From: Pseudomonadota bacterium
Lineage (GTDB): Bacteria; Desulfobacterota; Desulfobulbia; Desulfobulbales; Desulfurivibrionaceae
NCBI GenBank assembly: GCA_018830485.1
Contig: JAHJRQ010000013.1
Location: forward strand, 124,001-188,000
Reading direction: 5' to 3'
Length of the DNA stretch: 64,000 nt
The translations under genes and the position numbers were made by a program. Positions 1 through 64,000 of the stretch are shown here, piece after piece. Under the pieces are notes generated by a model. The model was not told the origin of the DNA and made no database searches. It saw only the letters and a program-made list of their open reading frames with translations. Every line of letters begins with the position of its first letter. Positions within the stretch are counted from its first letter, which is position 1.

Positions 1-783
1 CGTTTCATTGTTCAAGGCCCAACTGTAGTTGCTGTCGATGTACTCCTGGTTATCCCGCATCCGTTCCAGGGAAAAGGGATGGGTCCGGAACAACCCCTGG
101 ACCCACCGGGATTCTCCCTCCCCGCTTTTTTGGGCCAAAAACTCCTGCAACTCAACCGCCCCCCTGGGGCTGTACCCCGCCTTCACCATGTAGTCGATGC
201 CCAGCCGATCCGCCTCCCGCTCCTGATCCCGGCTGTATGAGCTCTCCAAAAGCGCTCCCGCCACCTGCCCTGCCTGCCGCGCCAATGCGCTGTAAGAAGT
301 GCCGCTGCTCGAAATAGACAGAACCTGCAGGCCGATATTGAGCAGGACGCCGCGCTGCAGGTTCTGCACCGAATGCTTGGCCGTAACATGGCCAAGCTCA
401 TGGCCCAGTACCGCGGCAAGCTGGGCCTCGTTTTCCAGGGCAACCAGCAACCCTCGGGTGATGGCGATATTGCCGCCGGGCATGGCAAAGGCATTGGGGC
501 TGGAGTCGTTGACAACCTTGAAAACATAGGGCAGATCGGGCCGGTGGCTGACCGTGGCCAACCGCATCCCTGTTGCCGTGACATATTTTTCGAGCCCCGG
601 GTCGTTGTATTCCCCCTGCATTCGTTGGACCGCCTCGGGAAAAGCCTTTTTGCCCAGAGCGATCTCTTCGTTTTCAGGCATGGAATACAGGGCCAGCTCG
701 GATTTGCCGGTAACAGGATTGACTGCGCAGCCGGAGAGCATAACGGCAAGCAGCAGCACAAAAAACAGTGAACGGATACCCAT
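1..783 (-). CDS. M48 family metalloprotease, lipoprotein (3' end cut by window edge)
   Basis: Reading the complement from the ATG at 783 gives at least 261 codons that run off the left edge, so the C-terminus is missing. The N-terminus is a lipoprotein signal with lipobox LSGC (Cys19), so the mature protein should be lipid-anchored in the periplasm. The zinc motif HELGH lies at residues 128-132, and a downstream EREAD segment fits the third zinc ligand of the M48 family. Relatives such as BepA/YfgC and LoiP handle quality control of outer-membrane proteins, and that role is inferred here. AGGAG lies seven bases before the start. No partner gene is visible on this side. Confidence 0.9.
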   Translation of the reverse strand, partial: MGIRSLFFVLLLAVMLSGCAVNPVTGKSELALYSMPENEEIALGKKAFPEAVQRMQGEYNDPGLEKYVTATGMRLATVSHRPDLPYVFKVVNDSSPNAFAMPGGNIAITRGLLVALENEAQLAAVLGHELGHVTAKHSVQNLQRGVLLNIGLQVLSISSSGTSYSALARQAGQVAGALLESSYSRDQEREADRLGIDYMVKAGYSPRGAVELQEFLAQKSGEGESRWVQGLFRTHPFSLERMRDNQEYIDSNYSWALNNET

Positions 784-933
784 GGCAAAACTCCTGTCAG
801 ATTGTCCGCAGAGAACGATGCGCACAATACCTGACCAGTCTATTCAATTCATCGCCCGTGCGCAAGCGGGTTCACGGCATCTTTGCAGCAGGGTCAGGCC
901 GCGGAAACAATCTGCCTTCCTTGGGAAAAACCA

Positions 934-962
934 TAAAAAAAGGGTGGCCAGACGGCCACCCT
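934..962 (-). terminator. Rho-independent terminator of the DUF3373-type gene
   Basis: On the minus strand, a 9-bp perfect stem (arms AGGGTGGCC and GGCCACCCT) with a 4-base loop is followed by seven T. It lies about 30 bases past the stop at 991, so it ends the cytochrome/barrel transcript. Confidence 0.9.
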
Positions 963-990
963 CGAAGAACAAACCACTCCTGCCCGCGCG

Positions 991-2490
991 TTAGAAGCGA
1001 ACGTCGAGCAAAAAGTACAGGTTGTCAAGCTCGGAGGAGGAGTCGCCAGGGGTTCCCATGTGCATCCCGCTCATCCCATGACTGTAGTCGGCATGGGTAT
1101 AACCCAACCGACCGAAAAGATTGTCATTAAACGGCTGAATGTAGTAGAAGTCATAGACATCCCCGCGCACAGCGAGCTTGTTGAACAGCTCGGCGCTGCC
1201 CCAGGTGAAGCTGAACCAGTGCTCACTGCCATGGTTGTACTCAAAGCCGATCTTGGGGTTGTTCCACGGCTTGTAGGGAATATTGTAGCGCAAACCGGCG
1301 TGCACGGCCCAACCGGAATGCTTGTCGGTATTGGCCCCGGTGTTCATCAATCCGTAGGTGTTGTCGTAAGCACCACCCGGGCTTCCAGCCACGGTAATCA
1401 CCTGCCCGCTGGGATCGGTCTTGTTGATCCCCGTGGAGAGGAAGATATCAAATCCGGAGTCCATAAGGTTATTGGCCTGGGCATGGATGCCGTACATGGT
1501 CATGTCGCCGATATCAACTTTCGCTGTGTTTGTCGTGCTATACAAATACGTCGGATCACCGTTCAGGTTCGAAGCCTGCAAAGCGCTCAGCACCAGGAGG
1601 CTGTCCCGCACCCCGGGAATCTCGGTTTCAAAAAACATGGCGTAGATGTTGGTGTCGTCATACATGCCGCCGCTATTATCCATATAACTCACTGCGGTAT
1701 TGGTATCCTGGTAGGCCTTGCCCCAGGCAAAACGGATGCCTGAATTCTTCCATCCCAGGTAGCGTTCAAGACCAACGGTCGCCACCACGCCGTCCGCCTC
1801 TCCGTCAAACAGAAGGGAGGGATAGGTGGACTGGCGGAGCCGGTTCTCCTTCAACTCGGAGGGCGGACCCTCGGAGGAGGGATGACGGCCGAAGGTCAGG
1901 GCCAACGGGATGGGCATGCCCTCGGGAATCCAGTCCACATAGGCGCGGTCCAGCTTCAAACCGCTGTCCCCGGGCAGATGGGCCGCATTGGAGTCATTGG
2001 TAAACCTGTTGTTGTCGCTGTTGGCAAAATTCTTGTAAGCAGTGATACGGCCGGTGAACAACAGGTTTTTCCGGATCTCGGAATCAAGATTCAGCCGGAA
2101 CCGGTTGGTCCAGTGGTTGTCGTTATGCTCAACCGAGCCTGCGCCGCCAAAATTCGCGTCGTTCTTCAACTTGAAAAAATCCGCCCTGGTCCGCAGCTCG
2201 GCGCCCAGGTTGATCCGGTCTTTCAAGGTTTTGGTTTCAACCTTGTCCAAGGTGTCGTAGATCGTTTCCACATCCTTGGCCAGCTTGCTCGGCATGGCGG
2301 CTGCCGTTACCTTGCCGGAAGGGCTTTCTGCCTTTTCCATCTGGTCGACACGCTTCTGCAGGGTGTCCAGACGCTCCAGAATCGCCTTATAATCTTCTAC
2401 CGGAATGGCTACCGTCTGGCCACCTGCCCCGGCAACGGCGCAGCTTGTCCAAGCCAGCAATGCACCTGCGGTCAATAAAATCTTTTTCAC
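991..2490 (-). CDS. DUF3373-like outer-membrane beta-barrel protein
   Basis: This is a 499-residue protein with a Sec signal peptide ending near AGA-GG. A short coiled segment follows (residues about 28-55, heptad-like with LERLDTLQKRVDQ), and the rest is a long beta-rich region. It ends in LLDVRF, a terminal Phe typical of barrels inserted by the Bam machinery. The segments ADFFKLKND, FRLNLDSEIRKNL and LTFGRHPSSEGPP resemble DUF3373 proteins, which occur mainly in Desulfobacterota and Geobacter-like anaerobes and have no settled function. It lies 42 bp downstream of a small cytochrome c in the same direction, and the pair shares a promoter (2888-2917) and a terminator (934-962). A role as a porin or in electron or solute passage at the outer membrane is inference only. 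Confidence 0.75.
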   Translation of the reverse strand: MKKILLTAGALLAWTSCAVAGAGGQTVAIPVEDYKAILERLDTLQKRVDQMEKAESPSGKVTAAAMPSKLAKDVETIYDTLDKVETKTLKDRINLGAELRTRADFFKLKNDANFGGAGSVEHNDNHWTNRFRLNLDSEIRKNLLFTGRITAYKNFANSDNNRFTNDSNAAHLPGDSGLKLDRAYVDWIPEGMPIPLALTFGRHPSSEGPPSELKENRLRQSTYPSLLFDGEADGVVATVGLERYLGWKNSGIRFAWGKAYQDTNTAVSYMDNSGGMYDDTNIYAMFFETEIPGVRDSLLVLSALQASNLNGDPTYLYSTTNTAKVDIGDMTMYGIHAQANNLMDSGFDIFLSTGINKTDPSGQVITVAGSPGGAYDNTYGLMNTGANTDKHSGWAVHAGLRYNIPYKPWNNPKIGFEYNHGSEHWFSFTWGSAELFNKLAVRGDVYDFYYIQPFNDNLFGRLGYTHADYSHGMSGMHMGTPGDSSSELDNLYFLLDVRF

Positions 2491-2532
2491 TTATTCTCCT
2501 CCTCCCAGTGAATATCTTTTTTCGCCAGTGAA

Positions 2533-2835
2533 TTATTTGGGAATAACCGCGGCTGCCGGCTGATCGCTGTCGGCTGCATGTTTCACCAAATATTTCAACA
2601 CCGCCTGCAGGTCTGCATCACTCATGCCCATCTCAACCGGGTGACGTCCCCGGGCAAAATATTTTTCCCACACGCTGCCGGCCTTGTCGGCAGGATTCAC
2701 AATCGCCGCCTTGCCTCCTTTTTTGTGACATGCGCCACAGCTCTGTAAAAAAAGCGCGTCTCCGCTGGCCGCCAAAGCGACCGTGGGAAGCATCAGCGAC
2801 ATTGCTGTCAGCATTGTTACGATTCGCTTCTGCAC
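2533..2835 (-). CDS. small monohaem cytochrome c, periplasmic
   Basis: This is a secreted protein of about 100 residues. Its signal peptide ends near ALA-AS, and the single haem c motif CGACH follows shortly after. The region GMSDADLQAVLKYL matches the distal helix of class I cytochromes, with the Met of GMS a likely sixth haem ligand. The start is taken as GTG at 2833-2835, because GGAGG (2843-2847) sits seven bases upstream. A TTG one codon earlier is in frame but only four bases from that site. It is the first gene of a two-gene unit with the DUF3373-type barrel protein, so it may shuttle electrons in the periplasm near that protein (inference). Confidence 0.85.
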   Translation of the reverse strand: MQKRIVTMLTAMSLMLPTVALAASGDALFLQSCGACHKKGGKAAIVNPADKAGSVWEKYFARGRHPVEMGMSDADLQAVLKYLVKHAADSDQPAAAVIPK

Positions 2836-2887
2836 CAACTCACCTCCCTTTGCAAAAATTGATAACAGAAATCCTGATTCCTGAAGG

Positions 2888-2917
2888 TTTATACCTGTTT
2901 GCGTAAAAAAAAGTCAA
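2888..2917 (-). promoter_or_regulatory. sigma-70-type promoter of the cytochrome/barrel unit
   Basis: The minus strand reads TTGACT (2917-2912), an 18-base spacer, then TATAAA (2893-2888). Each hexamer matches consensus at five of six positions. It lies about 50 bp before the cytochrome start, and nothing competes with it in the gap to hypE. Confidence 0.7.
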
Positions 2918-2998
2918 CATATCATCCGCGTTTTTCCATATATCTCCACTGCCTCCGCGCCCTTAGTGTTCAAGAAATTGTTCTTTCCGGGCTCGCAT

Positions 2999-4054
2999 TC
3001 AGCAAATCCTGGGGAGCTGCTCTCCCACCGGCATATCGACAATCCGTTGCGCCCCTAAGGCGTTGCCCATGACCACCATTCCCCGGTTCTCCGCGACGAC
3101 CTCGCCGATAATCGTGGCCTCCCGGCCCAAGGGATGGCTCCGCATGGCGGCCACCACCGTGTCGGCAGCCTCCCCGGGAACAACGGCCACCAGCTTGCCC
3201 TCGTTGGCGACATACATGGGGTCGATGCCCAGCACCTCGCATGCGCCACGCACCTCGGGCCGCACCGGAATAGTCGCCTCCTTCAGCACGATGCCGACCC
3301 CGGAGGCAGTGGCAAACTCGTTGAGCGTGGTGGCGAGCCCCCCCCGGGTGGGATCGCGCATGGCATGAATAGCCGGGGAGGCTTGCAGCATCCTGGCCAC
3401 CAGGCCATTCAGGGCGGCAGTGTCGCTCTGCACCCGGGAGGCAAAGGAAAGCCCCTCCCGGCTGGTCAAGATAGCCATCCCGTGATCGGCGATGGTGCCG
3501 GAAAGGATGATCCTGTCTCCGGTCTGAAGATTGGCCGCGGAGATGTTCACCCCTTCCGGAACCCGACCCACCCCGGTGGTGGTGATGAAGAGCTTGTCGC
3601 AGCAACCCCGGTTGACCACCTTGGTATCCCCGGTCACGATCTGCACCCCGGCGCTTTTCGCCGCCTTTTCCATGGAGAGCAGAATCCGATGCAGGGTGGC
3701 CATGGGCAAGCCCTCTTCAATGATAAAGGCGGCGGCCAGATAGAGCGGGGTTGCGCCGCCCATGCAGACATCGTTCACCGTCCCGTTGATCGCCAGATCG
3801 CCGATGTCGCCGCCCGGAAAAAAAAGGGGGTCAACCACAAAGGAATCGGTGGTCAGGGCCAAACGCCCCCGGGGAAAATCAACCACCGCCTGATCCTCCA
3901 GCCGGTTCAGGGTTTCATTGCCGAAGCGCGGCAGAAAAAACCGGCTGACAAGCTCGGCGGAGAGACGCCCGCCGCTGCCGTGCGCCAGTTGGATGGTCTC
4001 ATCTTCCATGATGGGCAGAAGGCAACTGAAATCTTCCGGATTCAGATTAGGCAT
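2999..4054 (-). CDS. hypE: hydrogenase maturation protein HypE
   Basis: HypE is an AIR-synthase-like ATPase. It dehydrates the thiocarbamoyl group received from HypF on its C-terminal Cys to thiocyanate, the source of the CN ligands of the [NiFe] site. The protein has 351 residues and ends in PRIC, giving the essential terminal Cys. Near the N-terminus are HGSGGR and later GDTKVV and DPTRGG segments typical of the PurM/HypE fold. I start at the ATG at 4052-4054 (MPNLNPEDF). An upstream extension in the same frame lies wholly inside hypD and is not HypE-like. The start overlaps the end of hypD by 8 bp, so the two are translationally coupled. It is the last gene of the hydrogen cluster. Confidence 0.96.
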
Positions 4055-5141
4055 GGGAGGTCCTGTGGTATTTATAGTAGGCGGCGCAGGCGCCCTCGCC
4101 GGATACCATGGTTGCCCCCAGGGGATGCTCCGGGGTGCATTCCCGGCCAAAAGCCGGACAGCCATCGGGTTTGATCAGCCCCTGCAGCACGCTGCCGCTC
4201 TTGCACAACTCCGATTCGCGCACGGTGATGGTCTCAACGGCAAACTTTCGCTCCGCGTCGTAGGCGGCAAGATGCTCCCTGATCACCAGGCCGCTGGCAG
4301 GCAGGACTCCGATCCCCCGCCAGGGACGGTCACGCACCGCAAAGACCTCGGCCATGATCCGTTGCGCCGCCTGATTGCCGTCCCGGCTCACTGATCGGCC
4401 GTATTGGTTCTCCACCCCATGCTCCCCCGCCTCAAGCTGGCGAAGCACCATGAGCAGACCGGCCAGGATATCGAGGAGTTCAAAGCCGGTGACCACGATG
4501 GGCACCTTAAATTCCTCGGCCAAAGGGACGTACTCCTGCCAACCCATGATCGTGCAGACATGCCCAGGAGCCAGATAGCCCCGCACCCGGTTGGCTGGCG
4601 AAGAGAGCAGTGCCCGGATGGCGGGCGGCACGAGAACATGACTGGCCAGCAGGCTGAAGTTTGTCAGCCCTTCGCGTTTGGCTTGCAACAAGGCCATGCC
4701 ATTGCCCGGCGCCGTTGTTTCAAAACCGACGGCAAGAAAAACCACTTCCCGCTCCGGGTTTTGGCGGGCCAGGGCCACGGCTTCCAAGGGCGAATACACC
4801 ATGCGCACATCGGCGCCGGCGGATTTCGCCATGGACAGACTGGCACCGCTGCCCGGCACCCGGAGCATGTCGCCGAAGCTGGCAAAGATCACCTCGGGCC
4901 TGGCCGCGATGGCCACGGCCCGGTCGATGGTCTCCACCGGGGTCACGCACACCGGGCAACCCGGGCCATGCACCAGCTCAACCTGGGCGGGCAACAACTG
5001 ATCCAACCCGTTTTTCATGATGGCATGGGTATGGCCGCCGCAGATCTCCATGACCACCCACGGCCGGGTCACAGTCTGGCTGATTTCCGCAAGAAGACGG
5101 ACAGCCAGGGCCGGATCGCGGTATTCATCGACATATTTCAT
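4047..5141 (-). CDS. hypD: hydrogenase maturation protein HypD
   Basis: HypD is a [4Fe-4S] scaffold that, with HypC, assembles the Fe(CN)2CO unit for [NiFe] hydrogenase. The 364 residues show the family signatures [10 protein letters not shown] near residue 32, [10 protein letters not shown] near residue 60, VGFETTAP around residue 138, and a C-terminal Cys-containing region. Length is normal. It is transcribed after hypC across a 101-bp gap that holds an inverted repeat, and overlaps hypE by 8 bp. Everything about it looks intact. Confidence 0.97.
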
Positions 5142-5172
5142 GGGGAGACAAAGGCCTCTTTATGTATCGCCT

Positions 5173-5239
5173 CTTGCAAAATTCTGCCAAATGGAATTCA
5201 CCTCCCTTGACGGGAGGGAACTTTTGAGCCTTTTGCAAG
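5173..5239. repeat. nested inverted repeat between hypC and hypD
   Basis: Perfect 9-bp outer arms CTTGCAAAA (5173-5181) and TTTTGCAAG (5231-5239) enclose an inner stem CCTCCC (5201-5206)/GGGAGG (5212-5217). It fills most of the hypC-hypD gap. It has no T-run of terminator type. It could be a small mobile palindrome or an RNA processing or stability element inside the operon. Confidence 0.65.
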
Positions 5240-5242
5240 GGG

Positions 5243-5515
5243 CTACTTCTCCAGGGGATTGCCGAAGACATCCGTGCCCTGCGCCGCCACGGCCTGAGTC
5301 AATTCCCGCCAGGCGGCAAAACTCTGTTGCGCCTCTTCCTCGTTCAGCACCGACAGGGCAAAGCCTGCATGCACCACGGTATACTGGCCCACCGCGATCT
5401 CCGGCACATACTCAAGGCAGATCGTATTGACCGTGCCGCTGTAGTCAATATGCCCCATGAGCAGGCCGTTTTCCTGAAATATCTCCACCACCCTGCCGGG
5501 AATCGCCAGACACAT
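5243..5515 (-). CDS. hypC: hydrogenase maturation chaperone HypC
   Basis: HypC is a small chaperone that carries the Fe(CN)2CO moiety with HypD and delivers it to the hydrogenase large-subunit precursor. The protein of 90 residues starts MCLAIPG. Cys2, exposed after Met removal, is the family's key ligand, and this fixes the start at the ATG at 5513-5515 rather than three codons earlier. The central segment fits the OB-fold of the HypC/HupF family. It begins 5 bp after the hypF stop, so it is coupled to hypF. The large subunit it serves is probably HybC, encoded upstream in the same cluster. Confidence 0.96.
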   Translation of the reverse strand: MCLAIPGRVVEIFQENGLLMGHIDYSGTVNTICLEYVPEIAVGQYTVVHAGFALSVLNEEEAQQSFAAWRELTQAVAAQGTDVFGNPLEK

Positions 5516-5520
5516 AACCG

Positions 5521-7845
5521 TCACCTTTTCTTTAACGCCTCACGGCCAATCACCGCCTGCCCCAAGGAAATGCACCCGTCATTGCAGGGCAGCTTCGTAT
5601 GCATCAGCACCTTGAATCCGGCCCGCCCCAGAGAGGCATTCATCCCCTCCAAAAGCAGCCGGTTCTGAAAAACGCCGCCGCTCAAGGCCACGGTGCTGAT
5701 CTTTTCCCTGCGCCGCGCTTCTTCGGCCACCCGGGTAAAGACCGCCACCAGCCCACCATGGAACCTGCGGCTGATCTCGCTTTGCGCCATCCCGGCCTGT
5801 ACGGCTTGCGCCACCTCCCGGATCAGGGAGCCCACCGAGATTTTCAGCATGCACACTGAGGGTATACGTTTCGTACGAGCAGGCACGCTGCTCAACTCAG
5901 CTATATCATTTTCTGTATAAATTTCGCAGGGAAAACCCTTGTCGCCAATTCCCCTGCCTGCCGCCTGCATCAACTCGATGGCGGCCTGGGCCTCATACTG
6001 GATGGTCTGCCTGCCCCCGCTCATGGCGGCCACCGCATCAAAGAGCCTGCCACAACTGCTGGTCAGGGGGGAGTTCACTCCCTTTTCCACCATGGACAGG
6101 ATTGGCCCGCATTCATGGGCGGTCATGAAGGGCAGATCGGGCAGGTCCGCGCCGTAGGCGGCATGGAGATAACTCAAGGCGGTTCGCCAGGGTGCCTGCA
6201 CCGCCGCATCACCGCCCGGCAGTGGCAAGGCTTCCAGGGCGGCAAAACGCTCATACCCGCGGGCGTCTCCCAGCAGAACCTCGCCGCCCCAGATGGTCCG
6301 GTCCGATCCGTACCCGGCTCCATCGAGAATAATGCCGATGGCCGGGCCTTCCTGCCGGTTCTCGGCCAGACAGGCGGCCAGATGGGCATGGTGGTGTTGC
6401 ACGGCCAGGGTGGGCAGCACCTTCTGTTCCTCGGCCCAACGGCTGGAGAGATACTGGGGGTGCAGGTCATGGACGATCAGGGCGGGGCTGATCTCAAAAA
6501 GGGCTTGCAGCTGGCCGAGGCTTTGCTGAAAGACCCGATACGCCTCCAGATTTTTCAGATCCCCAATGTGCTGACTGCAAAAACCCTGGTTGCCCTTGAG
6601 CAGACAGACGGTGTTCTTGAGCTCCGCCCCCACCCCGAGCACCATATCCCCTGTCTCCGCAAGCTTGATGGGCTTCGGGGCAAAGCCCCGGCTGCGCCGG
6701 ATCTGGCGGATCATCCCGTCCTGAAGGGCGACCAGCGAATCATCGCAGGCCAGGTGGATACCCCGGTCGTGCACAAGAAAACAATCAGCGATCCCGCCCA
6801 GACGCTGCACCGCCTCGTGGTTTTCGATGCAGATCGGCTCTTCGCTGCGGTTGCCGCTGGTCATGATCAGGGCCCGCACCGAACCTGCCAGCAACAGATA
6901 GTGGAGCGGGGCATAGGGCAGCATGAGCCCGAACTGGTCGTACCCCGGCGCAACCTCTTCCGCCAGGCCATGCCCTTCTTTTTTCGCGGCCAGGACAATG
7001 GGCCGCTCCTGGCTCGTAAGGGCCTGTTCTTCCATCCCCTCCAAGCGGCAGATCTTCCGGGCCGCGGACAGATCGGCAACCATGATTGCCAGCGGCTTGG
7101 CCTCCCTGCCCTTTCTCTGCCGCAGACAACTTACCGCCTGGCTGTTGGCTGCGTCCACGGCCAGATGAAAACCGCCCACCCCTTTAACCGCCACGATCTC
7201 GCCTGCCGCCAGCCGTCGGACCGCCTCGTCGAGGGCCTCATCCCGTTCGGCCACTTGCTGCCCGTCCGCTTCAAGCAGACTGAGCTGCGGGCCGCAGTCG
7301 GGGCAGCAATTGGGCTGGGCATGAAACCGCCGATCCGCGGGATCATCATATTCCCGCTGGCAGGGTGGGCACATGGTAAACCCGCGCATGGTCGTATGGG
7401 GACGGTCATAAGGAATGCGCTCGACAATGGTATAGCGGGGGCCGCAGTTGGTGCAGTTGATAAAGGGATAGCGGAAACGGCGGTCGGGTGGGGAAAAAAT
7501 TTCGGCCAAGCAGGCATCGCACACGGCGACATCCGGGGAGATCAGGGTGGAAACCGGGCCGGAGGCTGTCGAATGGAGGAGGGCAAATTCGCCATCATCG
7601 CTCAGAGGGATGGGAACCGCAACGATCTCACCGACCTGGGCCAGGGGAGGCGCTTCCCTGCGCAGGGCAGCAAGGAAATCATCAAGCTGCGCGATCTGCC
7701 CCTGGGCTTCGATGGCAACCCCCTCCGAGGTGTTGGCCACGAAACCGACCAGGGATCGCTCTTTGGCCAGACGGTAGACAAAGGGCCGGAAGCCGACGCC
7801 CTGGACAATGCCGCTGACCGATATCTTCCAGCGCTCGATTGGCAT
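5521..7845 (-). CDS. hypF: carbamoyltransferase HypF
   Basis: HypF makes carbamoyl-AMP from carbamoyl phosphate and transfers the carbamoyl group to the C-terminal Cys of HypE. The 774 residues contain, in order, an acylphosphatase-like domain (about 1-90, with GIVQGVGFRPFVYRLA), two zinc-finger CxxC pairs (CDAC/CTNC and CPPC/CPDC, about 105-180), a YrdC-like domain (about 200-370) and a Kae1-like carbamoyltransferase domain with the metal-binding HHHAHLAAC motif. I chose the ATG at 7843-7845 because GGAAGGA precedes it by about six bases and the acylphosphatase domain starts directly after it. A start 16 codons upstream has no such support. A dispersed repeat separates it from hypB. Confidence 0.97.
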   Translation of the reverse strand: MPIERWKISVSGIVQGVGFRPFVYRLAKERSLVGFVANTSEGVAIEAQGQIAQLDDFLAALRREAPPLAQVGEIVAVPIPLSDDGEFALLHSTASGPVSTLISPDVAVCDACLAEIFSPPDRRFRYPFINCTNCGPRYTIVERIPYDRPHTTMRGFTMCPPCQREYDDPADRRFHAQPNCCPDCGPQLSLLEADGQQVAERDEALDEAVRRLAAGEIVAVKGVGGFHLAVDAANSQAVSCLRQRKGREAKPLAIMVADLSAARKICRLEGMEEQALTSQERPIVLAAKKEGHGLAEEVAPGYDQFGLMLPYAPLHYLLLAGSVRALIMTSGNRSEEPICIENHEAVQRLGGIADCFLVHDRGIHLACDDSLVALQDGMIRQIRRSRGFAPKPIKLAETGDMVLGVGAELKNTVCLLKGNQGFCSQHIGDLKNLEAYRVFQQSLGQLQALFEISPALIVHDLHPQYLSSRWAEEQKVLPTLAVQHHHAHLAACLAENRQEGPAIGIILDGAGYGSDRTIWGGEVLLGDARGYERFAALEALPLPGGDAAVQAPWRTALSYLHAAYGADLPDLPFMTAHECGPILSMVEKGVNSPLTSSCGRLFDAVAAMSGGRQTIQYEAQAAIELMQAAGRGIGDKGFPCEIYTENDIAELSSVPARTKRIPSVCMLKISVGSLIREVAQAVQAGMAQSEISRRFHGGLVAVFTRVAEEARRREKISTVALSGGVFQNRLLLEGMNASLGRAGFKVLMHTKLPCNDGCISLGQAVIGREALKKR

Positions 7846-7921
7846 GAATTCCTTCCGCCCAGAAATCAAGAACCAATCACGGGGCATGGACAATCATTAA
7901 AGAATACAAACCGTTAGCCTG

Positions 7922-8027
7922 TAAGCGATTGCAGGGTGGTGCAGATGCGCGAAAGAGGCCTGCGAAGTGTGCTATTGCACATGAGCAGGCCGATGACAAA
8001 GCAGATGCGCCGACCTGTGATCGCTTA
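7922..8027 (+). repeat. dispersed palindromic repeat, copy A
   Basis: This is one of three related elements (others at 32930-33095 and 45591-45697). The outer arms TAAGCGAT/ATCGCTTA are perfect inverted repeats. The core shares GCAGATGCGCGAAAGAGGCC and GCAGGCCGATGACAAAGC with copy C, with an internal stem GGCCTGC/GCAGGCC. Its right end overlaps the hypB stop codon (8025-8027). Confidence 0.85.
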
Positions 8028-8777
8028 GAGTTGCCGGCGCAGCCAGGCCAGCCAAGCGGGCATGCCCTCGCCGGTTCTGGCGGAAATCTCGAAAAACTCC
8101 AGCCGGTGGTTCACCCGCAGGGCATATTCCCGGCAGCGGGCCACGTCAAAATCAACATGGGGAAGCAGGTCGATTTTATTAATCAAACAGAGGCTGGCCG
8201 CGTCGAACATGGCCGGATACTTGAGGGGTTTGTCCTCCCCCTCGGTGACGCTGATGATCACGACCTTGGCCGCCTCGCCCAGATCGAACATGGCCGGACA
8301 GACCAGATTGCCGACATTCTCGATGAAGAGCAGGGATTTCTCCGCCAAATCCATGCGGTGCAGGGCCTGGTGCACCATGTCCGCATCCAGATGACACCCG
8401 GCCCCGGTGTTCACCTGCACCACGTCCACCCCGGTGGCGTCGATCCGCTCGGCATCGAGCATGGTCTGCTGATCCCCTTCAATGACCGCCATGGGGATCT
8501 CCCCCCGCAGCTCCCGGATGGTTTGTTCGAGGATGGTTGTTTTGCCCGAACCGGGGGAGCTGACCAGATTGAGGGCCACGATCCGCCGCTCCTTGAAAAA
8601 ATCGCGGTTGTGCGCGGCGATTCCGTCGTTTTTCCCCAGCACCGCCTCCCGCACCTCCACAACCCGGCCCGGATGTGAATGGTGGTGGTCTGCCGTTACG
8701 GACCCGGACATGGCCTGCCCCGGCCTCGTGATGGTTACGCTGTTCTCCGGCTGAGTGCAGCCGCAGGAATCACACAT
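8025..8777 (-). CDS. hypB: hydrogenase nickel incorporation GTPase HypB
   Basis: HypB is a SIMIBI-class GTPase that, with HypA, inserts nickel into the hydrogenase large subunit. The 250-residue protein starts MCDSCGC, the high-affinity nickel site of the family, which fixes the start at the ATG at 8775-8777. A short His run (DHHHSH) lies near residue 32, much shorter than the His-rich stretch of some HypB proteins. Walker A SSPGSGKTT is near residue 73, and NKIDLLPH gives guanine specificity. The two metal-site residues in NTGAGCHLDADM are present. It starts 7 bp after hypA. Its TAA stop is formed by the end of repeat copy A. Confidence 0.97.
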   Translation of the reverse strand: MCDSCGCTQPENSVTITRPGQAMSGSVTADHHHSHPGRVVEVREAVLGKNDGIAAHNRDFFKERRIVALNLVSSPGSGKTTILEQTIRELRGEIPMAVIEGDQQTMLDAERIDATGVDVVQVNTGAGCHLDADMVHQALHRMDLAEKSLLFIENVGNLVCPAMFDLGEAAKVVIISVTEGEDKPLKYPAMFDAASLCLINKIDLLPHVDFDVARCREYALRVNHRLEFFEISARTGEGMPAWLAWLRRQL

Positions 8778-8784
8778 GAGCCAC

Positions 8785-9132
8785 CTATTCTTCGTCAATG
8801 GTGAGGGAGATAACCTTCAAGTCCCGCCCCTGCAGAGTTTCCACCGCATAGCCGCAGCATTGCGGGCACTGGGCAAGTAGGGACTCAAACACAAAAGCGT
8901 GACCGCAGCCCAAACAGGCGCCGCGCGCTTCAATCTCGCGAATCACGAGACGGGCGCCTTCTGCCGGGGTATTGCGGGCGGCGGCGTCAAAACAGAAGGC
9001 CAGCGCTTCGACCATCACCCCGGAAAGCGTACCGGCCTCAAGCTCCACCGAGGTGACCTTTTGCCCCCCTGCGGCCTGCGCTTTTTCCGAAACAAGTTCG
9101 ACAATGTTTATAGCCAGTGACATTTCATGCAT
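8785..9132 (-). CDS. hypA: hydrogenase nickel metallochaperone HypA
   Basis: HypA binds nickel through its N-terminal MHE motif and structural zinc through two CxxC pairs. Here the protein begins MHEMSLA, which fixes the start at 9130-9132, and carries CLGC and CPQC near residues 75-95. Length 115 is normal. It leads the hyp genes and is followed directly by hypB. No good ribosome binding site precedes the MHE start. A GTG five codons upstream is possible but would bury the nickel motif. It probably shares a transcript with the sensor kinase 78 bp upstream. Confidence 0.95.
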   Translation of the reverse strand: MHEMSLAINIVELVSEKAQAAGGQKVTSVELEAGTLSGVMVEALAFCFDAAARNTPAEGARLVIREIEARGACLGCGHAFVFESLLAQCPQCCGYAVETLQGRDLKVISLTIDEE

Positions 9133-9210
9133 TGGCTCATGATACACAAAGACCGGGGTGTATTCCAGGCCGGAACACGCCTCCGCTCATTTTCCGGCTT
9201 GCCCGGCCGT

Positions 9211-11247
9211 TTAATCCTGACACACAAGCTGCTCCAGATCATCAACCTCCGGGCCGCGCACCGGCAGGGTGACGATGAATTGCGACCCCGTGCCCGGAGT
9301 ACTCTCCGCGTTGATGGTTCCACCGTGCCGCTCGACAATCCGCTTGCACACCGCCAGGCCGATGCCGGTTCCCTCGTACTGGCTCCGGCCATGCAAGCGC
9401 TGGAAAAGGCCGAAAATTTTATCCGCGGATTCAGCGGCAAAGCCGATACCGTTGTCCTCCACCACAATACGGCAGAAATTCCCCCTGCCGCTGCCATCGG
9501 TGCCGGGGAGATTCCGGCTGTAAACCACAATGCGGGGAGGCAGATCCGGCTTGCTGTATTTAAGGGCGTTGGCTATAAGGTTCTGAAAAAGCTGCCTCAT
9601 CTGGAGAGGATCACCCTTGATCCGGCACAGATCGGCAACCTCTACCCGCCCCCCGGTCTCGGCAAGCCGCAGCTCGAGATCGGAGATCACCTGCAACACG
9701 ATCTTTGCCAGATCAACTTCCTCTAAAGGCTGGCCCTTGCCGGAAGCACGCGAATAGGCCAACACCCCGGAAATCAGCTCCTGCATCCGCGCGGTGGCGG
9801 CTTCAATCCGCCGGACATATTCCAAGCCTTTTTCGGGGATCTCATTCCCATAGCGGGTCCGCAGCCGCTCGCTGAAGGCCTGCACAAGCACCAGCGGTTC
9901 CCGCAGGTCATGGGAGGCCATATAGGCAAAATCCTGCAGATCCCTGTTGCTGTGGGCCAGCTCCATTGCAAACTTGTTGAGGGTTTTCTCGTTCCATTTG
10001 CTGCCGGTGATATCCCGATTGCTCGCCCTGTTGCCCAAAAACTCGCCCGAACGGCCATACACGGGCTGGCAGGTGTGCCCGATCCAGCGCTTTTTCCCGT
10101 CTTTGGTGACAATCCGGAATTCCAGCATGCACACCCTGCGCTCCGAAACGGACTGCCGGAAATGCTTTTCCATCTGGGACTTGTGGTCCGGATGGATGAT
10201 ATCCAGGAAGAGCCGGGGATTTCCCCTGAACTCTTCCGGTCGATATCCGGTGATGCGCTCCGCGGAAGGGGAGACATAGAGAAAATTTCCCGCCGGATCC
10301 AGCCAGTATTCCCAGTCGTAGGTAAAATCCGCAACGGTGCGAAATTTTTCCTCGCTGATCAGTATCTCGGCCTCGGCCTTTTTCCGCTCACCAATCTCCG
10401 TCAGCAGCACCGCGTTGGCTTCCTCCAGCTCCTCGCTTTTCCGGGCAAGGCGATCGCGGGATTGCCGCAACTCCTCTTGGGCCGCATCGCGCTCCGCGAC
10501 ACGCCGCCGCAGAAAGCCGCCGCCAAGCAGCATTCCGGTCACGCCGAGGAACCAGGTCAAACCGGCCCTGACACGATGGGAAACTATCTGTTTTCCCTCA
10601 AGGGCCTGCGCTTCCATCATGGACAGGCTGACACTGATTCCGCCCAAGAGGTCTCCCTCCTCATACCCCTGATGGCCGTGGCACTGGAGACAGTCCTGTT
10701 TCACCAGCACCGCTTGGATCAACCGCAGATGCGGCACGCCGTCAATGTGGCTGAACTCGATCTTTTCCGGCCGCCGGGAATGGACAAACTCCTCAAGACA
10801 GCGGCGCTCCCAGGCATCCGGCGCATTCTCAGGACGCAGCGGCTTGAGGCTGGTCATCCGAGCGCCGCCACCATAGGAGCTTGCAAAATCCTCGCCCACC
10901 TGCCGCATCATGTAGGCAGGATTCATCAGGGTGAGTTCCCTGCCGGAGGGCGTTACCAGATCACGTTCGGGAAGATGCGCGATATATGGATTTGCCGGAG
11001 TGCGCTTGTCGACAGGCACATACACTCCGCCATGGGAAGCCGCCCAGATACGCAGGGCGCGGTCCTTGTTGCAGTAAGCCCGGATTTCACTGATGGCCAT
11101 TTCCCGGGTAATCTGTCTGATGCCGCTTGTTTCGTGAAAAGAAAGTCCGCAAATGAAGAGGGTCCAGACCACCACCAGGAACCAGGTAAACCACCGGACA
11201 GGGACAGGCCTGATTTTTGAATTGTGCGGCTCTGCGGAATCGCTCAC
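9211..11247 (-). CDS. membrane haem-c sensor histidine kinase (Tll0287/DUF3365-like, PAS, HisKA, HATPase)
   Basis: The 678 residues have a transmembrane helix at about 19-38, then a periplasmic domain to about residue 225 that ends in a haem c motif CLQCH. A second helix at about 230-250 is followed by a coiled coil (about 255-290), a PAS domain (about 300-420) and a HisKA domain with ASHDLREPL as the phosphorylated-His box. An ATPase domain with the N, G1 (DNGIGF) and G2 (GTGIGLAV) boxes completes it. The sensory part resembles the Tll0287-like (DUF3365) haem family, so redox state or a diatomic ligand is the likely signal. The start is a GTG at 11245-11247. It lies between hyb and hyp genes next to a response regulator, so control of hydrogenase expression is a strong inference. 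Confidence 0.88.
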   Translation of the reverse strand: MSDSAEPHNSKIRPVPVRWFTWFLVVVWTLFICGLSFHETSGIRQITREMAISEIRAYCNKDRALRIWAASHGGVYVPVDKRTPANPYIAHLPERDLVTPSGRELTLMNPAYMMRQVGEDFASSYGGGARMTSLKPLRPENAPDAWERRCLEEFVHSRRPEKIEFSHIDGVPHLRLIQAVLVKQDCLQCHGHQGYEEGDLLGGISVSLSMMEAQALEGKQIVSHRVRAGLTWFLGVTGMLLGGGFLRRRVAERDAAQEELRQSRDRLARKSEELEEANAVLLTEIGERKKAEAEILISEEKFRTVADFTYDWEYWLDPAGNFLYVSPSAERITGYRPEEFRGNPRLFLDIIHPDHKSQMEKHFRQSVSERRVCMLEFRIVTKDGKKRWIGHTCQPVYGRSGEFLGNRASNRDITGSKWNEKTLNKFAMELAHSNRDLQDFAYMASHDLREPLVLVQAFSERLRTRYGNEIPEKGLEYVRRIEAATARMQELISGVLAYSRASGKGQPLEEVDLAKIVLQVISDLELRLAETGGRVEVADLCRIKGDPLQMRQLFQNLIANALKYSKPDLPPRIVVYSRNLPGTDGSGRGNFCRIVVEDNGIGFAAESADKIFGLFQRLHGRSQYEGTGIGLAVCKRIVERHGGTINAESTPGTGSQFIVTLPVRGPEVDDLEQLVCQD

Positions 11248-11472
11248 ATACCACCAAGAGGTTAGGAAAATTCATTCCCGGCTTGAAAACACGACTGGCA
11301 TGGGCACGGGACAAACACAACGGCGGAACGGCGAGCCCACTCGAGCCCCTGCCGCAAGGGCTTTGACAACTATACCGACCCCCGACCCCCTTGACCAGAC
11401 AAGAAAAGCGCAATGACTCTTTTTTTACGGATCGGCACGACCAGAGCCGGACGCCGCCTCGGAAGCCCCCCC

Positions 11473-12147
11473 TTACACGTCAGGCCAGAGGTCGGGATCA
11501 GCCACACCGATCTTCATGGCAAACTTCAGCATGGCCAGAGGTTCGTTCATCCCGAGTTTTTTGCTGATGTTGGAGCGGTGTTTTTCCACGGTTTTGGGAC
11601 TCAGACACAGAAGTTCGGCTATGGCTTTGGTGGGGTTTCCCTCGATAACCAGGCGGAATATCTGCTGTTCCCGGTCGGAGAGCAGATCGTATCTGCTGGA
11701 TTCGTCGGATTTCCGGTCCTCATTGTGGAGGTAGCCGCGGATGAGTTCGGAATTTATCTCCCGGCTCAGAAAATACTTGCCCTGGGACACCATCCGCACC
11801 GCCTCGAGAACCTCGGACCAGGGAGCGGTTTTCAGCACATAGCCGAGGGCGCCGGTTGACAAGGCTTGATGCACATAGATTTCGCGGGCGAACATCGAGA
11901 GAATCACGATTGCCGTATTGGGAGAATCGTTTTTAACAAGCGGGATGCATTCAAGACCGCTGACCATGGGCATGGCTATATCAAGAATCGCCACGTCGGG
12001 CTGCAATCTGCGGATCTCCTTGGCGGCCGCCTCGCCGTCCGCAGCCTCGCCGACCAGGGCAAGGGTGTTGCTTCTGGCAAACATCTGCCGCAACCCTTCC
12101 CTGACGATGGAATGATCATCCGCCACAAAAACCGTGATCTTGGACAT
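11473..12147 (-). CDS. NarL/FixJ-type response regulator
   Basis: The 224 residues hold a receiver domain (about 1-125, phosphate-accepting Asp in VAILDIAMP) and a LuxR-type HTH (about 150-215, LSDREQQIFRLV to SPKTVEKHRSNI). AAGGAG precedes the ATG. The gene is read before the haem-c kinase at 9211-11247 with a 225-bp gap, and the two almost certainly form a pair. Placement between hybD and the hyp genes suggests it regulates this hydrogenase. I could not prove a binding site, but the palindrome at 17985-18002 is a candidate. Confidence 0.92.
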   Translation of the reverse strand: MSKITVFVADDHSIVREGLRQMFARSNTLALVGEAADGEAAAKEIRRLQPDVAILDIAMPMVSGLECIPLVKNDSPNTAIVILSMFAREIYVHQALSTGALGYVLKTAPWSEVLEAVRMVSQGKYFLSREINSELIRGYLHNEDRKSDESSRYDLLSDREQQIFRLVIEGNPTKAIAELLCLSPKTVEKHRSNISKKLGMNEPLAMLKFAMKIGVADPDLWPDV

Positions 12148-12285
12148 CCTTTCTCCTTGAAAAACCAGTCATGCCATCTGCGACATAGACAAGGTGTTTC
12201 ATAGAATACTATTTGGCTGTCATGATCAAGTTTTTTTCCCACAGAGCCACCAGGCGGAAATCAGCCCCCAATCGTGGCTGGCGGG

Positions 12286-12774
12286 TCAACGGCTTGCCGC
12301 ACCCACTTTGACTCCCATCCGGCCAAGTTCCTTCACCACCGCCAAAACCACCCGGTCAACCGCGGCCTCAACCTCCGGCGACATCCCCATGCCGGTGGAG
12401 AGATCCAGGGGAACAATGCCGAAAAGGGTGATGGAGGGAGGCAGGCAATCCTGCATGGCGGCAACGGCCAAAAGCTCGGAAAGCCCGATCTGATGGGGAG
12501 AGATCTTCTGCCTGAAATAGGCCGGCGGATCAAGCAATTTTTCAATGACCACCGAACCGGGAGGTTGGGTCGAGACAATCGCATCCACGATGAACAAATG
12601 GGTCTTGTCATCGAGATAGCCAAGAAGGTCAAGCCCCATGGTGCCGCCATCGATCAACTCCACCTGGGGAGGAAAAAGATACTGGAGCTGGAGCTGCTCC
12701 ACTGCCCGGACACCCGCCCCCTCGTCGGCCAGCAACACGTTTCCCACGCCAAGCACCAGAATAGAATGAGACAT
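12286..12774 (-). CDS. hybD: hydrogenase maturation endopeptidase HybD-type
   Basis: This is a nickel-dependent protease that removes the C-terminal tail of the large subunit once the [NiFe] site is complete. The 162 residues begin with the family signature VLGVGNVLLADEGAGV, where the Glu is a nickel ligand. FIVDAI and SPHQIG supply the likely Asp and His ligands. Its substrate is probably HybC (12850-14553), which has a 16-residue tail after the last metal-binding His. The gene is the fifth of the hybOABCD order known from E. coli, and a strong hairpin lies between it and hybC. Confidence 0.95.
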   Translation of the reverse strand: MSHSILVLGVGNVLLADEGAGVRAVEQLQLQYLFPPQVELIDGGTMGLDLLGYLDDKTHLFIVDAIVSTQPPGSVVIEKLLDPPAYFRQKISPHQIGLSELLAVAAMQDCLPPSITLFGIVPLDLSTGMGMSPEVEAAVDRVVLAVVKELGRMGVKVGAASR

Positions 12775-12786
12775 GCTCCTCCTTAT

Positions 12787-12823
12787 AAAACAGGCCGCAC
12801 CGATAGCCGGGGCGGCCTGTTTT
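12787..12823 (-). terminator. hairpin between hybC and hybD (terminator or attenuator)
   Basis: Perfect 12-bp arms AAAACAGGCCGC (12787-12798) and GCGGCCTGTTTT (12812-12823) surround a 13-base loop. It begins 27 bp after the hybC stop, and only four T follow within the arm. Partial termination here would make hybD and the genes after it less abundant than hybOABC. Confidence 0.7.
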
Positions 12824-12849
12824 CAATGGGTTAACTCCACGCAACAATT

Positions 12850-14553
12850 TCAGATCATGGTTCTGACGGTGACGATTTCCCGGCTCTTGGGGTCCAACAG
12901 ATGGATTGCGCAGGCAAGGCACGGATCAAAGGAATGGACCGTCCGCAACACCTCAAGGGGCTTTTCCGGATCAGCCACAGGATTGCCGACCAGCGAGGCC
13001 TCATAAGGCCCGGGGGCGTCTTTGCTGTTCCTGGGCCCGGCGTTCCAGGTGGAAGGAACCACGCACTGATAATTCTTGATTGTGCCGTCCTGGATCACGA
13101 CCCAGTGGGACAAGACCCCGCGCGGCGCCTCATGAAAACCAACCCCGCGCTGCTCGCCTTTCGGAAACACCGGCTGGTTGAAGGTCGTATAATCCCCCTT
13201 GCCGATGTTGTCCATCAAAGCCTGCCACTGACCGAGCAGGGAATCGTGCAGCACGGCGCAGCGCACCGCCCGCGCGGCATGACGGCCGATGGTGGAATGG
13301 AGGGCGGAAATCCCCACCGTTGCTCCGGCCAGTTTGCTCACCGTTTGCAAAAGACCGTCGGTGTAGATTTTGGTCGGACCGTGCCCTGCGGCGTACATGC
13401 ACAAAACATTGGCCAAAGGACCGACCTGGGCCGGTTTGCCGTTGAAGGTCGGGGACTTGACCCAGGAATATTTGCCGTTGTCCTGGAACTCGGTGTGCTG
13501 GGGCACGGTCTCCTCCTCCCAGGGATGGCGGTCCCAGTCGCCCTTGTACCAGGAATGCTTGATCCCCTCCTTGACCCCCTGTTTGAAACCCTCGTCGTTG
13601 AAGCTGGTGATCGGCTTGAACGTTCCCACGTTCCCATCATCGATGTAGCCGCCAGGCAGGGCGAAGGTTGTCCCCTTGGTGTCCAGGGGCAGATCCGGCA
13701 CCGAAAGATAGTTGGTCACCCCGGCGCCGTATTGCGTCCAGTCCGCGTAGAAGGCGCCGATGGCCGCGACATCGACCATGTAGACATTCTTGATAAAATC
13801 GCCGATCTCATCGATCAAGGTCTTGATGTGGTAGAGCCGCTCGATGGTCAGGGTAGACTGGCTGTCGGGATTGATGGGGTTGGCGACCCCGCCCACGGCC
13901 AGGTTCTGGATATGCGGGGTCTTGCTGCCGAGGATGGCCACCACCTTGTTGATCTGCCGCTGGTACTCCAGAGCCTGGAAATAATGGGTGGCGGCAAGCA
14001 GATTGACGTCCGGGGACAATTTCATGGCAGGATGCCCCCAGTAGCCGCTGGCAAAAACTCCGAGCTGACCGCTCCCGACAAGACCTTTCAGCCTTTCCTG
14101 CACCGCCTTGATCTCCTGCTCGCTGTTGCGGGGCCAGGGAGAAAGCTGCTGACCGAGGGCGGCGGCCCCCTTGGGGCTGCCCTTGAGGGCGGAGACGATA
14201 TCCACCCAGTCCAGGGCGGAGAGATGGTAGAAATGAACGATATGGTCAAAGATCCCGTGGGCGGAGATAATCATGTTCCGGATGTATTGGGCGTTGAGCG
14301 GCACCTCCAGATTCAGGGCGTTTTCCACGGCCCGCACCGAGGCAATGGCATGCACCGTGGTGCAGACCCCGCAGATGCGCTGGGTGAAGACCCAGGCGTC
14401 CCGAGGGTCGCGCCCCTGGAGGATCAACTCGATGCCGCGCCACATCTGGCCGGAAGACCACGCCTTGGTCACCCGGCCATTGTCGATCTCGCAATCAATC
14501 CGGAGATGCCCTTCGATTCTGGTGATGGGATCAACGACGATTCTCTTAGCCAT
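12850..14553 (-). CDS. hybC: [NiFe] hydrogenase large subunit (Hyb-type, group 1)
   Basis: This is the catalytic subunit, which splits H2 at the [NiFe] centre in the periplasm. The 567 residues carry RICGVC (Cys61, Cys64) near the N-terminus and DPCLACAIH at 543-551 near the C-terminus, giving the four Cys ligands. A tail of 16 residues follows His551 and should be removed by HybD. The start ATG at 14551-14553 has AGGAG seven bases upstream. A TTG two codons before lacks any advantage. The large subunit has no export signal of its own and would be carried by the Tat signal of HybO. Gene order and subunit types match hydrogen-oxidising, quinone-linked Hyb hydrogenases. Confidence 0.97.
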   Translation of the reverse strand: MAKRIVVDPITRIEGHLRIDCEIDNGRVTKAWSSGQMWRGIELILQGRDPRDAWVFTQRICGVCTTVHAIASVRAVENALNLEVPLNAQYIRNMIISAHGIFDHIVHFYHLSALDWVDIVSALKGSPKGAAALGQQLSPWPRNSEQEIKAVQERLKGLVGSGQLGVFASGYWGHPAMKLSPDVNLLAATHYFQALEYQRQINKVVAILGSKTPHIQNLAVGGVANPINPDSQSTLTIERLYHIKTLIDEIGDFIKNVYMVDVAAIGAFYADWTQYGAGVTNYLSVPDLPLDTKGTTFALPGGYIDDGNVGTFKPITSFNDEGFKQGVKEGIKHSWYKGDWDRHPWEEETVPQHTEFQDNGKYSWVKSPTFNGKPAQVGPLANVLCMYAAGHGPTKIYTDGLLQTVSKLAGATVGISALHSTIGRHAARAVRCAVLHDSLLGQWQALMDNIGKGDYTTFNQPVFPKGEQRGVGFHEAPRGVLSHWVVIQDGTIKNYQCVVPSTWNAGPRNSKDAPGPYEASLVGNPVADPEKPLEVLRTVHSFDPCLACAIHLLDPKSREIVTVRTMI

Positions 14554-14605
14554 GAACAATCTCCTTGTTTACGAACCTTTCCGGCCCTGAGCTGGATAGT
14601 TACCT

Positions 14606-15751
14606 TCAAGTATGCTGTGCCTTGGTGAGTTTGGGCAATACCGGCAAGGTCTTGACAAACCACAGATAGGCCATCACCTCGGCGGCAATAATGCCGAAGG
14701 TGATGAACATTTCCGGCACCGAGGGGAAATACCGCCAGCCGGTGCCGGGATCGAAGCCGACGATATAGGTGTTGAACCGGTACATGCTCCCTCCAAGCAG
14801 CATGGCGCAGGAGGCGATGAACAGCAACTGCGGGCTATGCCGGTTGTTGGGGTAGGCCAGGATCAGCAAGGCGCCAAGAAACAAGAGGTTTTCAAGCAGA
14901 AAAAGATTTCCCAGGAGCCCGCCTTCAAAGGCCAGGGGCAGATAGCCGCGCAGGTTCACGTCCTCGATCCGGACCACCAGGTAGAGGCCGAGCAGCCAGG
15001 GCATGAGCGCCGAGATCTTGCTCAGCAGATGCATCTCCATGGGCCGCTTGAAGGCAATGGCGGCGACGAGCGACTCGAAGATCACCGCGGCATAGCCGAT
15101 GACCACGGCGGTGATCAAAAAAAGCAGGGGCAGAAAGCCGCTCCACCAGAGGGGGGAGAGTTTATGCCCGGCCATGAGCATCATGGTGCCGAGGGAAGAC
15201 TGGTGCATGGTGGGCAGGAGGATGCCCAAGGCGATGAAGACAAAGATGATCCGGTTGAGCCTGGCCTTCAACTGGTCCGCCTTGAATTTATCCAGCATAA
15301 CCGGGGCAAACTCCATCCACAGCACCAGGATATAGGTGCCGATGCACAGCGCAACCTCGAACATCACCGAATGCAGGTTGCTGAGCCAGGGCAGGAAAAT
15401 GTTATAGGCCTGCCAGTACCGGCCGATATCGAAGATAACCGAGACTCCGGCCAGGGTGTAGCCGAACATGCTGGTCATCAGGGCGGGCTTCAGCAGGGGC
15501 GAATACTCCCCCTTGTTGAAGACATAAATGATCAGGGCGATGGAATATCCGGCGCAGGCCAGGGCCGTACCCACCACGACGTCGTAGGCGATCCAAATCC
15601 CCCAGGGATAGCCGTCGTTCATGTTGGAAACCGAGCCGATTCCGAAGATGAAACGCTTGCCGATAAAAAAAAGACCGATAAGCGCGATGGCGGCGCACAC
15701 CTTGAAGGGCACGGTGAGCACCTTGCCTCCTAAAGCTTCTCTTTCCTGCAT
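14606..15751 (-). CDS. hybB: HybB, integral membrane subunit (NrfD family)
   Basis: The 381 residues contain about nine to ten hydrophobic helices, beginning with VCAAIALIGLFFIGKRF. This is the NrfD/HybB type that passes electrons from the Fe-S protein HybA to the quinone pool and binds no haem. GNMN-like and WGIWIAYDV segments near residues 45-60 fit the family. AAAGGAG precedes the ATG. It sits between hybA and hybC in the standard order, with short gaps. Confidence 0.95.
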   Translation of the reverse strand: MQEREALGGKVLTVPFKVCAAIALIGLFFIGKRFIFGIGSVSNMNDGYPWGIWIAYDVVVGTALACAGYSIALIIYVFNKGEYSPLLKPALMTSMFGYTLAGVSVIFDIGRYWQAYNIFLPWLSNLHSVMFEVALCIGTYILVLWMEFAPVMLDKFKADQLKARLNRIIFVFIALGILLPTMHQSSLGTMMLMAGHKLSPLWWSGFLPLLFLITAVVIGYAAVIFESLVAAIAFKRPMEMHLLSKISALMPWLLGLYLVVRIEDVNLRGYLPLAFEGGLLGNLFLLENLLFLGALLILAYPNNRHSPQLLFIASCAMLLGGSMYRFNTYIVGFDPGTGWRYFPSVPEMFITFGIIAAEVMAYLWFVKTLPVLPKLTKAQHT

Positions 15752-15790
15752 GGGAACACTCCTTTCCGTGAAAAGCCGGGGCTTGCGCCC

Positions 15791-16741
15791 CTACTCTTTT
15801 TTCTCTTCCCTGTTCCGGATGATGTAAATCAGACCGCCCAGAACCACGATGGGATAGACCATGCCCTTGTATATGGCGTACTGGATGCCATCCGCCAGGG
15901 CCACATAGGAATCCTCGGGCAGGTCGGGCAGGCCGAGATTGGCAAAGGGCACCCCGGCCAGATACAAAACCTGGGAACCGCCAAGCTCCCGCTCGCCGTA
16001 GACATGCTTGACATAGCCGCCCGCCCGGTGCTGCTGCACCTCGGTGGACTCAATGTCGGCCACGGGAAAATCGTAGTACTTTCCAGGCTCCATGCCCAGC
16101 CGCCGCTTGGCCTCAAGCCGCAGCTTTTCCACCGGCCCGAACAGGGAAGCGCCGGTGGGACAGGCGGCGCAGCAGGCGGAAATCCCGCCTTTGGCCAAGA
16201 GATGGGAACACAACTGGCACTTGACAATCTCCGGAAAAGGCGAATCCCACTCGAATTTTGGAATATTATAGGGGCAGGCCACCTGGCAGTATCGGCAGCC
16301 GATACAGGCCTTTTTATTGTACGTCACCACCCCGTTTTCCGGATCTTTCAGCAGCGCCGAGACCGGGCAGGCCGAAACGCAGGCAGGATCAATACAGTGC
16401 ATGCAGTGCCGCTTGATGAAGGCAAACCCCTCCACCGAATCCTTTTGTCCTTCAACACCGTAGCGCTTGATGATATTCAGGGTCTTGTCGGAAAGATCCC
16501 GGGGATCGTCCCACAGCGGCTCGCTCGGGATGGAGTGTTCCGCCGCCTTATTGTTGGCCTGTTTGCAGGCATGCTCACACACCTTGCAGCCCACACAGAG
16601 GGTGGAATCGTACAGGATGCCCACGGCTTTGGGGGGCAAATCCTTTCTGGCCCGTTTAGCCTGGGCCGGATTTTGCTCCGCGGCAAGCAGCAGGGTGCCG
16701 GCCGCCACCCCTTTCAAAAATTCCCTGCGTCGTATCTTCAT
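15791..16741 (-). CDS. hybA: HybA, Tat-exported ferredoxin-like electron-transfer subunit
   Basis: The 316 residues begin with a Tat signal (RRREFLKG). They then show the Cys clusters expected for four [4Fe-4S] centres: CVGCKVCEHAC, CIDPACVSAC, CIGCRYCQVAC and CQLCSHLL with CCAAC. A C-terminal helix (about 288-308, VYPIVVLGGLIYII) anchors it on the periplasmic face of the membrane, as in E. coli HybA. It links the HybOC dimer to HybB. It begins 3 bp after hybO. Confidence 0.96.
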   Translation of the reverse strand: MKIRRREFLKGVAAGTLLLAAEQNPAQAKRARKDLPPKAVGILYDSTLCVGCKVCEHACKQANNKAAEHSIPSEPLWDDPRDLSDKTLNIIKRYGVEGQKDSVEGFAFIKRHCMHCIDPACVSACPVSALLKDPENGVVTYNKKACIGCRYCQVACPYNIPKFEWDSPFPEIVKCQLCSHLLAKGGISACCAACPTGASLFGPVEKLRLEAKRRLGMEPGKYYDFPVADIESTEVQQHRAGGYVKHVYGERELGGSQVLYLAGVPFANLGLPDLPEDSYVALADGIQYAIYKGMVYPIVVLGGLIYIIRNREEKKE

Positions 16742-16744
16742 GCC

Positions 16745-17869
16745 CTATTCTCCCTCTGAGGAAGAACCTTGCCCGGCCTTGCCAAGGTTCTTGGCAACCG
16801 CGGCCCCGGCACCCAGCGCCACGCCGGCCGCCCCGGCCGCCAGTGCCGCCGCGCCCACCGAGGCGCCTTTCCCCCGGTCACTAACGATATGCGGATACGC
16901 GGCCCCGGGGGTGATGTACTTCAGGTCGGCCTGGACATGCAGCGGAAGATGAAACCCCACCCCTTCCTCGGTGCAGCCAAAGCAAGGATGCCCGGTACCC
17001 ACCGGCCAGGAGCCTGGGCCAACGTCATTAAAAAGGACGGCCGGACAGTTGGCAAAGGTCATCGGCCCCTTGCAGCCGAGCTTGAACAGGCAATAGCCTT
17101 TCCGGTGCCCCTCGTCGCCGAAGGCAAGGGCAAAACGGCCCGCATCGAAATGGGGCCTGCGCTCGCAGTTCTCGTGGATGAGGCGGCCGTAAGCGAATTT
17201 CGGCCTGCCCTTCTCATCCAGAGCGGGCAATTTTTTAAAGGTCAGAAAGTGGATCACGGTGGACAGAAAATTGTAGGCATTGGGCGGACAGCCGGGAATC
17301 GTCACCACGGTCTTGTCCTTGAGAAACTCGGGCGCTCCAATGGCGCCGGTGGGGTTCGGCTCCGCCGCGGCAACTCCGCCCCAGGAGGCGCAGGAACCGA
17401 TGGCGATCACGGCGGCTGCCTTGGCCGCGGTTTCGCGCACGATCTCGCTGAACGGCTTGCCGCCGATCATGCAATACACCCCGTTGTCCTTTACGGGAAT
17501 GGCCCCTTCCACCACCAGGATGAACTTGCCGGAGTTTTTCGCGATCGAGGCCTGCATGGCCGCCTCTGCCTGATGGCCGGCCCCGGCATTGAGGGTTTCA
17601 TTGTAATCAAGGGAGATAAGATCGAGGATAAGATGTTCAAGGGAGGGATGGGAAGAGCGGAGCAGCGATTCGGTGCAGCCGGTGCAGGCAGAGCCGGAAA
17701 GCCAGATCACCGGGGGACGCTGCGGGGCCGTGACCGCGGCAGCGATCCGCGGGGCGACCTCAAGGGGAAGCCCCAGGCCGGCGGCCATCACCGTGCAGAA
17801 CTTCATGAAATCACGACGCGATATCCCGTTCAGACGTTCACTGATCCTGGCAAAATCCTGCTCTTTCAT
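16745..17869 (-). CDS. hybO: [NiFe] hydrogenase small subunit (Hyb-type)
   Basis: The 374 residues start with a Tat signal (SRRDFMKF, then a hydrophobic stretch to about residue 46). The Fe-S part has CTGCTES for the proximal cluster, and further Cys in IGSCASWGG, IPGCPPNAY, NCERRPHF, CLFKLGCKGP, NCP and HPCFGC for the three clusters that relay electrons from the active site. The C-terminus ends in an Ala/Gly-rich hydrophobic helix (about 338-360) that should anchor the dimer to the membrane. It is the first gene of the hybOABCD unit. Confidence 0.97.
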   Translation of the reverse strand: MKEQDFARISERLNGISRRDFMKFCTVMAAGLGLPLEVAPRIAAAVTAPQRPPVIWLSGSACTGCTESLLRSSHPSLEHLILDLISLDYNETLNAGAGHQAEAAMQASIAKNSGKFILVVEGAIPVKDNGVYCMIGGKPFSEIVRETAAKAAAVIAIGSCASWGGVAAAEPNPTGAIGAPEFLKDKTVVTIPGCPPNAYNFLSTVIHFLTFKKLPALDEKGRPKFAYGRLIHENCERRPHFDAGRFALAFGDEGHRKGYCLFKLGCKGPMTFANCPAVLFNDVGPGSWPVGTGHPCFGCTEEGVGFHLPLHVQADLKYITPGAAYPHIVSDRGKGASVGAAALAAGAAGVALGAGAAVAKNLGKAGQGSSSEGE

Positions 17870-17984
17870 CGTTCGCCTCTTTTGCGTGTATGGAGCATTC
17901 TCCCCATTTCCAATAACAGCGGAATTTCAAAAGATTATCCCTTATTTCATCATAAAGGCGTGTCACAAGTCAAGCACGATCAGG

Positions 17985-18002
17985 CTAGGTACAAACACCT
18001 AG
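17985..18002. promoter_or_regulatory. palindrome between hybO and the radical SAM gene (candidate operator)
   Basis: Perfect 6-bp arms CTAGGT and ACCTAG are separated by six bases. It lies about 115 bp upstream of hybO and about 110 bp upstream of the divergent gene at 18111. It could bind the NarL-type regulator encoded in the hyb-hyp cluster. This is suggestive only. Confidence 0.4.
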
Positions 18003-18110
18003 GAAATGGTAGTGCAATTTTCTCCCAAGGGTCAAGAATTTTCTCGTTGGCCGCCCTGATTCTTTGCGGTATGGTGCCGCAACCAATACACAAACAGGAA
18101 ACTCGCCATC

Positions 18111-19250
18111 ATGCCGCATACCGCCACCCTTGATCCAGCCAGCATCATTCAGCATGTCTATGTGGAGGATGACTGTCGGGATCTGCCCCTCACCGCAACT
18201 ATCCTGGCCAATCTTCCGGGCCGGGAGGTGAGGATTATTCCACCCCGTTCCGGCCTGGATCTTTTCGCGCCCGGCATCACCCCCCGGAATCTCACCAGCG
18301 GCAAGAAGCATCTTGTCCTCTGCAAAAACCGGGGCCGCTTTCTCAAGCCCTGCCCCGCGACCAGGGAATACCGCTGCTGCGACTATCAGGTGCTCAATGT
18401 CGCCATGAACTGCCCCATGGATTGCGTGTACTGCATCCTGCAGGCCTACCTCAACAACCCATGGCTTTCTTTTTTTGTGAACACCGATGATCTGCTGGCC
18501 GAACTTGCCACCGCCTTTGCCGAGGCCCCGCAGACCTTCCGCCGCATCGGCACCGGCGAATTCACCGACTCCATGGCCCTGGACCGGGTCACGGGCTTAA
18601 GCCGGATCCTCATCGAATTTTTCAAGGACCAGCCCAACGCGGTGCTTGAACTGAAGTCCAAAGCGGTGGCCCTGGACAACCTTCAGCACAGCGCGCATGG
18701 CGGCCGCACCATCATGGCCTGGTCCCTCAACAGCACGGAGATCATGGCCAAGGAGGAACTGCGCACCGCCGATCTGGAGCAGCGCTTGGCAGCGGCTGCC
18801 CAGTGCGCGGCCTGGGGCTACAAACTGGCCTTTCATTTCGACCCGCTCATCCATCATCCCGGCTGGCAGAAGGGCTACACCGAGACGATCGACCGGCTCT
18901 TCGCTGCGGTGCCGGCGGCAAGCATCGTCTGGATCAGCATGGGGGCGCTGCGCTTTCTTCCGGCCCTGAAAAACATCGCCACCGGGCGCTTCCCCAGATC
19001 CCGCTTCCTCCATGAAGAGTTTGTTCTGGGGCTCGACAACAAATTCCGCTACTTCCGGCCGCTGCGCACGGAGATGTACCGCCACATGGCGCACCATCTT
19101 TCCCGCTATCTGAACCCGGACACCTGCCTCTATTTCTGCATGGAAAGCGACGAGATCTGGCAAGAGGTTTTCGGCTTCATCCCGGAGGAAAAAGGCGGCC
19201 TGCCCGCCATGCTCGACCGGGCTGCCCGGGCAAAATGCGGCCCCCCCTGA
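18111..19250 (+). CDS. spore photoproduct lyase-like radical SAM protein
   Basis: The 379 residues carry the radical SAM cluster motif CPMDCVYC (CxxxCxxC) near residues 102-109, followed by LQAYLNNP and VNTDDLL, which resemble the SPL family. The rest fits a TIM-barrel radical SAM fold (GTGEFTDS, LELKSKA, AWSLNS, FHFDPLIHH). An additional Cys pair (YRCCDY) lies just before the motif. In the region where Bacillus SPL has its hydrogen-donor Cys, as I recall the sequence, this protein reads RIGTGEFTDS and has no Cys. I therefore call it an SPL-family protein of unproven substrate. AGGAAA lies nine bases before the ATG. It is divergent from the hyb operon. Confidence 0.85.
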   Translation: MPHTATLDPASIIQHVYVEDDCRDLPLTATILANLPGREVRIIPPRSGLDLFAPGITPRNLTSGKKHLVLCKNRGRFLKPCPATREYRCCDYQVLNVAMNCPMDCVYCILQAYLNNPWLSFFVNTDDLLAELATAFAEAPQTFRRIGTGEFTDSMALDRVTGLSRILIEFFKDQPNAVLELKSKAVALDNLQHSAHGGRTIMAWSLNSTEIMAKEELRTADLEQRLAAAAQCAAWGYKLAFHFDPLIHHPGWQKGYTETIDRLFAAVPAASIVWISMGALRFLPALKNIATGRFPRSRFLHEEFVLGLDNKFRYFRPLRTEMYRHMAHHLSRYLNPDTCLYFCMESDEIWQEVFGFIPEEKGGLPAMLDRAARAKCGPP

Positions 19251-19468
19251 GCACGGCCCCCATTCCGCCCCCCTTTTGGGTGTTGATTTTTGACCGGCCC
19301 ATCCTTACTATGATATATCGTTTCCCGGCAGCCATGCCCTGACGGCAACGGAGAGCCCGCACCCGGAAAAGGTTGGTGCGGTCGCGGGAAATAGCCGGTA
19401 TGATGGGCGGCCATCACTACAGCGCCTCTTTTTTTTGCAAATCTGATCGAGAATATTAAGGAGAAGAA

Positions 19469-19879
19469 ATGGTCAACAAAGTCATCCTCATCGGCAACCT
19501 CGGCAAAGACCCGGAAGTGCGCTACTCGCAGGCAGGGGCAGCCATCGCCAGCTTCAATGTCGCCACCACGGAAACCTGGAAGAAACAGGACGGCTCCAAG
19601 GAAGAGTTGACCGAATGGCACCGGATCGTGGCCTTTGGCCGTTTGGGCGAGATTTGCGGCGAGTACCTGTCAAAGGGCTCCAAGGTCTTCATCGAAGGAC
19701 GGCTGCAAACCCGCAAATGGGACGACAAGGACGGCAACACCAAATACACCACCGAGATCGTGGCCCGGGAGATGAAGATGCTCTCTCCCCGCGGCAGCAG
19801 CGGCGATTCCGGGCAGGGCCGGCAGTACGACGACCAGCCCTTCCCCGAGCCGGTCATGGGCGATGATGTTCCGTTCTGA
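19469..19879 (+). CDS. ssb: single-stranded DNA-binding protein
   Basis: The 136 residues start [19 protein letters not shown], the classic SSB N-terminus, with an OB-fold to about residue 110. A short linker and the acidic tip GDDVPF follow, which recruits repair and replication proteins. AAGGAG is placed well before the ATG. It stands alone, after the radical SAM gene and a 218-bp gap in which I see no further gene. Confidence 0.97.
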
Positions 19880-19910
19880 GGTTATTTTGCAGAAATAGAT
19901 ATATCCGGAA

Positions 19911-19981
19911 CCGTCACCCCGGGGGAAGCCGGGGCCCAGAAGCCCTTGCATACCGGATTCCGGCCTGCGCCGGAATGACGA
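19911..19981. repeat. REP-like palindromic repeat between ssb and dnaJ-like gene
   Basis: This stretch carries GTCACCCCGGGGGAAGCCGG and GGATTCCGGCCTGCGCCGGAATGACG-type palindromes, read as TTCCGGCCTGCGCCGGAA at its core. The GTCA and TGAC ends are inverted. The pattern is that of intergenic repeat units common in many proteobacterial genomes. Confidence 0.65.
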
Positions 19982-20028
19982 CACAGGGCGAAATAACAGA
20001 CGCCAGGACAGACACAGGCAGGCAAGGT

Positions 20029-20970
20029 ATGGATTACTATAAATTACTCGGTGTGAAAAAAAACGCTTCCCCGGAGGAAATCAAGAAAGCCTACCGCAAA
20101 CTTGCCCTCAAGTATCATCCGGACCGCAACAAGGGGAACAAGGAGGCGGAGGAGCAGTTTAAAAAGATCAGCGAGGCGTACGCCGTTCTTTCCGACAAGG
20201 AGAAACGGCAGCAATACGATTCCTTCGGCTCCGCCGGCTTCCAGCAGCGCTATTCCCAGGAGGATATCTTCCGCAATGCCGATCTGGGTGATATTCTGCG
20301 GGAATTCGGCATCAACTTCGGCGGGGGCCGCGCCACCTTCCGGAGTTCCGGCGGGGGCGGCGGCGTCTTCGAGGAGATGTTCCGCCAGCCGGGGGCAGGG
20401 GGACGCACCAGCCAGGGTTTTCAGGATTTCCGCCAGCAGCAACAGGTGAAGGGCAACGATCTTTCCCTGGAAATGCCCATCGCCCTCAATGAGGTGCTGA
20501 CCGGCGCCGAAAAGACCATCTCCCTTGGCCGCGGCGGTGCGGCGGAGAGGGTTTCCGTAAAGATTCCCCCTGGAATCGAGACCGGAAAGAAGCTGCGGGT
20601 TTCCGGCAAGGGGTCCCCTTCCCCCATGGGGGGCCCGCCGGGCGATCTCTATCTGCTGATCACGGTCGAACCCCACCCGGTCTTCAGCCGGGAAGGGGCG
20701 CACCTCTCCATGGATCTGCAAATCCCATACAGCTCCGCCGTGTTCGGCGCCGAGGTGGAGGTTCCCACCCTGGACGGCAAGCAGCTCAAGGTCAAGGTTC
20801 CCCCCGGCTGCCAGCCCCAGGCAAAACTGCGCCTGCGCAAACAGGGCTTGCCGGAGGGACGGGGAGGCGAACGGGGAGACCTGCTGGTGAAAATCGTGGT
20901 GGCGGTGCCGAAGGATCTGTCGAAGGAACAGCAGGCGCTGGTAGAAAAACTGAAAGAAACGGGGTTGTAG
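20029..20970 (+). CDS. DnaJ-family co-chaperone, CbpA-like (no zinc finger)
   Basis: The 313 residues have an N-terminal J domain ([12 protein letters not shown] motif in KYHPDRN, about 1-70). A Gly/Phe-rich region follows (about 75-145), then the two C-terminal substrate-binding beta domains (about 155-310). The CxxCxGxG zinc motifs of true DnaJ are missing, so it is the class II, CbpA-like type that stimulates DnaK. I start at MDYYKLL (20029); 18 in-frame codons further upstream lie in the repeat region and lack homology. A bidirectional terminator follows at 21152. Confidence 0.92.
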
Positions 20971-21151
20971 CCCTTCGCCGGGCAGTAGCCCGGACAAACC
21001 CGGCTTTGAGTTCGTCAGGAACGCCGAGCAGGGTATTGAAAAACTCGATTTTCCGCCCTGCGTGCGAACCGGGGATGAGCGCCAGATCAACGAGCTCTAA
21101 CTTGTTGCAATTGCGAGGCAGGACAGAATGCACCTCTGGCCGATCGTGGTT

Positions 21152-21176
21152 AAAAAAAGCCAGGACGGCTTTTTTT
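21152..21176. terminator. bidirectional terminator between the DnaJ-like and lipoprotein genes
   Basis: Seven A, GCC, a 5-base loop, GGC and seven T form a symmetric stem working on both strands. It lies between the convergent genes ending at 20970 and 21186. Confidence 0.7.
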
Positions 21177-21185
21177 AACATCCTG

Positions 21186-21902
21186 TCAGAGCAGTATGCC
21201 GACAAAAATGGTGGACATGCTGAACATGTATCGCTCCGGCAATCCTCCCCGCATGGCGATATCATCCTCAAGGCGGGTGAGGATCCGGGTCATGATAACC
21301 TCGTAGCCCATGTTGAGGTAGCCGTCCGCGCCAGCTTCGTTGGTGAGAAAAAGCAGTTTGCCGTTTTTGTCCTTGTATGTTTTCAGCCGCCAGTTCACCT
21401 GACTGAGATTATGGTGGAGCCGTTGCAACCGCTCCAGCGAAATCTGCAGACCGCTCACAAAAATACCCTCGTCCCCGACATTATACGCCTCCACGATGCT
21501 TTTCCACAACCCGAGGCTCAGCAGATAGACCCGGTCCGGCTCGACGGTTTCGGGATGGAAGGCGGCAGCGAGGATTTCGTGGGATTGCTTGTACGCATAA
21601 ATCTGCTCCCCCGTGGGCAGGGGAGCGAAAACAGCATCGATCTTCCGCCGCTGCCGGGCCGGATCTTTCTCATATTTTGGGTTTTTGGCATAAAGCCGGG
21701 CAGTGAATTCCCGCAGGGAATTCTGATACTGGCGCACATGATGCCGGATAATACCGACATCCGTGGGGGTAAAAAAACTCCCGAACCCGCCATTGGCGCC
21801 GGTTCCTGAAACTCCACAGCCAGGAAGCAACAGCAGGGCGCACCCCAGCAGAATGGCTGCGACTGTTTCGCACGGACCAGGCACAAGCGGTCTCGGCATC
21901 AC
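21186..21902 (-). CDS. lipoprotein of unknown function
   Basis: The 238 residues begin with a hydrophobic signal ending in lipobox LLPGC, so the protein should be lipidated. After a Gly-rich stretch it is mostly helical, with repeated basic and aromatic positions, and ends in a weakly hydrophobic FVGILL. I recognise no domain. It is read after purC but a terminator lies between, so it is probably transcribed on its own. Two adjacent ATG codons could each serve as start. Confidence 0.75.
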   Translation of the reverse strand: MMPRPLVPGPCETVAAILLGCALLLLPGCGVSGTGANGGFGSFFTPTDVGIIRHHVRQYQNSLREFTARLYAKNPKYEKDPARQRRKIDAVFAPLPTGEQIYAYKQSHEILAAAFHPETVEPDRVYLLSLGLWKSIVEAYNVGDEGIFVSGLQISLERLQRLHHNLSQVNWRLKTYKDKNGKLLFLTNEAGADGYLNMGYEVIMTRILTRLEDDIAMRGGLPERYMFSMSTIFVGILL

Positions 21903-22006
21903 GCACCTCCCGGAAAAATGGTTTCCTGACTACAGCCACGCACACGAGCTGTAACCCATACCCCGTCTTTCCGATGATAGCACAGTTTCCCCCTGCGGCT
22001 GCCGAC

Positions 22007-22033
22007 AAAAAAAACGCCATATCTGGCTTTTTT
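22007..22033 (-). terminator. terminator of purC
   Basis: On the minus strand, AAAAAAGCC, a 6-base loop, GGC and G followed by eight T lie 10 bp past the purC stop. This is a short but well-placed intrinsic terminator. Confidence 0.7.
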
Positions 22034-22043
22034 AAACAGTCTG

Positions 22044-22934
22044 CTAGATATCCGCCCCGGTTATCTTGACCAGCGCCTCCCGATAGCGGGACGCGGTCTT
22101 CTCGACGATTTCCCGAGGCAGTGGGGGCGGCGGCGGATTTTTCCCCCAATCGAGGGTGGAGAGATAGTCGCGGAGAAACTGCTTGTCAAAACTCGGCTGT
22201 CCCGCGCCGGGCTGGTACTGATCCTTCGGCCAGAACCGGGAGGAATCCGGGGTCAGCACCTCATCGATGAGAATAATCTCGCCGTTATACATACCCAACT
22301 CGAACTTTGTATCGGCAATGATGATTCCCCTGCCAAGGGCGTAATCCGCCGCCTTGACATAGAGACGCACGCAGATATCCTTGATCCTGGCGGTCTGCTC
22401 CTTGCCTAACATATTTTCCATCTCGGCCAAGGAAATGTTCTCGTCGTGCGCGCCAAGCGCCGCCTTGGTGGAAGGGGTGAATAGCGGCTCGGGGAACTTG
22501 TCCGACTCCCGCATTCCCGCGGGCAAGGCAAAGCCGCATACGGTCGGGTCTTTTTTATAGGCCTGCCAAAAGGAGCCCGAGAGATAGCCGCGGACAATAC
22601 ACTCCACCGGCAGGGGCTTGGCCTTTTTCACCAGCAGGCTGCGCCCAGCCAACTGCTCCCGGTATGGGGCGCAGGCTACCGGATATTCCTCAACATTGGC
22701 CGTGATCAGATGATTGGGCACAATGTCCTTGAGATAGTCAAACCAGAAAAGGGAAAGCTTGGTCAGAATCGCGCCCTTGTTCGGGATGGGGTCATCCATG
22801 ACCACATCAAAGGCGGAGATCCGATCCGAGGCCACCATCAGCAGGTGGTCTTCCACCTCGTAGAGATCCCGGACCTTGCCGCGATGCAGCAGATGGAGGC
22901 TGGCAAAATTCGTTTGCGTAATGGGTGTTGTCAT
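22044..22934 (-). CDS. purC: SAICAR synthetase
   Basis: PurC joins aspartate to CAIR with ATP in step 8 of purine synthesis. The 296-residue sequence is of the longer type, with HRGKVRDLYEV near the N-terminus, SDRISAFDVVM, CIVRGYLSGS, IIADTKFELG and LIDEVLTPDSSRFW, all family signatures. AAGGA precedes the ATG. Its leader, up to mutL, contains a hairpin (23038-23087). It is separate from purE and purD, found 10 kb away. Confidence 0.97.
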   Translation of the reverse strand: MTTPITQTNFASLHLLHRGKVRDLYEVEDHLLMVASDRISAFDVVMDDPIPNKGAILTKLSLFWFDYLKDIVPNHLITANVEEYPVACAPYREQLAGRSLLVKKAKPLPVECIVRGYLSGSFWQAYKKDPTVCGFALPAGMRESDKFPEPLFTPSTKAALGAHDENISLAEMENMLGKEQTARIKDICVRLYVKAADYALGRGIIIADTKFELGMYNGEIILIDEVLTPDSSRFWPKDQYQPGAGQPSFDKQFLRDYLSTLDWGKNPPPPPLPREIVEKTASRYREALVKITGADI

Positions 22935-23037
22935 GACTTTTTCCTTATCAATAAAATTACAGGGCGGAGGGCACTGGAATGCCGATGCCTATTAAATAGG
23001 ATACTTTTTTTCAAGCCGCTTGCGCGATATTTTTTCA

Positions 23038-23087
23038 GGAGCCGTTCAGAAACATCAGGCCATTCATGTTGCCTACTGTACGGCTCC
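23038..23087 (-). other. hairpin in the leader before purC
   Basis: Perfect arms GGAGCCGT and ACGGCTCC with an inner AACAT/ATGTT stem lie about 100-150 bases before the purC start and 58 bp after mutL. It lacks a T-run, so it is not a simple terminator. It does not match a purine riboswitch that I can recognise. Confidence 0.4.
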
Positions 23088-23145
23088 TTATGCCATTGGC
23101 TGCCTAAAACGGCCATGTTATTTTTTGACGATGGCTTATCCGGAC

Positions 23146-24987
23146 TCAGCCGCGATAAAACCACTTCTTGATCTCCTCGGAGGTAAAGCTCTTGGCCACC
23201 GGCCGGCCATGGGGGCAATGGGAAAAAACCTCGGCCCGCTGCATTTCGTCCAGCAGCGCTTCGGCTTCCGTGGCGGCCAGCCTTTGCCCCGCCTTGATCG
23301 CCGCCTTGCAGGCCATATCGGAGAGGACCTCCTCGGCCCGCACCCCGCCTCTGCCCGAGCCAGGCTCGCCGAACCTGGCAAAGATACCGGCCATCACCTC
23401 TTCAACCGGAGAGCGGTCAAGCACCGCGGGCACGGCCTTCACCACCTGGCTGGCCCCTCCAAAATCCTCGATCTCGACCCCGAGGGCACGGATCTCCTCG
23501 GCATACTCCTTAAGAATCTGGAGCTCCTCCAGGCTGCACTCCATGACCCTTGGGAACAAAAGGGTCTGCCGGGCGATTTTTTTGCTGGCAAACTGCCTTT
23601 TCAACGTTTCAAACAACAGCCGTTCATGGGCGGCATGCTGGTCAACGGCAAGCAGTCCGTTTTCCGTGGCGCAGAGCAGGTAGGTGTCCAGCACCTGCCC
23701 GAGATAGCGCAATCCGCCACGGGAGGGGGCTCTCTCCTCCCCGGCCGCGGTCAGAGACTGGGGCTGCTCGGCCCCACAATTGCCTTTCGAAAAGAGGGGC
23801 TTTTCTGAAGCAGGCTGAGGAACCGACGGCACGGCAGCGCCAGCAGCCGCAAAAAGCGGCAACGGCTCCTGCGCCTCAGGGTCGGCAATGGCAGAACCCG
23901 GCTCATACGCCTTGGCTGGAGCGGATTTGGCCTGCTCCTGCCCCCTGTCCTGATCAAAAACTGGAACCCGGAATATCTCCTTTTTCAAGGCCCGCTGATG
24001 ATCCGCCATGGCACCCTGAACCGCGGCGACCACGGCCTGATGCACCGACGACGGCTTATGGAACCTGACCTCCTGCTTTGTGGGGTGGACATTCACATCA
24101 ACGCTTGCAAGCGGCAGGCTCAGAAAAATCACCCCGCCCACCCCCCGGCCCTTCATGAGATAGTTCTGCAGCCCTTCGCCCACCGCGTGGGCTACCAGGC
24201 GGTCATGGATCGCCCGGCCATTGACAAATATTCGCAAGCGTCCGGCAGCAGGGGCGTCCGGCGGCAGAAGATACCCCCAAACCCCAGGCTCGGTCTCGTC
24301 CTGGGCTTGGCGCTCCACCTCCACCAATGCGCCCCCTCCCTTGCCAAAAATCCGTTCCGCCCTGCTCCGTGGGGTGTCAAGCCGCGAAGGCAGCCGCAAC
24401 ACCTCGCGTCCGTCCACGCTGAAACTCACCCCCAGTTCCGGGCGGGCCAGGGCATAATTCTTCACCACCTCTTCGATATGGGCCAGTTCCGTGCGGGTGG
24501 ATTTTAAAAATTTTTTCCGGGCCGGGACATTGCCGAAAAGATCCGTCACCTCAAAGGAGGTGCCTGGGCTGCCCCCCATCTCATGCACCTTGAGAACCGT
24601 GCCGAAGCGAAGATCAACCTGGGTTCCCAGCTCTTGGGTTGCGAGACGCGAGGTAATCCGCACCCGGGAAACCGAGGCGATGCTGGGCACGGCCTCGCCT
24701 CGAAACCCGAGGGAACGAATGGCGCCAAGCTCGGCCAAGCTTGTGATCTTGCTGGTGGCATGGCGCTCCAGACAGAGGAGCACATCATCCTGATCCATGC
24801 CTGAGCCGTCGTCAATCACCCGGATCAGGCGGGTGCCGTCGCCTTCCACCTGGATACCGACCTGGGTTGCCCCGGCATCGATGGCGTTCTCCAGCAGCTC
24901 CTTGACCACCGAGGCAGGCCGCTCGACAACCTCGCCGGCCGCGATCTGGTTGGCCAGATTTTCCGGAAGAATCCTGATCCTGGACAA
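23146..24987 (-). CDS. mutL: DNA mismatch repair protein MutL
   Basis: The 613 residues have an N-terminal GHKL ATPase (LPENLANQIAAGEVVERPASV, ENAIDAGAT, DDGSGM, GFRGEA) to about 330, a linker rich in Ala/Pro, and a C-terminal dimerisation domain. The latter contains the DQHAAHERLLFE motif, the metal-binding endonuclease signature found in bacteria without MutH. The start is a TTG at 24985-24987, three bases after the upstream gene's stop, and the family N-terminus begins exactly there. It is therefore likely translated by coupling with the M23 peptidase gene. Confidence 0.96.
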   Translation of the reverse strand: MSRIRILPENLANQIAAGEVVERPASVVKELLENAIDAGATQVGIQVEGDGTRLIRVIDDGSGMDQDDVLLCLERHATSKITSLAELGAIRSLGFRGEAVPSIASVSRVRITSRLATQELGTQVDLRFGTVLKVHEMGGSPGTSFEVTDLFGNVPARKKFLKSTRTELAHIEEVVKNYALARPELGVSFSVDGREVLRLPSRLDTPRSRAERIFGKGGGALVEVERQAQDETEPGVWGYLLPPDAPAAGRLRIFVNGRAIHDRLVAHAVGEGLQNYLMKGRGVGGVIFLSLPLASVDVNVHPTKQEVRFHKPSSVHQAVVAAVQGAMADHQRALKKEIFRVPVFDQDRGQEQAKSAPAKAYEPGSAIADPEAQEPLPLFAAAGAAVPSVPQPASEKPLFSKGNCGAEQPQSLTAAGEERAPSRGGLRYLGQVLDTYLLCATENGLLAVDQHAAHERLLFETLKRQFASKKIARQTLLFPRVMECSLEELQILKEYAEEIRALGVEIEDFGGASQVVKAVPAVLDRSPVEEVMAGIFARFGEPGSGRGGVRAEEVLSDMACKAAIKAGQRLAATEAEALLDEMQRAEVFSHCPHGRPVAKSFTSEEIKKWFYRG

Positions 24988-24990
24988 AAC

Positions 24991-26361
24991 TCAGAGCACA
25001 CTCAACATGTGAAGTTTCAGCCACTCCTCGTCCCACCACTCCACCGGATCGACAAAGATGCCGTTGACCAGCATGCTGAAGTGAAGGTGATCTCCCCCCG
25101 CCATGCCGGTGGTGCCGGAAAGGCCGAGAATCGCGCCCTTCTCAACCATGCTGTTCAGGGGAACATCAATCTGGCTCAGATGGGAGTAGAGGCTGAAAAT
25201 CCCCTGGCCATGATCCAGGATAACGGTATTTCCGTAAATCCCAAGATACTCGGCAAAAACCACCAGCCCCCGGTTGGCGGCCTCGATATCGGCATGTTCA
25301 AGCGAGGCGATGTCCACCCCCAGATGCACCTGCTCGTCGATCTTCTCGCCGTTGTAAAGATACGTCCGGTGATCGGCGTATCCTGCCCGCGGGCTCCCCT
25401 GCATCCGCCCGAAACGGCCATCCCAAAGACGTTCCGGCTGAAATTTCGAACAAACCTCCTGAATTTTCTTGTAATTGGCCGCCCGGATGTCGTTGTTCAC
25501 CGAAACAAACTGCTCCACCGGCGTGCCGCTCAATTCCGGATAATGGGAGGCGAATTCCGGCAGCTTGGCGGAGAGAAACCCGTCTCCGATGCTGATCTTG
25601 TCACTGGCAACCTTGCGCAGATGCAGGTTCATGGCAAAGGGAGCCTTGGCCTCGTTTCCGGCCTGGTCTTCCGCAACCACAAAGGCCTTTTCCAGTGCGG
25701 CGATATCGTGGGGCAGCCCCATGCAGGCGCCATAGACCCCCTCGCCCCGCTTGGGCAGAGGAAAACCCGGGTAGAAGATCTCGTTGATCAGCACTCCGTG
25801 CCTGCCCGCCGCCTCGCTGACCCGGTAGATAACCACCCCGGCGCCGCCGCCTTTGATGTACCGGGGCGACTCCATCACGCTGATCGCCGGCGGCTTGGTG
25901 TCGATGACGACAACCGTGGAGTGTACGGTGACATTGCCCCTGAACCAGTTCCACCAAGAATAATCAACCGCCGTCACCACCAATTCCGCCGAGCCGTCCA
26001 TGAAGCCCAGACTCTTGGGCGTGATCTCGAAGGCCTCCTCGATCTGCTTGGGCCCCCCTCCGGCGAGAGACCCCGCCTTGGGATAGCTTTTTTCAAGCAA
26101 CACCACCTTCTTGCCCTCCTGAAGGAGGGAAACCTTGATGGAACTCAAACCACTCTCGGCATCACTTGCAACCACGGACATCTGCCGGGCAAGGCCGATG
26201 TGGGAGCTCTCCCCATTGAGCGTTACCCGGGGGTTTTCCATCTCCCCCACCAGCCAGAAAAAAACCGCCAGCATAAGCCCGAACAATCCCAAGCCCCCAA
26301 TAATCAGGGAGGGAAGTGCGCTCCTGTTTTTCTTCGCTTTGTCAAACGGGTCAAGATTCAT
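24991..26361 (-). CDS. M23 family membrane-anchored metallopeptidase
   Basis: The 456 residues have an N-terminal membrane anchor (about 15-38), a long beta-rich periplasmic region (about 50-300), and a C-terminal LytM/M23 domain. The zinc and catalytic residues are in HLGVD, SHLSQ and GDHLHFSM, all intact, so cell-wall endopeptidase activity is likely. Two segments (about 45-130 and 155-245) resemble Ig-like folds seen in other cell-wall enzymes. The gene is immediately before mutL. Confidence 0.9.
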   Translation of the reverse strand: MNLDPFDKAKKNRSALPSLIIGGLGLFGLMLAVFFWLVGEMENPRVTLNGESSHIGLARQMSVVASDAESGLSSIKVSLLQEGKKVVLLEKSYPKAGSLAGGGPKQIEEAFEITPKSLGFMDGSAELVVTAVDYSWWNWFRGNVTVHSTVVVIDTKPPAISVMESPRYIKGGGAGVVIYRVSEAAGRHGVLINEIFYPGFPLPKRGEGVYGACMGLPHDIAALEKAFVVAEDQAGNEAKAPFAMNLHLRKVASDKISIGDGFLSAKLPEFASHYPELSGTPVEQFVSVNNDIRAANYKKIQEVCSKFQPERLWDGRFGRMQGSPRAGYADHRTYLYNGEKIDEQVHLGVDIASLEHADIEAANRGLVVFAEYLGIYGNTVILDHGQGIFSLYSHLSQIDVPLNSMVEKGAILGLSGTTGMAGGDHLHFSMLVNGIFVDPVEWWDEEWLKLHMLSVL

Positions 26362-26686
26362 GCATCCATCCTCTTCACACGGGCGTTCCGGACACGGAAC
26401 CTTTTAAAATGGCAACTTTACCCGGCAGGAACATCACCCAGGGACTTTCTCGTTTTCAAATTGTGGCGATAATACCATGAACCGAACCATGATTCCAGAG
26501 CTCTTAAGCCGTTATGCAAAAGAAAAATGAGCCTCAGCGGCAGGATAACAATGGCGGCATACAGAGCCGTATCGGCACGGTCCGGCAAGGTCTTTGTCCC
26601 GTAACGGCTCTTAATCTCTTGACAGGAAAAACCATCCTCATATAGTGTGCGAGGTGTTTTCCCGGAGAGAATCAGAGGCAACGAGC
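26362..26686. other. 325-bp divergent intergenic region
   Basis: This gap separates the M23 peptidase (minus) from the flavoprotein gene (plus). Apart from the promoter at 26619-26646 I see no supported gene or repeat. An 87-codon minus-strand reading frame covers much of it but lies over that promoter and has no homology I recognise. Confidence 0.6.
26619..26646 (+). promoter_or_regulatory. sigma-70-type promoter of the flavoprotein operon
   Basis: TTGACA (26619-26624), a 16-base spacer and TATAGT (26641-26646) lie about 40 bp before the ATG at 26687. The -35 matches fully, and the -10 at five of six positions. Confidence 0.8.
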
Positions 26687-27718
26687 ATGAAAAATTTTCA
26701 TACCGTCATCGTGGGGGGCGGTCCGGGAGGACTGGCCTGCGCCACCCTTCTCGCCCGACAGGGCAAAGAAGTTCTGGTCCTTGAGCGAAACAGCGTTATC
26801 GGCCCCAAGGTCTGCGCCGGCGGCATTCCCTCCGCAGCCCATGGCCTCGGTTTCCCGGAAACCCTGTGGGAAAAGTCCTTCGCCAGCCAGCACATCAACA
26901 GCAACTGGCAGCACGCCGTCATCCAAGACGACAGCCCCATTATCCGCACCGTTGACCGGGGCAGGCTCGGGCGATGGATGGCCGACAGAGCCGTGGACGC
27001 AGGAGTCAGCATCGCCACAAGCGCCCTTGTTCTCAAGATCGGGGAAAACCGGGTGCATACCCGGGGGGGGGAGGAGTTCGGCTTTTCCTTCCTGGTGGGC
27101 GCCGATGGGAGCAGTTCCCTGGTACGCCGCCAGCTTGGTCTTCCCACGGAGCAGATGGGGGTGGGCATCAACTACCAGGTGCAGGGCAACTTCCCCGAGA
27201 TGCAGTGGCACCTGGACACCGAACTTTTCGGCAACGGCTACGCCTGGATTTTCCCCCATCAGGACACCGCCTCCATCGGCGTATATGCCCGGCGCAGCAC
27301 GAGCAAACCCAACATCCTGCTGAACCGCCTGCACCAGTGGGGCGCCCGCTACAACCTGGAACTCAAGTCGCGCCAGCCGCAGGCCGCCCTGATCAACTCA
27401 GATTTTCGCGGCTGGCGTTTTCACAACCGCTTTCTGATCGGCGATGCGGCGGGCCTTGCCTCGGGACTCACCGGCGAAGGCATTTATTCGGCGATCGTTT
27501 CCGGGGAAGAAGCGGCGCGCACCATCCTTGATGCCGGGTATGAAAGCAAAAAAATGACCCAGCTCATCAAGAGGCATCACCAGCATAGCCGCATCCTCGA
27601 ACTGGCCTCCGGCGGCAAACTGGCCGGAAAAATCGTCCTGGAATCCCTGATTTTCTGCCTGCGCACCGGCCTTATCCCTTTCCGCGCCCTGGAAATGGGC
27701 ATCGATCAACCCTCATGA
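26687..27718 (+). CDS. geranylgeranyl reductase-like FAD-dependent oxidoreductase
   Basis: The 343 residues open with an FAD-binding Rossmann motif (VIVGGGPGGLACATLLA). CAGG follows near residue 45, and GDAAGLASGLTGEGIYSAI, the second FAD motif of the geranylgeranyl reductase family, lies near 250. Related enzymes reduce isoprenoid chains of lipids, quinones or tetrapyrrole tails. The substrate here is unknown. The start is the ATG at 26687; an in-frame upstream extension reaches into the promoter. It overlaps the next gene by ATGA. Confidence 0.88.
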   Translation: MKNFHTVIVGGGPGGLACATLLARQGKEVLVLERNSVIGPKVCAGGIPSAAHGLGFPETLWEKSFASQHINSNWQHAVIQDDSPIIRTVDRGRLGRWMADRAVDAGVSIATSALVLKIGENRVHTRGGEEFGFSFLVGADGSSSLVRRQLGLPTEQMGVGINYQVQGNFPEMQWHLDTELFGNGYAWIFPHQDTASIGVYARRSTSKPNILLNRLHQWGARYNLELKSRQPQAALINSDFRGWRFHNRFLIGDAAGLASGLTGEGIYSAIVSGEEAARTILDAGYESKKMTQLIKRHHQHSRILELASGGKLAGKIVLESLIFCLRTGLIPFRALEMGIDQPS

Positions 27719-28002
27719 AGGATCTGCCCGTGAACCCTGACCCGAAAAAGAACAAAACCCGCCTGCTCAATATCCTGTTTCTTGCCGGGTGTGCAGCCAT
27801 CCTTGCTTTTTTGCTCAAGGCGCCGCCGGAATCAACAAAAAAGCTGCCCCAGGATGAAATCCACCTGCAATTCTACCCCCTGGACAAAAAGGAAGCGGAG
27901 AAGCACTGCGCCTCCTGCCATGCTTCCGAAGGCCAAGCCCCTCTTCCAGAAGGCCATCCGCCGAAATACCGGTGTCTTTTCTGCCACAAGAAATACCAAT
28001 AA
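27715..28002 (+). CDS. small membrane-anchored dihaem c-type protein
   Basis: The 95 residues have an N-terminal membrane helix (about 18-34, LLNILFLAGCAAILAFLL) and two haem c motifs, CASCH (about 64-68) and CLFCH (about 88-92). The C-terminal part should lie in the periplasm. It overlaps the flavoprotein by 4 bp and ends one base before tsaE. A role as electron donor or acceptor in a small membrane redox unit with the flavoprotein is inference. Confidence 0.82.
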   Translation: MKDLPVNPDPKKNKTRLLNILFLAGCAAILAFLLKAPPESTKKLPQDEIHLQFYPLDKKEAEKHCASCHASEGQAPLPEGHPPKYRCLFCHKKYQ

Positions 28003-28003
28003 G

Positions 28004-28486
28004 ATGAAACTCACCATTACCCTTTCAGACCTTGCCGTCACCTTAGCCCTTGGCCGCTATCTCGGCAAGACAGCCCGCCCCGGCGAGGTGATCACCCTGG
28101 GCGGCTCCCTGGGGGCGGGGAAAACCACCCTCACCCAGGCCATCGGCCAGGGATTGCTGGTGCCCCCATCCTGTTACATAACCAGCCCCACCTTCAGCCT
28201 CCTGCACGAATATCCCGGGCGGCTGCCCCTCTATCATCTGGATCTCTATCGCTTGAGCGATGAAACGGAAATAGAGGATCTCGGCGTGCTGGAATATCTT
28301 TACGGCACAGGACTCAGTGTGATCGAATGGCCGGACCGGCTGGGCAGCCTGATGCCCGCGGAACGGCTGCACATCGAGCTCACCCTGCTCAGCGAGACGG
28401 CCCGGCTGGCTGAATTAACCGGATATGGCGGGGGATGGGAGGAAAAAATCGCCGCGCTGCGGGCTGACCCGCAATGGCGCGGATAA
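28004..28486 (+). CDS. tsaE: tRNA t6A biosynthesis ATPase TsaE
   Basis: TsaE (YjeE) is an ATPase that drives turnover of the TsaB-TsaD complex adding threonylcarbamoyl to A37 of ANN-decoding tRNAs. The 160 residues have Walker A GSLGAGKTT, TSPTFSLLHEY, and HLDLYRL with the metal Asp, plus VIEWPDRLG, all typical. The start at 28004 is one base after the stop of the dihaem gene, so translation is coupled. The partner enzyme TsaC lies at 31745-32365 on the other strand. TsaB and TsaD are not in this window. Confidence 0.95.
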   Translation: MKLTITLSDLAVTLALGRYLGKTARPGEVITLGGSLGAGKTTLTQAIGQGLLVPPSCYITSPTFSLLHEYPGRLPLYHLDLYRLSDETEIEDLGVLEYLYGTGLSVIEWPDRLGSLMPAERLHIELTLLSETARLAELTGYGGGWEEKIAALRADPQWRG

Positions 28487-28521
28487 ACAGCAACGGTTGA
28501 AGAAGCAGGGGCTGCAACGGG

Positions 28522-30306
28522 TCAGGAAGGGTCGTTGCCCTTCGGTGACGAAATCCCGGGCATCATCTCGCCGAGGATCATGGTCAGCTTTGCCTTGATA
28601 ATGGGCTTGGTGAGGAAGCCGTTCATTCCTGCCTCGTAACAGGCGGTTTCATCCTCTTTTCTGGCGTGGGCCGTGAGCCCGACGATCCCCAACGGCTGCT
28701 TGAGGGCGCGCAAGCCGACATAGTCCTGCCGCAGGGCCGAATCGGCCTCAATCGCCCTGATTCTTCTGGTGGCCTCCATGCCGTCCATATTCGGCATCTG
28801 CACATCCATCAGAACAAGGTCAAAGGCTTGGTGCCGCAAATGCTCGAGAGCCTCGGTCCCATCGGAAGCCACCTCGATCTCGTACCCTTCCCGGGTGATG
28901 AGGATGCCGGCCAGCCGCTGATTAACCGCGTTGTCCTCGACCAGAAGAATCTTTCCGCCTCGCCCTGTCTTTTCACGGTACGCTTCCTTGCGCTCCTGCA
29001 AGGAGATGATCTCCGCCGGGGCTTCTTCCAAAGGAATCACGAAGAAAAAGGTGCTGCCCTTTCCCAACTCGCTCTCCACCGCGAGATGGCCGCCCATGAG
29101 CTCCACGAGCTGGAGGCAGATGGCCAGCCCCAGACCTGTCCCCCCATATTTCCTGGTGGTCGAACCGTCTGCCTGGGTAAATTTTTCAAAAATCGCCTCA
29201 ACCCGGTCGGCGGGGATACCTATGCCGCTGTCGCGCACCGAAAACCGGCTGACAATACGACCGGCAGCGGAACGTTCATAGGCAACCTTGATGTCAACCC
29301 CGCCCTGCTCCGTAAACTTCATGGCGTTTCCAGCCAGATTTATCAAAATCTGACGCAGCCGGTTGCAGTCGCCCATTATTCTTTTCGGGATCCGGCTGTC
29401 GATTGTGCTGGCAACGACAACCCCCTTTTCCCGGGCGGGAATCTTGAACATGGCGACCACGTTATCGATCATCTCGGCGAGATCAAACGGCTGGTGCTCA
29501 AGTTCGAGCTTGCCCGCCTCGATTTTAGCCAGGTCAAGAATGTCGTTGATCAGCGTCAGCAGGCTCGTCGCGGACTGGGTGATGGTTCGGGCATATTCAA
29601 GCTGCTCTTCCGCCAAAGGGGTTTCGGAGAGAAGTTCGCTGAAACCGATGATGGCATTCATGGGCGTTCGCAGCTCATGGCTCATGTTGGCCAGAAAATC
29701 GCTCTTCAGTCGGCTGATCTCCTCAAGCCGCACATTGGCCTCACGCAACTCGGCGGTTTGCTTGGCGATTTCGCTTTCCAGCGTGCGGGCATACTCTTTC
29801 TCCCGCTCCTGATTGAGCCGGTACTGACGATAGTTGTCCTCAATCAGCTTCCCGTGCTGCTGCTGGAGGATGCTGATCTGCCGGACCGACTGCTCATGAT
29901 CCGCGACAAGCATCTCCCGCTCCTGCCTGTACAGGGCGAGCTCAAGGGTATTGCGCAAGAGGGAGGCGATCGCGGAACCTGGCTCCCAATCATCTTCCGG
30001 GGAGGCAGTGCAGGAAATGACCAGCACCGCCGAAAACTTTGCCAACGATATCGCGTGGCACCGGGTGCCGTTATCCGCCTTTCCCGTGATAAAGCCATCG
30101 GTGGCCTTGGCCTCGCGAACCAGTTTTTCACGCACCGGCAAGGCGACAGCCAGGGGCCGGGCTCCATCAAGCACAGCCCCGGACTCACTCACCAGGAGCA
30201 TCGAGGCCTCGGGCAACAGGGCATCGAGGATCGCCAAAAAACTTTGCAGCTCCGCATCGGCGTCGATCAGATCATCAAATATGGCATCAAAGGTGGGCTC
30301 GGTCAT
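28522..30306 (-). CDS. hybrid histidine kinase with C-terminal receiver
   Basis: The 594 residues have an N-terminal sensory region (about 1-130) without membrane helices, a long coiled coil (about 130-205), a HisKA domain (MSHELRTPMNAI, about 208), an ATPase domain (about 320-435, GTGLGLAI), and a receiver (about 465-590, phosphate-accepting Asp in LVLMDVQMP). The protein is probably cytoplasmic. It is the last gene of a minus-strand set after an HDOD gene (8-bp gap) and an HPt gene, together enough for a His-Asp-His phosphorelay. Its output is unknown, since no DNA-binding regulator is beside it. Confidence 0.9.
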   Translation of the reverse strand: MTEPTFDAIFDDLIDADAELQSFLAILDALLPEASMLLVSESGAVLDGARPLAVALPVREKLVREAKATDGFITGKADNGTRCHAISLAKFSAVLVISCTASPEDDWEPGSAIASLLRNTLELALYRQEREMLVADHEQSVRQISILQQQHGKLIEDNYRQYRLNQEREKEYARTLESEIAKQTAELREANVRLEEISRLKSDFLANMSHELRTPMNAIIGFSELLSETPLAEEQLEYARTITQSATSLLTLINDILDLAKIEAGKLELEHQPFDLAEMIDNVVAMFKIPAREKGVVVASTIDSRIPKRIMGDCNRLRQILINLAGNAMKFTEQGGVDIKVAYERSAAGRIVSRFSVRDSGIGIPADRVEAIFEKFTQADGSTTRKYGGTGLGLAICLQLVELMGGHLAVESELGKGSTFFFVIPLEEAPAEIISLQERKEAYREKTGRGGKILLVEDNAVNQRLAGILITREGYEIEVASDGTEALEHLRHQAFDLVLMDVQMPNMDGMEATRRIRAIEADSALRQDYVGLRALKQPLGIVGLTAHARKEDETACYEAGMNGFLTKPIIKAKLTMILGEMMPGISSPKGNDPS

Positions 30307-30313
30307 CAGCGTT

Positions 30314-31156
30314 TCACTCGTCCGACTCGTACAATTCTTTGGCCTTGGCCATTTCTCCGGGAAGATCCCTGATAATGATCTTGTAATCCGCCACCTTCTC
30401 CTTCACATGCTGGCTCAACTCGGGGGGCAATGGCTCGATGGGCCCGGGGATGGCCCAATACTGCATCTTTCCGGCCATGAATTCCGCCAGTTGCAGAATA
30501 CTGCCGGTGCTGGAAACGGATTTCACCTGCTTGCCGAGATGATGCGACTTGATGGAGCCGAGCACCTCCTGGGGCAATCCCCATTCCTTGGCAAGAAGAT
30601 AACCCACCTCGGCATGATCGGCGCCAATGGCGCTGCGTTCGCACTCGATCAGGGTTCCCTTTCCTTCCCGGTAGGCCCTGCAGGCTTCGCGCAGCGCCTC
30701 CCCGGCTATCTGATTTTCAACGATGAGCCCGATGTCATGGATGATGCCGGCCAGAAAAACATCCTCGCCCTCCTTGCCGAAAATACGCTTGGCAATCATT
30801 CCCGAGAGGATGGCCACGGTGGCGGAATGCATCCAGAGTTTCGGAGCCGAAAAATCAGCGTCTTCACCCTTGAACAGCCCGCGCAACCCTTCAACCGCCA
30901 CCAGATTGCGGAGCTGCTTCATGCCTGCAAAAACCACGGCCTTGGAAATGGATTCGACTTTTTGGGACAGGCCGAAATAGGGGCTGTTGACAAGACGCAA
31001 CAAGCGGGTGACCAGAACAGGGTCGAGCCTGATGATCTCCTCGAAATCCTGCATGGTGCTGCGATCGTCATTGACCAGTTGAGTCACCTTGATCGCCACA
31101 TGCGGGAGCGTTTTCAGCTCGGTGAATTTTCGAAGTATTTCTTTGGCGCTGGGCAT
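30314..31156 (-). CDS. HDOD domain protein
   Basis: The 280 residues form an HDOD domain (ILRKFTELKTLP, LDPVLVTRLLRLVNSPYFG, HDIGLI), a non-enzymatic relative of HD phosphohydrolases often found with signalling genes. It lies between the HPt protein and the hybrid kinase on the same strand and is therefore likely part of that pathway. The HD-like positions (HDIG) are partly retained at residues near 168. Its binding partner is unknown. Confidence 0.9.
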   Translation of the reverse strand: MPSAKEILRKFTELKTLPHVAIKVTQLVNDDRSTMQDFEEIIRLDPVLVTRLLRLVNSPYFGLSQKVESISKAVVFAGMKQLRNLVAVEGLRGLFKGEDADFSAPKLWMHSATVAILSGMIAKRIFGKEGEDVFLAGIIHDIGLIVENQIAGEALREACRAYREGKGTLIECERSAIGADHAEVGYLLAKEWGLPQEVLGSIKSHHLGKQVKSVSSTGSILQLAEFMAGKMQYWAIPGPIEPLPPELSQHVKEKVADYKIIIRDLPGEMAKAKELYESDE

Positions 31157-31224
31157 GGTTCAGCCAGAGGAATTCAGGGAAGAGATTTTCCCTGCAACAG
31201 GTGGTCTTTCCGCCCTGGTCACTT

Positions 31225-31551
31225 TCATTGCCGTTCGGCAAAAGCCGTGAGAAGGGCGGCAAGCTGGGCGGCGAGCGCGTTTCCCTGGGAAAGATCGCCG
31301 GCACGGCCTTTCTTTTCAAGCTCGGCCGCGATTTTTCGCACACCTTCCACCCCGAGGCTGGCGGAGGCGCCCTTGATGCTGTGCGCGGCATCAGCCACAG
31401 CCATGGCGTCTTCCGCGGCAAGGCCTTCGTTGATCCGCGCCAGATCAGAGGCGGAAGAATCGCGAAACAGCACCAGCAGTTCCGCCAGCATCCCTTCGTC
31501 GTCTCCGGACTGCTCCAGGGCGAAATTCCTGTCCCACTCAAGGTCTGCCAT
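31225..31551 (-). CDS. HPt phosphotransfer protein
   Basis: The 108 residues are an almost pure histidine phosphotransfer domain. ADAAHSIKGASASLG contains the phosphorylated His near residue 57, flanked by helices. It should accept phosphate from the receiver of the hybrid kinase encoded downstream and pass it to an unlinked regulator. It leads the three-gene set HPt, HDOD, hybrid kinase. Confidence 0.9.
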   Translation of the reverse strand: MADLEWDRNFALEQSGDDEGMLAELLVLFRDSSASDLARINEGLAAEDAMAVADAAHSIKGASASLGVEGVRKIAAELEKKGRAGDLSQGNALAAQLAALLTAFAERQ

Positions 31552-31744
31552 ATCTGTTCCTTATCAAGAAATTAGTGGTCGCCACAGCCGGAAATCAATA
31601 AGGAGGCAACGACGCACCATCATTCAAACCACGGTTGCAGCTTATTGGTTATCATACAGAAAGTGGTGCCGATCAGCAAATGTATAAATGGGGAAAACTC
31701 CGCGCCGTATTTTTTCTCCTGCGAACCGAGGAGAAAAGCACCCC

Positions 31745-32365
31745 CTATGCTCCGGCCAAGACCGCCTCTATCCGGGCAAGAGGAATGACCCCGGCCCTGA
31801 ACAGGCGAATCTTGCCCTCCTGATAGCCCAGGAGGGTCGAACCCTGGCCGCCTGGGGTCAGTCCACCGTCAAGAACAATATCCACCTCCGGACCCAACTG
31901 CACAGACACGCCGTCGGCAGCCACCGCCGCGGGTTGCCCGGAAAAATTCGCGCTGGTAGCCGTTATCGGTCGGCCAAAGGCCTTGACAAGTTTCCGGGCC
32001 ACGGGATGGGAAGAAACCCGCACCCCAATGGTGCCCCGGGAGCCGGTAAGCAACTCCGGCAAGGATTGAGCCGCTGGAAAGACAAGGGTCAATGGCCCGG
32101 GCCAGAATCTATCCATCAGCAGAGGAAAGAGGGGGGGGATCTCGGCGACAAGATGGGTAAGTTGGGAGGAATTGTCGATAATCAACAGGACCGGCTTGTC
32201 GGGAGAACGTCCTTTCAGGGCAAAAAGACGGGACACGGCCGCCTGATTGAAAGGATCAACCGCCAGCCCGTAATATGTTTCCGTAGGAAAGGCGACAACC
32301 CCTCCCGAGCGAAGAACCGCACAGGCTTGGGCCAGGGCCGCTTCCGTCACAAGGGATTGCGCCAC
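31745..32365 (-). CDS. tsaC: L-threonylcarbamoyladenylate synthase (TsaC/Sua5 type)
   Basis: TsaC makes threonylcarbamoyl-AMP from threonine, bicarbonate and ATP for the tRNA t6A modification. The 206 residues show the YrdC-fold signatures GGVVAFPTETYYGL and FALKGRSPDKPV, then FWPGPLTLVF, VRVSSHP and ITATSANFSG. I start at the GTG at 32363-32365, which has AGGG about six bases before it and gives a normal length. A longer frame extends over purE and is not homologous. A GTG at 32381-32383 that overlaps the purE stop is an alternative. It follows purE directly. Confidence 0.92.
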   Translation of the reverse strand: MAQSLVTEAALAQACAVLRSGGVVAFPTETYYGLAVDPFNQAAVSRLFALKGRSPDKPVLLIIDNSSQLTHLVAEIPPLFPLLMDRFWPGPLTLVFPAAQSLPELLTGSRGTIGVRVSSHPVARKLVKAFGRPITATSANFSGQPAAVAADGVSVQLGPEVDIVLDGGLTPGGQGSTLLGYQEGKIRLFRAGVIPLARIEAVLAGA

Positions 32366-32375
32366 GGTTTCCCTG

Positions 32376-32864
32376 TCACGCACTTCCAACGAGCCGTTGC
32401 GCCTTTTCCTCAACCTCGCGGGCCATCTCTTCTTTAAAGGCGACAAGCCGTGCCGCCAACTGGTCATCGGCAAGGGCCAGGATCTGCGCCGCAAGAATAG
32501 CCCCATTTTTCGCGCCGGCCTTGCCGATGCCCATGGTGGCCACCGGCACCCCCGGCGGCATCTGCACCGTGGAAAGCAAGGCGTCAAGCCCGTTTAGGGA
32601 AGAGGAGTCAACCGGCACCCCGATAACGGGCAGGGTGGTATGGGCCGCCAGTACTCCGGCCAGATGGGCCGCCATCCCCGCCGCGGCGATGATGATCTTC
32701 AGGCCGCGCCCCTTGGCGCTGCTTGCATATTCCAAGGCCCGCGCCGGGCTCCGGTGGGCCGAAGCCACCGTTATTTCGTAGGGGATATCCATCTTCTGCA
32801 AAAAATCCACGCACCCCTGCATAACCGGCAGGTCCGAATCACTGCCCATGACAATGCCAATCAT
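32376..32864 (-). CDS. purE: N5-carboxyaminoimidazole ribonucleotide mutase
   Basis: PurE class I moves the carboxyl group of N5-CAIR to make CAIR in purine synthesis. The 162 residues start MIGIVMGSDSDLPVM and show ASAHRSPARALEY, AAGMAAHLAGVLAAHTTLPVIGVPV, and MPPGVPVATMGIGKAGAKNGAILA, all hallmark segments. It lies after purD, with repeat copy B between, and before tsaC. PurK, which a class I enzyme usually needs, is not in the window. Confidence 0.97.
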   Translation of the reverse strand: MIGIVMGSDSDLPVMQGCVDFLQKMDIPYEITVASAHRSPARALEYASSAKGRGLKIIIAAAGMAAHLAGVLAAHTTLPVIGVPVDSSSLNGLDALLSTVQMPPGVPVATMGIGKAGAKNGAILAAQILALADDQLAARLVAFKEEMAREVEEKAQRLVGSA

Positions 32865-32929
32865 AACTCACTCCCCTTTGCGATCATAATTATTCGCCAG
32901 AAACAAAATCCACTATGTCACTATGCACA

Positions 32930-33095
32930 ATAAACGTTCAGCAGCGACGCTTCGCTGCTGTCGCAGATGCGTGTGTCAATTGTCGGCAGAAGTGCCGCCA
33001 AAGAGGCCTGTGAAGTGTGCCATTGCACACGAGCAAGCCGATGACAGCTAAGCGAGCGAGACTGCGAAGCAGATGCGGTGCTGCTGAACGTTTAT
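32930..33095 (+). repeat. dispersed palindromic repeat, copy B
   Basis: This is the longest copy, with perfect 16-bp outer arms ATAAACGTTCAGCAGC (32930-32945) and its complement (33080-33095). An inner GTGTGC/GCACAC stem and the shared AAAGAGGCCTGTGAAGTGTG core are present, with extra sequence not in copies A and C. Its right end includes the purD stop TAA (33092-33094). Confidence 0.85.
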
Positions 33096-34366
33096 TTTCG
33101 GTCCAAGGCCTTGCGGCCGATATCCTTTCGGTAGTAGCAGCCGTCCCAACCGATCTCCTCCACGGCCTTGTATGCCTTGCCAATGGCATCCCGCACCGTG
33201 TCGCCGATGGCGGTCACTCCCAATACCCGGCCGCCGTTGGTGACGACCGCATCTCCCTGCCAGGCGGTGCCGGCGTGAAAAACCACCACGTCCTTGTGCG
33301 CCCCAGCCTTGGCAAGACCATGGATGACCTTGCCGTTTTCATACTTGCCGGGATAGCCTCCGGCCGCCATAACCACGCAGACCGTGGGGCGCGGGTCGAT
33401 CTCCAGGGATATCTCGGAAAGGCGGCCATCGATCACCGCCTCCATGACCTCCACGAGATCGGTTTTGAGCCGCATAAGCAAGGGCTGGGCCTCGGGGTCG
33501 CCAAAGCGGCAGTTGAACTCAAGCACCTTGACCACCCCCCTGTCAATCATCAACCCGGCATAGAGCACCCCTTTATAGGGGCAGCCTTCCGCAGCCAGAC
33601 CCTTGACCGTGGGCAGCATCACGGTTTCCATGACCTGGCGGTGCAGGGATTCGGTCACCACCGGCGCAGGGGAATAGGCTCCCATGCCGCCGGTGTTCGG
33701 GCCCTTGTCACCATCAAAAATCGCCTTATGGTCCTGGGAGGTCGGCAGGGGCAGGACCGTCTCTCCATCGGTGAAGGCAAGAAAAGAGGCCTCTTCCCCA
33801 GAGAGAAATTCCTCGATCACCACCCGGCTGCCTGCCTCGCCAAAGGCCTTTTCTTTCATGAACAGGTCCACCGCCGCCTTTGCCTCGGCAAGGGTCTGGG
33901 CCACCACCACGCCCTTGCCAGCAGCCAAACCATCGGTTTTAACCACCAAGGGGGCGGACTGTTTTTCCACATAACGGTGGGCCTCTTCCCTGTCGGTAAA
34001 TGCGGCGTAAAAAGCAGAGGGAATATGATATTTTTCAAGCAGATCCTTCATGAAAACCTTGCTGCCTTCAAGGGTGGCGGCGTTGCGCCGGGGGCCGAAC
34101 ACCCGCAGCCCTTTTTCTTCAAAATAATCAACGATGCCCAAGGAAAGAGGGACTTCAGGGCCGATTACGGTGAGGTCAATCCCTTTCTGGTGCGCAAAGT
34201 CGGCAAGCGCGTCAATATCGGTGGCGCCGATCGCAACGCAGGTTGCCAGTCCGCTGATCCCGGCATTGCCCGGTGCGCAATAAATCTCCGTCACCCTGGG
34301 GCTCTGCCGCAACTTCCAGACCAGGGCATGCTCCCTGCCGCCCGAACCAACAACCAGAATCTTCAT
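33092..34366 (-). CDS. purD: phosphoribosylamine-glycine ligase
   Basis: PurD ligates glycine to phosphoribosylamine with ATP, the second step of purine synthesis. The 424 residues begin MKILVVGSGGREHALVWKL, and ATP-grasp signatures follow (KTDGLAAGKGV, EEFLSGEEASF, NCRFGDPEAQ, VVMAAGGYPG). The ATG at 34364-34366 has GAGGAG upstream; a 52-codon in-frame extension is not PurD-like. The TAA stop lies in the end of repeat copy B. purD and purE are likely cotranscribed through the repeat. Confidence 0.97.
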   Translation of the reverse strand: MKILVVGSGGREHALVWKLRQSPRVTEIYCAPGNAGISGLATCVAIGATDIDALADFAHQKGIDLTVIGPEVPLSLGIVDYFEEKGLRVFGPRRNAATLEGSKVFMKDLLEKYHIPSAFYAAFTDREEAHRYVEKQSAPLVVKTDGLAAGKGVVVAQTLAEAKAAVDLFMKEKAFGEAGSRVVIEEFLSGEEASFLAFTDGETVLPLPTSQDHKAIFDGDKGPNTGGMGAYSPAPVVTESLHRQVMETVMLPTVKGLAAEGCPYKGVLYAGLMIDRGVVKVLEFNCRFGDPEAQPLLMRLKTDLVEVMEAVIDGRLSEISLEIDPRPTVCVVMAAGGYPGKYENGKVIHGLAKAGAHKDVVVFHAGTAWQGDAVVTNGGRVLGVTAIGDTVRDAIGKAYKAVEEIGWDGCYYRKDIGRKALDRK

Positions 34367-34636
34367 CAAACATCTCCTCGGCTTGTTCCTGAAATAATCT
34401 TTTATCCCCCCGGAGTCATTAGGAAATACCAAAAAACCGGAGGGATGTATTTTACCCCAAAACCGCAGGACAAGAAAGTAATAAACCGTTGCGAACCACA
34501 AATGTATCACCTGGAGAGTCAAAACCGGGACAGGAGTCCTCCCCTTGACGCATGCAACCCGCCGTTCCGGCCGTCGCCCAACAAATCCCTGCGCCTGCCG
34601 GAGAAAATCCGGCTTTCTTCAGAAAAAACTTTTGCC

Positions 34637-34665
34637 TTGACACCCGAGGCTTCCACCTCTATGAT
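34637..34665 (+). promoter_or_regulatory. sigma-70 promoter of the TetR-family gene
   Basis: TTGACA, a 17-base spacer and TATGAT give a near-consensus promoter. The expected start of transcription (about 34672) is just before the operator at 34676. Confidence 0.85.
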
Positions 34666-34675
34666 AGGCCGAAAA

Positions 34676-34695
34676 ATGAATGAATACACATTCAT
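34676..34695. promoter_or_regulatory. FadR/PsrA-like operator
   Basis: ATGAATG, six bases and CATTCAT form a perfect inverted repeat located just past the promoter. The motif looks like the TGAATGA/TCATTCA boxes of acyl-CoA-responsive TetR regulators. It probably gives autorepression. Confidence 0.75.
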
Positions 34696-34742
34696 AAGTC
34701 AACCATCCCCACGACCGCCACCTCAACGTATCCTGCTCACCC

Positions 34743-35330
34743 ATGAGAACCTCGGACAAACATACCAAGATCATCGAAGCGGCCATCACCGTTTTTGCCA
34801 GAAAGGGTTTTTTCAGCGCCCGCATTTCCGACATCGCCAAGGAAGCCCAGGTGGCCGACGGGACCATCTACCTCTATTTCAACAACAAGTACGACATCCT
34901 TATTTCACTGTTCGAGGAAGAGATCGGCAAGATCATCCTGGAGGTTAAACTCCTCCTGGAAAAAGAGACCGATCCCCGGAAGATGCTCCACATCTTTGCC
35001 CTCCACCACATGCAGCTCATGGAGGAGAAAAAAGAGCTTGCCGAGGTTTTGCAGATGGAGTTGCGCCAGAGCAACAAGTTCATGAAAGAATACAGAAATA
35101 CCAAGTTTATTGAATATGTGGATGTGGTCTCGGCCATTATCCACAAGGGCCAGGAAGAGGGGGTGTTCCGCAAAAGCCTCCTGCCGGGCGTCTTCAAGCG
35201 GGCCTTTTTCGGGGCGCTGGATGAAACCTCCAGGCTCTGGGTTCTGTCGCCGGACCACAGCTACACCATTGACGAAGCGGCCCGGCAGATCAGCGATATC
35301 TTCATTTCCGGCATTATGACGGACTCGTAA
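34743..35330 (+). CDS. TetR-family regulator, FadR-like
   Basis: The 195 residues have an N-terminal TetR HTH (KIIEAAITVFARKGF to VADGTIYLYFNNKYDIL, about 8-55), then a helical ligand-binding domain. The pattern and length resemble the FadR/YsiA branch of TetR that senses long-chain acyl-CoA. A FadR-like box overlaps its transcription start, which suggests autoregulation. No fatty-acid degradation gene lies beside it in this window, so its main targets are elsewhere. An intrinsic terminator follows. Confidence 0.88.
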   Translation: MRTSDKHTKIIEAAITVFARKGFFSARISDIAKEAQVADGTIYLYFNNKYDILISLFEEEIGKIILEVKLLLEKETDPRKMLHIFALHHMQLMEEKKELAEVLQMELRQSNKFMKEYRNTKFIEYVDVVSAIIHKGQEEGVFRKSLLPGVFKRAFFGALDETSRLWVLSPDHSYTIDEAARQISDIFISGIMTDS

Positions 35331-35352
35331 AAAAAGGCCACAGGGCCTTTTT
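35331..35352 (+). terminator. terminator of the TetR gene
   Basis: Five A, GGCC, loop ACAG, GGCC and five T lie directly after the stop codon. It is symmetric, so it may also act on the minus strand. Confidence 0.75.
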
Positions 35353-35360
35353 CAAGTTCC

Positions 35361-35403
35361 GAGTGCTGAGTTCCGCGTGCTCGGTACTTTGCACTCAGCA
35401 CTC
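35361..35403. repeat. inverted repeat between tetR and greA
   Basis: Perfect 11-bp arms GAGTGCTGAGT and ACTCAGCACTC with a 21-base loop sit 5 bp after the greA stop. They may help end the greA transcript or be a small intergenic repeat. Confidence 0.6.
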
Positions 35404-35407
35404 CGCT

Positions 35408-35893
35408 TTAAGCCCGCTCCGGGGGCTTGATCTCCATAACCTCCAGTTGCCGCACCCCGCCGGGGGTTTTCACGGTGATTTCGTCCCCCACGCTTTTCCC
35501 GATCATGGCCCGGCCGATGGGGGAAAGCACGGAAATGCTGCCCTTGCTCACGTCCGCCTCCAGTGGTCCCAGAAGCTGATACCGGATCTCGTCGTCGGTA
35601 TCCAGATCGACAAGGGAGACAACCGTGCCGAAAACCACCCGGGAACAGTCCACGGCGGAGCAGTCGATAACCTCGGCCCGCCCCAGCTTGTCCTTGAGCT
35701 CCATGATCCTCCCTTCGATGTGCCCCTGGCGCTCCTTGGCCGCATGGTATTCGGCATTTTCCTTCAAATCGCCGTGCCCACGCGCCACCTCGATCGCCTC
35801 AATGACCGCGGGACGCTCTTTCTTCTGCAGACGATCAAGCTCCTGACGCAACCTGGCATACCCCTCCTGAGACATGGGAATACGCTCAACCAT
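35408..35893 (-). CDS. greA: transcription elongation factor GreA-type
   Basis: GreA rescues backtracked RNA polymerase by stimulating cleavage of the nascent RNA. The 161 residues have an N-terminal coiled coil (about 10-78) with GDLKENAEYHAAKE at its tip, and a C-terminal FKBP-like domain ending in GVRQLEVMEI. I start at ATG 35891-35893, with AAGGAGG in front; a second ATG six codons inside is possible. The sequence is close to GreA, and GreB cannot be fully excluded. Confidence 0.93.
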   Translation of the reverse strand: MVERIPMSQEGYARLRQELDRLQKKERPAVIEAIEVARGHGDLKENAEYHAAKERQGHIEGRIMELKDKLGRAEVIDCSAVDCSRVVFGTVVSLVDLDTDDEIRYQLLGPLEADVSKGSISVLSPIGRAMIGKSVGDEITVKTPGGVRQLEVMEIKPPERA

Positions 35894-36112
35894 AACATCC
35901 TCCTTGCCAAACAATACAACTCCATAAAAAAAATGGCCGTTTTCCCGGCAGGTAATCGCAGCAGCGATCGCCCCGGTCTAAACGGCGAAAATATCCTTCA
36001 ACCCATCAACGCCAGCGCACTCCGGTCTCCGGAGAGGCAGGACAACAGCAAACCCTTCAATTAGCACACGACAAAAAAGATTGCAAGGGAAAGCGGTCCG
36101 GAAAAAGCAGGA

Positions 36113-39100
36113 CTACCAGCGGTAAATGGCCGAAAGAAAAAACTCCTTGGCCCGGTAATCAGGGCCTGAGGTCAGTTCCGTTGTCGCGGAAAAAATGACC
36201 TGCGGGGCATATTCCACAAAAAATCCTCCCTTCCAGGTTTGCATGGCATACCCCATCTCGTCATAGACCACGGCATACTCAAGATCATAGTACCGGGGAA
36301 CACCGCGCCGGAACTGATCATCGGAAAGCTGGTGCCGGAAATACACGGCGAAGCGGTTCTGCCAATAATTCATCGGGGTCCAGTACGGGTGGTCAGAGGC
36401 GCCAAACCCGTCCGCCAGCAGAACACCGTCGCCTCTGCCCGCCGCGGTGTCCTTAAAATCGTAGGTATAGGAAAACTTCAAAAATGCCGGGTCAAAAAAA
36501 AGCAGGTAGGCAGCCCACACATCATATCCTTTCATGGTATTGTTGTCGGAAAAATCGGAAAAAAGATACCCGCCTCCCGCCTGGACGCTGGGAACCATGT
36601 CCAAGACAAAATCCGCCTTGTAGTCCTGCTGCACGATATTCCGGCTCAGGCTGGCCAGGGTATCGTGCTTGACATCCCGCCCGTAGGAAAGAATGCCGGT
36701 CACCCGGTCTCCCAGACGCCCCTCCGCGGCCAACTCAACCAGGGCGGTGTCGGGCCGGCTGTTTTCCAGCACCTCCGCTCCTGCCCCGCCGCGCAGGAGA
36801 AGATGCTCATTGATATTGGCTGCGTAGGAAACAAAGGCGCGGTTTCCACGAATCTTGCCGGTGCCGCCGGGATCCTGGTAGTCGAGCCGGGCAAGATTCA
36901 CCGCCAGATCATGCTGGAGATACGGCGAATATTGCAGACTGGCCCCTTCCCAGCTTTTTCTGATCGCCTTATAGCCCGACCTTCCCTCCTCCCGGAGATA
37001 GCCATACCCCAGCGCGGCCCTGGGTTGGCGTTTCAACTCGTTTCTCTCCCTGGCCTCGGCCAAACCTGGGAACTCTCCTCCTGCAGCACCGATATCCTCA
37101 TACAGTGCGGCTTCATGGCCCAACTGCCCGAACCGGCTGTAAATCCCGGCCAGATCAAACTGCAGGGAGGCCTCCGCAGGATATTCCCGCAACAGCTCTC
37201 TGAAGTAATTTGCCGCGGCCAGATACTCGCGCCTGAGCACCGCTTGCCTGGCGGTTTTCTCGAGGGAGAACTGCTTTTGCCAGCGGTATTGGGCGTAAAA
37301 CCCAACGGCCATCCGATTCAAGGCCATTGCCCTTTCCCCGGATTCAAGCACGGCCGTGGGCGCCATAAGCCCATCGGTCACGGTTTGCCTGGCACTCTCG
37401 GCCACGGTCAACCGCGTCCACACACCAGGCTCTTCGGGCTGCGGCAAGGGAACCTTCCGCTCCCGCGCCAGAGCAACGATACTGTCCGCCACCGTGGGCT
37501 GAAGAAAACCATCGTACATGGCCACGCTCTTTTCCCACTCATATTCGGCCCAGAGTATCCGCGCCTTGAGCAAGAGCATGTCGGGGCGCAACGTTCCCTG
37601 GGGAAAACGTTCCGTCACCGCCCTGGCCTCGGCAAAACGGCCATGGTGGAAAAACAGATGGGCAAGACGCACGACGGCAAATTCCTGTTCCGGAAAATCC
37701 CTGACAATACTCTGCCAGAGTTCAATAGCCGGGCCGACCTCGCCGTTGGCCTCCCGGGCCGAGGCAGCCAAGGAACGGATGGAGACAGATTCAGGATATT
37801 GCCGGCCAGCCAGATCCGCCCTCTCGCATAGCTCCGCAATCAGCCCTTCTTCCGCCATGGCCTGCAGAAGATCGAGCGCAAGGCCATGGTCCTGGGCGGA
37901 CTCCGTCAGTATCCGCTGAAAAAGCGCCTTTTCAGCGCCGCTCTTCCCCTGGGCACGATAAATCCGCAACAGAAGCAGACCTGCCTCGGGCTTGCCCCCC
38001 TGACCAGACACGGACCCGGCCACCTCCTCGGCCTCGCCATACTGACCATCGGCCAGCAAGAGCCGGGCGAGCAACAGCTTGTTTTCTGTGCTCTCAGGCA
38101 ATTCCCTCACCACCTGCCGGGCGAGCTTGACCGCATCCCCGGTCGCGCCTTCGGCCGCCAGCAGCCGTGCCCACAGCAGCCTCGGGTCAGAGACTTCTTG
38201 GGCCAAAGGCCCTATCATCCGGGCTGCTCCGGCTCCCTGCCGCGCGACGTTGCTGTCCTGTTGCGCCAACTGACCAAGCCAGACCCGGGCTTCGGCAAAA
38301 TGCTTTTCTTGAAGAGCCAAGGCAAACAAGCGGGCAAGAACCGCACTATCCCGCGGATAACGAAGATAGGCCTGCCGCAAAACCTGTTCCGCCTCATAGG
38401 GCAAGCCGTTCTGCCGGTAGGTCTCGGACAGGCCGAGAAAAGCAGCCATGGTCAGTTCATCGCCAACCTGATCCTGTGCAAGTATGCCGGTATAGTATTC
38501 TCTGGCCGCACCCTGGGCGGCTGCCGCATTCAAGGCCTTGGCAATGTGCAACTGCGTCTGCGGAGAGGCGTACAGCTCGGGAAATTTTTCCTGCAGCCGG
38601 GCCAGATGGCTCTGGGTTTTCCGCAGCAGACCAAGCTCTCCTGCCAACAGGACGCAACGCAGCCGGAACTCTCCGGTTGCGTCGGCCCCATCCGGAAGCT
38701 GTTCATACAGGGACAGCGCCTTGGCTGAACGATCAAGCCCCTCGCACGCCAAGGCCTGACCGGCCAAAACCTCGGGCGTCCTTACCCCGAGGGCTTCCAG
38801 CCGGGAAAAGATCTCCAGGCTTTTTGCCAGCTCCCCCCGGTCCAGGTACATGCCTGCCAGTTTTTTAAGAACCGTTGCGTTTCGGGGTTCCATGCGGACG
38901 AGAACCTCAAGCACTTCGAGAAGTTTTTCCCGCCGCGCCAGATGGCCCCACATGGCGCTGGCCTCTTCTTCATTGCCGCTCGCCAGCAGAACCTTGGCCC
39001 GTTTGGCCAGAATCTCAGGATCATCGGGGGTGACCGCCAGGATTTGGTCATATAGGGCAACAGCCTCCCGCAACTCGCCGCTCGCCTCATAGAGTGCGGC

Positions 39101-40246
39101 GCCGCGCGACAAGTTTTCCAGGTCGGGCCGAGGCTCAAGCCTGAGGCTGCGTCCCAGGGCCATCCCTCCCGGCGTGTTCCCCAAAACGGCATGGAAGTCG
39201 ATTACCTGCCGCAGCACCTCTTTATCTTCGGGCTTGAGGGAGATATAGCGTTCAAAATAGGCCAGGGCCTCGGGGAGACGGGCAAGGGAGGCATGGATCT
39301 GTCCAAGGCGCTTGAGGAGCCTGGGAGAGGAGGGCTCCTTCTCAAGGAGGGGGAGAAGATGGGCCAAGGCATCCTCCCCTTTGCCGCCCTTCAGATAGTA
39401 GGCGGTCAACCGTTCCTTTGCCTCGGCGCTCTTGGAGATGTGGGCCAAACGCTGCCAGTACTCAACCGCCTGGCTCTCAAACCCGGATTTGTCATACGTC
39501 TGGGCTGTTTTAAGCAGGATTGCCGGGTCGGCCTGATTTTCCCGGGCCAGGACGGTGAAATGCGTTCTGGCCTTGTCATAGGCGCCCATCTCGTAATAGA
39601 GATTGCCCAGTTCTTCCCGCAAAGCGAGCCGGGCCGGCTCCCGCTGAAGGAGGGTTTCCAGCATGGCCGCGGCCTCTCCTTTTTTTTGCTGGGCAAGAAG
39701 GGCAAAAGCCGCTCCCCGCAAGGCCTGGAGATTGCCGGGCTCCCGCTGGAGAACCTTCTTGTACAGCGCTTCGGCCCGGGCGGCATTATTCCGCCCTCGG
39801 CTCACCTCGGCCAAGGCGAACAGATACTGCACATTCCGGGGAGCACCCTCAACCAGCAACTCAAGATGGGGAAGAGCGCCTTCCTCGCGCTTCAGTTGCA
39901 GGAAAATGGTAACCAATTCCCACCGGGCAGCCTCGAGTCCCTCCCGCATGGTCAGCAACGTCTCATAGACCGGCGCCGCCTCGATAAGCCTGCCGTTGCG
40001 CGCCAGCTCCCGCCCCTGGTCCCACAGAGCCTTCCAGGCGACATCCTTGTCCTCCTTGAGTCGGATGGTTCGCGCCGGCACGACCTCTTTGCCCCGAGGC
40101 ACTGCGGACTCCGCCGCCTGGCCGGCCACGGGAAGGAGAAGAGACACAAAGAGGAGAAAGACAGACGCCCGGGCGATGTTTCTCGCCCGGAGGAAAGCCG
40201 GGGAAAAGCGGACAGGGCAGAGAAAAAGAGGCAATCCGATACGCAT
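36113..40246 (-). CDS. giant TPR protein with C-terminal beta-barrel, PelB/PgaA/BcsC-like
   Basis: The 1377-residue protein has an N-terminal signal peptide (cleavage probably near GQA-AES, about residue 44). Many TPR-type helical repeats fill about 65-1080, with recurrent patterns such as LARNGRLIEAAPVYETLL. The C-terminal 260-300 residues are rich in alternating hydrophobic and aromatic residues and end in AIYRW, as in outer-membrane barrels. This TPR-plus-porin design is known from exopolysaccharide exporters (PelB, PgaA, BcsC). No polysaccharide synthase or c-di-GMP gene is nearby. A DegT-type aminotransferase is 69 bp upstream on the same strand. The exporter role is inference from architecture. 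Confidence 0.8.
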   Translation of the reverse strand: MRIGLPLFLCPVRFSPAFLRARNIARASVFLLFVSLLLPVAGQAAESAVPRGKEVVPARTIRLKEDKDVAWKALWDQGRELARNGRLIEAAPVYETLLTMREGLEAARWELVTIFLQLKREEGALPHLELLVEGAPRNVQYLFALAEVSRGRNNAARAEALYKKVLQREPGNLQALRGAAFALLAQQKKGEAAAMLETLLQREPARLALREELGNLYYEMGAYDKARTHFTVLARENQADPAILLKTAQTYDKSGFESQAVEYWQRLAHISKSAEAKERLTAYYLKGGKGEDALAHLLPLLEKEPSSPRLLKRLGQIHASLARLPEALAYFERYISLKPEDKEVLRQVIDFHAVLGNTPGGMALGRSLRLEPRPDLENLSRGAALYEASGELREAVALYDQILAVTPDDPEILAKRAKVLLASGNEEEASAMWGHLARREKLLEVLEVLVRMEPRNATVLKKLAGMYLDRGELAKSLEIFSRLEALGVRTPEVLAGQALACEGLDRSAKALSLYEQLPDGADATGEFRLRCVLLAGELGLLRKTQSHLARLQEKFPELYASPQTQLHIAKALNAAAAQGAAREYYTGILAQDQVGDELTMAAFLGLSETYRQNGLPYEAEQVLRQAYLRYPRDSAVLARLFALALQEKHFAEARVWLGQLAQQDSNVARQGAGAARMIGPLAQEVSDPRLLWARLLAAEGATGDAVKLARQVVRELPESTENKLLLARLLLADGQYGEAEEVAGSVSGQGGKPEAGLLLLRIYRAQGKSGAEKALFQRILTESAQDHGLALDLLQAMAEEGLIAELCERADLAGRQYPESVSIRSLAASAREANGEVGPAIELWQSIVRDFPEQEFAVVRLAHLFFHHGRFAEARAVTERFPQGTLRPDMLLLKARILWAEYEWEKSVAMYDGFLQPTVADSIVALARERKVPLPQPEEPGVWTRLTVAESARQTVTDGLMAPTAVLESGERAMALNRMAVGFYAQYRWQKQFSLEKTARQAVLRREYLAAANYFRELLREYPAEASLQFDLAGIYSRFGQLGHEAALYEDIGAAGGEFPGLAEARERNELKRQPRAALGYGYLREEGRSGYKAIRKSWEGASLQYSPYLQHDLAVNLARLDYQDPGGTGKIRGNRAFVSYAANINEHLLLRGGAGAEVLENSRPDTALVELAAEGRLGDRVTGILSYGRDVKHDTLASLSRNIVQQDYKADFVLDMVPSVQAGGGYLFSDFSDNNTMKGYDVWAAYLLFFDPAFLKFSYTYDFKDTAAGRGDGVLLADGFGASDHPYWTPMNYWQNRFAVYFRHQLSDDQFRRGVPRYYDLEYAVVYDEMGYAMQTWKGGFFVEYAPQVIFSATTELTSGPDYRAKEFFLSAIYRW

Positions 40247-40315
40247 CAGCAGGGGTGTCCTTTTGGCAACCGTAAAAAGGACCGGCTTAAAAAGCAGACG
40301 AGAAATGGAACAGCG

Positions 40316-41509
40316 TTACCGTCTGTAAAATTCGGCAATCTTTTCCACGACAAAATCTTGCATCTCGCCCGTGAGCTCAGGAAAGATGGGCAAGGCCAGG
40401 GTCTCCCGCGAAGCCCGCTCCGCTTCGGGAAACGAGACATCCTCGTAGCCAAGGCCGGCAACACATCCCTGCCGGTGGAGGGGAATGGGGTAATAGATCT
40501 CCGCCCCGACGTCATGACTGTGAAGATGGTTGAGCAGTCCGTCACGCTCCCTGGCCCGGATGACAAACTGGTTATAGATATGATAATCGCCCCCTTCCCC
40601 GGCCGCCTTTCCCTCGGCCTCGTATACCGCTTCGGGCAGGGAAACCGCGCCGTTTTCCAGCAGGGTGGTTTGGGCGAACAGACGGCGATAGGTTGCGGCA
40701 TTGCGCCGCCTTGCCCGGTGCCACTCAGGCAACCGGGAGAGTTTTATATCAAGGACCACGGTCTGGATGGGATCGATCCGGAAATTCCCCCCCACCACCC
40801 CGTGGTGGTACTTGGGCGCCCCGCCATGCACCCGGATTATCCTGAGCCGCTCGGCAAGCTGCGGGTCGTTGCAGGTAATCAACCCGCCGTCGCCGATGCC
40901 GCCGAGATTCTTGCTGGGAAAAAAGGAAAAACAGCCGGCCTCGCCCATGGAGCCGGCCCGATGCCAGACGGTCCGGCCGCCGCTCTTCATGGGATAGACG
41001 GCGCCGATGGCCTGGGCGGCATCCTCCACCACCGGGAGCCTGTACTGTTCGGCCAGGGCGAGAATCGCCCCCATGTCCGCGCATTGCCCGTAGAGATGCA
41101 CCGGGATGATCGCCTTGATCCGCTTCTCCCCCTTGGCATCCCGGGCCAAGGCCTCGGCCATCCGCTCCGGGTCGATATTGCAGGTGACCGAATCGATATC
41201 GGCAAAAACCGGCCGGGCGCCCAGCCTGAGAATGCAGCCCATGGTGGCGAAAAAGGAATAGGGCGTGGTCAAAACCGCATCGCCGGGGCCGATGCCCAAC
41301 CCCATGAGCGCGGCAAGCAGGGCATCGGTGCCGCTGGCAACGCCGATGCCATACCCGGAGCCGCAGTAAGCGGCGACATTTTTTTCAAACTGCTCGACCT
41401 TGGGGCCGAGGATGTATTGGGTCGAATCAATGACCTCGGTCACCGCGGCAAGGATCTCGTCACGCAGGGGAGCCATCTGGCCATGCAAATCTAAAAGAGG
41501 AACGCGCAT
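40316..41509 (-). CDS. DegT/DnrJ/EryC1-type PLP aminotransferase
   Basis: The 397 residues are a typical sugar aminotransferase of the DegT family: VPLLDLHGQM at the start, ASGTDALLAAL, EDAAQAIGA, and the PLP-binding Lys in FFPSKNLGGIGDGG. These enzymes make amino sugars for lipopolysaccharide, capsule or glycans. The gene lies between rpoH and the TPR-barrel gene on one strand, which supports a link of the latter to a cell-surface polysaccharide. The sugar substrate cannot be told from sequence. Confidence 0.92.
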   Translation of the reverse strand: MRVPLLDLHGQMAPLRDEILAAVTEVIDSTQYILGPKVEQFEKNVAAYCGSGYGIGVASGTDALLAALMGLGIGPGDAVLTTPYSFFATMGCILRLGARPVFADIDSVTCNIDPERMAEALARDAKGEKRIKAIIPVHLYGQCADMGAILALAEQYRLPVVEDAAQAIGAVYPMKSGGRTVWHRAGSMGEAGCFSFFPSKNLGGIGDGGLITCNDPQLAERLRIIRVHGGAPKYHHGVVGGNFRIDPIQTVVLDIKLSRLPEWHRARRRNAATYRRLFAQTTLLENGAVSLPEAVYEAEGKAAGEGGDYHIYNQFVIRARERDGLLNHLHSHDVGAEIYYPIPLHRQGCVAGLGYEDVSFPEAERASRETLALPIFPELTGEMQDFVVEKIAEFYRR

Positions 41510-41557
41510 ATGTCTTTTCCAGGTATCGCCGCAGACGGCGAGGGCGCCGGCCCACGG

Positions 41558-42535
41558 CTATGAACGCCAGGGGTTGAGAAATTCCGCAAGGAAATCCTTG
41601 ATGTCAGGCACTTCCTTCTCAAAATACTCCCGCATCTTTTTCAAGAGATTGGCTTCGATCTGCCGCACCCGTTCCCGGGAGATGTCAAACTTGTCGGCAA
41701 TATCCTGCAGGGTAAGGGGCTCGTCGCTGAGCAACCGGCTGGCCAGGATGGCCTTTTCCTTGTCGTTTAGGGTCTCGCGCAGCTTGTCGAGAACCGTGGA
41801 CATCCACTCCTGCACTTCCTTTTCCGCCACCCGCTCTTCCACGGTGGGCCCGACCATGGGCAGAAAATTCTTCTGCTCCTCGTCGGAGCCTTCCCGCACC
41901 GGACTTTCCAGGGAGACATCCCAGTTGTCCATGCGCTGGCTCATCTCAATGACTTCGCTTTCCTTGACATTGAGGCGCTGGGCCAGCAATTTGACCTCCG
42001 GCGCAAAGCCCTGCGATTCTAGCAGTTTTTTTTCTTTATTCAAGCTGAAAAACAGTTTGCGCTGGGCCTGGGTGGTGCCGATCTTAACCAGCCGCCAGTT
42101 ATCCATGATGAATTTAAGGATATATGCCCGGATCCAGTACGCGGCATAATAGGAAAACTTCACCTGCCGGTAGGGATCGAATTTCTTCACCGCCTGCACC
42201 AACCCGACATTGCCCTCCTGGATGAGATCGAGGAAGTTCTGCATCCAGTACTTCTGGAAATCCATGGCCACCTTGACCACTAGCCGCAGATTGGAGGTGA
42301 CCAGCTTGTAGGCCGCCTCCGGGTCGCCGGTTTCCTGAAAATGGCGAGCCAGCGCATCGGTCTCTTCCCGGGTCATGAGCTTGTACTGGCTGATTTCCTG
42401 GAGATAGCGATGCAGGCCCGCGTTGCCCAGGGCCGGAAGATTGTCATCATCCGACAGGGCGACAAGGGGATGCAGCATTTCCTGCGCATCCTCTTCTTCA
42501 TCGAGTATCTCAAGGACTTCCGGGTCTTCTTTCAT
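41558..42535 (-). CDS. rpoH: RNA polymerase heat-shock sigma factor RpoH
   Basis: The 325 residues show sigma region 1.2 (LHRYLQEISQYKLMTREE), region 2 (LRLVVKVAMDF, LIQEGNVGLVQAVKKFDP, SYYAAYWIRAYILKFIMDNWRLVKIGT), the RpoH-box-like TQAQRKLFFSLNKEKK, and region 4 (LQDIADKFDISRERVRQIEANLLKKM). The TQAQRKLFF stretch is diagnostic of RpoH rather than RpoD or RpoS. I start at ATG 42533-42535. No ribosome binding site precedes it, and a good promoter ends seven bases before it, so the mRNA may be leaderless. Larger in-frame extensions overlap lepA's upstream region without homology. Confidence 0.93.
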   Translation of the reverse strand: MKEDPEVLEILDEEEDAQEMLHPLVALSDDDNLPALGNAGLHRYLQEISQYKLMTREETDALARHFQETGDPEAAYKLVTSNLRLVVKVAMDFQKYWMQNFLDLIQEGNVGLVQAVKKFDPYRQVKFSYYAAYWIRAYILKFIMDNWRLVKIGTTQAQRKLFFSLNKEKKLLESQGFAPEVKLLAQRLNVKESEVIEMSQRMDNWDVSLESPVREGSDEEQKNFLPMVGPTVEERVAEKEVQEWMSTVLDKLRETLNDKEKAILASRLLSDEPLTLQDIADKFDISRERVRQIEANLLKKMREYFEKEVPDIKDFLAEFLNPWRS

Positions 42536-42542
42536 GGGGGTT

Positions 42543-42571
42543 ATTATTAATAGAACCGTGCCAAAGGTCAA
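42543..42571 (-). promoter_or_regulatory. promoter immediately upstream of rpoH, predicting a leaderless mRNA
   Basis: The minus strand reads TTGACC (42571-42566), a 17-base spacer, AATAAT (42548-42543), seven bases, then ATG. Both hexamers match sigma-70 consensus at five of six positions. Confidence 0.6.
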
Positions 42572-42797
42572 TCTCTTTCCACAGCTCTTTCCACAGCGGT
42601 CGTCACCTTTCCCGCCTCGCCGTGAGCCTGCCGGCAGCCCCAAGGGGGCGAAATTCCTTTTTAAAATTGCCAAGGCTACCTTTTTATGATAGATAGCCTC
42701 TTCTGTGGGAGCAGGATATTTTTTCCGCCCATTTCCATGATTCTGATACAGTACAATAACCGCCCGACCGAAAAAACAGGACTTCCCCGGCTTGCCC

Positions 42798-44591
42798 ATG
42801 GAAAACATTCGAAATTTCAGCATCATCGCCCACATCGACCACGGAAAATCCACCCTGGCCGACCGCTTCATCCAGCTCTGCGGCATGGTTACCGACCGCC
42901 AGTTCCACGATCAGCTTCTGGACAGCATGGATATCGAACGGGAGCGCGGCATCACCATCAAAAGCCAGGCGATCTGCCTGCCGTACCGGGCCAAGAACGG
43001 CAAAGATTACATCCTTAACCTCGTTGATACCCCGGGCCACGTCGATTTCAGCTACGAGGTCTCCCGAGCCCTGGCCTCCTGCGAGGGAGCGCTGCTGCTG
43101 GTTGACGCGGCACAGGGCATCGAGGCCCAGACCCTGGCCAACCTCTACCTGGCCATGGAGAACAACCTGGAAGTGATTCCGGTGATCAACAAGATCGATC
43201 TCCCCTCCGCCGACCCGGAGGGGGTTGCCCTGCAGATCGAGGAAGACCTCGGCCTGGACGCCACCCACATCCAGTTCTGTTCGGCAAAAACCGGCAAGGG
43301 CGTCGATACGGTGCTGGAAGCGGTGGTCAACCTCCTGCCGCCGCCCGCGGGCGACCCGGAAAAACCGCTGGAGGCCCTGATCTTTGACGCCTTCTACGAT
43401 CCGTTCCGGGGGACCATCATCTCCTGCCGCCTCTTTGAAGGACGGATCAAGGCCGGGGACACCATCCTCTTCATGTCCAACAACGCCGCCTACCGGGTCG
43501 AGGAGGTGGGATTCTTCCGCCTGACCCGCGAAACGCAAAAAGAATTGAGCGCGGGCCAGGTCGGTTACATCATCGCCGGAATCAAGAACATCACCGACAC
43601 CCGGGCTGGCGACACCATTACCCTCAAAGACCGGCCCTGCGCCAAAGCCTTGCCCGGGTTCCAGGAGATCAAGCAGGTGGTGTTTTCCTCCATCTATCCC
43701 GTCTCCACCGACGACTACGAAACCCTGGCCACGGCCATCGAAAAGCTGACCTTGAACGACGCCTCCCTCTCCTTTCAGAAGGATTCGTCCACCGCCCTGG
43801 GCTTCGGCTTCCGCTGCGGCTTCCTGGGGTTGCTCCATCTGGAGGTGGTGCAGGAGCGATTGGAGCGGGAATTCGACCTCTCGCTGATCCTCACCGTGCC
43901 TTCGGTGAACTACCATATCTTCCTTAAAGACGGGACCATGAAAGAGGTGGACAATCCGGCCTACTACCCGGACCCCACGACCATCGATCGCATCGAGGAG
44001 CCCTTTATCAAAGCGACCATCCTCATCCCGGAACGCTACATGGGGGTGGTGATGACTCTCTGCATGGAGCGGCGCGGCGAGAACACCCACCACCACTACC
44101 CCATGCCCGGCCGGATCGAGTTCACCTGCGAGGTGCCCCTGGCTGAGATCATCTACGACTTCTACGACCGGCTCAAATCCATCACCCAGGGGTACGGCTC
44201 CTTTGATTATGATCTCCTGGATTACCGGGAAAGCGATCTGGTCAAGCTGGACATCCTGGTGAACGGCGAGCGGGTGGACGCGCTTTCCCAGTTGGTGCAC
44301 CGCAACAACGCCAGGGCGCGCGGCCTCCATGCCTGCGAGAAGCTGAAAGAGGAGATCCCGCGCCAGATGTTCAAGATCGCCATCCAGGCGGCGGTGGGGG
44401 GCAACATCATCGGCAGGGAAACCATCTCCGCCCTGCGCAAGGATGTTTTGGCGAAATGCTACGGCGGCGACATCAGCCGCAAGCGGAAACTGCTTGAGAA
44501 ACAGAAGGCCGGGAAAAAACGGATGAAAACCGTGGGCAACGTGGAGATCCCGCAGAGCGCCTTCCTGGCTGTGCTCAAGTCGGACCAGTAA
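42798..44591 (+). CDS. lepA: elongation factor 4 LepA
   Basis: LepA is a ribosome-associated GTPase that promotes proper translation under stress. The 597 residues begin [20 protein letters not shown], with G2 [10 protein letters not shown]3 DTPGHVDF and G4 NKIDLP, then EF-G-like domains and the LepA-specific C-terminus with KVDALSQ-like and [22 protein letters not shown] segments. I start at ATG 42798; TTG two codons earlier is less likely. It is divergent from rpoH across a 262-bp gap. Confidence 0.97.
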
Positions 44592-44615
44592 GTGGGCCGC
44601 CGGACAAACCCCGTT

Positions 44616-44891
44616 TCAATCCATTCGTCCCGGGCATTGCGTGGCAAGCACACACTCAATCTTGCGCTCCATGATCTCCCGGACTTCCGCTTCGCTCAAG
44701 GCTGCGTTTTTCTCTTTTGAGACAAAGACGATGCAGTCCTTGCAGACATTGAGCGCGCTGCGGTAATCGTCCAGCTCCTCGGCAACCTCCCAGCAGGGCC
44801 TGGTTTCAAGGCCCTGCTTCCAGGCCAGACAGTTCTCCTCGCTTCCGCAGCGGGTAATCTGCCAACAATGCCATTCTTCCTGTATTATCAT
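44616..44891 (-). CDS. small Cys/Trp-rich protein (two-CW type)
   Basis: The 91 residues hold six Cys in its N-terminal half (HCWQITRC, NCLAW, PCWE, NVCKDC) and one near the end. The repeated C-W pattern with spaced Cys looks like the small two-CW family, a likely metal-binding fold of unknown function common in Desulfobacterota. I start at ATG 44889-44891, which has AGAGG nine bases upstream. It is convergent with lepA, 24 bp apart, and lies 83 bp after engB on the same strand. Confidence 0.7.
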   Translation of the reverse strand: MIIQEEWHCWQITRCGSEENCLAWKQGLETRPCWEVAEELDDYRSALNVCKDCIVFVSKEKNAALSEAEVREIMERKIECVLATQCPGRMD

Positions 44892-44974
44892 GGTGTACAT
44901 CCTCTTTACTTCCCAACACAAAAGGAAAGCCCCAGGCCAAAAGCCAGCGGCGGCATCATCACGATCGGAAAAAA

Positions 44975-45571
44975 CTACCCCAAGAAGGTGGCGATTGCCG
45001 CCACTAAATCGTCCTTCCCCTCACCGGTTTTCGCGGAAAAGAGCACCCGCTCCTGTTTGCTCAGGCCGAGGGCGGCATCGAGATTCGCGGCCTGCTTGGC
45101 CTGCTCGTTGTTGGAAAGCTTGTCCCGCTTGGTATAGACGATGAGAAAAGGGCGGCCCCGCATCCTGAGCCATTCGACCAGTTCCCGGTCCTGGCTCTTC
45201 AGGAGATGCCTCAGGTCGATCAACACCACCACGCAGCGCAGGGTCGGGCTGTTGGACAGGTAGTCGGTCACCAGCTCCTGCCAGTCGTCCTGGAGTTTTT
45301 TGGAGACTCGGGCAAAGCCGTATCCCGGCAGGTCGACCAGGTAAAGCTTTTCGTCAACGATAAAATAGTTGAGGCTCTGGGTCTTGCCCGGCCGGGCGCT
45401 GACCTTGACCAAACCCTTGCGGTTCACCAGCCGGTTGATCAGGCTGGACTTGCCCACATTGGAGCGCCCGGCAAAGGCGATTTCCGGCAGGGATTCCTCG
45501 GGCAGTTGCGCCATCTTGAAGGCGCTTTTCACAAATTCGATCTTCGCGTAATTCACGGCAGAGTCGGTCAC
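44975..45571 (-). CDS. engB: ribosome biogenesis GTPase EngB (YsxC/YihA)
   Basis: EngB helps late assembly of the large ribosomal subunit. The 198 residues contain G1 GRSNVGKSSL, G2-like TQSLNYF, G3 DLPGYGFA, G4 TKRDKL and G5 FSAKTGEG. The start is a GTG at 45569-45571 with AGGGAG about six bases upstream. An upstream in-frame extension of nine codons reaches the edge of repeat copy C and is not part of the family. Confidence 0.95.
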   Translation of the reverse strand: MTDSAVNYAKIEFVKSAFKMAQLPEESLPEIAFAGRSNVGKSSLINRLVNRKGLVKVSARPGKTQSLNYFIVDEKLYLVDLPGYGFARVSKKLQDDWQELVTDYLSNSPTLRCVVVLIDLRHLLKSQDRELVEWLRMRGRPFLIVYTKRDKLSNNEQAKQAANLDAALGLSKQERVLFSAKTGEGKDDLVAAIATFLG

Positions 45572-45590
45572 ATTTTCTCCCTGGCAACAT

Positions 45591-45697
45591 GTAAACATTC
45601 AGCAGCACCACATCTGCTTTGTCATCGGCCTGTTCGCATAGGCGGGCTATAGCTCGCAGGCCTCTTTCGCGCATCTGCGGCACCGCTGAATGTTTAC
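45591..45697 (-). repeat. dispersed palindromic repeat, copy C (reverse orientation)
   Basis: Outer arms GTAAACATTCAGC and GCTGAATGTTTAC are perfect complements. Read on the minus strand the core matches copy A (GCAGATGCGCGAAAGAGGCC and CAGGCCGATGACAAAGCAGA). It lies between hisG and engB. The 94 bp from here to hisG carry nothing else I can name. Confidence 0.85.
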
Positions 45698-45791
45698 ATT
45701 CCAGCGGTTGAGCCCCGTTTCTCGTTTCTGGTAAACGAATACGGCAACACAGTCGCCCAGTTCTTGTTTGACAGCCCTGTCCGGATAAAAA

Positions 45792-46664
45792 TCAGATCAC
45801 CTTGTTCAAGGAATATTCGATGATGCCTTCGGCGCCGTTTTTCAAAAGCCTTGGGATAAGGTCCCGCACCTCGTGCTCGGAGATGACCGTTTCCACCGAA
45901 TACCAATCCGAATGATACAAATGCGCCACGGTGGGCGCGTTCAGGCTGGGCAGAATATTGATCACCTGATCCAGATGGGTCTGGGGCACGTTCATCTTGA
46001 GACCGACGATCTTGTCGGCCCGCAGCGCCCCCTGCAAAAGAAGAGCAATGTTCTCGATCTTCTCGCGCTTCCAGGGATCGGCCCAGGCAGCCTTGGAGGC
46101 GATGAACTGGGTGTTGGAGGTCATCAGTTCATGGATGATTCGCAGCCCATGGGCCCGGATGGTGCTTTCCGTCTCGGTGACCTCGACGATGGCGTCGGCC
46201 AGGCCCGAAACGACCTTGGCCTCGGTGGCGCCCCAGGAAAAAGTGATATCGACGTTGATCCCCTTTTGGGCAAAGAATTTCCGGGTGAAACCCACCAGCT
46301 CGGTGGCGATCTTCTTGCCTTCCAGATCCTCAAGCCGCTGGATGCTGGAGTCTCCCGGCACGGCCAGAACCCAACGGGTCGGCCGCTTGCTGACCTTGGA
46401 ATAGACCAGGTCGGCCACCACCACGATGTCGGATTCGTTCTCCAGCGTCCAGTCCTTGCCGGTAATCCCTGCGTCCAGCACGTTTTTCTCCACATATCTG
46501 GACATTTCCTGGGGGCGACAGATGGAGCAGGACAGCTCGGGATCATCCACCTCAGGAAAATAATTCCGGGAAGAGAGTTTGATCCGCCAGCCGGACTTTT
46601 CAAAAAGCTCGATGGTCGCCTTTTCCAGGCTGCCCTTGGGTATACCCAGTTTCAAGATGTTCAT
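45792..46664 (-). CDS. hisG: ATP phosphoribosyltransferase, long form
   Basis: HisG starts histidine synthesis by joining ATP to PRPP. The 290 residues start [18 protein letters not shown] and contain [41 protein letters not shown]-type segments, and a C-terminal regulatory domain (about 215-285) ending in [10 protein letters not shown]. So it is the long, histidine-feedback form without HisZ. It overlaps hisI by ATGA. Confidence 0.96.
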
Positions 46665-47038
46665 TTGCTATAGACCTTCCCGGGATCAAAAACCGGCGTA
46701 TCATTTATTTCAAGCCCGCCGCCCTGCACCTTCCTGAAAAAACAGCTCCGGTACCCCTTGTGACAGGCGGCGCCGCCCAACTGTTCCACCAGAAAAACCA
46801 CGGTGTCGGCGTCGCAGTCGACCAGGATCTCTTTTACCAGTTGCACATGCCCGGACGATTCGCCCTTAAGCCACAGCGTGTTGCGGGAGCGGCTCCAGTA
46901 ATGAACCTTGCCGGTTTCCAGGGTCTTTTGCCAGGACTCTTCACTGATATAGGCAAGCATGAGAACCTCCCTGGTCAAGTGGTCCTGGGCAATGGCAGGC
47001 AAAAGGCCGCCTCCTTTGTCAAATCGCAGCATGCTCAT
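46661..47038 (-). CDS. hisI: phosphoribosyl-AMP cyclohydrolase
   Basis: HisI opens the adenine ring of PR-AMP, the third step of histidine synthesis. The 125 residues contain the metal sites VDCDADTV and [11 protein letters not shown], with [18 protein letters not shown], all normal. It is a stand-alone cyclohydrolase, not fused to HisE. It lies upstream of hisG with a 4-bp overlap and after a small Cys-rich gene, probably one transcript from the promoter at 47258-47286. Confidence 0.96.
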
Positions 47039-47083
47039 AATTCTCCAACAACGGCAGGCATTGCCTCCTTGCCCTCTCCGTCC

Positions 47084-47236
47084 TTATCCTCCGCCTTTTT
47101 TTTCATCCCCGGCTTTTTCTCCGGCCAGAAAGTGCATCAGGCAGGCGTTTCTGAATGTGCAATACTCCCTGGGCCTTCGGCAAACAGCCTTGCGGGAATC
47201 AACCTTGTCCGTATATTTTTCACAGAGCAGATCCAA
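47084..47236 (-). CDS. small Cys-rich protein, TTG start
   Basis: This is a 50-residue reading frame beginning with TTG at 47234-47236, preceded by AGGTGG (47241-47246) and by a good promoter 22 bp upstream. It has four Cys (LLCEKY, AVCRRPREYC, NACLMHF) and ends in a Lys/Gly tail. The spacing of the Cys suggests a small metal-binding fold. I recognise no family. It lies 45 bp before hisI. Longer frames from an ATG at 47335 cross the promoter and are unlikely. Confidence 0.5.
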   Translation of the reverse strand: MDLLCEKYTDKVDSRKAVCRRPREYCTFRNACLMHFLAGEKAGDEKKGGG

Positions 47237-47257
47237 CGCGCCACCTGAAAAATTCGC

Positions 47258-47286
47258 AAAATATGCCGATCCCTCTCTCTTGTCAA
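47258..47286 (-). promoter_or_regulatory. sigma-70 promoter of the small protein-hisI-hisG unit
   Basis: The minus strand reads TTGACA (47286-47281), a 17-base spacer and TATTTT (47263-47258). The predicted transcription start is about 15 bases before the TTG start at 47236. Confidence 0.7.
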
Positions 47287-47468
47287 GTGGTTGCGGCAAC
47301 GTCCGGCATGGTGAAACATCCGCTCCGGCCTTCAAAAAAAATTAACGTAGCATATCTTCTGGAAAAAGACTATTTTTTTAGATTTAAGGCATCCGCAGAA
47401 ATACACATCCCAGGGTGCCACTTATTATTTTTTGCTCTGTTTTTTCAACAAGATAAAGCCGAACCCCC

Positions 47469-48971
47469 ATGATCACACCCGTATCCTTTGCTTCCATGCA
47501 GCCAAAACTTGACCAGCCCCCGGTGGGGATGGACCAAGCCCGGGCCGCCACGCTAGCCCAGGCCGAAGAGGTTATCAGTCAAGCCAAAGGGGCCCTGGCC
47601 GCGCAAAAAAAGGAAACTCTCACCCTCTCCACCGATCCCCGCGTGACCCAGTGGCACGATTGCAATTTCAACGGCTATGCCCGCATCCTCGAGCTGCTCG
47701 ACCTGCCCGGCGCCATGGCCGAAGCCAGGGACCAGCATCCGGAAAAAGCCTCGCGAATCCTCGGGCATATTGAAAAATGCGAAAACGAACTTGGCGCCCT
47801 GGATATCGATATCCGCCGCAACACCATCCAGCCCTTCAAAGCGGTCAGCCAGGCGCAAGCAATTGTAAAAGAATGCGCCGCCTATCAGAACACCGTGAAA
47901 AACTGGCGAGCCCAGATCTCCCTTTTGACCGAAGCGGACAAAACGATTCGAGAGCGGCTCTCGTTAAGCGGCTTGCTCCCCCTGACCACTGCGCTCAACA
48001 GCAGAACCGCGCCAATGGTGAGCGAAGGCCACAATTTCTACCGCATGGTCAAGGATGCAAGCGGCCAGAGTGAAACCCCTTCCCTCCACGACTATCATGC
48101 CCAGGCCATTGACCTGGAAAAGCGGATCCGCCACCTTGACCTGAACAGCCTCCCCGGTCTCGCGCGGACCATTGTAGAACACACCCTCCAAGCGGCAATG
48201 GCAGCCACGGATCAACTCAAGGAATTCATCGAATTTTTCCTGAAAAATCTCCCGGGAGAGATCCGGGCGGTTGATACGCTTCAGCAGGAAATTCTCGCCC
48301 TGCGGGACACTGCGGCGCCGGAAATCCTGGCACAGATCGAGCCTCTCACCGCCAGCTTGGCCAGAAACCTGATCGGCCTGAGAAACAAGGCGCAGAACCT
48401 GAAACAGATCCAGTTTCTTCCCATTGTTTTGGAAGAAACCCGAACCCTGCATTACACCATAAAAAACACCATCCTTCCCGAAATGACCCGCAAGATCAAG
48501 GAGCCGGGCTCTCCGGTAAACCCCAACACGGTGGCCGCCGAGAAAACCACCGATTTCTTCATGGGACTCAAGGGGTTTGTCCGCGCCGTCAAGCTGCTTT
48601 TCAGCGCCGCCGGCGGGCAGAAGGCCATAAAATCCGAGGATCTGCACCTCATCCTCATTGATATCCTTAACACCTGCGACACCTATTACGGCAACACCAA
48701 GGCAGACGTTGCCAGACTGAACATCTTTCTCGAAACCAAACTCCGCGATTTCGAGCAGCCCTTTCCCTACGAGGGGCTCTTTCGGACGGCCAAAGAAGCC
48801 ATCAGCACCTACGGTTCAAGGCTTGAAAAAATGCTCTACAGCTTTGAAACCACCGATTTCAGCTCCGACGATGCGGAGGAAAAGCCCACTCCGGCGCACA
48901 AGACTACGGTGGGACGCCTTGTCGCCAAGCTGGAAGTACGCACCGCAAACCTCGAAAGCGCCAGAATCTGA
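47469..48971 (+). CDS. uncharacterised helical protein
   Basis: The 500 residues are predicted mostly alpha-helical with coiled-coil-like stretches (about 25-55, 85-150, 205-330), no signal peptide, and a few Cys (CNFNGY, EKCENE, KECAAY, NTCDTYY). No known domain is evident to me. It starts at ATG 47469 without a clear ribosome binding site; ATG at 47496 is an alternative. The 132 bp before it are AT-rich. It is followed after two bases by a small membrane protein, so the two may be coupled. Function unknown. Confidence 0.8.
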   Translation: MITPVSFASMQPKLDQPPVGMDQARAATLAQAEEVISQAKGALAAQKKETLTLSTDPRVTQWHDCNFNGYARILELLDLPGAMAEARDQHPEKASRILGHIEKCENELGALDIDIRRNTIQPFKAVSQAQAIVKECAAYQNTVKNWRAQISLLTEADKTIRERLSLSGLLPLTTALNSRTAPMVSEGHNFYRMVKDASGQSETPSLHDYHAQAIDLEKRIRHLDLNSLPGLARTIVEHTLQAAMAATDQLKEFIEFFLKNLPGEIRAVDTLQQEILALRDTAAPEILAQIEPLTASLARNLIGLRNKAQNLKQIQFLPIVLEETRTLHYTIKNTILPEMTRKIKEPGSPVNPNTVAAEKTTDFFMGLKGFVRAVKLLFSAAGGQKAIKSEDLHLILIDILNTCDTYYGNTKADVARLNIFLETKLRDFEQPFPYEGLFRTAKEAISTYGSRLEKMLYSFETTDFSSDDAEEKPTPAHKTTVGRLVAKLEVRTANLESARI

Positions 48972-48973
48972 CC

Positions 48974-49195
48974 ATGTTCCGGTTCCTCGACCAACTGCCC
49001 TTCCCGATCCTGATCGTGCTTGCAATCTTCATGTTGCTGGCACCGTTTCACCCCATGCCGCATGTGGTGGAAAAGATCATCATGCTGAAAAACGGCCAGC
49101 TCCATCGACCGATAGACATCTTTGATCTCCTGTTTCACCTGGCCCCCTTGCTGCTGCTTGGCCTCAAGTGGTGGCTCTCCCAGGGCCGCCCTTGA
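48974..49195 (+). CDS. small two-helix membrane protein
   Basis: The 73 residues have two transmembrane helices (about 9-27 and 53-69) joined by a loop with HPMPHVVEKIIMLKNG and RPIDIFDLLFH. Similar short proteins are found in many proteobacteria and have no proven function. It starts 2 bp after the 500-residue gene and is probably coupled to it. Confidence 0.75.
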   Translation: MFRFLDQLPFPILIVLAIFMLLAPFHPMPHVVEKIIMLKNGQLHRPIDIFDLLFHLAPLLLLGLKWWLSQGRP

Positions 49196-49265
49196 CCCTG
49201 GCCTCCCGCAGTCTTATTATCTGCAAGACACAACCCACCGCAACCACATAGAGGAGTAACGCACC

Positions 49266-49784
49266 ATGCAGCAAGTTTCCGAAAACGACTCAGTCACCAT
49301 TCTCTACGATGGACTTCTGCCCACCGGCGAAAAATTTGATTCCTCCCAAGACACCGGGCCTCTGCAATTTCAACTGGGCACCGGCAGTGTGCTGCCTGCT
49401 TTTGAGCAGGCGGTGCTGGGCATGACGCCCCAGGAAACCAAGAGCATCATCGTCGCGGCCAAGGATGCCTATGGCCTGAAGAATGAAGATCTGATCATAA
49501 CCGTAAGCCGCCAGGGTTTTTCCGGGCAAACCATTGCCCCGGGTATGATCCTCGGTATGAATATGGAAAAGGACGGCCAGCAGCACAAGATTCCGGCTAC
49601 GGTGCTCTCGGTTGACGATGAAACCCTGACCGTTGACTTCAATCACCCGCTGGCCGGTCAGGATATCTCCTACCAGATCACCCTGCTTTCCATCGACACC
49701 CCTGTTGCCGAAGGCGCTGGCTGCGGCTGCGGCCCGAACAGCACGGGCGGCTGCACGCCTAACCGCGGCTGCGGTTGCGCCTGA
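49266..49784 (+). CDS. FKBP-type prolyl isomerase, SlyD-like
   Basis: The 172 residues show the SlyD plan: an FKBP domain split by an IF (chaperone) domain (about 70-125), with LPTGEKFDSS and PAFEQAVLGM. The C-terminal tail is Cys/Gly-rich (GCGCG, GGC, GCGCA) instead of the usual His-rich tail of SlyD. It may therefore bind metals by thiolates. GAGGAG precedes the ATG. As SlyD serves nickel delivery to hydrogenases in E. coli, a link to the hyb-hyp genes is possible but unproven. Confidence 0.9.
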   Translation: MQQVSENDSVTILYDGLLPTGEKFDSSQDTGPLQFQLGTGSVLPAFEQAVLGMTPQETKSIIVAAKDAYGLKNEDLIITVSRQGFSGQTIAPGMILGMNMEKDGQQHKIPATVLSVDDETLTVDFNHPLAGQDISYQITLLSIDTPVAEGAGCGCGPNSTGGCTPNRGCGCA

Positions 49785-49800
49785 CCCGGCCATCTTCCCC

Positions 49801-50655
49801 ATGGCCACGAAAGTCCATCTCCCGGACCGGCATGTCTCGCGGGCAGTCCTGAGCATTGCCGGCTCGGACCCCTCGGGTGGGGCCGGAATCCAGGCGGACC
49901 TGAAAACCTTCACCGCCATCGGGGTCTATGGGGGGGCGGCGATCACCTGCCTGACCGCTCAGAACAGCCTCGGAGTCGACTCCTATCTTCCCGTTTCCAC
50001 GGATTTTATCGCAAAACAAATTAAACTGGTCCTGGCCGATCTGCCCGTCAGCCACATCAAGACCGGCATGCTCGGCACCGATGAAATCGCCGGGGCAATG
50101 GCCGAGGCACTGCATGGTTTTCCCGGTGAGGTCATCTGCGATCCGGTGCTTACGGCAAGCGACGGCCACGACCTTTTTCAAGAGACAACAGGAACCCTCG
50201 GCCTGCATGCCCTGTTCAACATCGCCACGGTCCTTACCCCCAACCTCCCCGAGCTGGCACGCCTGACGCAGCAAAATCTTCAAACGGCGCGGGAAGCGCT
50301 GGCGGCGGCAGTCTCCTTGCTTGCCCGATATCCCAAGCTGCGAGCCATTGCGCTTACCGGAGGCCATATCCAGGAACAGGCCGCGGAGGTGGAGGATTTC
50401 CTGATCCTCAGACACGGGCAGGGCGTGGAGATTTTCTCAAGCAAGCATCCGCGGGTCAACACCCGCAACACCCACGGCACCGGCTGCACCTTTGCCTCGG
50501 CCTTTACCGCCTACCACCTGCTCCACGGCAATGACCAGGAGGCGTTTTTCAAGGCAACGGCCTTCGTGGAGACCGTATTGCAGCAGAGCGCCGGCCTTGT
50601 TCTCGGCAAGGGCAAGGGCCCAATGGCCCATCATCTCTTCCGGGGCAGGGTCTGA
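49801..50655 (+). CDS. thiD: hydroxymethylpyrimidine phosphate kinase
   Basis: ThiD phosphorylates HMP and HMP-P for thiamine synthesis. The 284 residues have SIAGSDPSGGAGIQADLKTF near the N-terminus and NTHGTGCTFASAFTAYHL for the anion hole and catalytic region, with CDPVLTASDG and LTPNLPEL typical. The start is ATG 49801, 16 bp after the SlyD-like gene; an in-frame extension back into that gene is not homologous. I see no TPP riboswitch. Confidence 0.95.
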   Translation: MATKVHLPDRHVSRAVLSIAGSDPSGGAGIQADLKTFTAIGVYGGAAITCLTAQNSLGVDSYLPVSTDFIAKQIKLVLADLPVSHIKTGMLGTDEIAGAMAEALHGFPGEVICDPVLTASDGHDLFQETTGTLGLHALFNIATVLTPNLPELARLTQQNLQTAREALAAAVSLLARYPKLRAIALTGGHIQEQAAEVEDFLILRHGQGVEIFSSKHPRVNTRNTHGTGCTFASAFTAYHLLHGNDQEAFFKATAFVETVLQQSAGLVLGKGKGPMAHHLFRGRV

Positions 50656-50668
50656 TTGCCGCGCGTCA

Positions 50669-50697
50669 TTGACGTTTGCCTGCAAGCATTATATGAT
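50669..50697 (+). promoter_or_regulatory. sigma-70 promoter of the glycine-zipper lipoprotein
   Basis: TTGACG (50669-50674), a 17-base spacer and TATGAT (50692-50697) sit just after thiD. This leaves a leader of about 130 bases before the lipoprotein start. Confidence 0.8.
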
Positions 50698-50834
50698 TTG
50701 CCGTACGCACCGGTTTTCGGGACGGATGCACACAGTCTCTTGCGCGAAACAGGCAAGCGCACCGGACGGGGAGAAACCTGATCCGGCTTGGGACTTCAAC
50801 CAGACAGAGAACTGAACAACTCAAGGAGATCACA

Positions 50835-51299
50835 ATGCGGAAAAAAAATGGGCTACGAATGGCGGCAGCGGCGATAATTTTCATGCAGCTCACCACCGCA
50901 GGTTGCGCCACCACCACAACGAAAGGAACAAGTGGCGCGGCCATCGGCGCGGCAACAGGCGCCATCGCCGGCCAGGCCATCGGCCGCGACACCAAGGGAA
51001 CTTTGCTCGGCGCCGCGGTTGGCGGACTGTTGGGCTATATCATTGGCAACGAGATGGACAAATACGACCAGGCTCAACTCAATCAGGTGTACGAGAGCTC
51101 GCCTTCCAACCAGCAGACCCAGTGGGTCAACCCGGACACCAACCGCTCATACACGGTGACGCCAAAACCAGCTTACACGCAACCTTCCGGCCAGGTCTGC
51201 CGGGAGGCGGAAATTCTCGCCACCGTGGATGGACGCCCGGAAAAGGTGATCTCCACTGCGTGCAGGGACAATAACGGCAGGTGGGTGATCCAGAAATAA
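50835..51299 (+). CDS. glycine-zipper outer-membrane lipoprotein (SlyB/17 kDa antigen-like)
   Basis: The 154 residues begin with a lipoprotein signal (lipobox TAGC). A Gly/Ala-rich pair of helices (about 30-75, GAAIGAATGAIAGQAIG, GTLLGAAVGGLLGYIIG) gives the glycine zipper. The C-terminal domain has one Cys pair (VCREAE, TACRDN) and VDGRPEKV, as in the 17 kDa surface antigen family. It probably sits in the outer membrane. AAGGAG precedes the ATG, and a perfect hairpin follows at 51330. Confidence 0.85.
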   Translation: MRKKNGLRMAAAAIIFMQLTTAGCATTTTKGTSGAAIGAATGAIAGQAIGRDTKGTLLGAAVGGLLGYIIGNEMDKYDQAQLNQVYESSPSNQQTQWVNPDTNRSYTVTPKPAYTQPSGQVCREAEILATVDGRPEKVISTACRDNNGRWVIQK

Positions 51300-51329
51300 T
51301 CCCGGCGGCGGGGCCAACCGGGCGCTATG

Positions 51330-51366
51330 CCGGAGCGGGATTGCACAAAACGGAATCCCGCTCCGG
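51330..51366 (+). terminator. strong hairpin after the glycine-zipper gene
   Basis: Perfect 13-bp GC-rich arms CCGGAGCGGGATT and AATCCCGCTCCGG surround an 11-base loop, 30 bp after the stop. No T-run follows, so it is a transcript-end or processing hairpin, not a certain terminator. Confidence 0.55.
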
Positions 51367-51400
51367 AAATATCACGAACAAGAAGGCACGGATGTAAACC

Positions 51401-51862
51401 ATGCGCATTTGGATTGACGCCGATGCCTGCCCAGTCCCGGTGAAGGAGATTCTGTTCCGGGCCGCGGATCGCATGCGGGTGGAGAGCGTCCTGGTGGCGA
51501 ACCATTGCCTCAAGGTGCCACGCTCGCCCTTTATCAAAACCGTCCAGGTCAAGCCGGGCTTCAATGTTGCGGACGCCCGGATCATCGACGATGTTGAACC
51601 GGGCGATCTGGTTATCACCGCGGATATTCCCCTGGCGGCCGAGGTGGTCGCAGCCTCGGCAACCGCCCTGAATCCTCGGGGCACGCTCTACACGGCAGAA
51701 TCCATTCAAGAACATCTGGCGCGCAGGAATTTCATGGACGAAATGCGCTCAGCAGGCGCCATTACCGGCGGCCCACCTGCCTTGAGCAAGGTTCATCTCC
51801 AGGCCTTTGCCAACCAACTGGACCGATATCTGACACGATACGCAACCGTCGCTCCTCGGTGA
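51401..51862 (+). CDS. YaiI/YqxD family protein (DUF188)
   Basis: The 153 residues match the YaiI/YqxD family: RIWIDADACPVPVKEIL at the start, DDVEPGDLVITADIPLA, and LNPRGTLYT. The family has a PIN-like fold and no proven role. Length is normal. It stands alone between a hairpin and a palindromic element. Confidence 0.92.
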   Translation: MRIWIDADACPVPVKEILFRAADRMRVESVLVANHCLKVPRSPFIKTVQVKPGFNVADARIIDDVEPGDLVITADIPLAAEVVAASATALNPRGTLYTAESIQEHLARRNFMDEMRSAGAITGGPPALSKVHLQAFANQLDRYLTRYATVAPR

Positions 51863-51928
51863 GTGGCGGCTTACTACCCAAAATTTCGCTCTATTTTTTT
51901 GATACACTCGTGAAAAACAAAAATTGGG

Positions 51929-52054
51929 GATGGCTAAGCACAAATCGTCAGATACAAGGCGCGCAAATTTCGAGGAATGAAGCGTACTCAGGTACGCCGC
52001 AATGACGAGATAATGCAGCGCAACGCAGTAGCTGGCGATTTGTGCGACGCCATC
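51929..52054. repeat. MITE-like palindromic element
   Basis: The 126-bp element has imperfect inverted ends (GATGGC.. GCACAAATCG / CGATTTGTGC.. GCCATC, about 20 of 24 bases paired) and an inner GCGTACTCAGGTACGC palindrome. It contains no gene. Its right end overlaps the PilZ gene stop codon by two bases. Confidence 0.75.
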
Positions 52055-52406
52055 ATTTTTCCAGGGAAAACTGCCGGATAAACCGGGCCAGGATTACGAC
52101 CTGCTCGGGAACAAGCTCGCCAAAAGCCATGCCCCTCCGCCTGACCTCGCCGTCTCCGTCGCCCTCGTGATCGATGACGATATCAGAGACATTGGTAAGG
52201 GGGAGATTGTCAAAAAAGAGCTCCTCCCCGCCAAAGATGATGCCGAACTCCGCAGGCTCAGTGGTCATGTCGTCATACGCCGTATACCTGAAAGACAAGC
52301 CGCCGAAGCTCATGTCAATGATTTCGCCATACACGGAATCAAGGGCGATTACCCCGTCCTTGACCGGAAACCTCCGGCACCGCCGGCTCTCCCTCTGGTT
52401 AGCCAT
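52053..52406 (-). CDS. PilZ domain protein
   Basis: The 117 residues resemble a PilZ c-di-GMP receptor: an RRCRRF basic motif near residue 8, then DMSFGGLSF (DxSxxG), and a beta-barrel pattern. This suggests c-di-GMP binding. The start is ATG 52404-52406; an upstream in-frame extension is unsupported. A zinc-ribbon-type gene lies upstream on the same strand with a 60-bp gap. Confidence 0.82.
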   Translation of the reverse strand: MANQRESRRCRRFPVKDGVIALDSVYGEIIDMSFGGLSFRYTAYDDMTTEPAEFGIIFGGEELFFDNLPLTNVSDIVIDHEGDGDGEVRRRGMAFGELVPEQVVILARFIRQFSLEK

Positions 52407-52466
52407 ATTCAATCCCCCCCACTTTTTCCAGGACACCCCCTGTCCTGCAGCGCGTTCATGCACACA

Positions 52467-52673
52467 TCACATCATCCGGATCCGGCCGCAATCCGGACAG
52501 ACCCAGGTCGGGCCATTGCTGATCCCCCACATATTTTCCTTGAAACAGTCATCGCAGATCTGGAAGCCGCAAGGACAGTTCCAGCAGAAGGGCAATTTCC
52601 TCCGGCAGCAATGGCACTGGAACTCACGCAAGCCCCGGCGACGGCCGGCCTTTTTCGGCTGCTCCCCTTCCAT
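52467..52673 (-). CDS. small zinc-ribbon-like protein
   Basis: The 68 residues have at least three CxxC-type pairs (CHCC, CWNCPC, CDDC, CPDC), enough for two zinc sites. It starts at ATG 52671-52673, two bases after the cutA stop. I do not recognise a family. It is a probable part of the cutA transcript. Confidence 0.72.
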   Translation of the reverse strand: MEGEQPKKAGRRRGLREFQCHCCRRKLPFCWNCPCGFQICDDCFKENMWGISNGPTWVCPDCGRIRMM

Positions 52674-52675
52674 AC

Positions 52676-53002
52676 TCAACAAGGCTCCTTGACCTGGGCC
52701 GTCAGCCAGGCCAAGTACTCATTGCTCCCGGCAATTATCGGCGTGACGATGATCTCGGCAACCGCATAGGGATGGATCGATTTGATCGCCGCCTCTATTT
52801 CAGGATAAAGCGCAACGCGGCTTTTGGCAAGGCAGAGATATTCCCCCGCCGCTTCAATCTTTCCCTGCCAGCGGTAATGGCTGGTCATGGGGCCGAGCAC
52901 CTGAACACAGGCGGCCAGCCTTTTTTCAACCAGCAATCCGGCAATGGCCCCGGCGTCCTCCTCGGTGGCAACGGTGGTGGCAACCTGGATATATTCATGC
53001 AT
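52676..53002 (-). CDS. cutA: CutA1-type protein
   Basis: The 108 residues are the small trimeric CutA1 fold: EEDAGAIAGLLVEKRLAACVQVL, then HYRWQGKIE and IHPYAVAEIIVTPI. It is linked to divalent-metal tolerance in E. coli, though the biochemical role is unsettled. AAGGAG precedes the ATG. Confidence 0.94.
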   Translation of the reverse strand: MHEYIQVATTVATEEDAGAIAGLLVEKRLAACVQVLGPMTSHYRWQGKIEAAGEYLCLAKSRVALYPEIEAAIKSIHPYAVAEIIVTPIIAGSNEYLAWLTAQVKEPC

Positions 53003-53229
53003 TGGGCTCGCTCCTTATCATAAAACAAGACAGCACGCAGGATATTCTTGTTCCCCGCCCTGAGTCCGTCACGCGGTCCGGATATAAACTTTTCACCCCG
53101 CAGGCCAAGAGCATGGACATCCTGCACCGATCTCTGGTACATTAAGGTGCTGCTGCCGGTCACGGCATTCCATGGTGCAGTTATAAAAATTCGTAACAGC
53201 CTTCCTCACCACCCACAGAGAGTCGCCCC

Positions 53230-54003
53230 ATGCTGCTAGCGGTTGACATTGGCAATACCCACATGGTGATCGGGGTTTTCACCGGCTCGACGCTTCGCTG
53301 CCACTGGCGGGTAAAAACCGACAAGGGCAGCACGGTGGATGAACTGGCCGCCATCTTCCATGGCCTTTTTACCATGGAAGGGCTCCGTTTCAACGATATT
53401 TCCGAAACGATCATCTCCAGCGTGGTGCCGGCGATGCAGGCCGCCTGGGCAGCCTTTGCCACCCGATACCTGAAAACCGTCCCCCTTGTGGTAGGCGGCG
53501 GCACGGTGCAGACCTCCATGCCGGTATGTATCGACAACCCCGCGGAAATCGGCGCGGATCGCCTGGTCAATGCCGTGGCGGCATACGACAGGTTCAAGTG
53601 TGCCCTCATTGTCGTTGATTTCGGTACCGCCATCACCTGGGACTGCGTTTCCGACGCAGGGGAATACCTGGGCGGCGCCATCGCCCCGGGATTGTCCATT
53701 GCCATGGAGGCGCTGGGCAGCCGCACGGCCAAGCTGCCCCAGGTGGATATCTCCACTCCGCCCGCCGCGCCCATCGGCACCAACACCGTAGCGGCGATCA
53801 AATCGGGAATCCTCTTCGGCTATGGCGGCATGGTGGACGGCCTGATCCGGCGGCTGCGGGAACAGATGGCCCCGGCGCTGCCGCAGACGGTGGCTACCGG
53901 CGGCATGGCCACCCTCATCGCCCCGTACACCACCAGCATCGACCACGTTGACCCCATGCTCACCCTCAACGGCCTGCGCCTGCTCCATGCACGAAACGCC
54001 TAA
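53230..54003 (+). CDS. coaX: type III pantothenate kinase
   Basis: CoaX phosphorylates pantothenate, the first step of CoA synthesis. The 257 residues begin LLAVDIGNTHMVIGVF, with ADRLVNAVAAY and VDFGTAITWDCV, the motifs of the ASKHA-fold type III enzyme, which is not inhibited by CoA. It overlaps the LD-carboxypeptidase gene by 17 bp, so the two are coupled. Confidence 0.96.
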   Translation: MLLAVDIGNTHMVIGVFTGSTLRCHWRVKTDKGSTVDELAAIFHGLFTMEGLRFNDISETIISSVVPAMQAAWAAFATRYLKTVPLVVGGGTVQTSMPVCIDNPAEIGADRLVNAVAAYDRFKCALIVVDFGTAITWDCVSDAGEYLGGAIAPGLSIAMEALGSRTAKLPQVDISTPPAAPIGTNTVAAIKSGILFGYGGMVDGLIRRLREQMAPALPQTVATGGMATLIAPYTTSIDHVDPMLTLNGLRLLHARNA

Positions 54004-54919
54004 GCCCATCCTTGCCGCCCCCCTCAAAAAAGGGGACACCGTCGGCATCATCGCCCCGGCCGGCCCGGTGCTTAACGAAAGCGATTTCAGCGCCGGGCTG
54101 AAGATCATTCGCGATCTTGGCTTCAAAACCAGGCATCGAAACGACATCCTGAGGCAGGACGGCTTCCTGGCCGGGACCGACCAGGAACGTCTGGCCGAAT
54201 TGCACGAACTCTGGCGCGATCCGGAGATCAAAGCCATCGTGGCCGTACGCGGCGGCTACGGCTGCCTGCGGCTGTTGCCGGACCTCGACTTCGATCGTAT
54301 CCGCCAGCAGCCGAAAATGCTCATCGGGTTTTCAGACCTTACCGTCCTGCTCTCCACGATCCGGCAACGGACCGGACTCATCACCTTCCACGGCCCAATG
54401 CTCACCACCCTGGCACGAAGCGACCGCGATTCCCAGAAGGGATTTTTCAATCTGCTCACCGGTGGATCCCCCCCGGAGATCAAGGTGAAGGGCTTGGAGA
54501 TCCTCAAGGGAGGACAAGCCCAAGGAACTCTTTTGCCAGGCAACCTGACCAGCCTGGTTCATATGCTGGGCACCCCTTGGGAGCCTCAATGGCGAGACAC
54601 CATTCTCGTGCTGGAGGACATCGGCGAAGCCCCCTACCGCATCGACCGGCTCCTCACCCACCTCTGGGCCGCCGGCCGCCTTGAACAGATCGCCGGGCTG
54701 ATCCTGGGCGATTTTGACCAATGCGGCCCAATTGAACTGATCTGGCAACGAGCCCTCGACCTTCTGGCCCACCGTCCCATCCCCATCTGGGCCAACTTTC
54801 CCTGCGGCCACGGCAGCCGAAACCAGATCCTGCCCGTGGGAGCACAAGCACGGCTCGACTCCTCCGCCGGTCGCCTCACCATCCTCGAACCCTTGCTGGC
54901 CCAGACGCTTTCCCGGTAA
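53987..54919 (+). CDS. ldcA: LD-carboxypeptidase (S66 family)
   Basis: The enzyme removes the terminal D-Ala from murein tetrapeptides in cell-wall recycling. The 310 residues have GIIAPAGPV near the start, AVRGGYGCLRLLP, LIGFSDLT (nucleophile Ser region), and FHGPMLT, with the catalytic Glu/His region FPCGHG. The start is ATG 53987 inside the end of coaX. Confidence 0.94.
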   Translation: MHETPKPILAAPLKKGDTVGIIAPAGPVLNESDFSAGLKIIRDLGFKTRHRNDILRQDGFLAGTDQERLAELHELWRDPEIKAIVAVRGGYGCLRLLPDLDFDRIRQQPKMLIGFSDLTVLLSTIRQRTGLITFHGPMLTTLARSDRDSQKGFFNLLTGGSPPEIKVKGLEILKGGQAQGTLLPGNLTSLVHMLGTPWEPQWRDTILVLEDIGEAPYRIDRLLTHLWAAGRLEQIAGLILGDFDQCGPIELIWQRALDLLAHRPIPIWANFPCGHGSRNQILPVGAQARLDSSAGRLTILEPLLAQTLSR

Positions 54920-55026
54920 ACGACCACAACCCGCAGCGTTTCCGCCCGGCACGGACATCCCTGATTTCAACTTTTCCTTTTCCCAAAACCGCGCCTTGGT
55001 CCCTCTCTTGAGCAGGGCAATGAATA

Positions 55027-55073
55027 TTGCAATTATGCAATGCAATATCGCAATGCGCATTGCATAATTGCAA
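55027..55073. promoter_or_regulatory. candidate upstream activator site: perfect 17-bp inverted repeat
   Basis: TTGCAATTATGCAATGC (55027-55043) is exactly complementary to 55057-55073, with a 13-base spacer. Inside the spacer and right arm is a second 14-bp palindrome, GCAATGCGCATTGC (55050-55063). It is 100-145 bp upstream of the sigma-54 promoter, the usual place for an activator. Confidence 0.8.
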
Positions 55074-55171
55074 GCGTCAATCTCGCAGAGGTATCCCCTC
55101 ACTCCTGCCGCTTATCCCCCAACTTCCCGATATACAGCCGAAAAACGCACACGGACAATTCAGGATATCGG

Positions 55172-55187
55172 TGGCATGAAAAATGCT
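55172..55187 (+). promoter_or_regulatory. sigma-54 (-24/-12) promoter
   Basis: TGGCATGAAAAATGCT has GG and GC separated by exactly ten bases, as in sigma-54 promoters. The -24 part TGGCA is perfect; the -12 part lacks the usual T before TGC. It leaves a leader of about 90 bases before the gene at 55287. Confidence 0.75.
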
Positions 55188-55228
55188 TAATTACAGTTGC
55201 AACACTATGAAAACTATGAAGATTACCC

Positions 55229-55241
55229 GCATTGCATAATG
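55229..55241 (+). promoter_or_regulatory. extra copy of the activator-site motif
   Basis: GCATTGCATAATG repeats the right-arm sequence of the inverted repeat at 55027-55073, here between the promoter and the first gene. It could serve a second regulatory step. Confidence 0.5.
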
Positions 55242-55286
55242 ACCGATTTATAACCGTTACTACTACCATAATAAAGGAGAAAGACC

Positions 55287-55712
55287 ATGACACAACTACT
55301 CGCCTTGCTGGCAGTTATCCCCCTTGCCTGCTTGCAGTTGAGCAAAAAACTGCACCCAAAGGACAGATGGCTTCTGTTCGGAGTAGCCTTCGGGACCGTC
55401 ATCTCTCCGGTAAGCTACGGCCTCATGGAATTGACCAGCATGCCGGTTATCGGCAAACTCATGGGGCTCATCGGACTGATGACAAATCTTATCCACGGCT
55501 CCCTGGGCTACTTCTTCCTGCAGAGCATCGGTTTGCTGGCTGAAAGCGCTCCCTTGCAGGCATCGCAGCTTCTCATGATCCACATGGTCAACGCCCTGAT
55601 CTGGTCCTCATATTACGGAATGATCGGCTACAAGATCGGCCAGAAAATTGCCGGCGAGTCCAAGGAACCCAGCCTCGGCATGGGCCCTGTCCGCCAGGGC
55701 GCACGGGGATAA
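55287..55712 (+). CDS. membrane protein with about four helices, unknown function
   Basis: The 141 residues have hydrophobic helices at about 3-18, 28-47, 58-82 and 92-112, with a polar C-terminal tail. GGAG precedes the ATG. It is the first gene after the sigma-54 promoter and starts a four-gene operon that ends in a cytochrome c and a cytochrome b. I recognise no family. A subunit or assembly factor of the redox complex is the simplest guess. Confidence 0.72.
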   Translation: MTQLLALLAVIPLACLQLSKKLHPKDRWLLFGVAFGTVISPVSYGLMELTSMPVIGKLMGLIGLMTNLIHGSLGYFFLQSIGLLAESAPLQASQLLMIHMVNALIWSSYYGMIGYKIGQKIAGESKEPSLGMGPVRQGARG

Positions 55713-55758
55713 TCACCGAATAAAAAACATATACCTTTCAATAGATGGAGGCAACACC

Positions 55759-55986
55759 ATGATGAACACCAGAAAAGAAAAGACGGCACCCGGACCCCAC
55801 TTTGCCTATCACGGCATCCATGTGGAAGAGGCAGGCGAAGGCATCAGCATGGCCGCCTTCGGCATCCTGGTATCCCTGGCCGGAATTGTCGGGTTCTGGG
55901 GCTTAGCCTGCATGGCGGCCGGCTTGATGAACAACGGCCTGCTCGGCCTTGGCCGCAACTGGCTTGCCGCAATCTTCGGCTTCTAA
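55759..55986 (+). CDS. small single-helix membrane protein, unknown function
   Basis: The 75 residues have a polar N-terminus with His (FAYHGIHVEEAG) and one long hydrophobic helix (about 30-53), with a Gly-rich C-terminus. ATGGAGG lies eight bases before the ATG at 55759; a second ATG follows directly. It is the second gene of the cytochrome operon and is followed by a large hairpin. Confidence 0.7.
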   Translation: MMNTRKEKTAPGPHFAYHGIHVEEAGEGISMAAFGILVSLAGIVGFWGLACMAAGLMNNGLLGLGRNWLAAIFGF

Positions 55987-56031
55987 GCTTTTCCGCTTGC
56001 GACCGAAGGCAAATACCTCTACCCTCAGTTA

Positions 56032-56089
56032 TGCGCATGGTTTCATCTCCGCTGGAGCAAATTTTCCACCGGATATGAAACCATGCGCA
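56032..56089 (+). other. long intercistronic hairpin
   Basis: Perfect 15-bp arms TGCGCATGGTTTCAT (56032-56046) and ATGAAACCATGCGCA (56075-56089) with a 28-base loop lie between the 75-residue gene and the cytochrome c gene. No T-run follows. It may set the relative levels of the two parts of the operon. Confidence 0.7.
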
Positions 56090-56202
56090 CAGGTGCGTCG
56101 ACCCCTGCAAGCGGAGAAAATGTTCAGCAAGCCGGCCCATGCGCACCTGCCGCAGGCAGGGCAAACCCGCTGTTAAAGAATGCACTGGGAGATCCAGAAA
56201 CA

Positions 56203-57357
56203 ATGAAAAATTTAATCCCAACGATCGGCATCGGCTTGGCAGTCGCTCTCGCCTGTCTTGCGGCGGCTCCCATGGCAGGGGCCGCCTCCATCGAAAACTC
56301 CGAATGTTTCGCCTGCCACAGCGACGAAGGTCTCACCAGAAGCGCAACCGAGGGCATGAATCACAGCCGGATGAGCGAACAGCTCTTTATTGACGAAACA
56401 CAATTCAACCATTCCGTCCATCACAACAACGGCATCGGCTGCGTTGATTGCCACATCGACATCACTAAGCTGGACTACAAGCAAGATCTGCCCCACAAAA
56501 AACAACTGGATCTGGTCAACTGCACCATGTGTCATGAGGAATCGAGCAACGCCTTCAAGGACAGCGTGCACATGAAAATCCGCGGCAAAGGTATCACCAT
56601 GAACTGCAATGCCTGCCACGAATACCACTATGCAACGCGGCAGGAAGCCCTGTCGGTGACGGATCGAACCAACAATGGCTGCACCAAATGCCACAATCCC
56701 TACCAGTCGCATGACTGGCTGCCCCAGAAAAACGAACACTTCTCCTTTGTGGAATGCGTTGTCTGCCATGTCCCTGAAGCTCCGCGCCATATTCGCCTCT
56801 CCTTTTTCGATCTGATGACAAACAAATTCTATTCCAGCCAGGAGATACTTAAAATTCTCGGCATCAGCGAAAGCGAGTTCAGGCTCCTTCTGGATACAGA
56901 TAAGGATGACATCATCAACGTCAAAGAGTTTGAGAATCTGGAACTGATCCTCCGGCAAAAAAACGTCCATGCAATTTTTCATGCCGAACTCGTTGCCAAG
57001 ATGCATCCCAGTGTCCATAAAATAAACAGGGGACAGGCGGAACGGGATTGCAAAACCTGCCATTCCGCGAACTCCCCCTATTTCGATGCTGTTACCCTTG
57101 TGCTTGCCAAGGATGATGGAAGCTCGGACCACTTCCAGGTGGACAGGGCCGTGCTGGAAAGCTTCAGCCTGAGGCATTTTTACGCACTGGGCGGCACAAG
57201 GATAAAGCTTCTCGACAAGATAGGCTTTCTTCTTCTCGCCGGGGGCTTCTCCGTGGTGCTTGGCCATCTGGCCGTGCGCATCGCCACCATTCCCCTGCGC
57301 AGAAAGAATGCATACGAAGCAGAACAATCAAGCATGCAAGAGGAGGTTTCCCGATGA
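56203..57357 (+). CDS. membrane-anchored heptahaem cytochrome c with EF-hand-like loop
   Basis: The 384 residues have a signal peptide (cleavage near AGA-AS) and seven CxxCH motifs at 35-39, 80-84, 107-111, 135-139, 160-164, 185-189 and 283-287. Between haems six and seven lies a canonical-looking calcium loop at 231-242 (DTDKDDIINVKE), then F243. A C-terminal helix (about 336-357, DKIGFLLLAGGFSVV) anchors it, with a basic cytoplasmic tail. It overlaps the cytochrome b gene by ATGA, so the pair should act together in electron transfer across the membrane. I cannot place it in a named family. The start is ATG 56203. Confidence 0.88.
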   Translation: MKNLIPTIGIGLAVALACLAAAPMAGAASIENSECFACHSDEGLTRSATEGMNHSRMSEQLFIDETQFNHSVHHNNGIGCVDCHIDITKLDYKQDLPHKKQLDLVNCTMCHEESSNAFKDSVHMKIRGKGITMNCNACHEYHYATRQEALSVTDRTNNGCTKCHNPYQSHDWLPQKNEHFSFVECVVCHVPEAPRHIRLSFFDLMTNKFYSSQEILKILGISESEFRLLLDTDKDDIINVKEFENLELILRQKNVHAIFHAELVAKMHPSVHKINRGQAERDCKTCHSANSPYFDAVTLVLAKDDGSSDHFQVDRAVLESFSLRHFYALGGTRIKLLDKIGFLLLAGGFSVVLGHLAVRIATIPLRRKNAYEAEQSSMQEEVSR

Positions 57358-57974
57358 GCCATGAGAAACTGATCTATATTCACCCGGCCCCGGTTCGCGT
57401 CTGGCATTGGCTCAATGCAGCAGGGATAGTTCTGCTGGTTGTCACCGGTTTTCAAATCCGTTATGCGGAAATCCTCAACCTCATGCCGCTCAAAGACAGC
57501 GTAAGCCTGCATAACTTTACCGGCTTCGGCGTGATCGCCGCCTACTTCCTCTGGCTTTTTTACTATCTGAGCACCGGCAAAATCATCATTTATTTTCCGG
57601 ACCCCAGCACCTTCGTGGCCAAGGCAGTGAAACAGGTCAAATTTTACGGCTATGGCATTTTTCGGGGCGAACCCAATCCCCACGTCATGACCCCGGAAAA
57701 TAAATTCAACGTCCTCCAACAAAAGGCGTACCTGGGGATCATGTTTGTCCTGCTGCCGGCCCAGATGATCTCCGGTGTTTTTCTTTGGAAGGTAAAAGGC
57801 TATTCGGACTACATCCATCTCTTGGGCGGGATACGGATCATCGACACGATCCATGTTCTCTTCTTTTTCTTTTTTACATCCTTTCTGGTGGTGCATTGCT
57901 ATCTCGCCACCCTGGGGCATACGCCGCTGGCGCATTTCAAAGCGATGATCACCGGCTATGAGGAGCACCATTAA
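57354..57974 (+). CDS. cytochrome b, four-helix (thiosulfate reductase-type membrane subunit)
   Basis: The 206 residues have four hydrophobic helices with His in the right places (PVRVWHWLN, SLHNFTGF, IHLLGG, DTIHVLFF and FLVVHCY), the pattern of di-haem b561-type membrane subunits such as PhsC-like and hydrogenase cytochrome b. It should take electrons from, or give them to, the quinone pool, paired with the heptahaem protein. It overlaps that gene by 4 bp. A bidirectional terminator follows. Confidence 0.88.
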   Translation: MSHEKLIYIHPAPVRVWHWLNAAGIVLLVVTGFQIRYAEILNLMPLKDSVSLHNFTGFGVIAAYFLWLFYYLSTGKIIIYFPDPSTFVAKAVKQVKFYGYGIFRGEPNPHVMTPENKFNVLQQKAYLGIMFVLLPAQMISGVFLWKVKGYSDYIHLLGGIRIIDTIHVLFFFFFTSFLVVHCYLATLGHTPLAHFKAMITGYEEHH

Positions 57975-58009
57975 ACAGGCCGAAGACTTTCCGCATGCGC
58001 ATACCGCTA

Positions 58010-58046
58010 AAAAAGAAGGGCTGCCATCTGGCAGCCCTTCTTTTTT
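58010..58046. terminator. bidirectional terminator between cytochrome b and the sigma-54 activator
   Basis: AAAGAAGGGCTGCC (58012-58025) and its complement (58030-58043) form a 14-bp stem with loop ATCT, followed by T. It serves the convergent genes ending at 57974 and 58066. Confidence 0.92.
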
Positions 58047-58065
58047 GCTTTTGTATTCCAAGCCC

Positions 58066-60198
58066 TCATTCGCGACCTGCTGGAAAGGAGATATCAAATT
58101 TTTTCATCTTCCGCCAGAGCGTTGCCTTGTCGATGCCGAGGTAGGCGGCCGACTTGCCCCGATGCCCGTTGAACCTTTGCAGGGCTTCAAAAATCGTGCT
58201 CGCTTCGGCATTAAGCAGAGGATTGGCCTCGATGCGGAGATTCTCATGGCCGGCCCCTTCCCCGGAAATTCGCGGAACCAGACCTTCGGGCAGATGCATT
58301 CTTTCGATCGTCTCTCCATGGCAAAGAACAAAACAGTATTCGATGATATTTTCCAACTCCCGCACATTCCCGGGAAATTCGTGGCGCATAAGAATATCCA
58401 GAACATCCGGGGACACGGTTCTTATCTGTTTGTTTTTCAACTTATTAAACTTATCTATGAAATGCTCAACAAGAAGAGGGATGTCCTCCCGACGCTCCGC
58501 CAGCGGAGGCAGGGATATCTTGATGACATTGAGACGGTAGAAGAGATCGGCGCGGAAGGTTCCCTTGTCCACCTGCTCCTTCAGATTCTTGTTGGTGGCG
58601 GCAATCACCCGGACATCAGTCTTGCGGGTGGCGGTGCCTCCCAAGGGCTCATACTCCTTTTCCTGGAGAACCCGCAGAAGCTTCAACTGCAAGGCAGGCG
58701 ATATATCGCCGATTTCATCGAGAAAAATGGTCCCTTTTTCCGCCAGGGCGAAGCGTCCGGGCTTGTTGCCCTTGGCATCGGTGAAAGCCCCCTTTTCGTA
58801 GCCGAACAGTTCCGACTCCAGCAGGGTATCGGGGAGCGCGGCACAGTTGAGGGTGATATATCTGCCCTTGCGTTTACTTAGGGAATGGATGGCCTTGGCA
58901 AACAGCTCCTTGCCTGACCCGCTTGCCCCTTCGATGAGAACCGTGCTCTCACTTCTGGCAATATCGGGGAGGGTGGCAAAAATATTTTTGATTGTGTGAT
59001 TTTTGCTGATGATGTCATTGAAACTGTATGTTTCGGAAATTTCCTTGCGCAGGGCTTCCATGGAGGAAATATCCCGAAAGGTCTCGACCCCGCCGATGAC
59101 CTCGCCGTTCTCGCCGCGCAGTACAGAGGTGTTGACGCTGATGGGCACAAGATCGTCTTCCGCATCGTGGATATAGACCTTTATATTTGAGACATCCCTG
59201 CCGGTTGCAATGGACTTCTTCAGGGCGCAGGTCTCTTGACAGATATCGGCCCGAAAAACCTCATAGCACTTTCTGCCCATGGCTTCGCTGCGGTGCACCC
59301 CGGTGATATCCTCGGCTGCCCGGTTGAAGGAAGTGATCCGGAAATCCTTGTCCACGGTGAAGGCGCCGTCGGCAATGGAGTCAAGGATCAACTCACCCAT
59401 GGAAACTTCCTTGCGCAGGGACTCCTGGGTGGAGATGTCCCGGAAGGTCTCCACGCCGCCGATGATCTCGCCGCGCTCGTTGCGCAGAGCGGAAGCGCTG
59501 ACGCTGACGGGCACAAAGTCTTCTTCGATATCCTGGAGATAGACCTTGTGAACTACCGCATCCAGGCCGGTTTCAATGGATTTCTTCAGAATGCAGTCCG
59601 TCTGGCAGATATTGGCGCGCAGCACTTCGTGGCATTTTTTGCCGACGGCGTCGCAACGGTTTATCCCGGTAATATCCTCGGCCGCCCGGTTGAAGGAAGT
59701 GATCCGGAAATCCTTGTCCACGGTGAAGGCACCGTCGGCAATGGAATCAAGGATAAAATTGTCCAGAAAGATTTCCTTGCGCAGATCCTCCAGCGCTGAG
59801 ACATCCCGGAAGGTTTCCACCCCGCCGATGATTTCCCCTTGCTCGTTGCGCAGCACTGAACCGGTTACACTGATCGGGAGGAGGGTCCCGCTTTTTGTGC
59901 GGATGTTGACCCCGTGCTTGATGACCTCTCCGCCGGTTCCCATGGCTATTTTGATCGCGCAGGTGAAATCGCAGATGTCGGACTGAAAAATCTCATGGCA
60001 TTTCCGGCCGATGGCTTCTGCCGCTGTGACCCCGGTAATTTTTTCGGCGGAACGGTTGAACGAGGTGATCCGCAAATCCCGGTCAACGGTGAAGACCCCT
60101 TCCGTGATGGCGCCAAGAATGCTGCCACGGAAGGGCGAAAACGGATTTTTCGGGTCGAGTGGACACATGGCTGCCGGACAGGCTCCTTGGCGGATCAT
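58066..60198 (-). CDS. sigma-54-dependent activator with three Cys-motif PAS domains
   Basis: The 710 residues have PAS domains at about 25-135, 148-255 and 270-377. Each carries a C-x8-C-x3-C pattern: Cys67/76/80, Cys189/198/202 and Cys311/320/324. An AAA+ domain follows (about 395-625) with Walker A GASGSGKE, the loop GAFTDA (usual GAFTGA with Gly to Asp), Walker B TIFLDEIGD and the arginine-finger region, and a Fis-type HTH (about 670-705). There is no membrane helix, so the signal is cytoplasmic, likely redox. It is convergent with the sigma-54-promoter operon at 55287-57974, which it probably activates. The start is ATG 60198; ATG 60168 is an alternative. Neither has a perfect ribosome binding site. 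Confidence 0.93.
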   Translation of the reverse strand: MIRQGACPAAMCPLDPKNPFSPFRGSILGAITEGVFTVDRDLRITSFNRSAEKITGVTAAEAIGRKCHEIFQSDICDFTCAIKIAMGTGGEVIKHGVNIRTKSGTLLPISVTGSVLRNEQGEIIGGVETFRDVSALEDLRKEIFLDNFILDSIADGAFTVDKDFRITSFNRAAEDITGINRCDAVGKKCHEVLRANICQTDCILKKSIETGLDAVVHKVYLQDIEEDFVPVSVSASALRNERGEIIGGVETFRDISTQESLRKEVSMGELILDSIADGAFTVDKDFRITSFNRAAEDITGVHRSEAMGRKCYEVFRADICQETCALKKSIATGRDVSNIKVYIHDAEDDLVPISVNTSVLRGENGEVIGGVETFRDISSMEALRKEISETYSFNDIISKNHTIKNIFATLPDIARSESTVLIEGASGSGKELFAKAIHSLSKRKGRYITLNCAALPDTLLESELFGYEKGAFTDAKGNKPGRFALAEKGTIFLDEIGDISPALQLKLLRVLQEKEYEPLGGTATRKTDVRVIAATNKNLKEQVDKGTFRADLFYRLNVIKISLPPLAERREDIPLLVEHFIDKFNKLKNKQIRTVSPDVLDILMRHEFPGNVRELENIIEYCFVLCHGETIERMHLPEGLVPRISGEGAGHENLRIEANPLLNAEASTIFEALQRFNGHRGKSAAYLGIDKATLWRKMKKFDISFPAGRE

Positions 60199-60333
60199 TC
60201 AGGGGAACAAGCAGTTGGTCACGGAAAGGCGCGGCGAGAGACTGAATCAACTATACCGGGGACGGTGAAAATAACAAGAACGTTTTGGGCTCTTCCCGCC
60301 GACGCGACTTATTGCGCCGGCCACAAATCCCCC

Positions 60334-60362
60334 TTGACATGACCCCGTAAAAACTTTACAAC
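60334..60362 (+). promoter_or_regulatory. promoter of the NifX-like/MinD/flavodoxin operon
   Basis: TTGACA (60334-60339), 17 bases and TACAAC (60357-60362) lie about 70 bp before the first gene. The -35 is perfect; the -10 is weak, four of six. Confidence 0.5.
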
Positions 60363-60430
60363 AATTATGAGCATATGCACACAATAAGCGCGCGCCCACC
60401 CTTCCACCCCTATTTTCCGGAGGATTCGCC

Positions 60431-60889
60431 ATGAAAATCGCCATCAGCGCCACAGGGAAAGACCTTTCTTCCAGAGTTGACCCACGTTTTGGACGGGCCG
60501 CGTACCTGCTCATTGTCGATCCGGACACCAAGACCATCGTCGAGGCCATTGACAACCAGGCCGCCGGCGAAGCGGCGCAGGGCGCCGGCATCAAAGCGGC
60601 TGGTCTTATTGCCGACGCCGGTGCAGGGGCGGTGCTCACCGGCGTTGTCGGCCCCAAGGCCGCATCCGTCTGCGAAAAAGCAGGAATTACCATGCTGAAC
60701 AACATTACGGGAACAGTGGCCGAGGCAATCGATCAGTTCCGGGCCGGGCTGGATGCTCCCGCGCCGGGCACGCCTTCCCCGCCGCAGACAGGCTCACAAC
60801 CGCCAACCCCTTGCAGGCAGAAAAAAGGCAAGGGGTTGGGCCGGGGATGCGGCACGGGCGGCTGCCGGGCCAGGCGGGGCGGGGCATGA
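60431..60889 (+). CDS. NifX/NifB-C-terminal-like (dinitrogenase Fe-Mo cofactor family) protein
   Basis: The 152 residues begin with a domain of the NifX/NafY family (KIAISATGKDLSSRVDPRFGRA, about 1-105). A Pro-rich linker follows and then a short tail with Cys and Gly (CGTGGC). Such small proteins carry or bind metal clusters. The tail with closely spaced Cys may help. CGGAGG precedes the ATG. It overlaps the first MinD gene by ATGA. No nif genes are in the window, so nitrogen fixation is not implied. Confidence 0.86.
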   Translation: MKIAISATGKDLSSRVDPRFGRAAYLLIVDPDTKTIVEAIDNQAAGEAAQGAGIKAAGLIADAGAGAVLTGVVGPKAASVCEKAGITMLNNITGTVAEAIDQFRAGLDAPAPGTPSPPQTGSQPPTPCRQKKGKGLGRGCGTGGCRARRGGA

Positions 60890-61716
60890 AAATCGCCATT
60901 GCCAGCGGCAAGGGAGGGACGGGCAAAACCACCATTGCCGTAAGCCTTGCCCTGGCCGCCGACGGACCGGTCCATTACGCGGATTGCGATGTGGAGGAAC
61001 CCAATGGCCACATTCTGCTCAGGCCGGTTCTGGATCAACGCCGTGAATTCGCCCTCACCGTGCCGGAGGTGGTTGAGGCGCAATGCAGCGGCTGCGGCGA
61101 GTGCCGGGATATCTGCCGCTTCAACGCCATCACGGTTTTCGGTTCCACGGCCATGGCCTTCACGGAACTCTGCCATTCCTGCGGGGGCTGCTTTCTGGTC
61201 TGCCCGGAAAACGCACTCACCAGGGGAACGAGGGTGCTGGGCCTCCTGGAAAGCGGCCGGGCAGGCACTATCGGCTTCAGCCAGGGCACCCTCCGGGTAG
61301 GAGAAGCCATGGCCGCGCCGCTTATCAGCGCGGTGAAGGAAGAAGCCTTCCTCACAGATGGGCTTGTCATCCTCGATGCGCCTCCGGGTACATCCTGCCC
61401 CCTCCTTGCCGCCATAACCGGCGCCGACTACACCCTGCTGGTCAGCGAGGAGACCCCCTTCGGCCTTCATGACCTGCGGCTTGCAGTGGGAGTTTTGCGT
61501 AAACTGGAGCAGCCCTTCGGAGTCATCCTCAACAGGGCCGACCTGGGCGATGGTAAAACAGGGAAATGGTGCCGGGAGGAAAATATCCCCGTGCATCTTG
61601 AAATCCCTTTTGACCGGAAGATAGCCGAAGGCTACGCCGCCGGCATTCCCCTGTTCGACTGCCGGCCGGAACTGCTCCCCATTTTCTCCTCCCTGCTCAA
61701 GGAGATCAGCCGATGA
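60886..61716 (+). CDS. ferredoxin-MinD family ATPase, first
   Basis: The 276 residues have a deviant Walker A (SGKGGTGKTTIA) typical of MinD/Mrp ATPases. Inserted near residues 65-105 are two [4Fe-4S] motifs (CSGCGECRDIC and CHSCGGCFLVCP). Later come ILDAPPGTSCP and the ATPase C-terminal elements. The protein likely uses ATP to move electrons or clusters to a partner. It overlaps both its neighbours by 4 bp. Related genes occur as pairs in anaerobes, and their function is not settled. Confidence 0.92.
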   Translation: MKIAIASGKGGTGKTTIAVSLALAADGPVHYADCDVEEPNGHILLRPVLDQRREFALTVPEVVEAQCSGCGECRDICRFNAITVFGSTAMAFTELCHSCGGCFLVCPENALTRGTRVLGLLESGRAGTIGFSQGTLRVGEAMAAPLISAVKEEAFLTDGLVILDAPPGTSCPLLAAITGADYTLLVSEETPFGLHDLRLAVGVLRKLEQPFGVILNRADLGDGKTGKWCREENIPVHLEIPFDRKIAEGYAAGIPLFDCRPELLPIFSSLLKEISR

Positions 61717-62588
61717 AGGAGCTCCTGATCGTAAGCGGCAAGGGCGGCACCGGGAAAACCTCGATAACCGCCGCCCTGGCCATGCTGCTGCCACAAACGG
61801 TCCTGGCGGATTGCGATGTGGATGCCGCCGACCTCCACCTGCTTCTCTCCCCTCGGATCCGCGAGGAGCATGAGTTCCGGTCCGGGGTACTGGCGGTTAT
61901 TAATCCCGCCCTGTGCAACGCCTGCGGAACCTGCGCCGAACTCTGCCAATTCCGGGCCATCCGCATCAACACCACGGCCGAACTGATCCCGTTTTCCTGC
62001 GAGGGATGCGGCGTCTGCGCCCGCTTTTGCCCGGAAGGGGCAATCCGCCTTCAGGAAAAGCACTGCGGGGAGTGGTTTCTTTCCGATACCGAATACGGCC
62101 CCATGATCCATGCCCGCCTGGGCATCGGCGAGGAAAATTCCGGCAAGCTTGTCTCCCTGGTCAAAAAAAGAGCCAGGGAAGAGGCTGAAAAGGCAAATGC
62201 GGCATGGCTGCTTGTGGATGGCCCTCCCGGGATAGGCTGTCCGGTCATCGCCTCGCTCTCCGGAGCCGACCTTGTCCTCCTGGTTACAGAGCCAAGCCTT
62301 TCCGGCCTCCATGATCTCAAAAGGGTGGCGGAACTCGTCCGCCATTTCAAGCTCCCAATGGGGGCGTGCATCAACAAATGGGATCTCCACCCCGGCTACA
62401 GTGCCGATATCTGCCAGGTTTGCCGGGAACAGGCCATCCCGGTCCTCGGCACAATACCATTCGACACGGCCATGGTGGATGCGGTGGTCAAGGGAGTGCC
62501 GCTATTGCAGCAGGCACCGGATTCGGCGGCGGCAAAGGCTGTGCGCGGACTGTACGAAAAAATCATCCAATTATCCCTGTCTGCCTGA
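61713..62588 (+). CDS. ferredoxin-MinD family ATPase, second
   Basis: The 291 residues share the plan of its neighbour: Walker A SGKGGTGKTSIT, ferredoxin motifs CNACGTCAELC and CEGCGVCARFCP (about 68-110), VDGPPGIGCP, and a C-terminal extra CQVC pair (about 233-236). The two are clearly paralogues but differ enough to act as a heterodimer. It starts on the ATGA overlap with the first. The extra Cys pair is absent from its partner. Confidence 0.92.
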   Translation: MKELLIVSGKGGTGKTSITAALAMLLPQTVLADCDVDAADLHLLLSPRIREEHEFRSGVLAVINPALCNACGTCAELCQFRAIRINTTAELIPFSCEGCGVCARFCPEGAIRLQEKHCGEWFLSDTEYGPMIHARLGIGEENSGKLVSLVKKRAREEAEKANAAWLLVDGPPGIGCPVIASLSGADLVLLVTEPSLSGLHDLKRVAELVRHFKLPMGACINKWDLHPGYSADICQVCREQAIPVLGTIPFDTAMVDAVVKGVPLLQQAPDSAAAKAVRGLYEKIIQLSLSA

Positions 62589-62634
62589 CAGGGAAGAAAT
62601 CACACACCCTCACCTTTCACACAGGAGGAACAGC

Positions 62635-63120
62635 ATGAAATCCCTGGTAATTTTCTCATCGCAAACCAACAACACAAGGAAGCTGGCCGAAGCGGTAGCG
62701 ATGGAACTTGACGCCGAGATGGTACCGGTCGATCAAGCAGAAGATCTCGCGGGCTATGATCGCATCGCCCTAGGCTTCTGGTTCAAAGGCGGCGGCCCGG
62801 ATCCGGCGACCCAGGAATTTCTCCCGAAACTGGCGGGGAAAACGGTATTTTTCTTTGCCACGCATGGGGCGTCCGCCAACTCCAGTCATGCAAAAAATGG
62901 CCTGGATAAAGCCGGCGAACTCGCTGTTGGAGCCGTGATAGCGGGCAGCTTCAGTTGCCCGGGCGAGGTTTCCGCCAAGGTCCAAGCTACAGTGGCGGAG
63001 AAAAACCCCAAAGCACCCTGGCTACCGGACGCGCCAGCCGCAGCCGGGCATCCGGACGCCAATGATATTGCCCTTCTGCGCCAGGCAATCCGGACCGCTT
63101 TTCCACGCTCGCATCCATGA
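62635..63120 (+). CDS. flavodoxin-family protein
   Basis: The 161 residues start with the flavodoxin FMN loop (IFSSQTNNTRKLAEAVA), then FWFKGGGPDPATQEFL and FFATHGA for the other FMN contacts. AGGAGG precedes the ATG. It follows the MinD pair by 46 bp and is probably on the same transcript. It may feed electrons into the metal-cluster system. No terminator is clear before 63184. Confidence 0.9.
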   Translation: MKSLVIFSSQTNNTRKLAEAVAMELDAEMVPVDQAEDLAGYDRIALGFWFKGGGPDPATQEFLPKLAGKTVFFFATHGASANSSHAKNGLDKAGELAVGAVIAGSFSCPGEVSAKVQATVAEKNPKAPWLPDAPAAAGHPDANDIALLRQAIRTAFPRSHP

Positions 63121-63183
63121 ATCCGCGCAATATTAAGTAACCAGGGGGCAAGGGCTGAACGGGAAGCCGGTTGCGGCAAGCGC

Positions 63184-63591
63184 CTAGTTTCCCTTGTTCC
63201 CGCCTTCCCCTTTTTTCGCCTCAACAAAGGCGACGATCTCCTCATATTCCATCGCCACCAGCCCCCTGCCCGTCGCGGCAACCTTCCGCAGGTATTCCGC
63301 AACCTCGGGGTACTCGCGGGCAAACTCGGCCGCCTTGCCCTGCTCGCTGGGAGTGATCTCCTTGTACTCCTTCAGCCCTTCCATGTAATAGACAAAGACA
63401 AAGCCTGCGCAGACAAAGAGCGCAAAGGCCGTGTTGGTGAAAATGGGTTTCTGCGCCCATTCGAAAAAGAGGACAAGTCCCCCCAGAACAACGGCGCAGA
63501 AAAGTACCCCGGCCAGCACCTGTATCTTACGATGGTAGTTCCGGCAAATCCGCGCCACATCATGCAACGGCTCCGTGAGCTTGGTTTCCAT
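63184..63591 (-). CDS. two-helix membrane protein, unknown function
   Basis: The 135 residues have two transmembrane helices (about 24-45 and 54-72) and a charged cytoplasmic tail of about 60 residues (about 75-135, YEEIVAFVEAKKGEGG near the end). I start at ATG 63589-63591 with AAGGGG before it; a longer frame adds 14 codons without support. It is read after the response regulator at the window end, across 140 bp in which I see nothing. Confidence 0.72.
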   Translation of the reverse strand: METKLTEPLHDVARICRNYHRKIQVLAGVLFCAVVLGGLVLFFEWAQKPIFTNTAFALFVCAGFVFVYYMEGLKEYKEITPSEQGKAAEFAREYPEVAEYLRKVAATGRGLVAMEYEEIVAFVEAKKGEGGNKGN

Positions 63592-63731
63592 CTTTCCCCT
63601 TCGTCTGCTTCCGCGTTGCGCCGTGCCGAGCAACCGAAAAAATCTTGCGCAAAGCCCTTCTCTGCGTGGCGCTCAACGCCCCTGCCGTATTGTTTCTCCG
63701 CAATTCCCCCAGGGGATGCCTCGACAGAAGG

Positions 63732-64000
63732 CTATCCAGCCAACACCCGGCTGACCTTCTCTTCCAGTTCAACCTTGTCAAGCGGCTTCACGCAATAGTC
63801 GTTGGCCCCCAGCCGCAGGGACTCCCGGGCGCTTTCCATGGTGGGATACCCGGTGAGCATGATCACCCGCCCGGTGGGATTAATTTTTTTCAACTCCTCC
63901 AGCACCTCGACCCCGCTCATTTTTTTAAGCTTGATATCAAGGATCGCCAGATCAACCCTGTTGTCCCGGGCATACTGGAGAGCCTCTTCCTCTTCGGTGA
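63732..64000 (-). CDS. response-regulator receiver domain (5' end cut by window edge)
   Basis: At least 89 residues of a receiver domain are visible: the phosphate-accepting Asp in LAILDIKLKKMSG, MLTGYPT and the conserved Lys in CVKPLDKVE. It ends soon after the domain (KVSRVLAG), so it is a single-domain regulator or the C-terminus of a larger protein. The N-terminus lies beyond the window. Confidence 0.88.
   Translation of the reverse strand, partial: TEEEEALQYARDNRVDLAILDIKLKKMSGVEVLEELKKINPTGRVIMLTGYPTMESARESLRLGANDYCVKPLDKVELEEKVSRVLAG

Follow-up and report, generated by a model that had tools for sequence, protein, structure and literature searches.

An ORP-type ferredoxin-ATPase operon in a Desulfobulbales genome and a candidate DUF134 operator at its promoter

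The ORP complex of D. vulgaris is composed of the ferredoxin-ATPases Orp3 and Orp4, Orp5, the DiNase protein Orp8 and MrpORP (Orp9), and the orp genes form two divergent operons under the sigma54 activator DVU2106 (PMC6345978, PMC3897727). In vitro, the Orp3-Orp4-Orp8 complex receives Fe-S clusters from MrpORP (PMC6345978). A GAFTDA motif has been reported for DVU2106. In D. desulfuricans, expression of the set Ddes_1864-1867 (DiNase-ATPase-ferredoxin-DiNase) drops strongly on nitrate compared with sulfate growth (PMC5701242), and a like set of Allochromatium vinosum, Alvin_1737-1740, drops together with the dsr genes in pyrite-grown cells (PMC11267869). Both expression patterns are compatible with, though no proof of, a role in sulfur or metal-sulfur chemistry.

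Here we describe an operon related to this system in the window, that is the whole 64,000-nucleotide stretch of DNA analysed. A sequence-only reading of the window had grouped a NifX-like protein, two ferredoxin-MinD ATPases and a flavodoxin at 60431-63120. These four genes constitute a real operon, with the genes, overlaps and gap where that reading had put them: an ATGA overlap occurs twice, and 46 bp separate the second ATPase gene from the flavodoxin gene. The grouping holds as one unit but omits a divergent sigma54-dependent activator gene and an operator palindrome. The genes are as follows.

58066-60198, minus strand: divergent sigma54-dependent activator with three PAS domains and a GAFTDA motif (domains, homology)
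60419-60424, plus strand: GGAGGA, ribosome-binding site of the first gene (sequence)
60431-60889, plus strand: DiNase/NifX-like (NifX/ORP-like) protein, 152 aa (Pfam Nitro_FeMo-Co, E 6e-19)
60886-61716, plus strand: FdA1, ferredoxin-MinD-type ATPase, 276 aa (CbiA/ParA and Fer4; Orp3/Orp4 clade 1)
61713-62588, plus strand: FdA2, ferredoxin-MinD-type ATPase, 291 aa (CbiA/ParA and Fer4; Orp3/Orp4 clade 2)
62635-63120, plus strand: flavodoxin, 161 aa, an optional operon member (Flavodoxin_3, E 9e-28)

Among solved proteins, the nearest relative of the DiNase protein is the D. gigas ORP (2wfb, E 7e-20), with MTH1175 also among the nearest. The DiNase protein is most likely the partner of the ATPases. 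The protein ends in a Gly/Arg/Cys-rich C-terminal tail (window 60812-60886, CGTGGCRARRGGA), and CGCR or GGC motifs occur in comparable tails of its relatives within the order. Beyond the activator gene, window 56083-57974 encodes a multihaem cytochrome-c-like protein and a cytochrome-b-like membrane protein; such a pair adjoins the operon or the activator in several relatives (L063, L065, L067).

The two ATPases are diverged paralogues, as the sequence-only reading had stated, sharing 39% identity; the genome holds no further close relatives of the pair. A Desulfovibrio-type orp layout is found in two other genomes of the phylum, G236 and G293 (loci L170 and L171). In a tree of 188 ATPase domains the paralogues split into two clades (support 1.0 and 0.90), each of which contains a window protein together with an orp-locus protein from L170/L171. 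The duplication is hence an old one, with the window and orp pairs as orthologues. Identity between the window ATPases and their orp-locus counterparts is 45-47% and 49-52%, and over 432 aa the window activator shares 49% identity with its counterpart in the orp locus of G236. The link of the two individually to Orp3 and Orp4 of D. vulgaris is provisional, being based on layout and homology.

MrpORP lies within about 7 kb of FdA2 on the same contig in at least 35 of 46 genomes, a hand count among genomes with both places listed. In the window's own genome no MrpORP was found above the cut-off; its best Mrp scores 385 bits over positions 1-252, is located on another contig and carries no DiNase domain. 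Neither MrpORP nor a second DiNase gene stands beside the window operon. Because MrpORP is missing at the locus, we file it as ORP-like and not as a full orp locus. The unit is nevertheless a variant of the known but poorly understood ORP system of anaerobic microbes, and not a new system.

Gene order is conserved well outside this genome, the absence of which the sequence-only reading had named as grounds for giving up its proposal. Of 64 named-genome loci, 61 have FdA2 no more than 5 kb downstream of FdA1 (53 of them directly after it) and the other three are on short contigs; a DiNase gene is found within 4.5 kb in 60/64, and Mrp-type genes are linked in 24/64. Relatives of FdA2 occur in 182 of the 296 genomes sampled from the phylum. 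More than 15 further phyla have the ATPase pair, almost always accompanied by a DiNase gene. One scan of named genomes, mostly metagenome-assembled and with taxa given by record title, yielded loci from Desulfobacterota, Clostridia, Chloroflexota, Planctomycetes, Bacteroidota, Spirochaetes, Campylobacterota, methanogens, Bathyarchaeota and others. ORP-type ATPase operons rank with the most common uncharacterised gene sets of anaerobes, about 60% of sampled phylum genomes having one. Inside the window's own genus the operon is patchy. A distant second set, made of a DiNase gene, two ferredoxin-ATPase genes, a CDF-type transporter gene and Mrp, is present in three relatives (L075, L076 and L077, from G008, G050 and G007), with a radical-SAM gene next in two of the three; at L026 5800-7957 of the window's own genome (G000:C4), the transporter and a frame-split Mrp gene are kept and the triad is missing.

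Apart from the window's genus, just one genome of the order was found to carry the flavodoxin gene. Two of the closest relatives, G007 and G016, have lost it without trace, a clean deletion that rules it out as a core part. By this comparison of genomes the flavodoxin is a dispensable lineage add-on.

We next list the sequence features of the two ATPases, each of which has two Fer4 motifs by Pfam.

61084-61203, plus strand: FdA1 inserted ferredoxin domain, two CxxCxxCxxxC motifs, C67-C106, all invariant (alignment)
61375-61398, plus strand: FdA1 switch II DAPPGTSC with invariant C171, aligned with the NifH switch-II Cys
61914-62030, plus strand: FdA2 inserted ferredoxin domain, C68-C106 (alignment)
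62217-62240, plus strand: FdA2 switch II DGPPGIGC with C176, conserved in 92/93
62412-62423, plus strand: FdA2 CQVC, a pair private to this genome, second Cys partly conserved

The switch-II motif DxPPGxxC ends in Cys in 97/97 FdA1 and 92/93 FdA2 proteins, and in a profile alignment this residue shares a column with the switch-II Cys of NifH from this genome, a residue that ligates the bridging cluster in the nitrogenase Fe protein. The genome's own Mrp has Asp at this position (DAPPGTGD). Across the 97 FdA1 and 93 FdA2 sequences, no nearly invariant Cys was found in either ATPase beyond the eight ferredoxin cysteines and the switch-II Cys. A four-Cys NifH site cannot be built from one non-ferredoxin Cys per subunit and, since a second bridging Cys outside the ferredoxin domain is absent, FdA1 and FdA2 are not filed as NifH. 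The conserved switch-II Cys supports a device for ATP-gated transfer of electrons or clusters, and the two residues are point-mutation targets that would decide between an Fe-protein-like and a cluster-carrier action.

The CQVC pair, which the sequence-only reading had taken as an added feature of one ATPase, is present in the window protein but is no mark of the paralogue. Its first Cys, C234, occurs in this genome only (the 2/93 FdA2 count is the window counted twice). The second, C237, is found in 51/93 FdA2, and the opposite FdA1 Cys is kept in 70/97, so the pair does not define the paralogue. Being private to this genome, CQVC is also ruled out as an Mrp-type bridging CxxC. Both ATPase structures were predicted with pLDDT 97, and the predicted folds match ApbC/Mrp, MinD and NifH/BchL about equally; in this fold search MinD, Mrp and NifH are not separable, as their Z scores overlap.

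Alignment of the regions upstream of the operon in relatives revealed two conserved blocks, TTGACA and a 22-bp palindrome directly past the -10 region. In the window these elements are:

60334-60339, plus strand: TTGACA, -35-like hexamer, kept in relatives (upstream alignment)
60357-60362, plus strand: TACAAC, -10-like, 17 bp after TTGACA (sequence)
60364-60385, no strand: 22-bp palindrome ATTATGAGCATATGCACACAAT, candidate DUF134 operator (upstream alignment, pattern scans)

The window site has one mismatch to ATTATGNRCATATGYNCATAAT, and six relatives carry the palindrome 46-70 bp upstream of the DiNase gene. Exact TGGN9TGC is absent from 60199-60430 and GGN10GC is not conserved among relatives. 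No conserved sigma54 (-24/-12) promoter was thus found in the intergenic region. A TTGACA promoter is conserved instead, and the window promoter resembles the sigma70 type more than the sigma54 type. With the palindrome lying over the presumed start region, repression would be likelier than activation.

In other phyla this palindrome immediately precedes DUF134 genes that belong to the same gene clusters or lie close to them. DUF134 proteins have a sigma-region-4-like helix-turn-helix, and Pfam lists their function as unknown. We scanned the 296 genomes of the phylum, a data set not chosen for the operon, allowing at most two mismatches. The palindrome was found at 55 sites in 39 genomes, compared to a single genome for the reversed-pattern control. 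DUF134 (PF02001), present in 117 of the 296 genomes, occurs in 37/39 site-bearing genomes and in 80/257 of the others (Fisher p = 8e-15, uncorrected for relatedness), and 34 of the 55 sites stand 4-30 bp upstream of a DUF134 domain match. At loci L060-L142, most of which come from other phyla, 16/35 DUF134 genes have a site with up to four mismatches within 200 bp upstream, compared to 0/700 dinucleotide shuffles. Since the palindrome marks DUF134 genes across many phyla, DUF134 is probably the switch of the operon, and this regulation is computationally well supported while the function of the unit is inferred. Autoregulation of DUF134 is the simplest reading of the site position. Among 32 DUF134 genes checked, four carry a fused DiNase domain, and seven of the other 28 have a DiNase gene immediately downstream. 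Within the open-licence literature, a scope that does not exclude subscription papers, nothing relevant was found on DUF134 function, the palindrome or the regulon of these genes.

Clostridial DUF134 genes at L060, L111, L115 and L122 have a variant palindrome type, GTTATTGACATATGNC..ATAAC, in the same place. Site-bearing places without an obvious link are G094, G121 and five G289 sites. The five identical perfect palindromes of G289 (contigs C1, C11, C18, C61 and C70; L264, L265) each lie less than 100 bp from a contig end, and probably belong to a repeated element that breaks the assembly. A second palindrome of the window's own genome, at C10:213282 upstream of a GAF/PAS sensor kinase gene, has three mismatches to the Desulfobulbales-type pattern and may be due to chance.

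The genome's sole DUF134 gene (PF02001, UPF0251; E 3e-20) lies within L024 2988-10085 (G000:C18) beside dsrAB, a DiNase gene, an SBF-type permease gene, a DUF302 gene and a pyridine-disulfide reductase gene whose product has a rhodanese-like end. The same neighbourhood in G028 (L252) has a clear palindrome between the DUF302 and reductase genes. At the matching place of the window's own genome there is a weak palindrome with six mismatches, the best in that 14-kb region. Regulation of the window operon is hence likely to act in trans and to be shared with sulfur-compound genes. The clearest palindromes, however, mark DUF134 genes, and binding of the same protein to the window site in trans is a proposal.

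These observations bear on what the unit does. It is quite unlikely that it serves in cell division or polar positioning, with MinD-like ATPases whose ferredoxin domains and DiNase partner inform septum placement of the redox or metal state. In both structure and sequence MinD ranks among the best matches, and the D. vulgaris ORP proteins are putatively division-linked, with polar localisation of MrpORP (PMC6345978); MinD, however, has neither a ferredoxin insert nor a switch-II Cys, ApbC and NifH fold matches are equally good, no min or division gene lies beside the window operon, and genes with DUF134 sites sit near sulfur-type reductases. A role as nitrogenase accessory unit is highly improbable. 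The sequence-only reading had noted that nif genes are absent, which is correct for the window but not for the genome: nifH is present (446 bits, above the curated cut-off) at G000:C13:9682-10503 (L184), with a DiNase-domain match at 4436-4687 of the same contig, so the genome may fix nitrogen. NifX-family proteins also carry FeMo-co precursors. Against this role, the operon and nifH are on different contigs, the triad is spread over phyla without a common nif link, and the solved proteins closest to the DiNase protein are ORP and MTH1175; we consider the role not supported.

A generic scaffold or carrier for Fe-S or Mo-Cu-S clusters, in which Mrp-like ATPases act without electron transfer, their ferredoxin clusters serve as cargo or have a structural role and the DiNase protein works as a store or chaperone, appears unlikely. 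Structurally, ApbC/Mrp comes out first (8zkc, Z 22.6 and 25.7), the linkage to Mrp-type genes described above would suit a carrier, and MrpORP is a proven cluster donor in vitro (PMC6345978). Yet the family lacks the C-terminal CxxC by which Mrp/Nbp35 hold their bridging cluster (0/97 FdA1 and 2/93 FdA2, the two being the window's own), and two complete ferredoxin motifs per subunit together with an occasional flavodoxin point to electrons.

We therefore return to an ORP-type operon encoding an ATP- and electron-driven metal-sulfur cluster device that acts on the DiNase protein and is switched by DUF134, a reading that we hold to be reasonably probable. Counting against it are the missing MrpORP and second DiNase gene, the sigma70-like promoter, the single non-ferredoxin Cys per subunit, and the fact that the palindrome is clearest at DUF134 genes themselves. 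Genes, orthology, conserved linkage, conserved cysteines and the association between palindrome and DUF134 are observed here. FdA1 and FdA2, ATPases of the MinD/Mrp/NifH fold, would probably form a heterodimer, each subunit having two putative [4Fe-4S] sites in its inserted ferredoxin domain in addition to the switch-II Cys. ATP would drive electrons and/or a metal-sulfur cluster to or, if the direction is reversed, from the DiNase protein, with flavodoxin as an optional electron donor. Transcription would start from the sigma70-type promoter, with the palindrome over the start region, and the genome's single DUF134 would bind this palindrome in trans, most likely as a repressor answering a presumed signal. 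The sequence-only reading had proposed ATP- and electron-driven cofactor assembly or reductive activation with an unknown target. The parts fit: the ATPases have a deviant Walker A and each subunit has two ferredoxin clusters, the DiNase protein belongs to a cluster-binding family, and a flavodoxin is present. The system is a known one, however, as it matches the ATPase/DiNase core of the ORP complex.

More speculatively, and doubtful at present, DUF134 may be a widespread transcription factor, often paired or fused with a DiNase metal-sulfur sensor, that binds ATTATGARCATATGYTCATAAT and controls its own gene and ORP-type operons; the product of the latter would be a two-subunit, NifH-like, ATP-gated reductase that passes electrons from flavodoxin or ferredoxin through the inserted ferredoxin domains to the switch-II Cys pair and acts on a DiNase-held cluster. 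A candidate regulator with a precise operator offers a handle on the operon's inducing signal and on co-regulated genes. The novel elements are the DUF134 operator with its implied regulator, and the mechanistic hint from the switch-II cysteines.

Compared to the ORP complex, the window has an orthologous ferredoxin-ATPase pair and a DiNase partner in the same operon, with an adjacent divergent sigma54 activator that likewise carries GAFTDA. It differs in lacking MrpORP and a second DiNase gene, in the added flavodoxin gene, in a DUF134-type palindrome that is absent at the two Desulfovibrio-type orp loci, and in having no conserved sigma54 promoter that we could find at the operon. With the Mrp/Nbp35/ApbC carriers, FdA1 and FdA2 share the deviant Walker A and P-loop fold, ApbC 8zkc being their top structural match; they are set apart by the inserted two-cluster ferredoxin domain, by switch II (DxPPGxxC instead of DxPPGTGD) and, from Mrp/Nbp35, by missing the conserved C-terminal CxxC for a bridging cluster. 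With NifH/BchL-type Fe proteins they have in common the fold (Z 20-24), the deviant Walker A and a conserved Cys in switch II that aligns to the same column, whereas FdA1 and FdA2 have one such Cys per subunit, hold their clusters mainly in the inserted ferredoxin domain and are two paralogous subunits. For the DUF134 family, which has no recorded function, a regulator role with a defined palindromic operator is proposed here.
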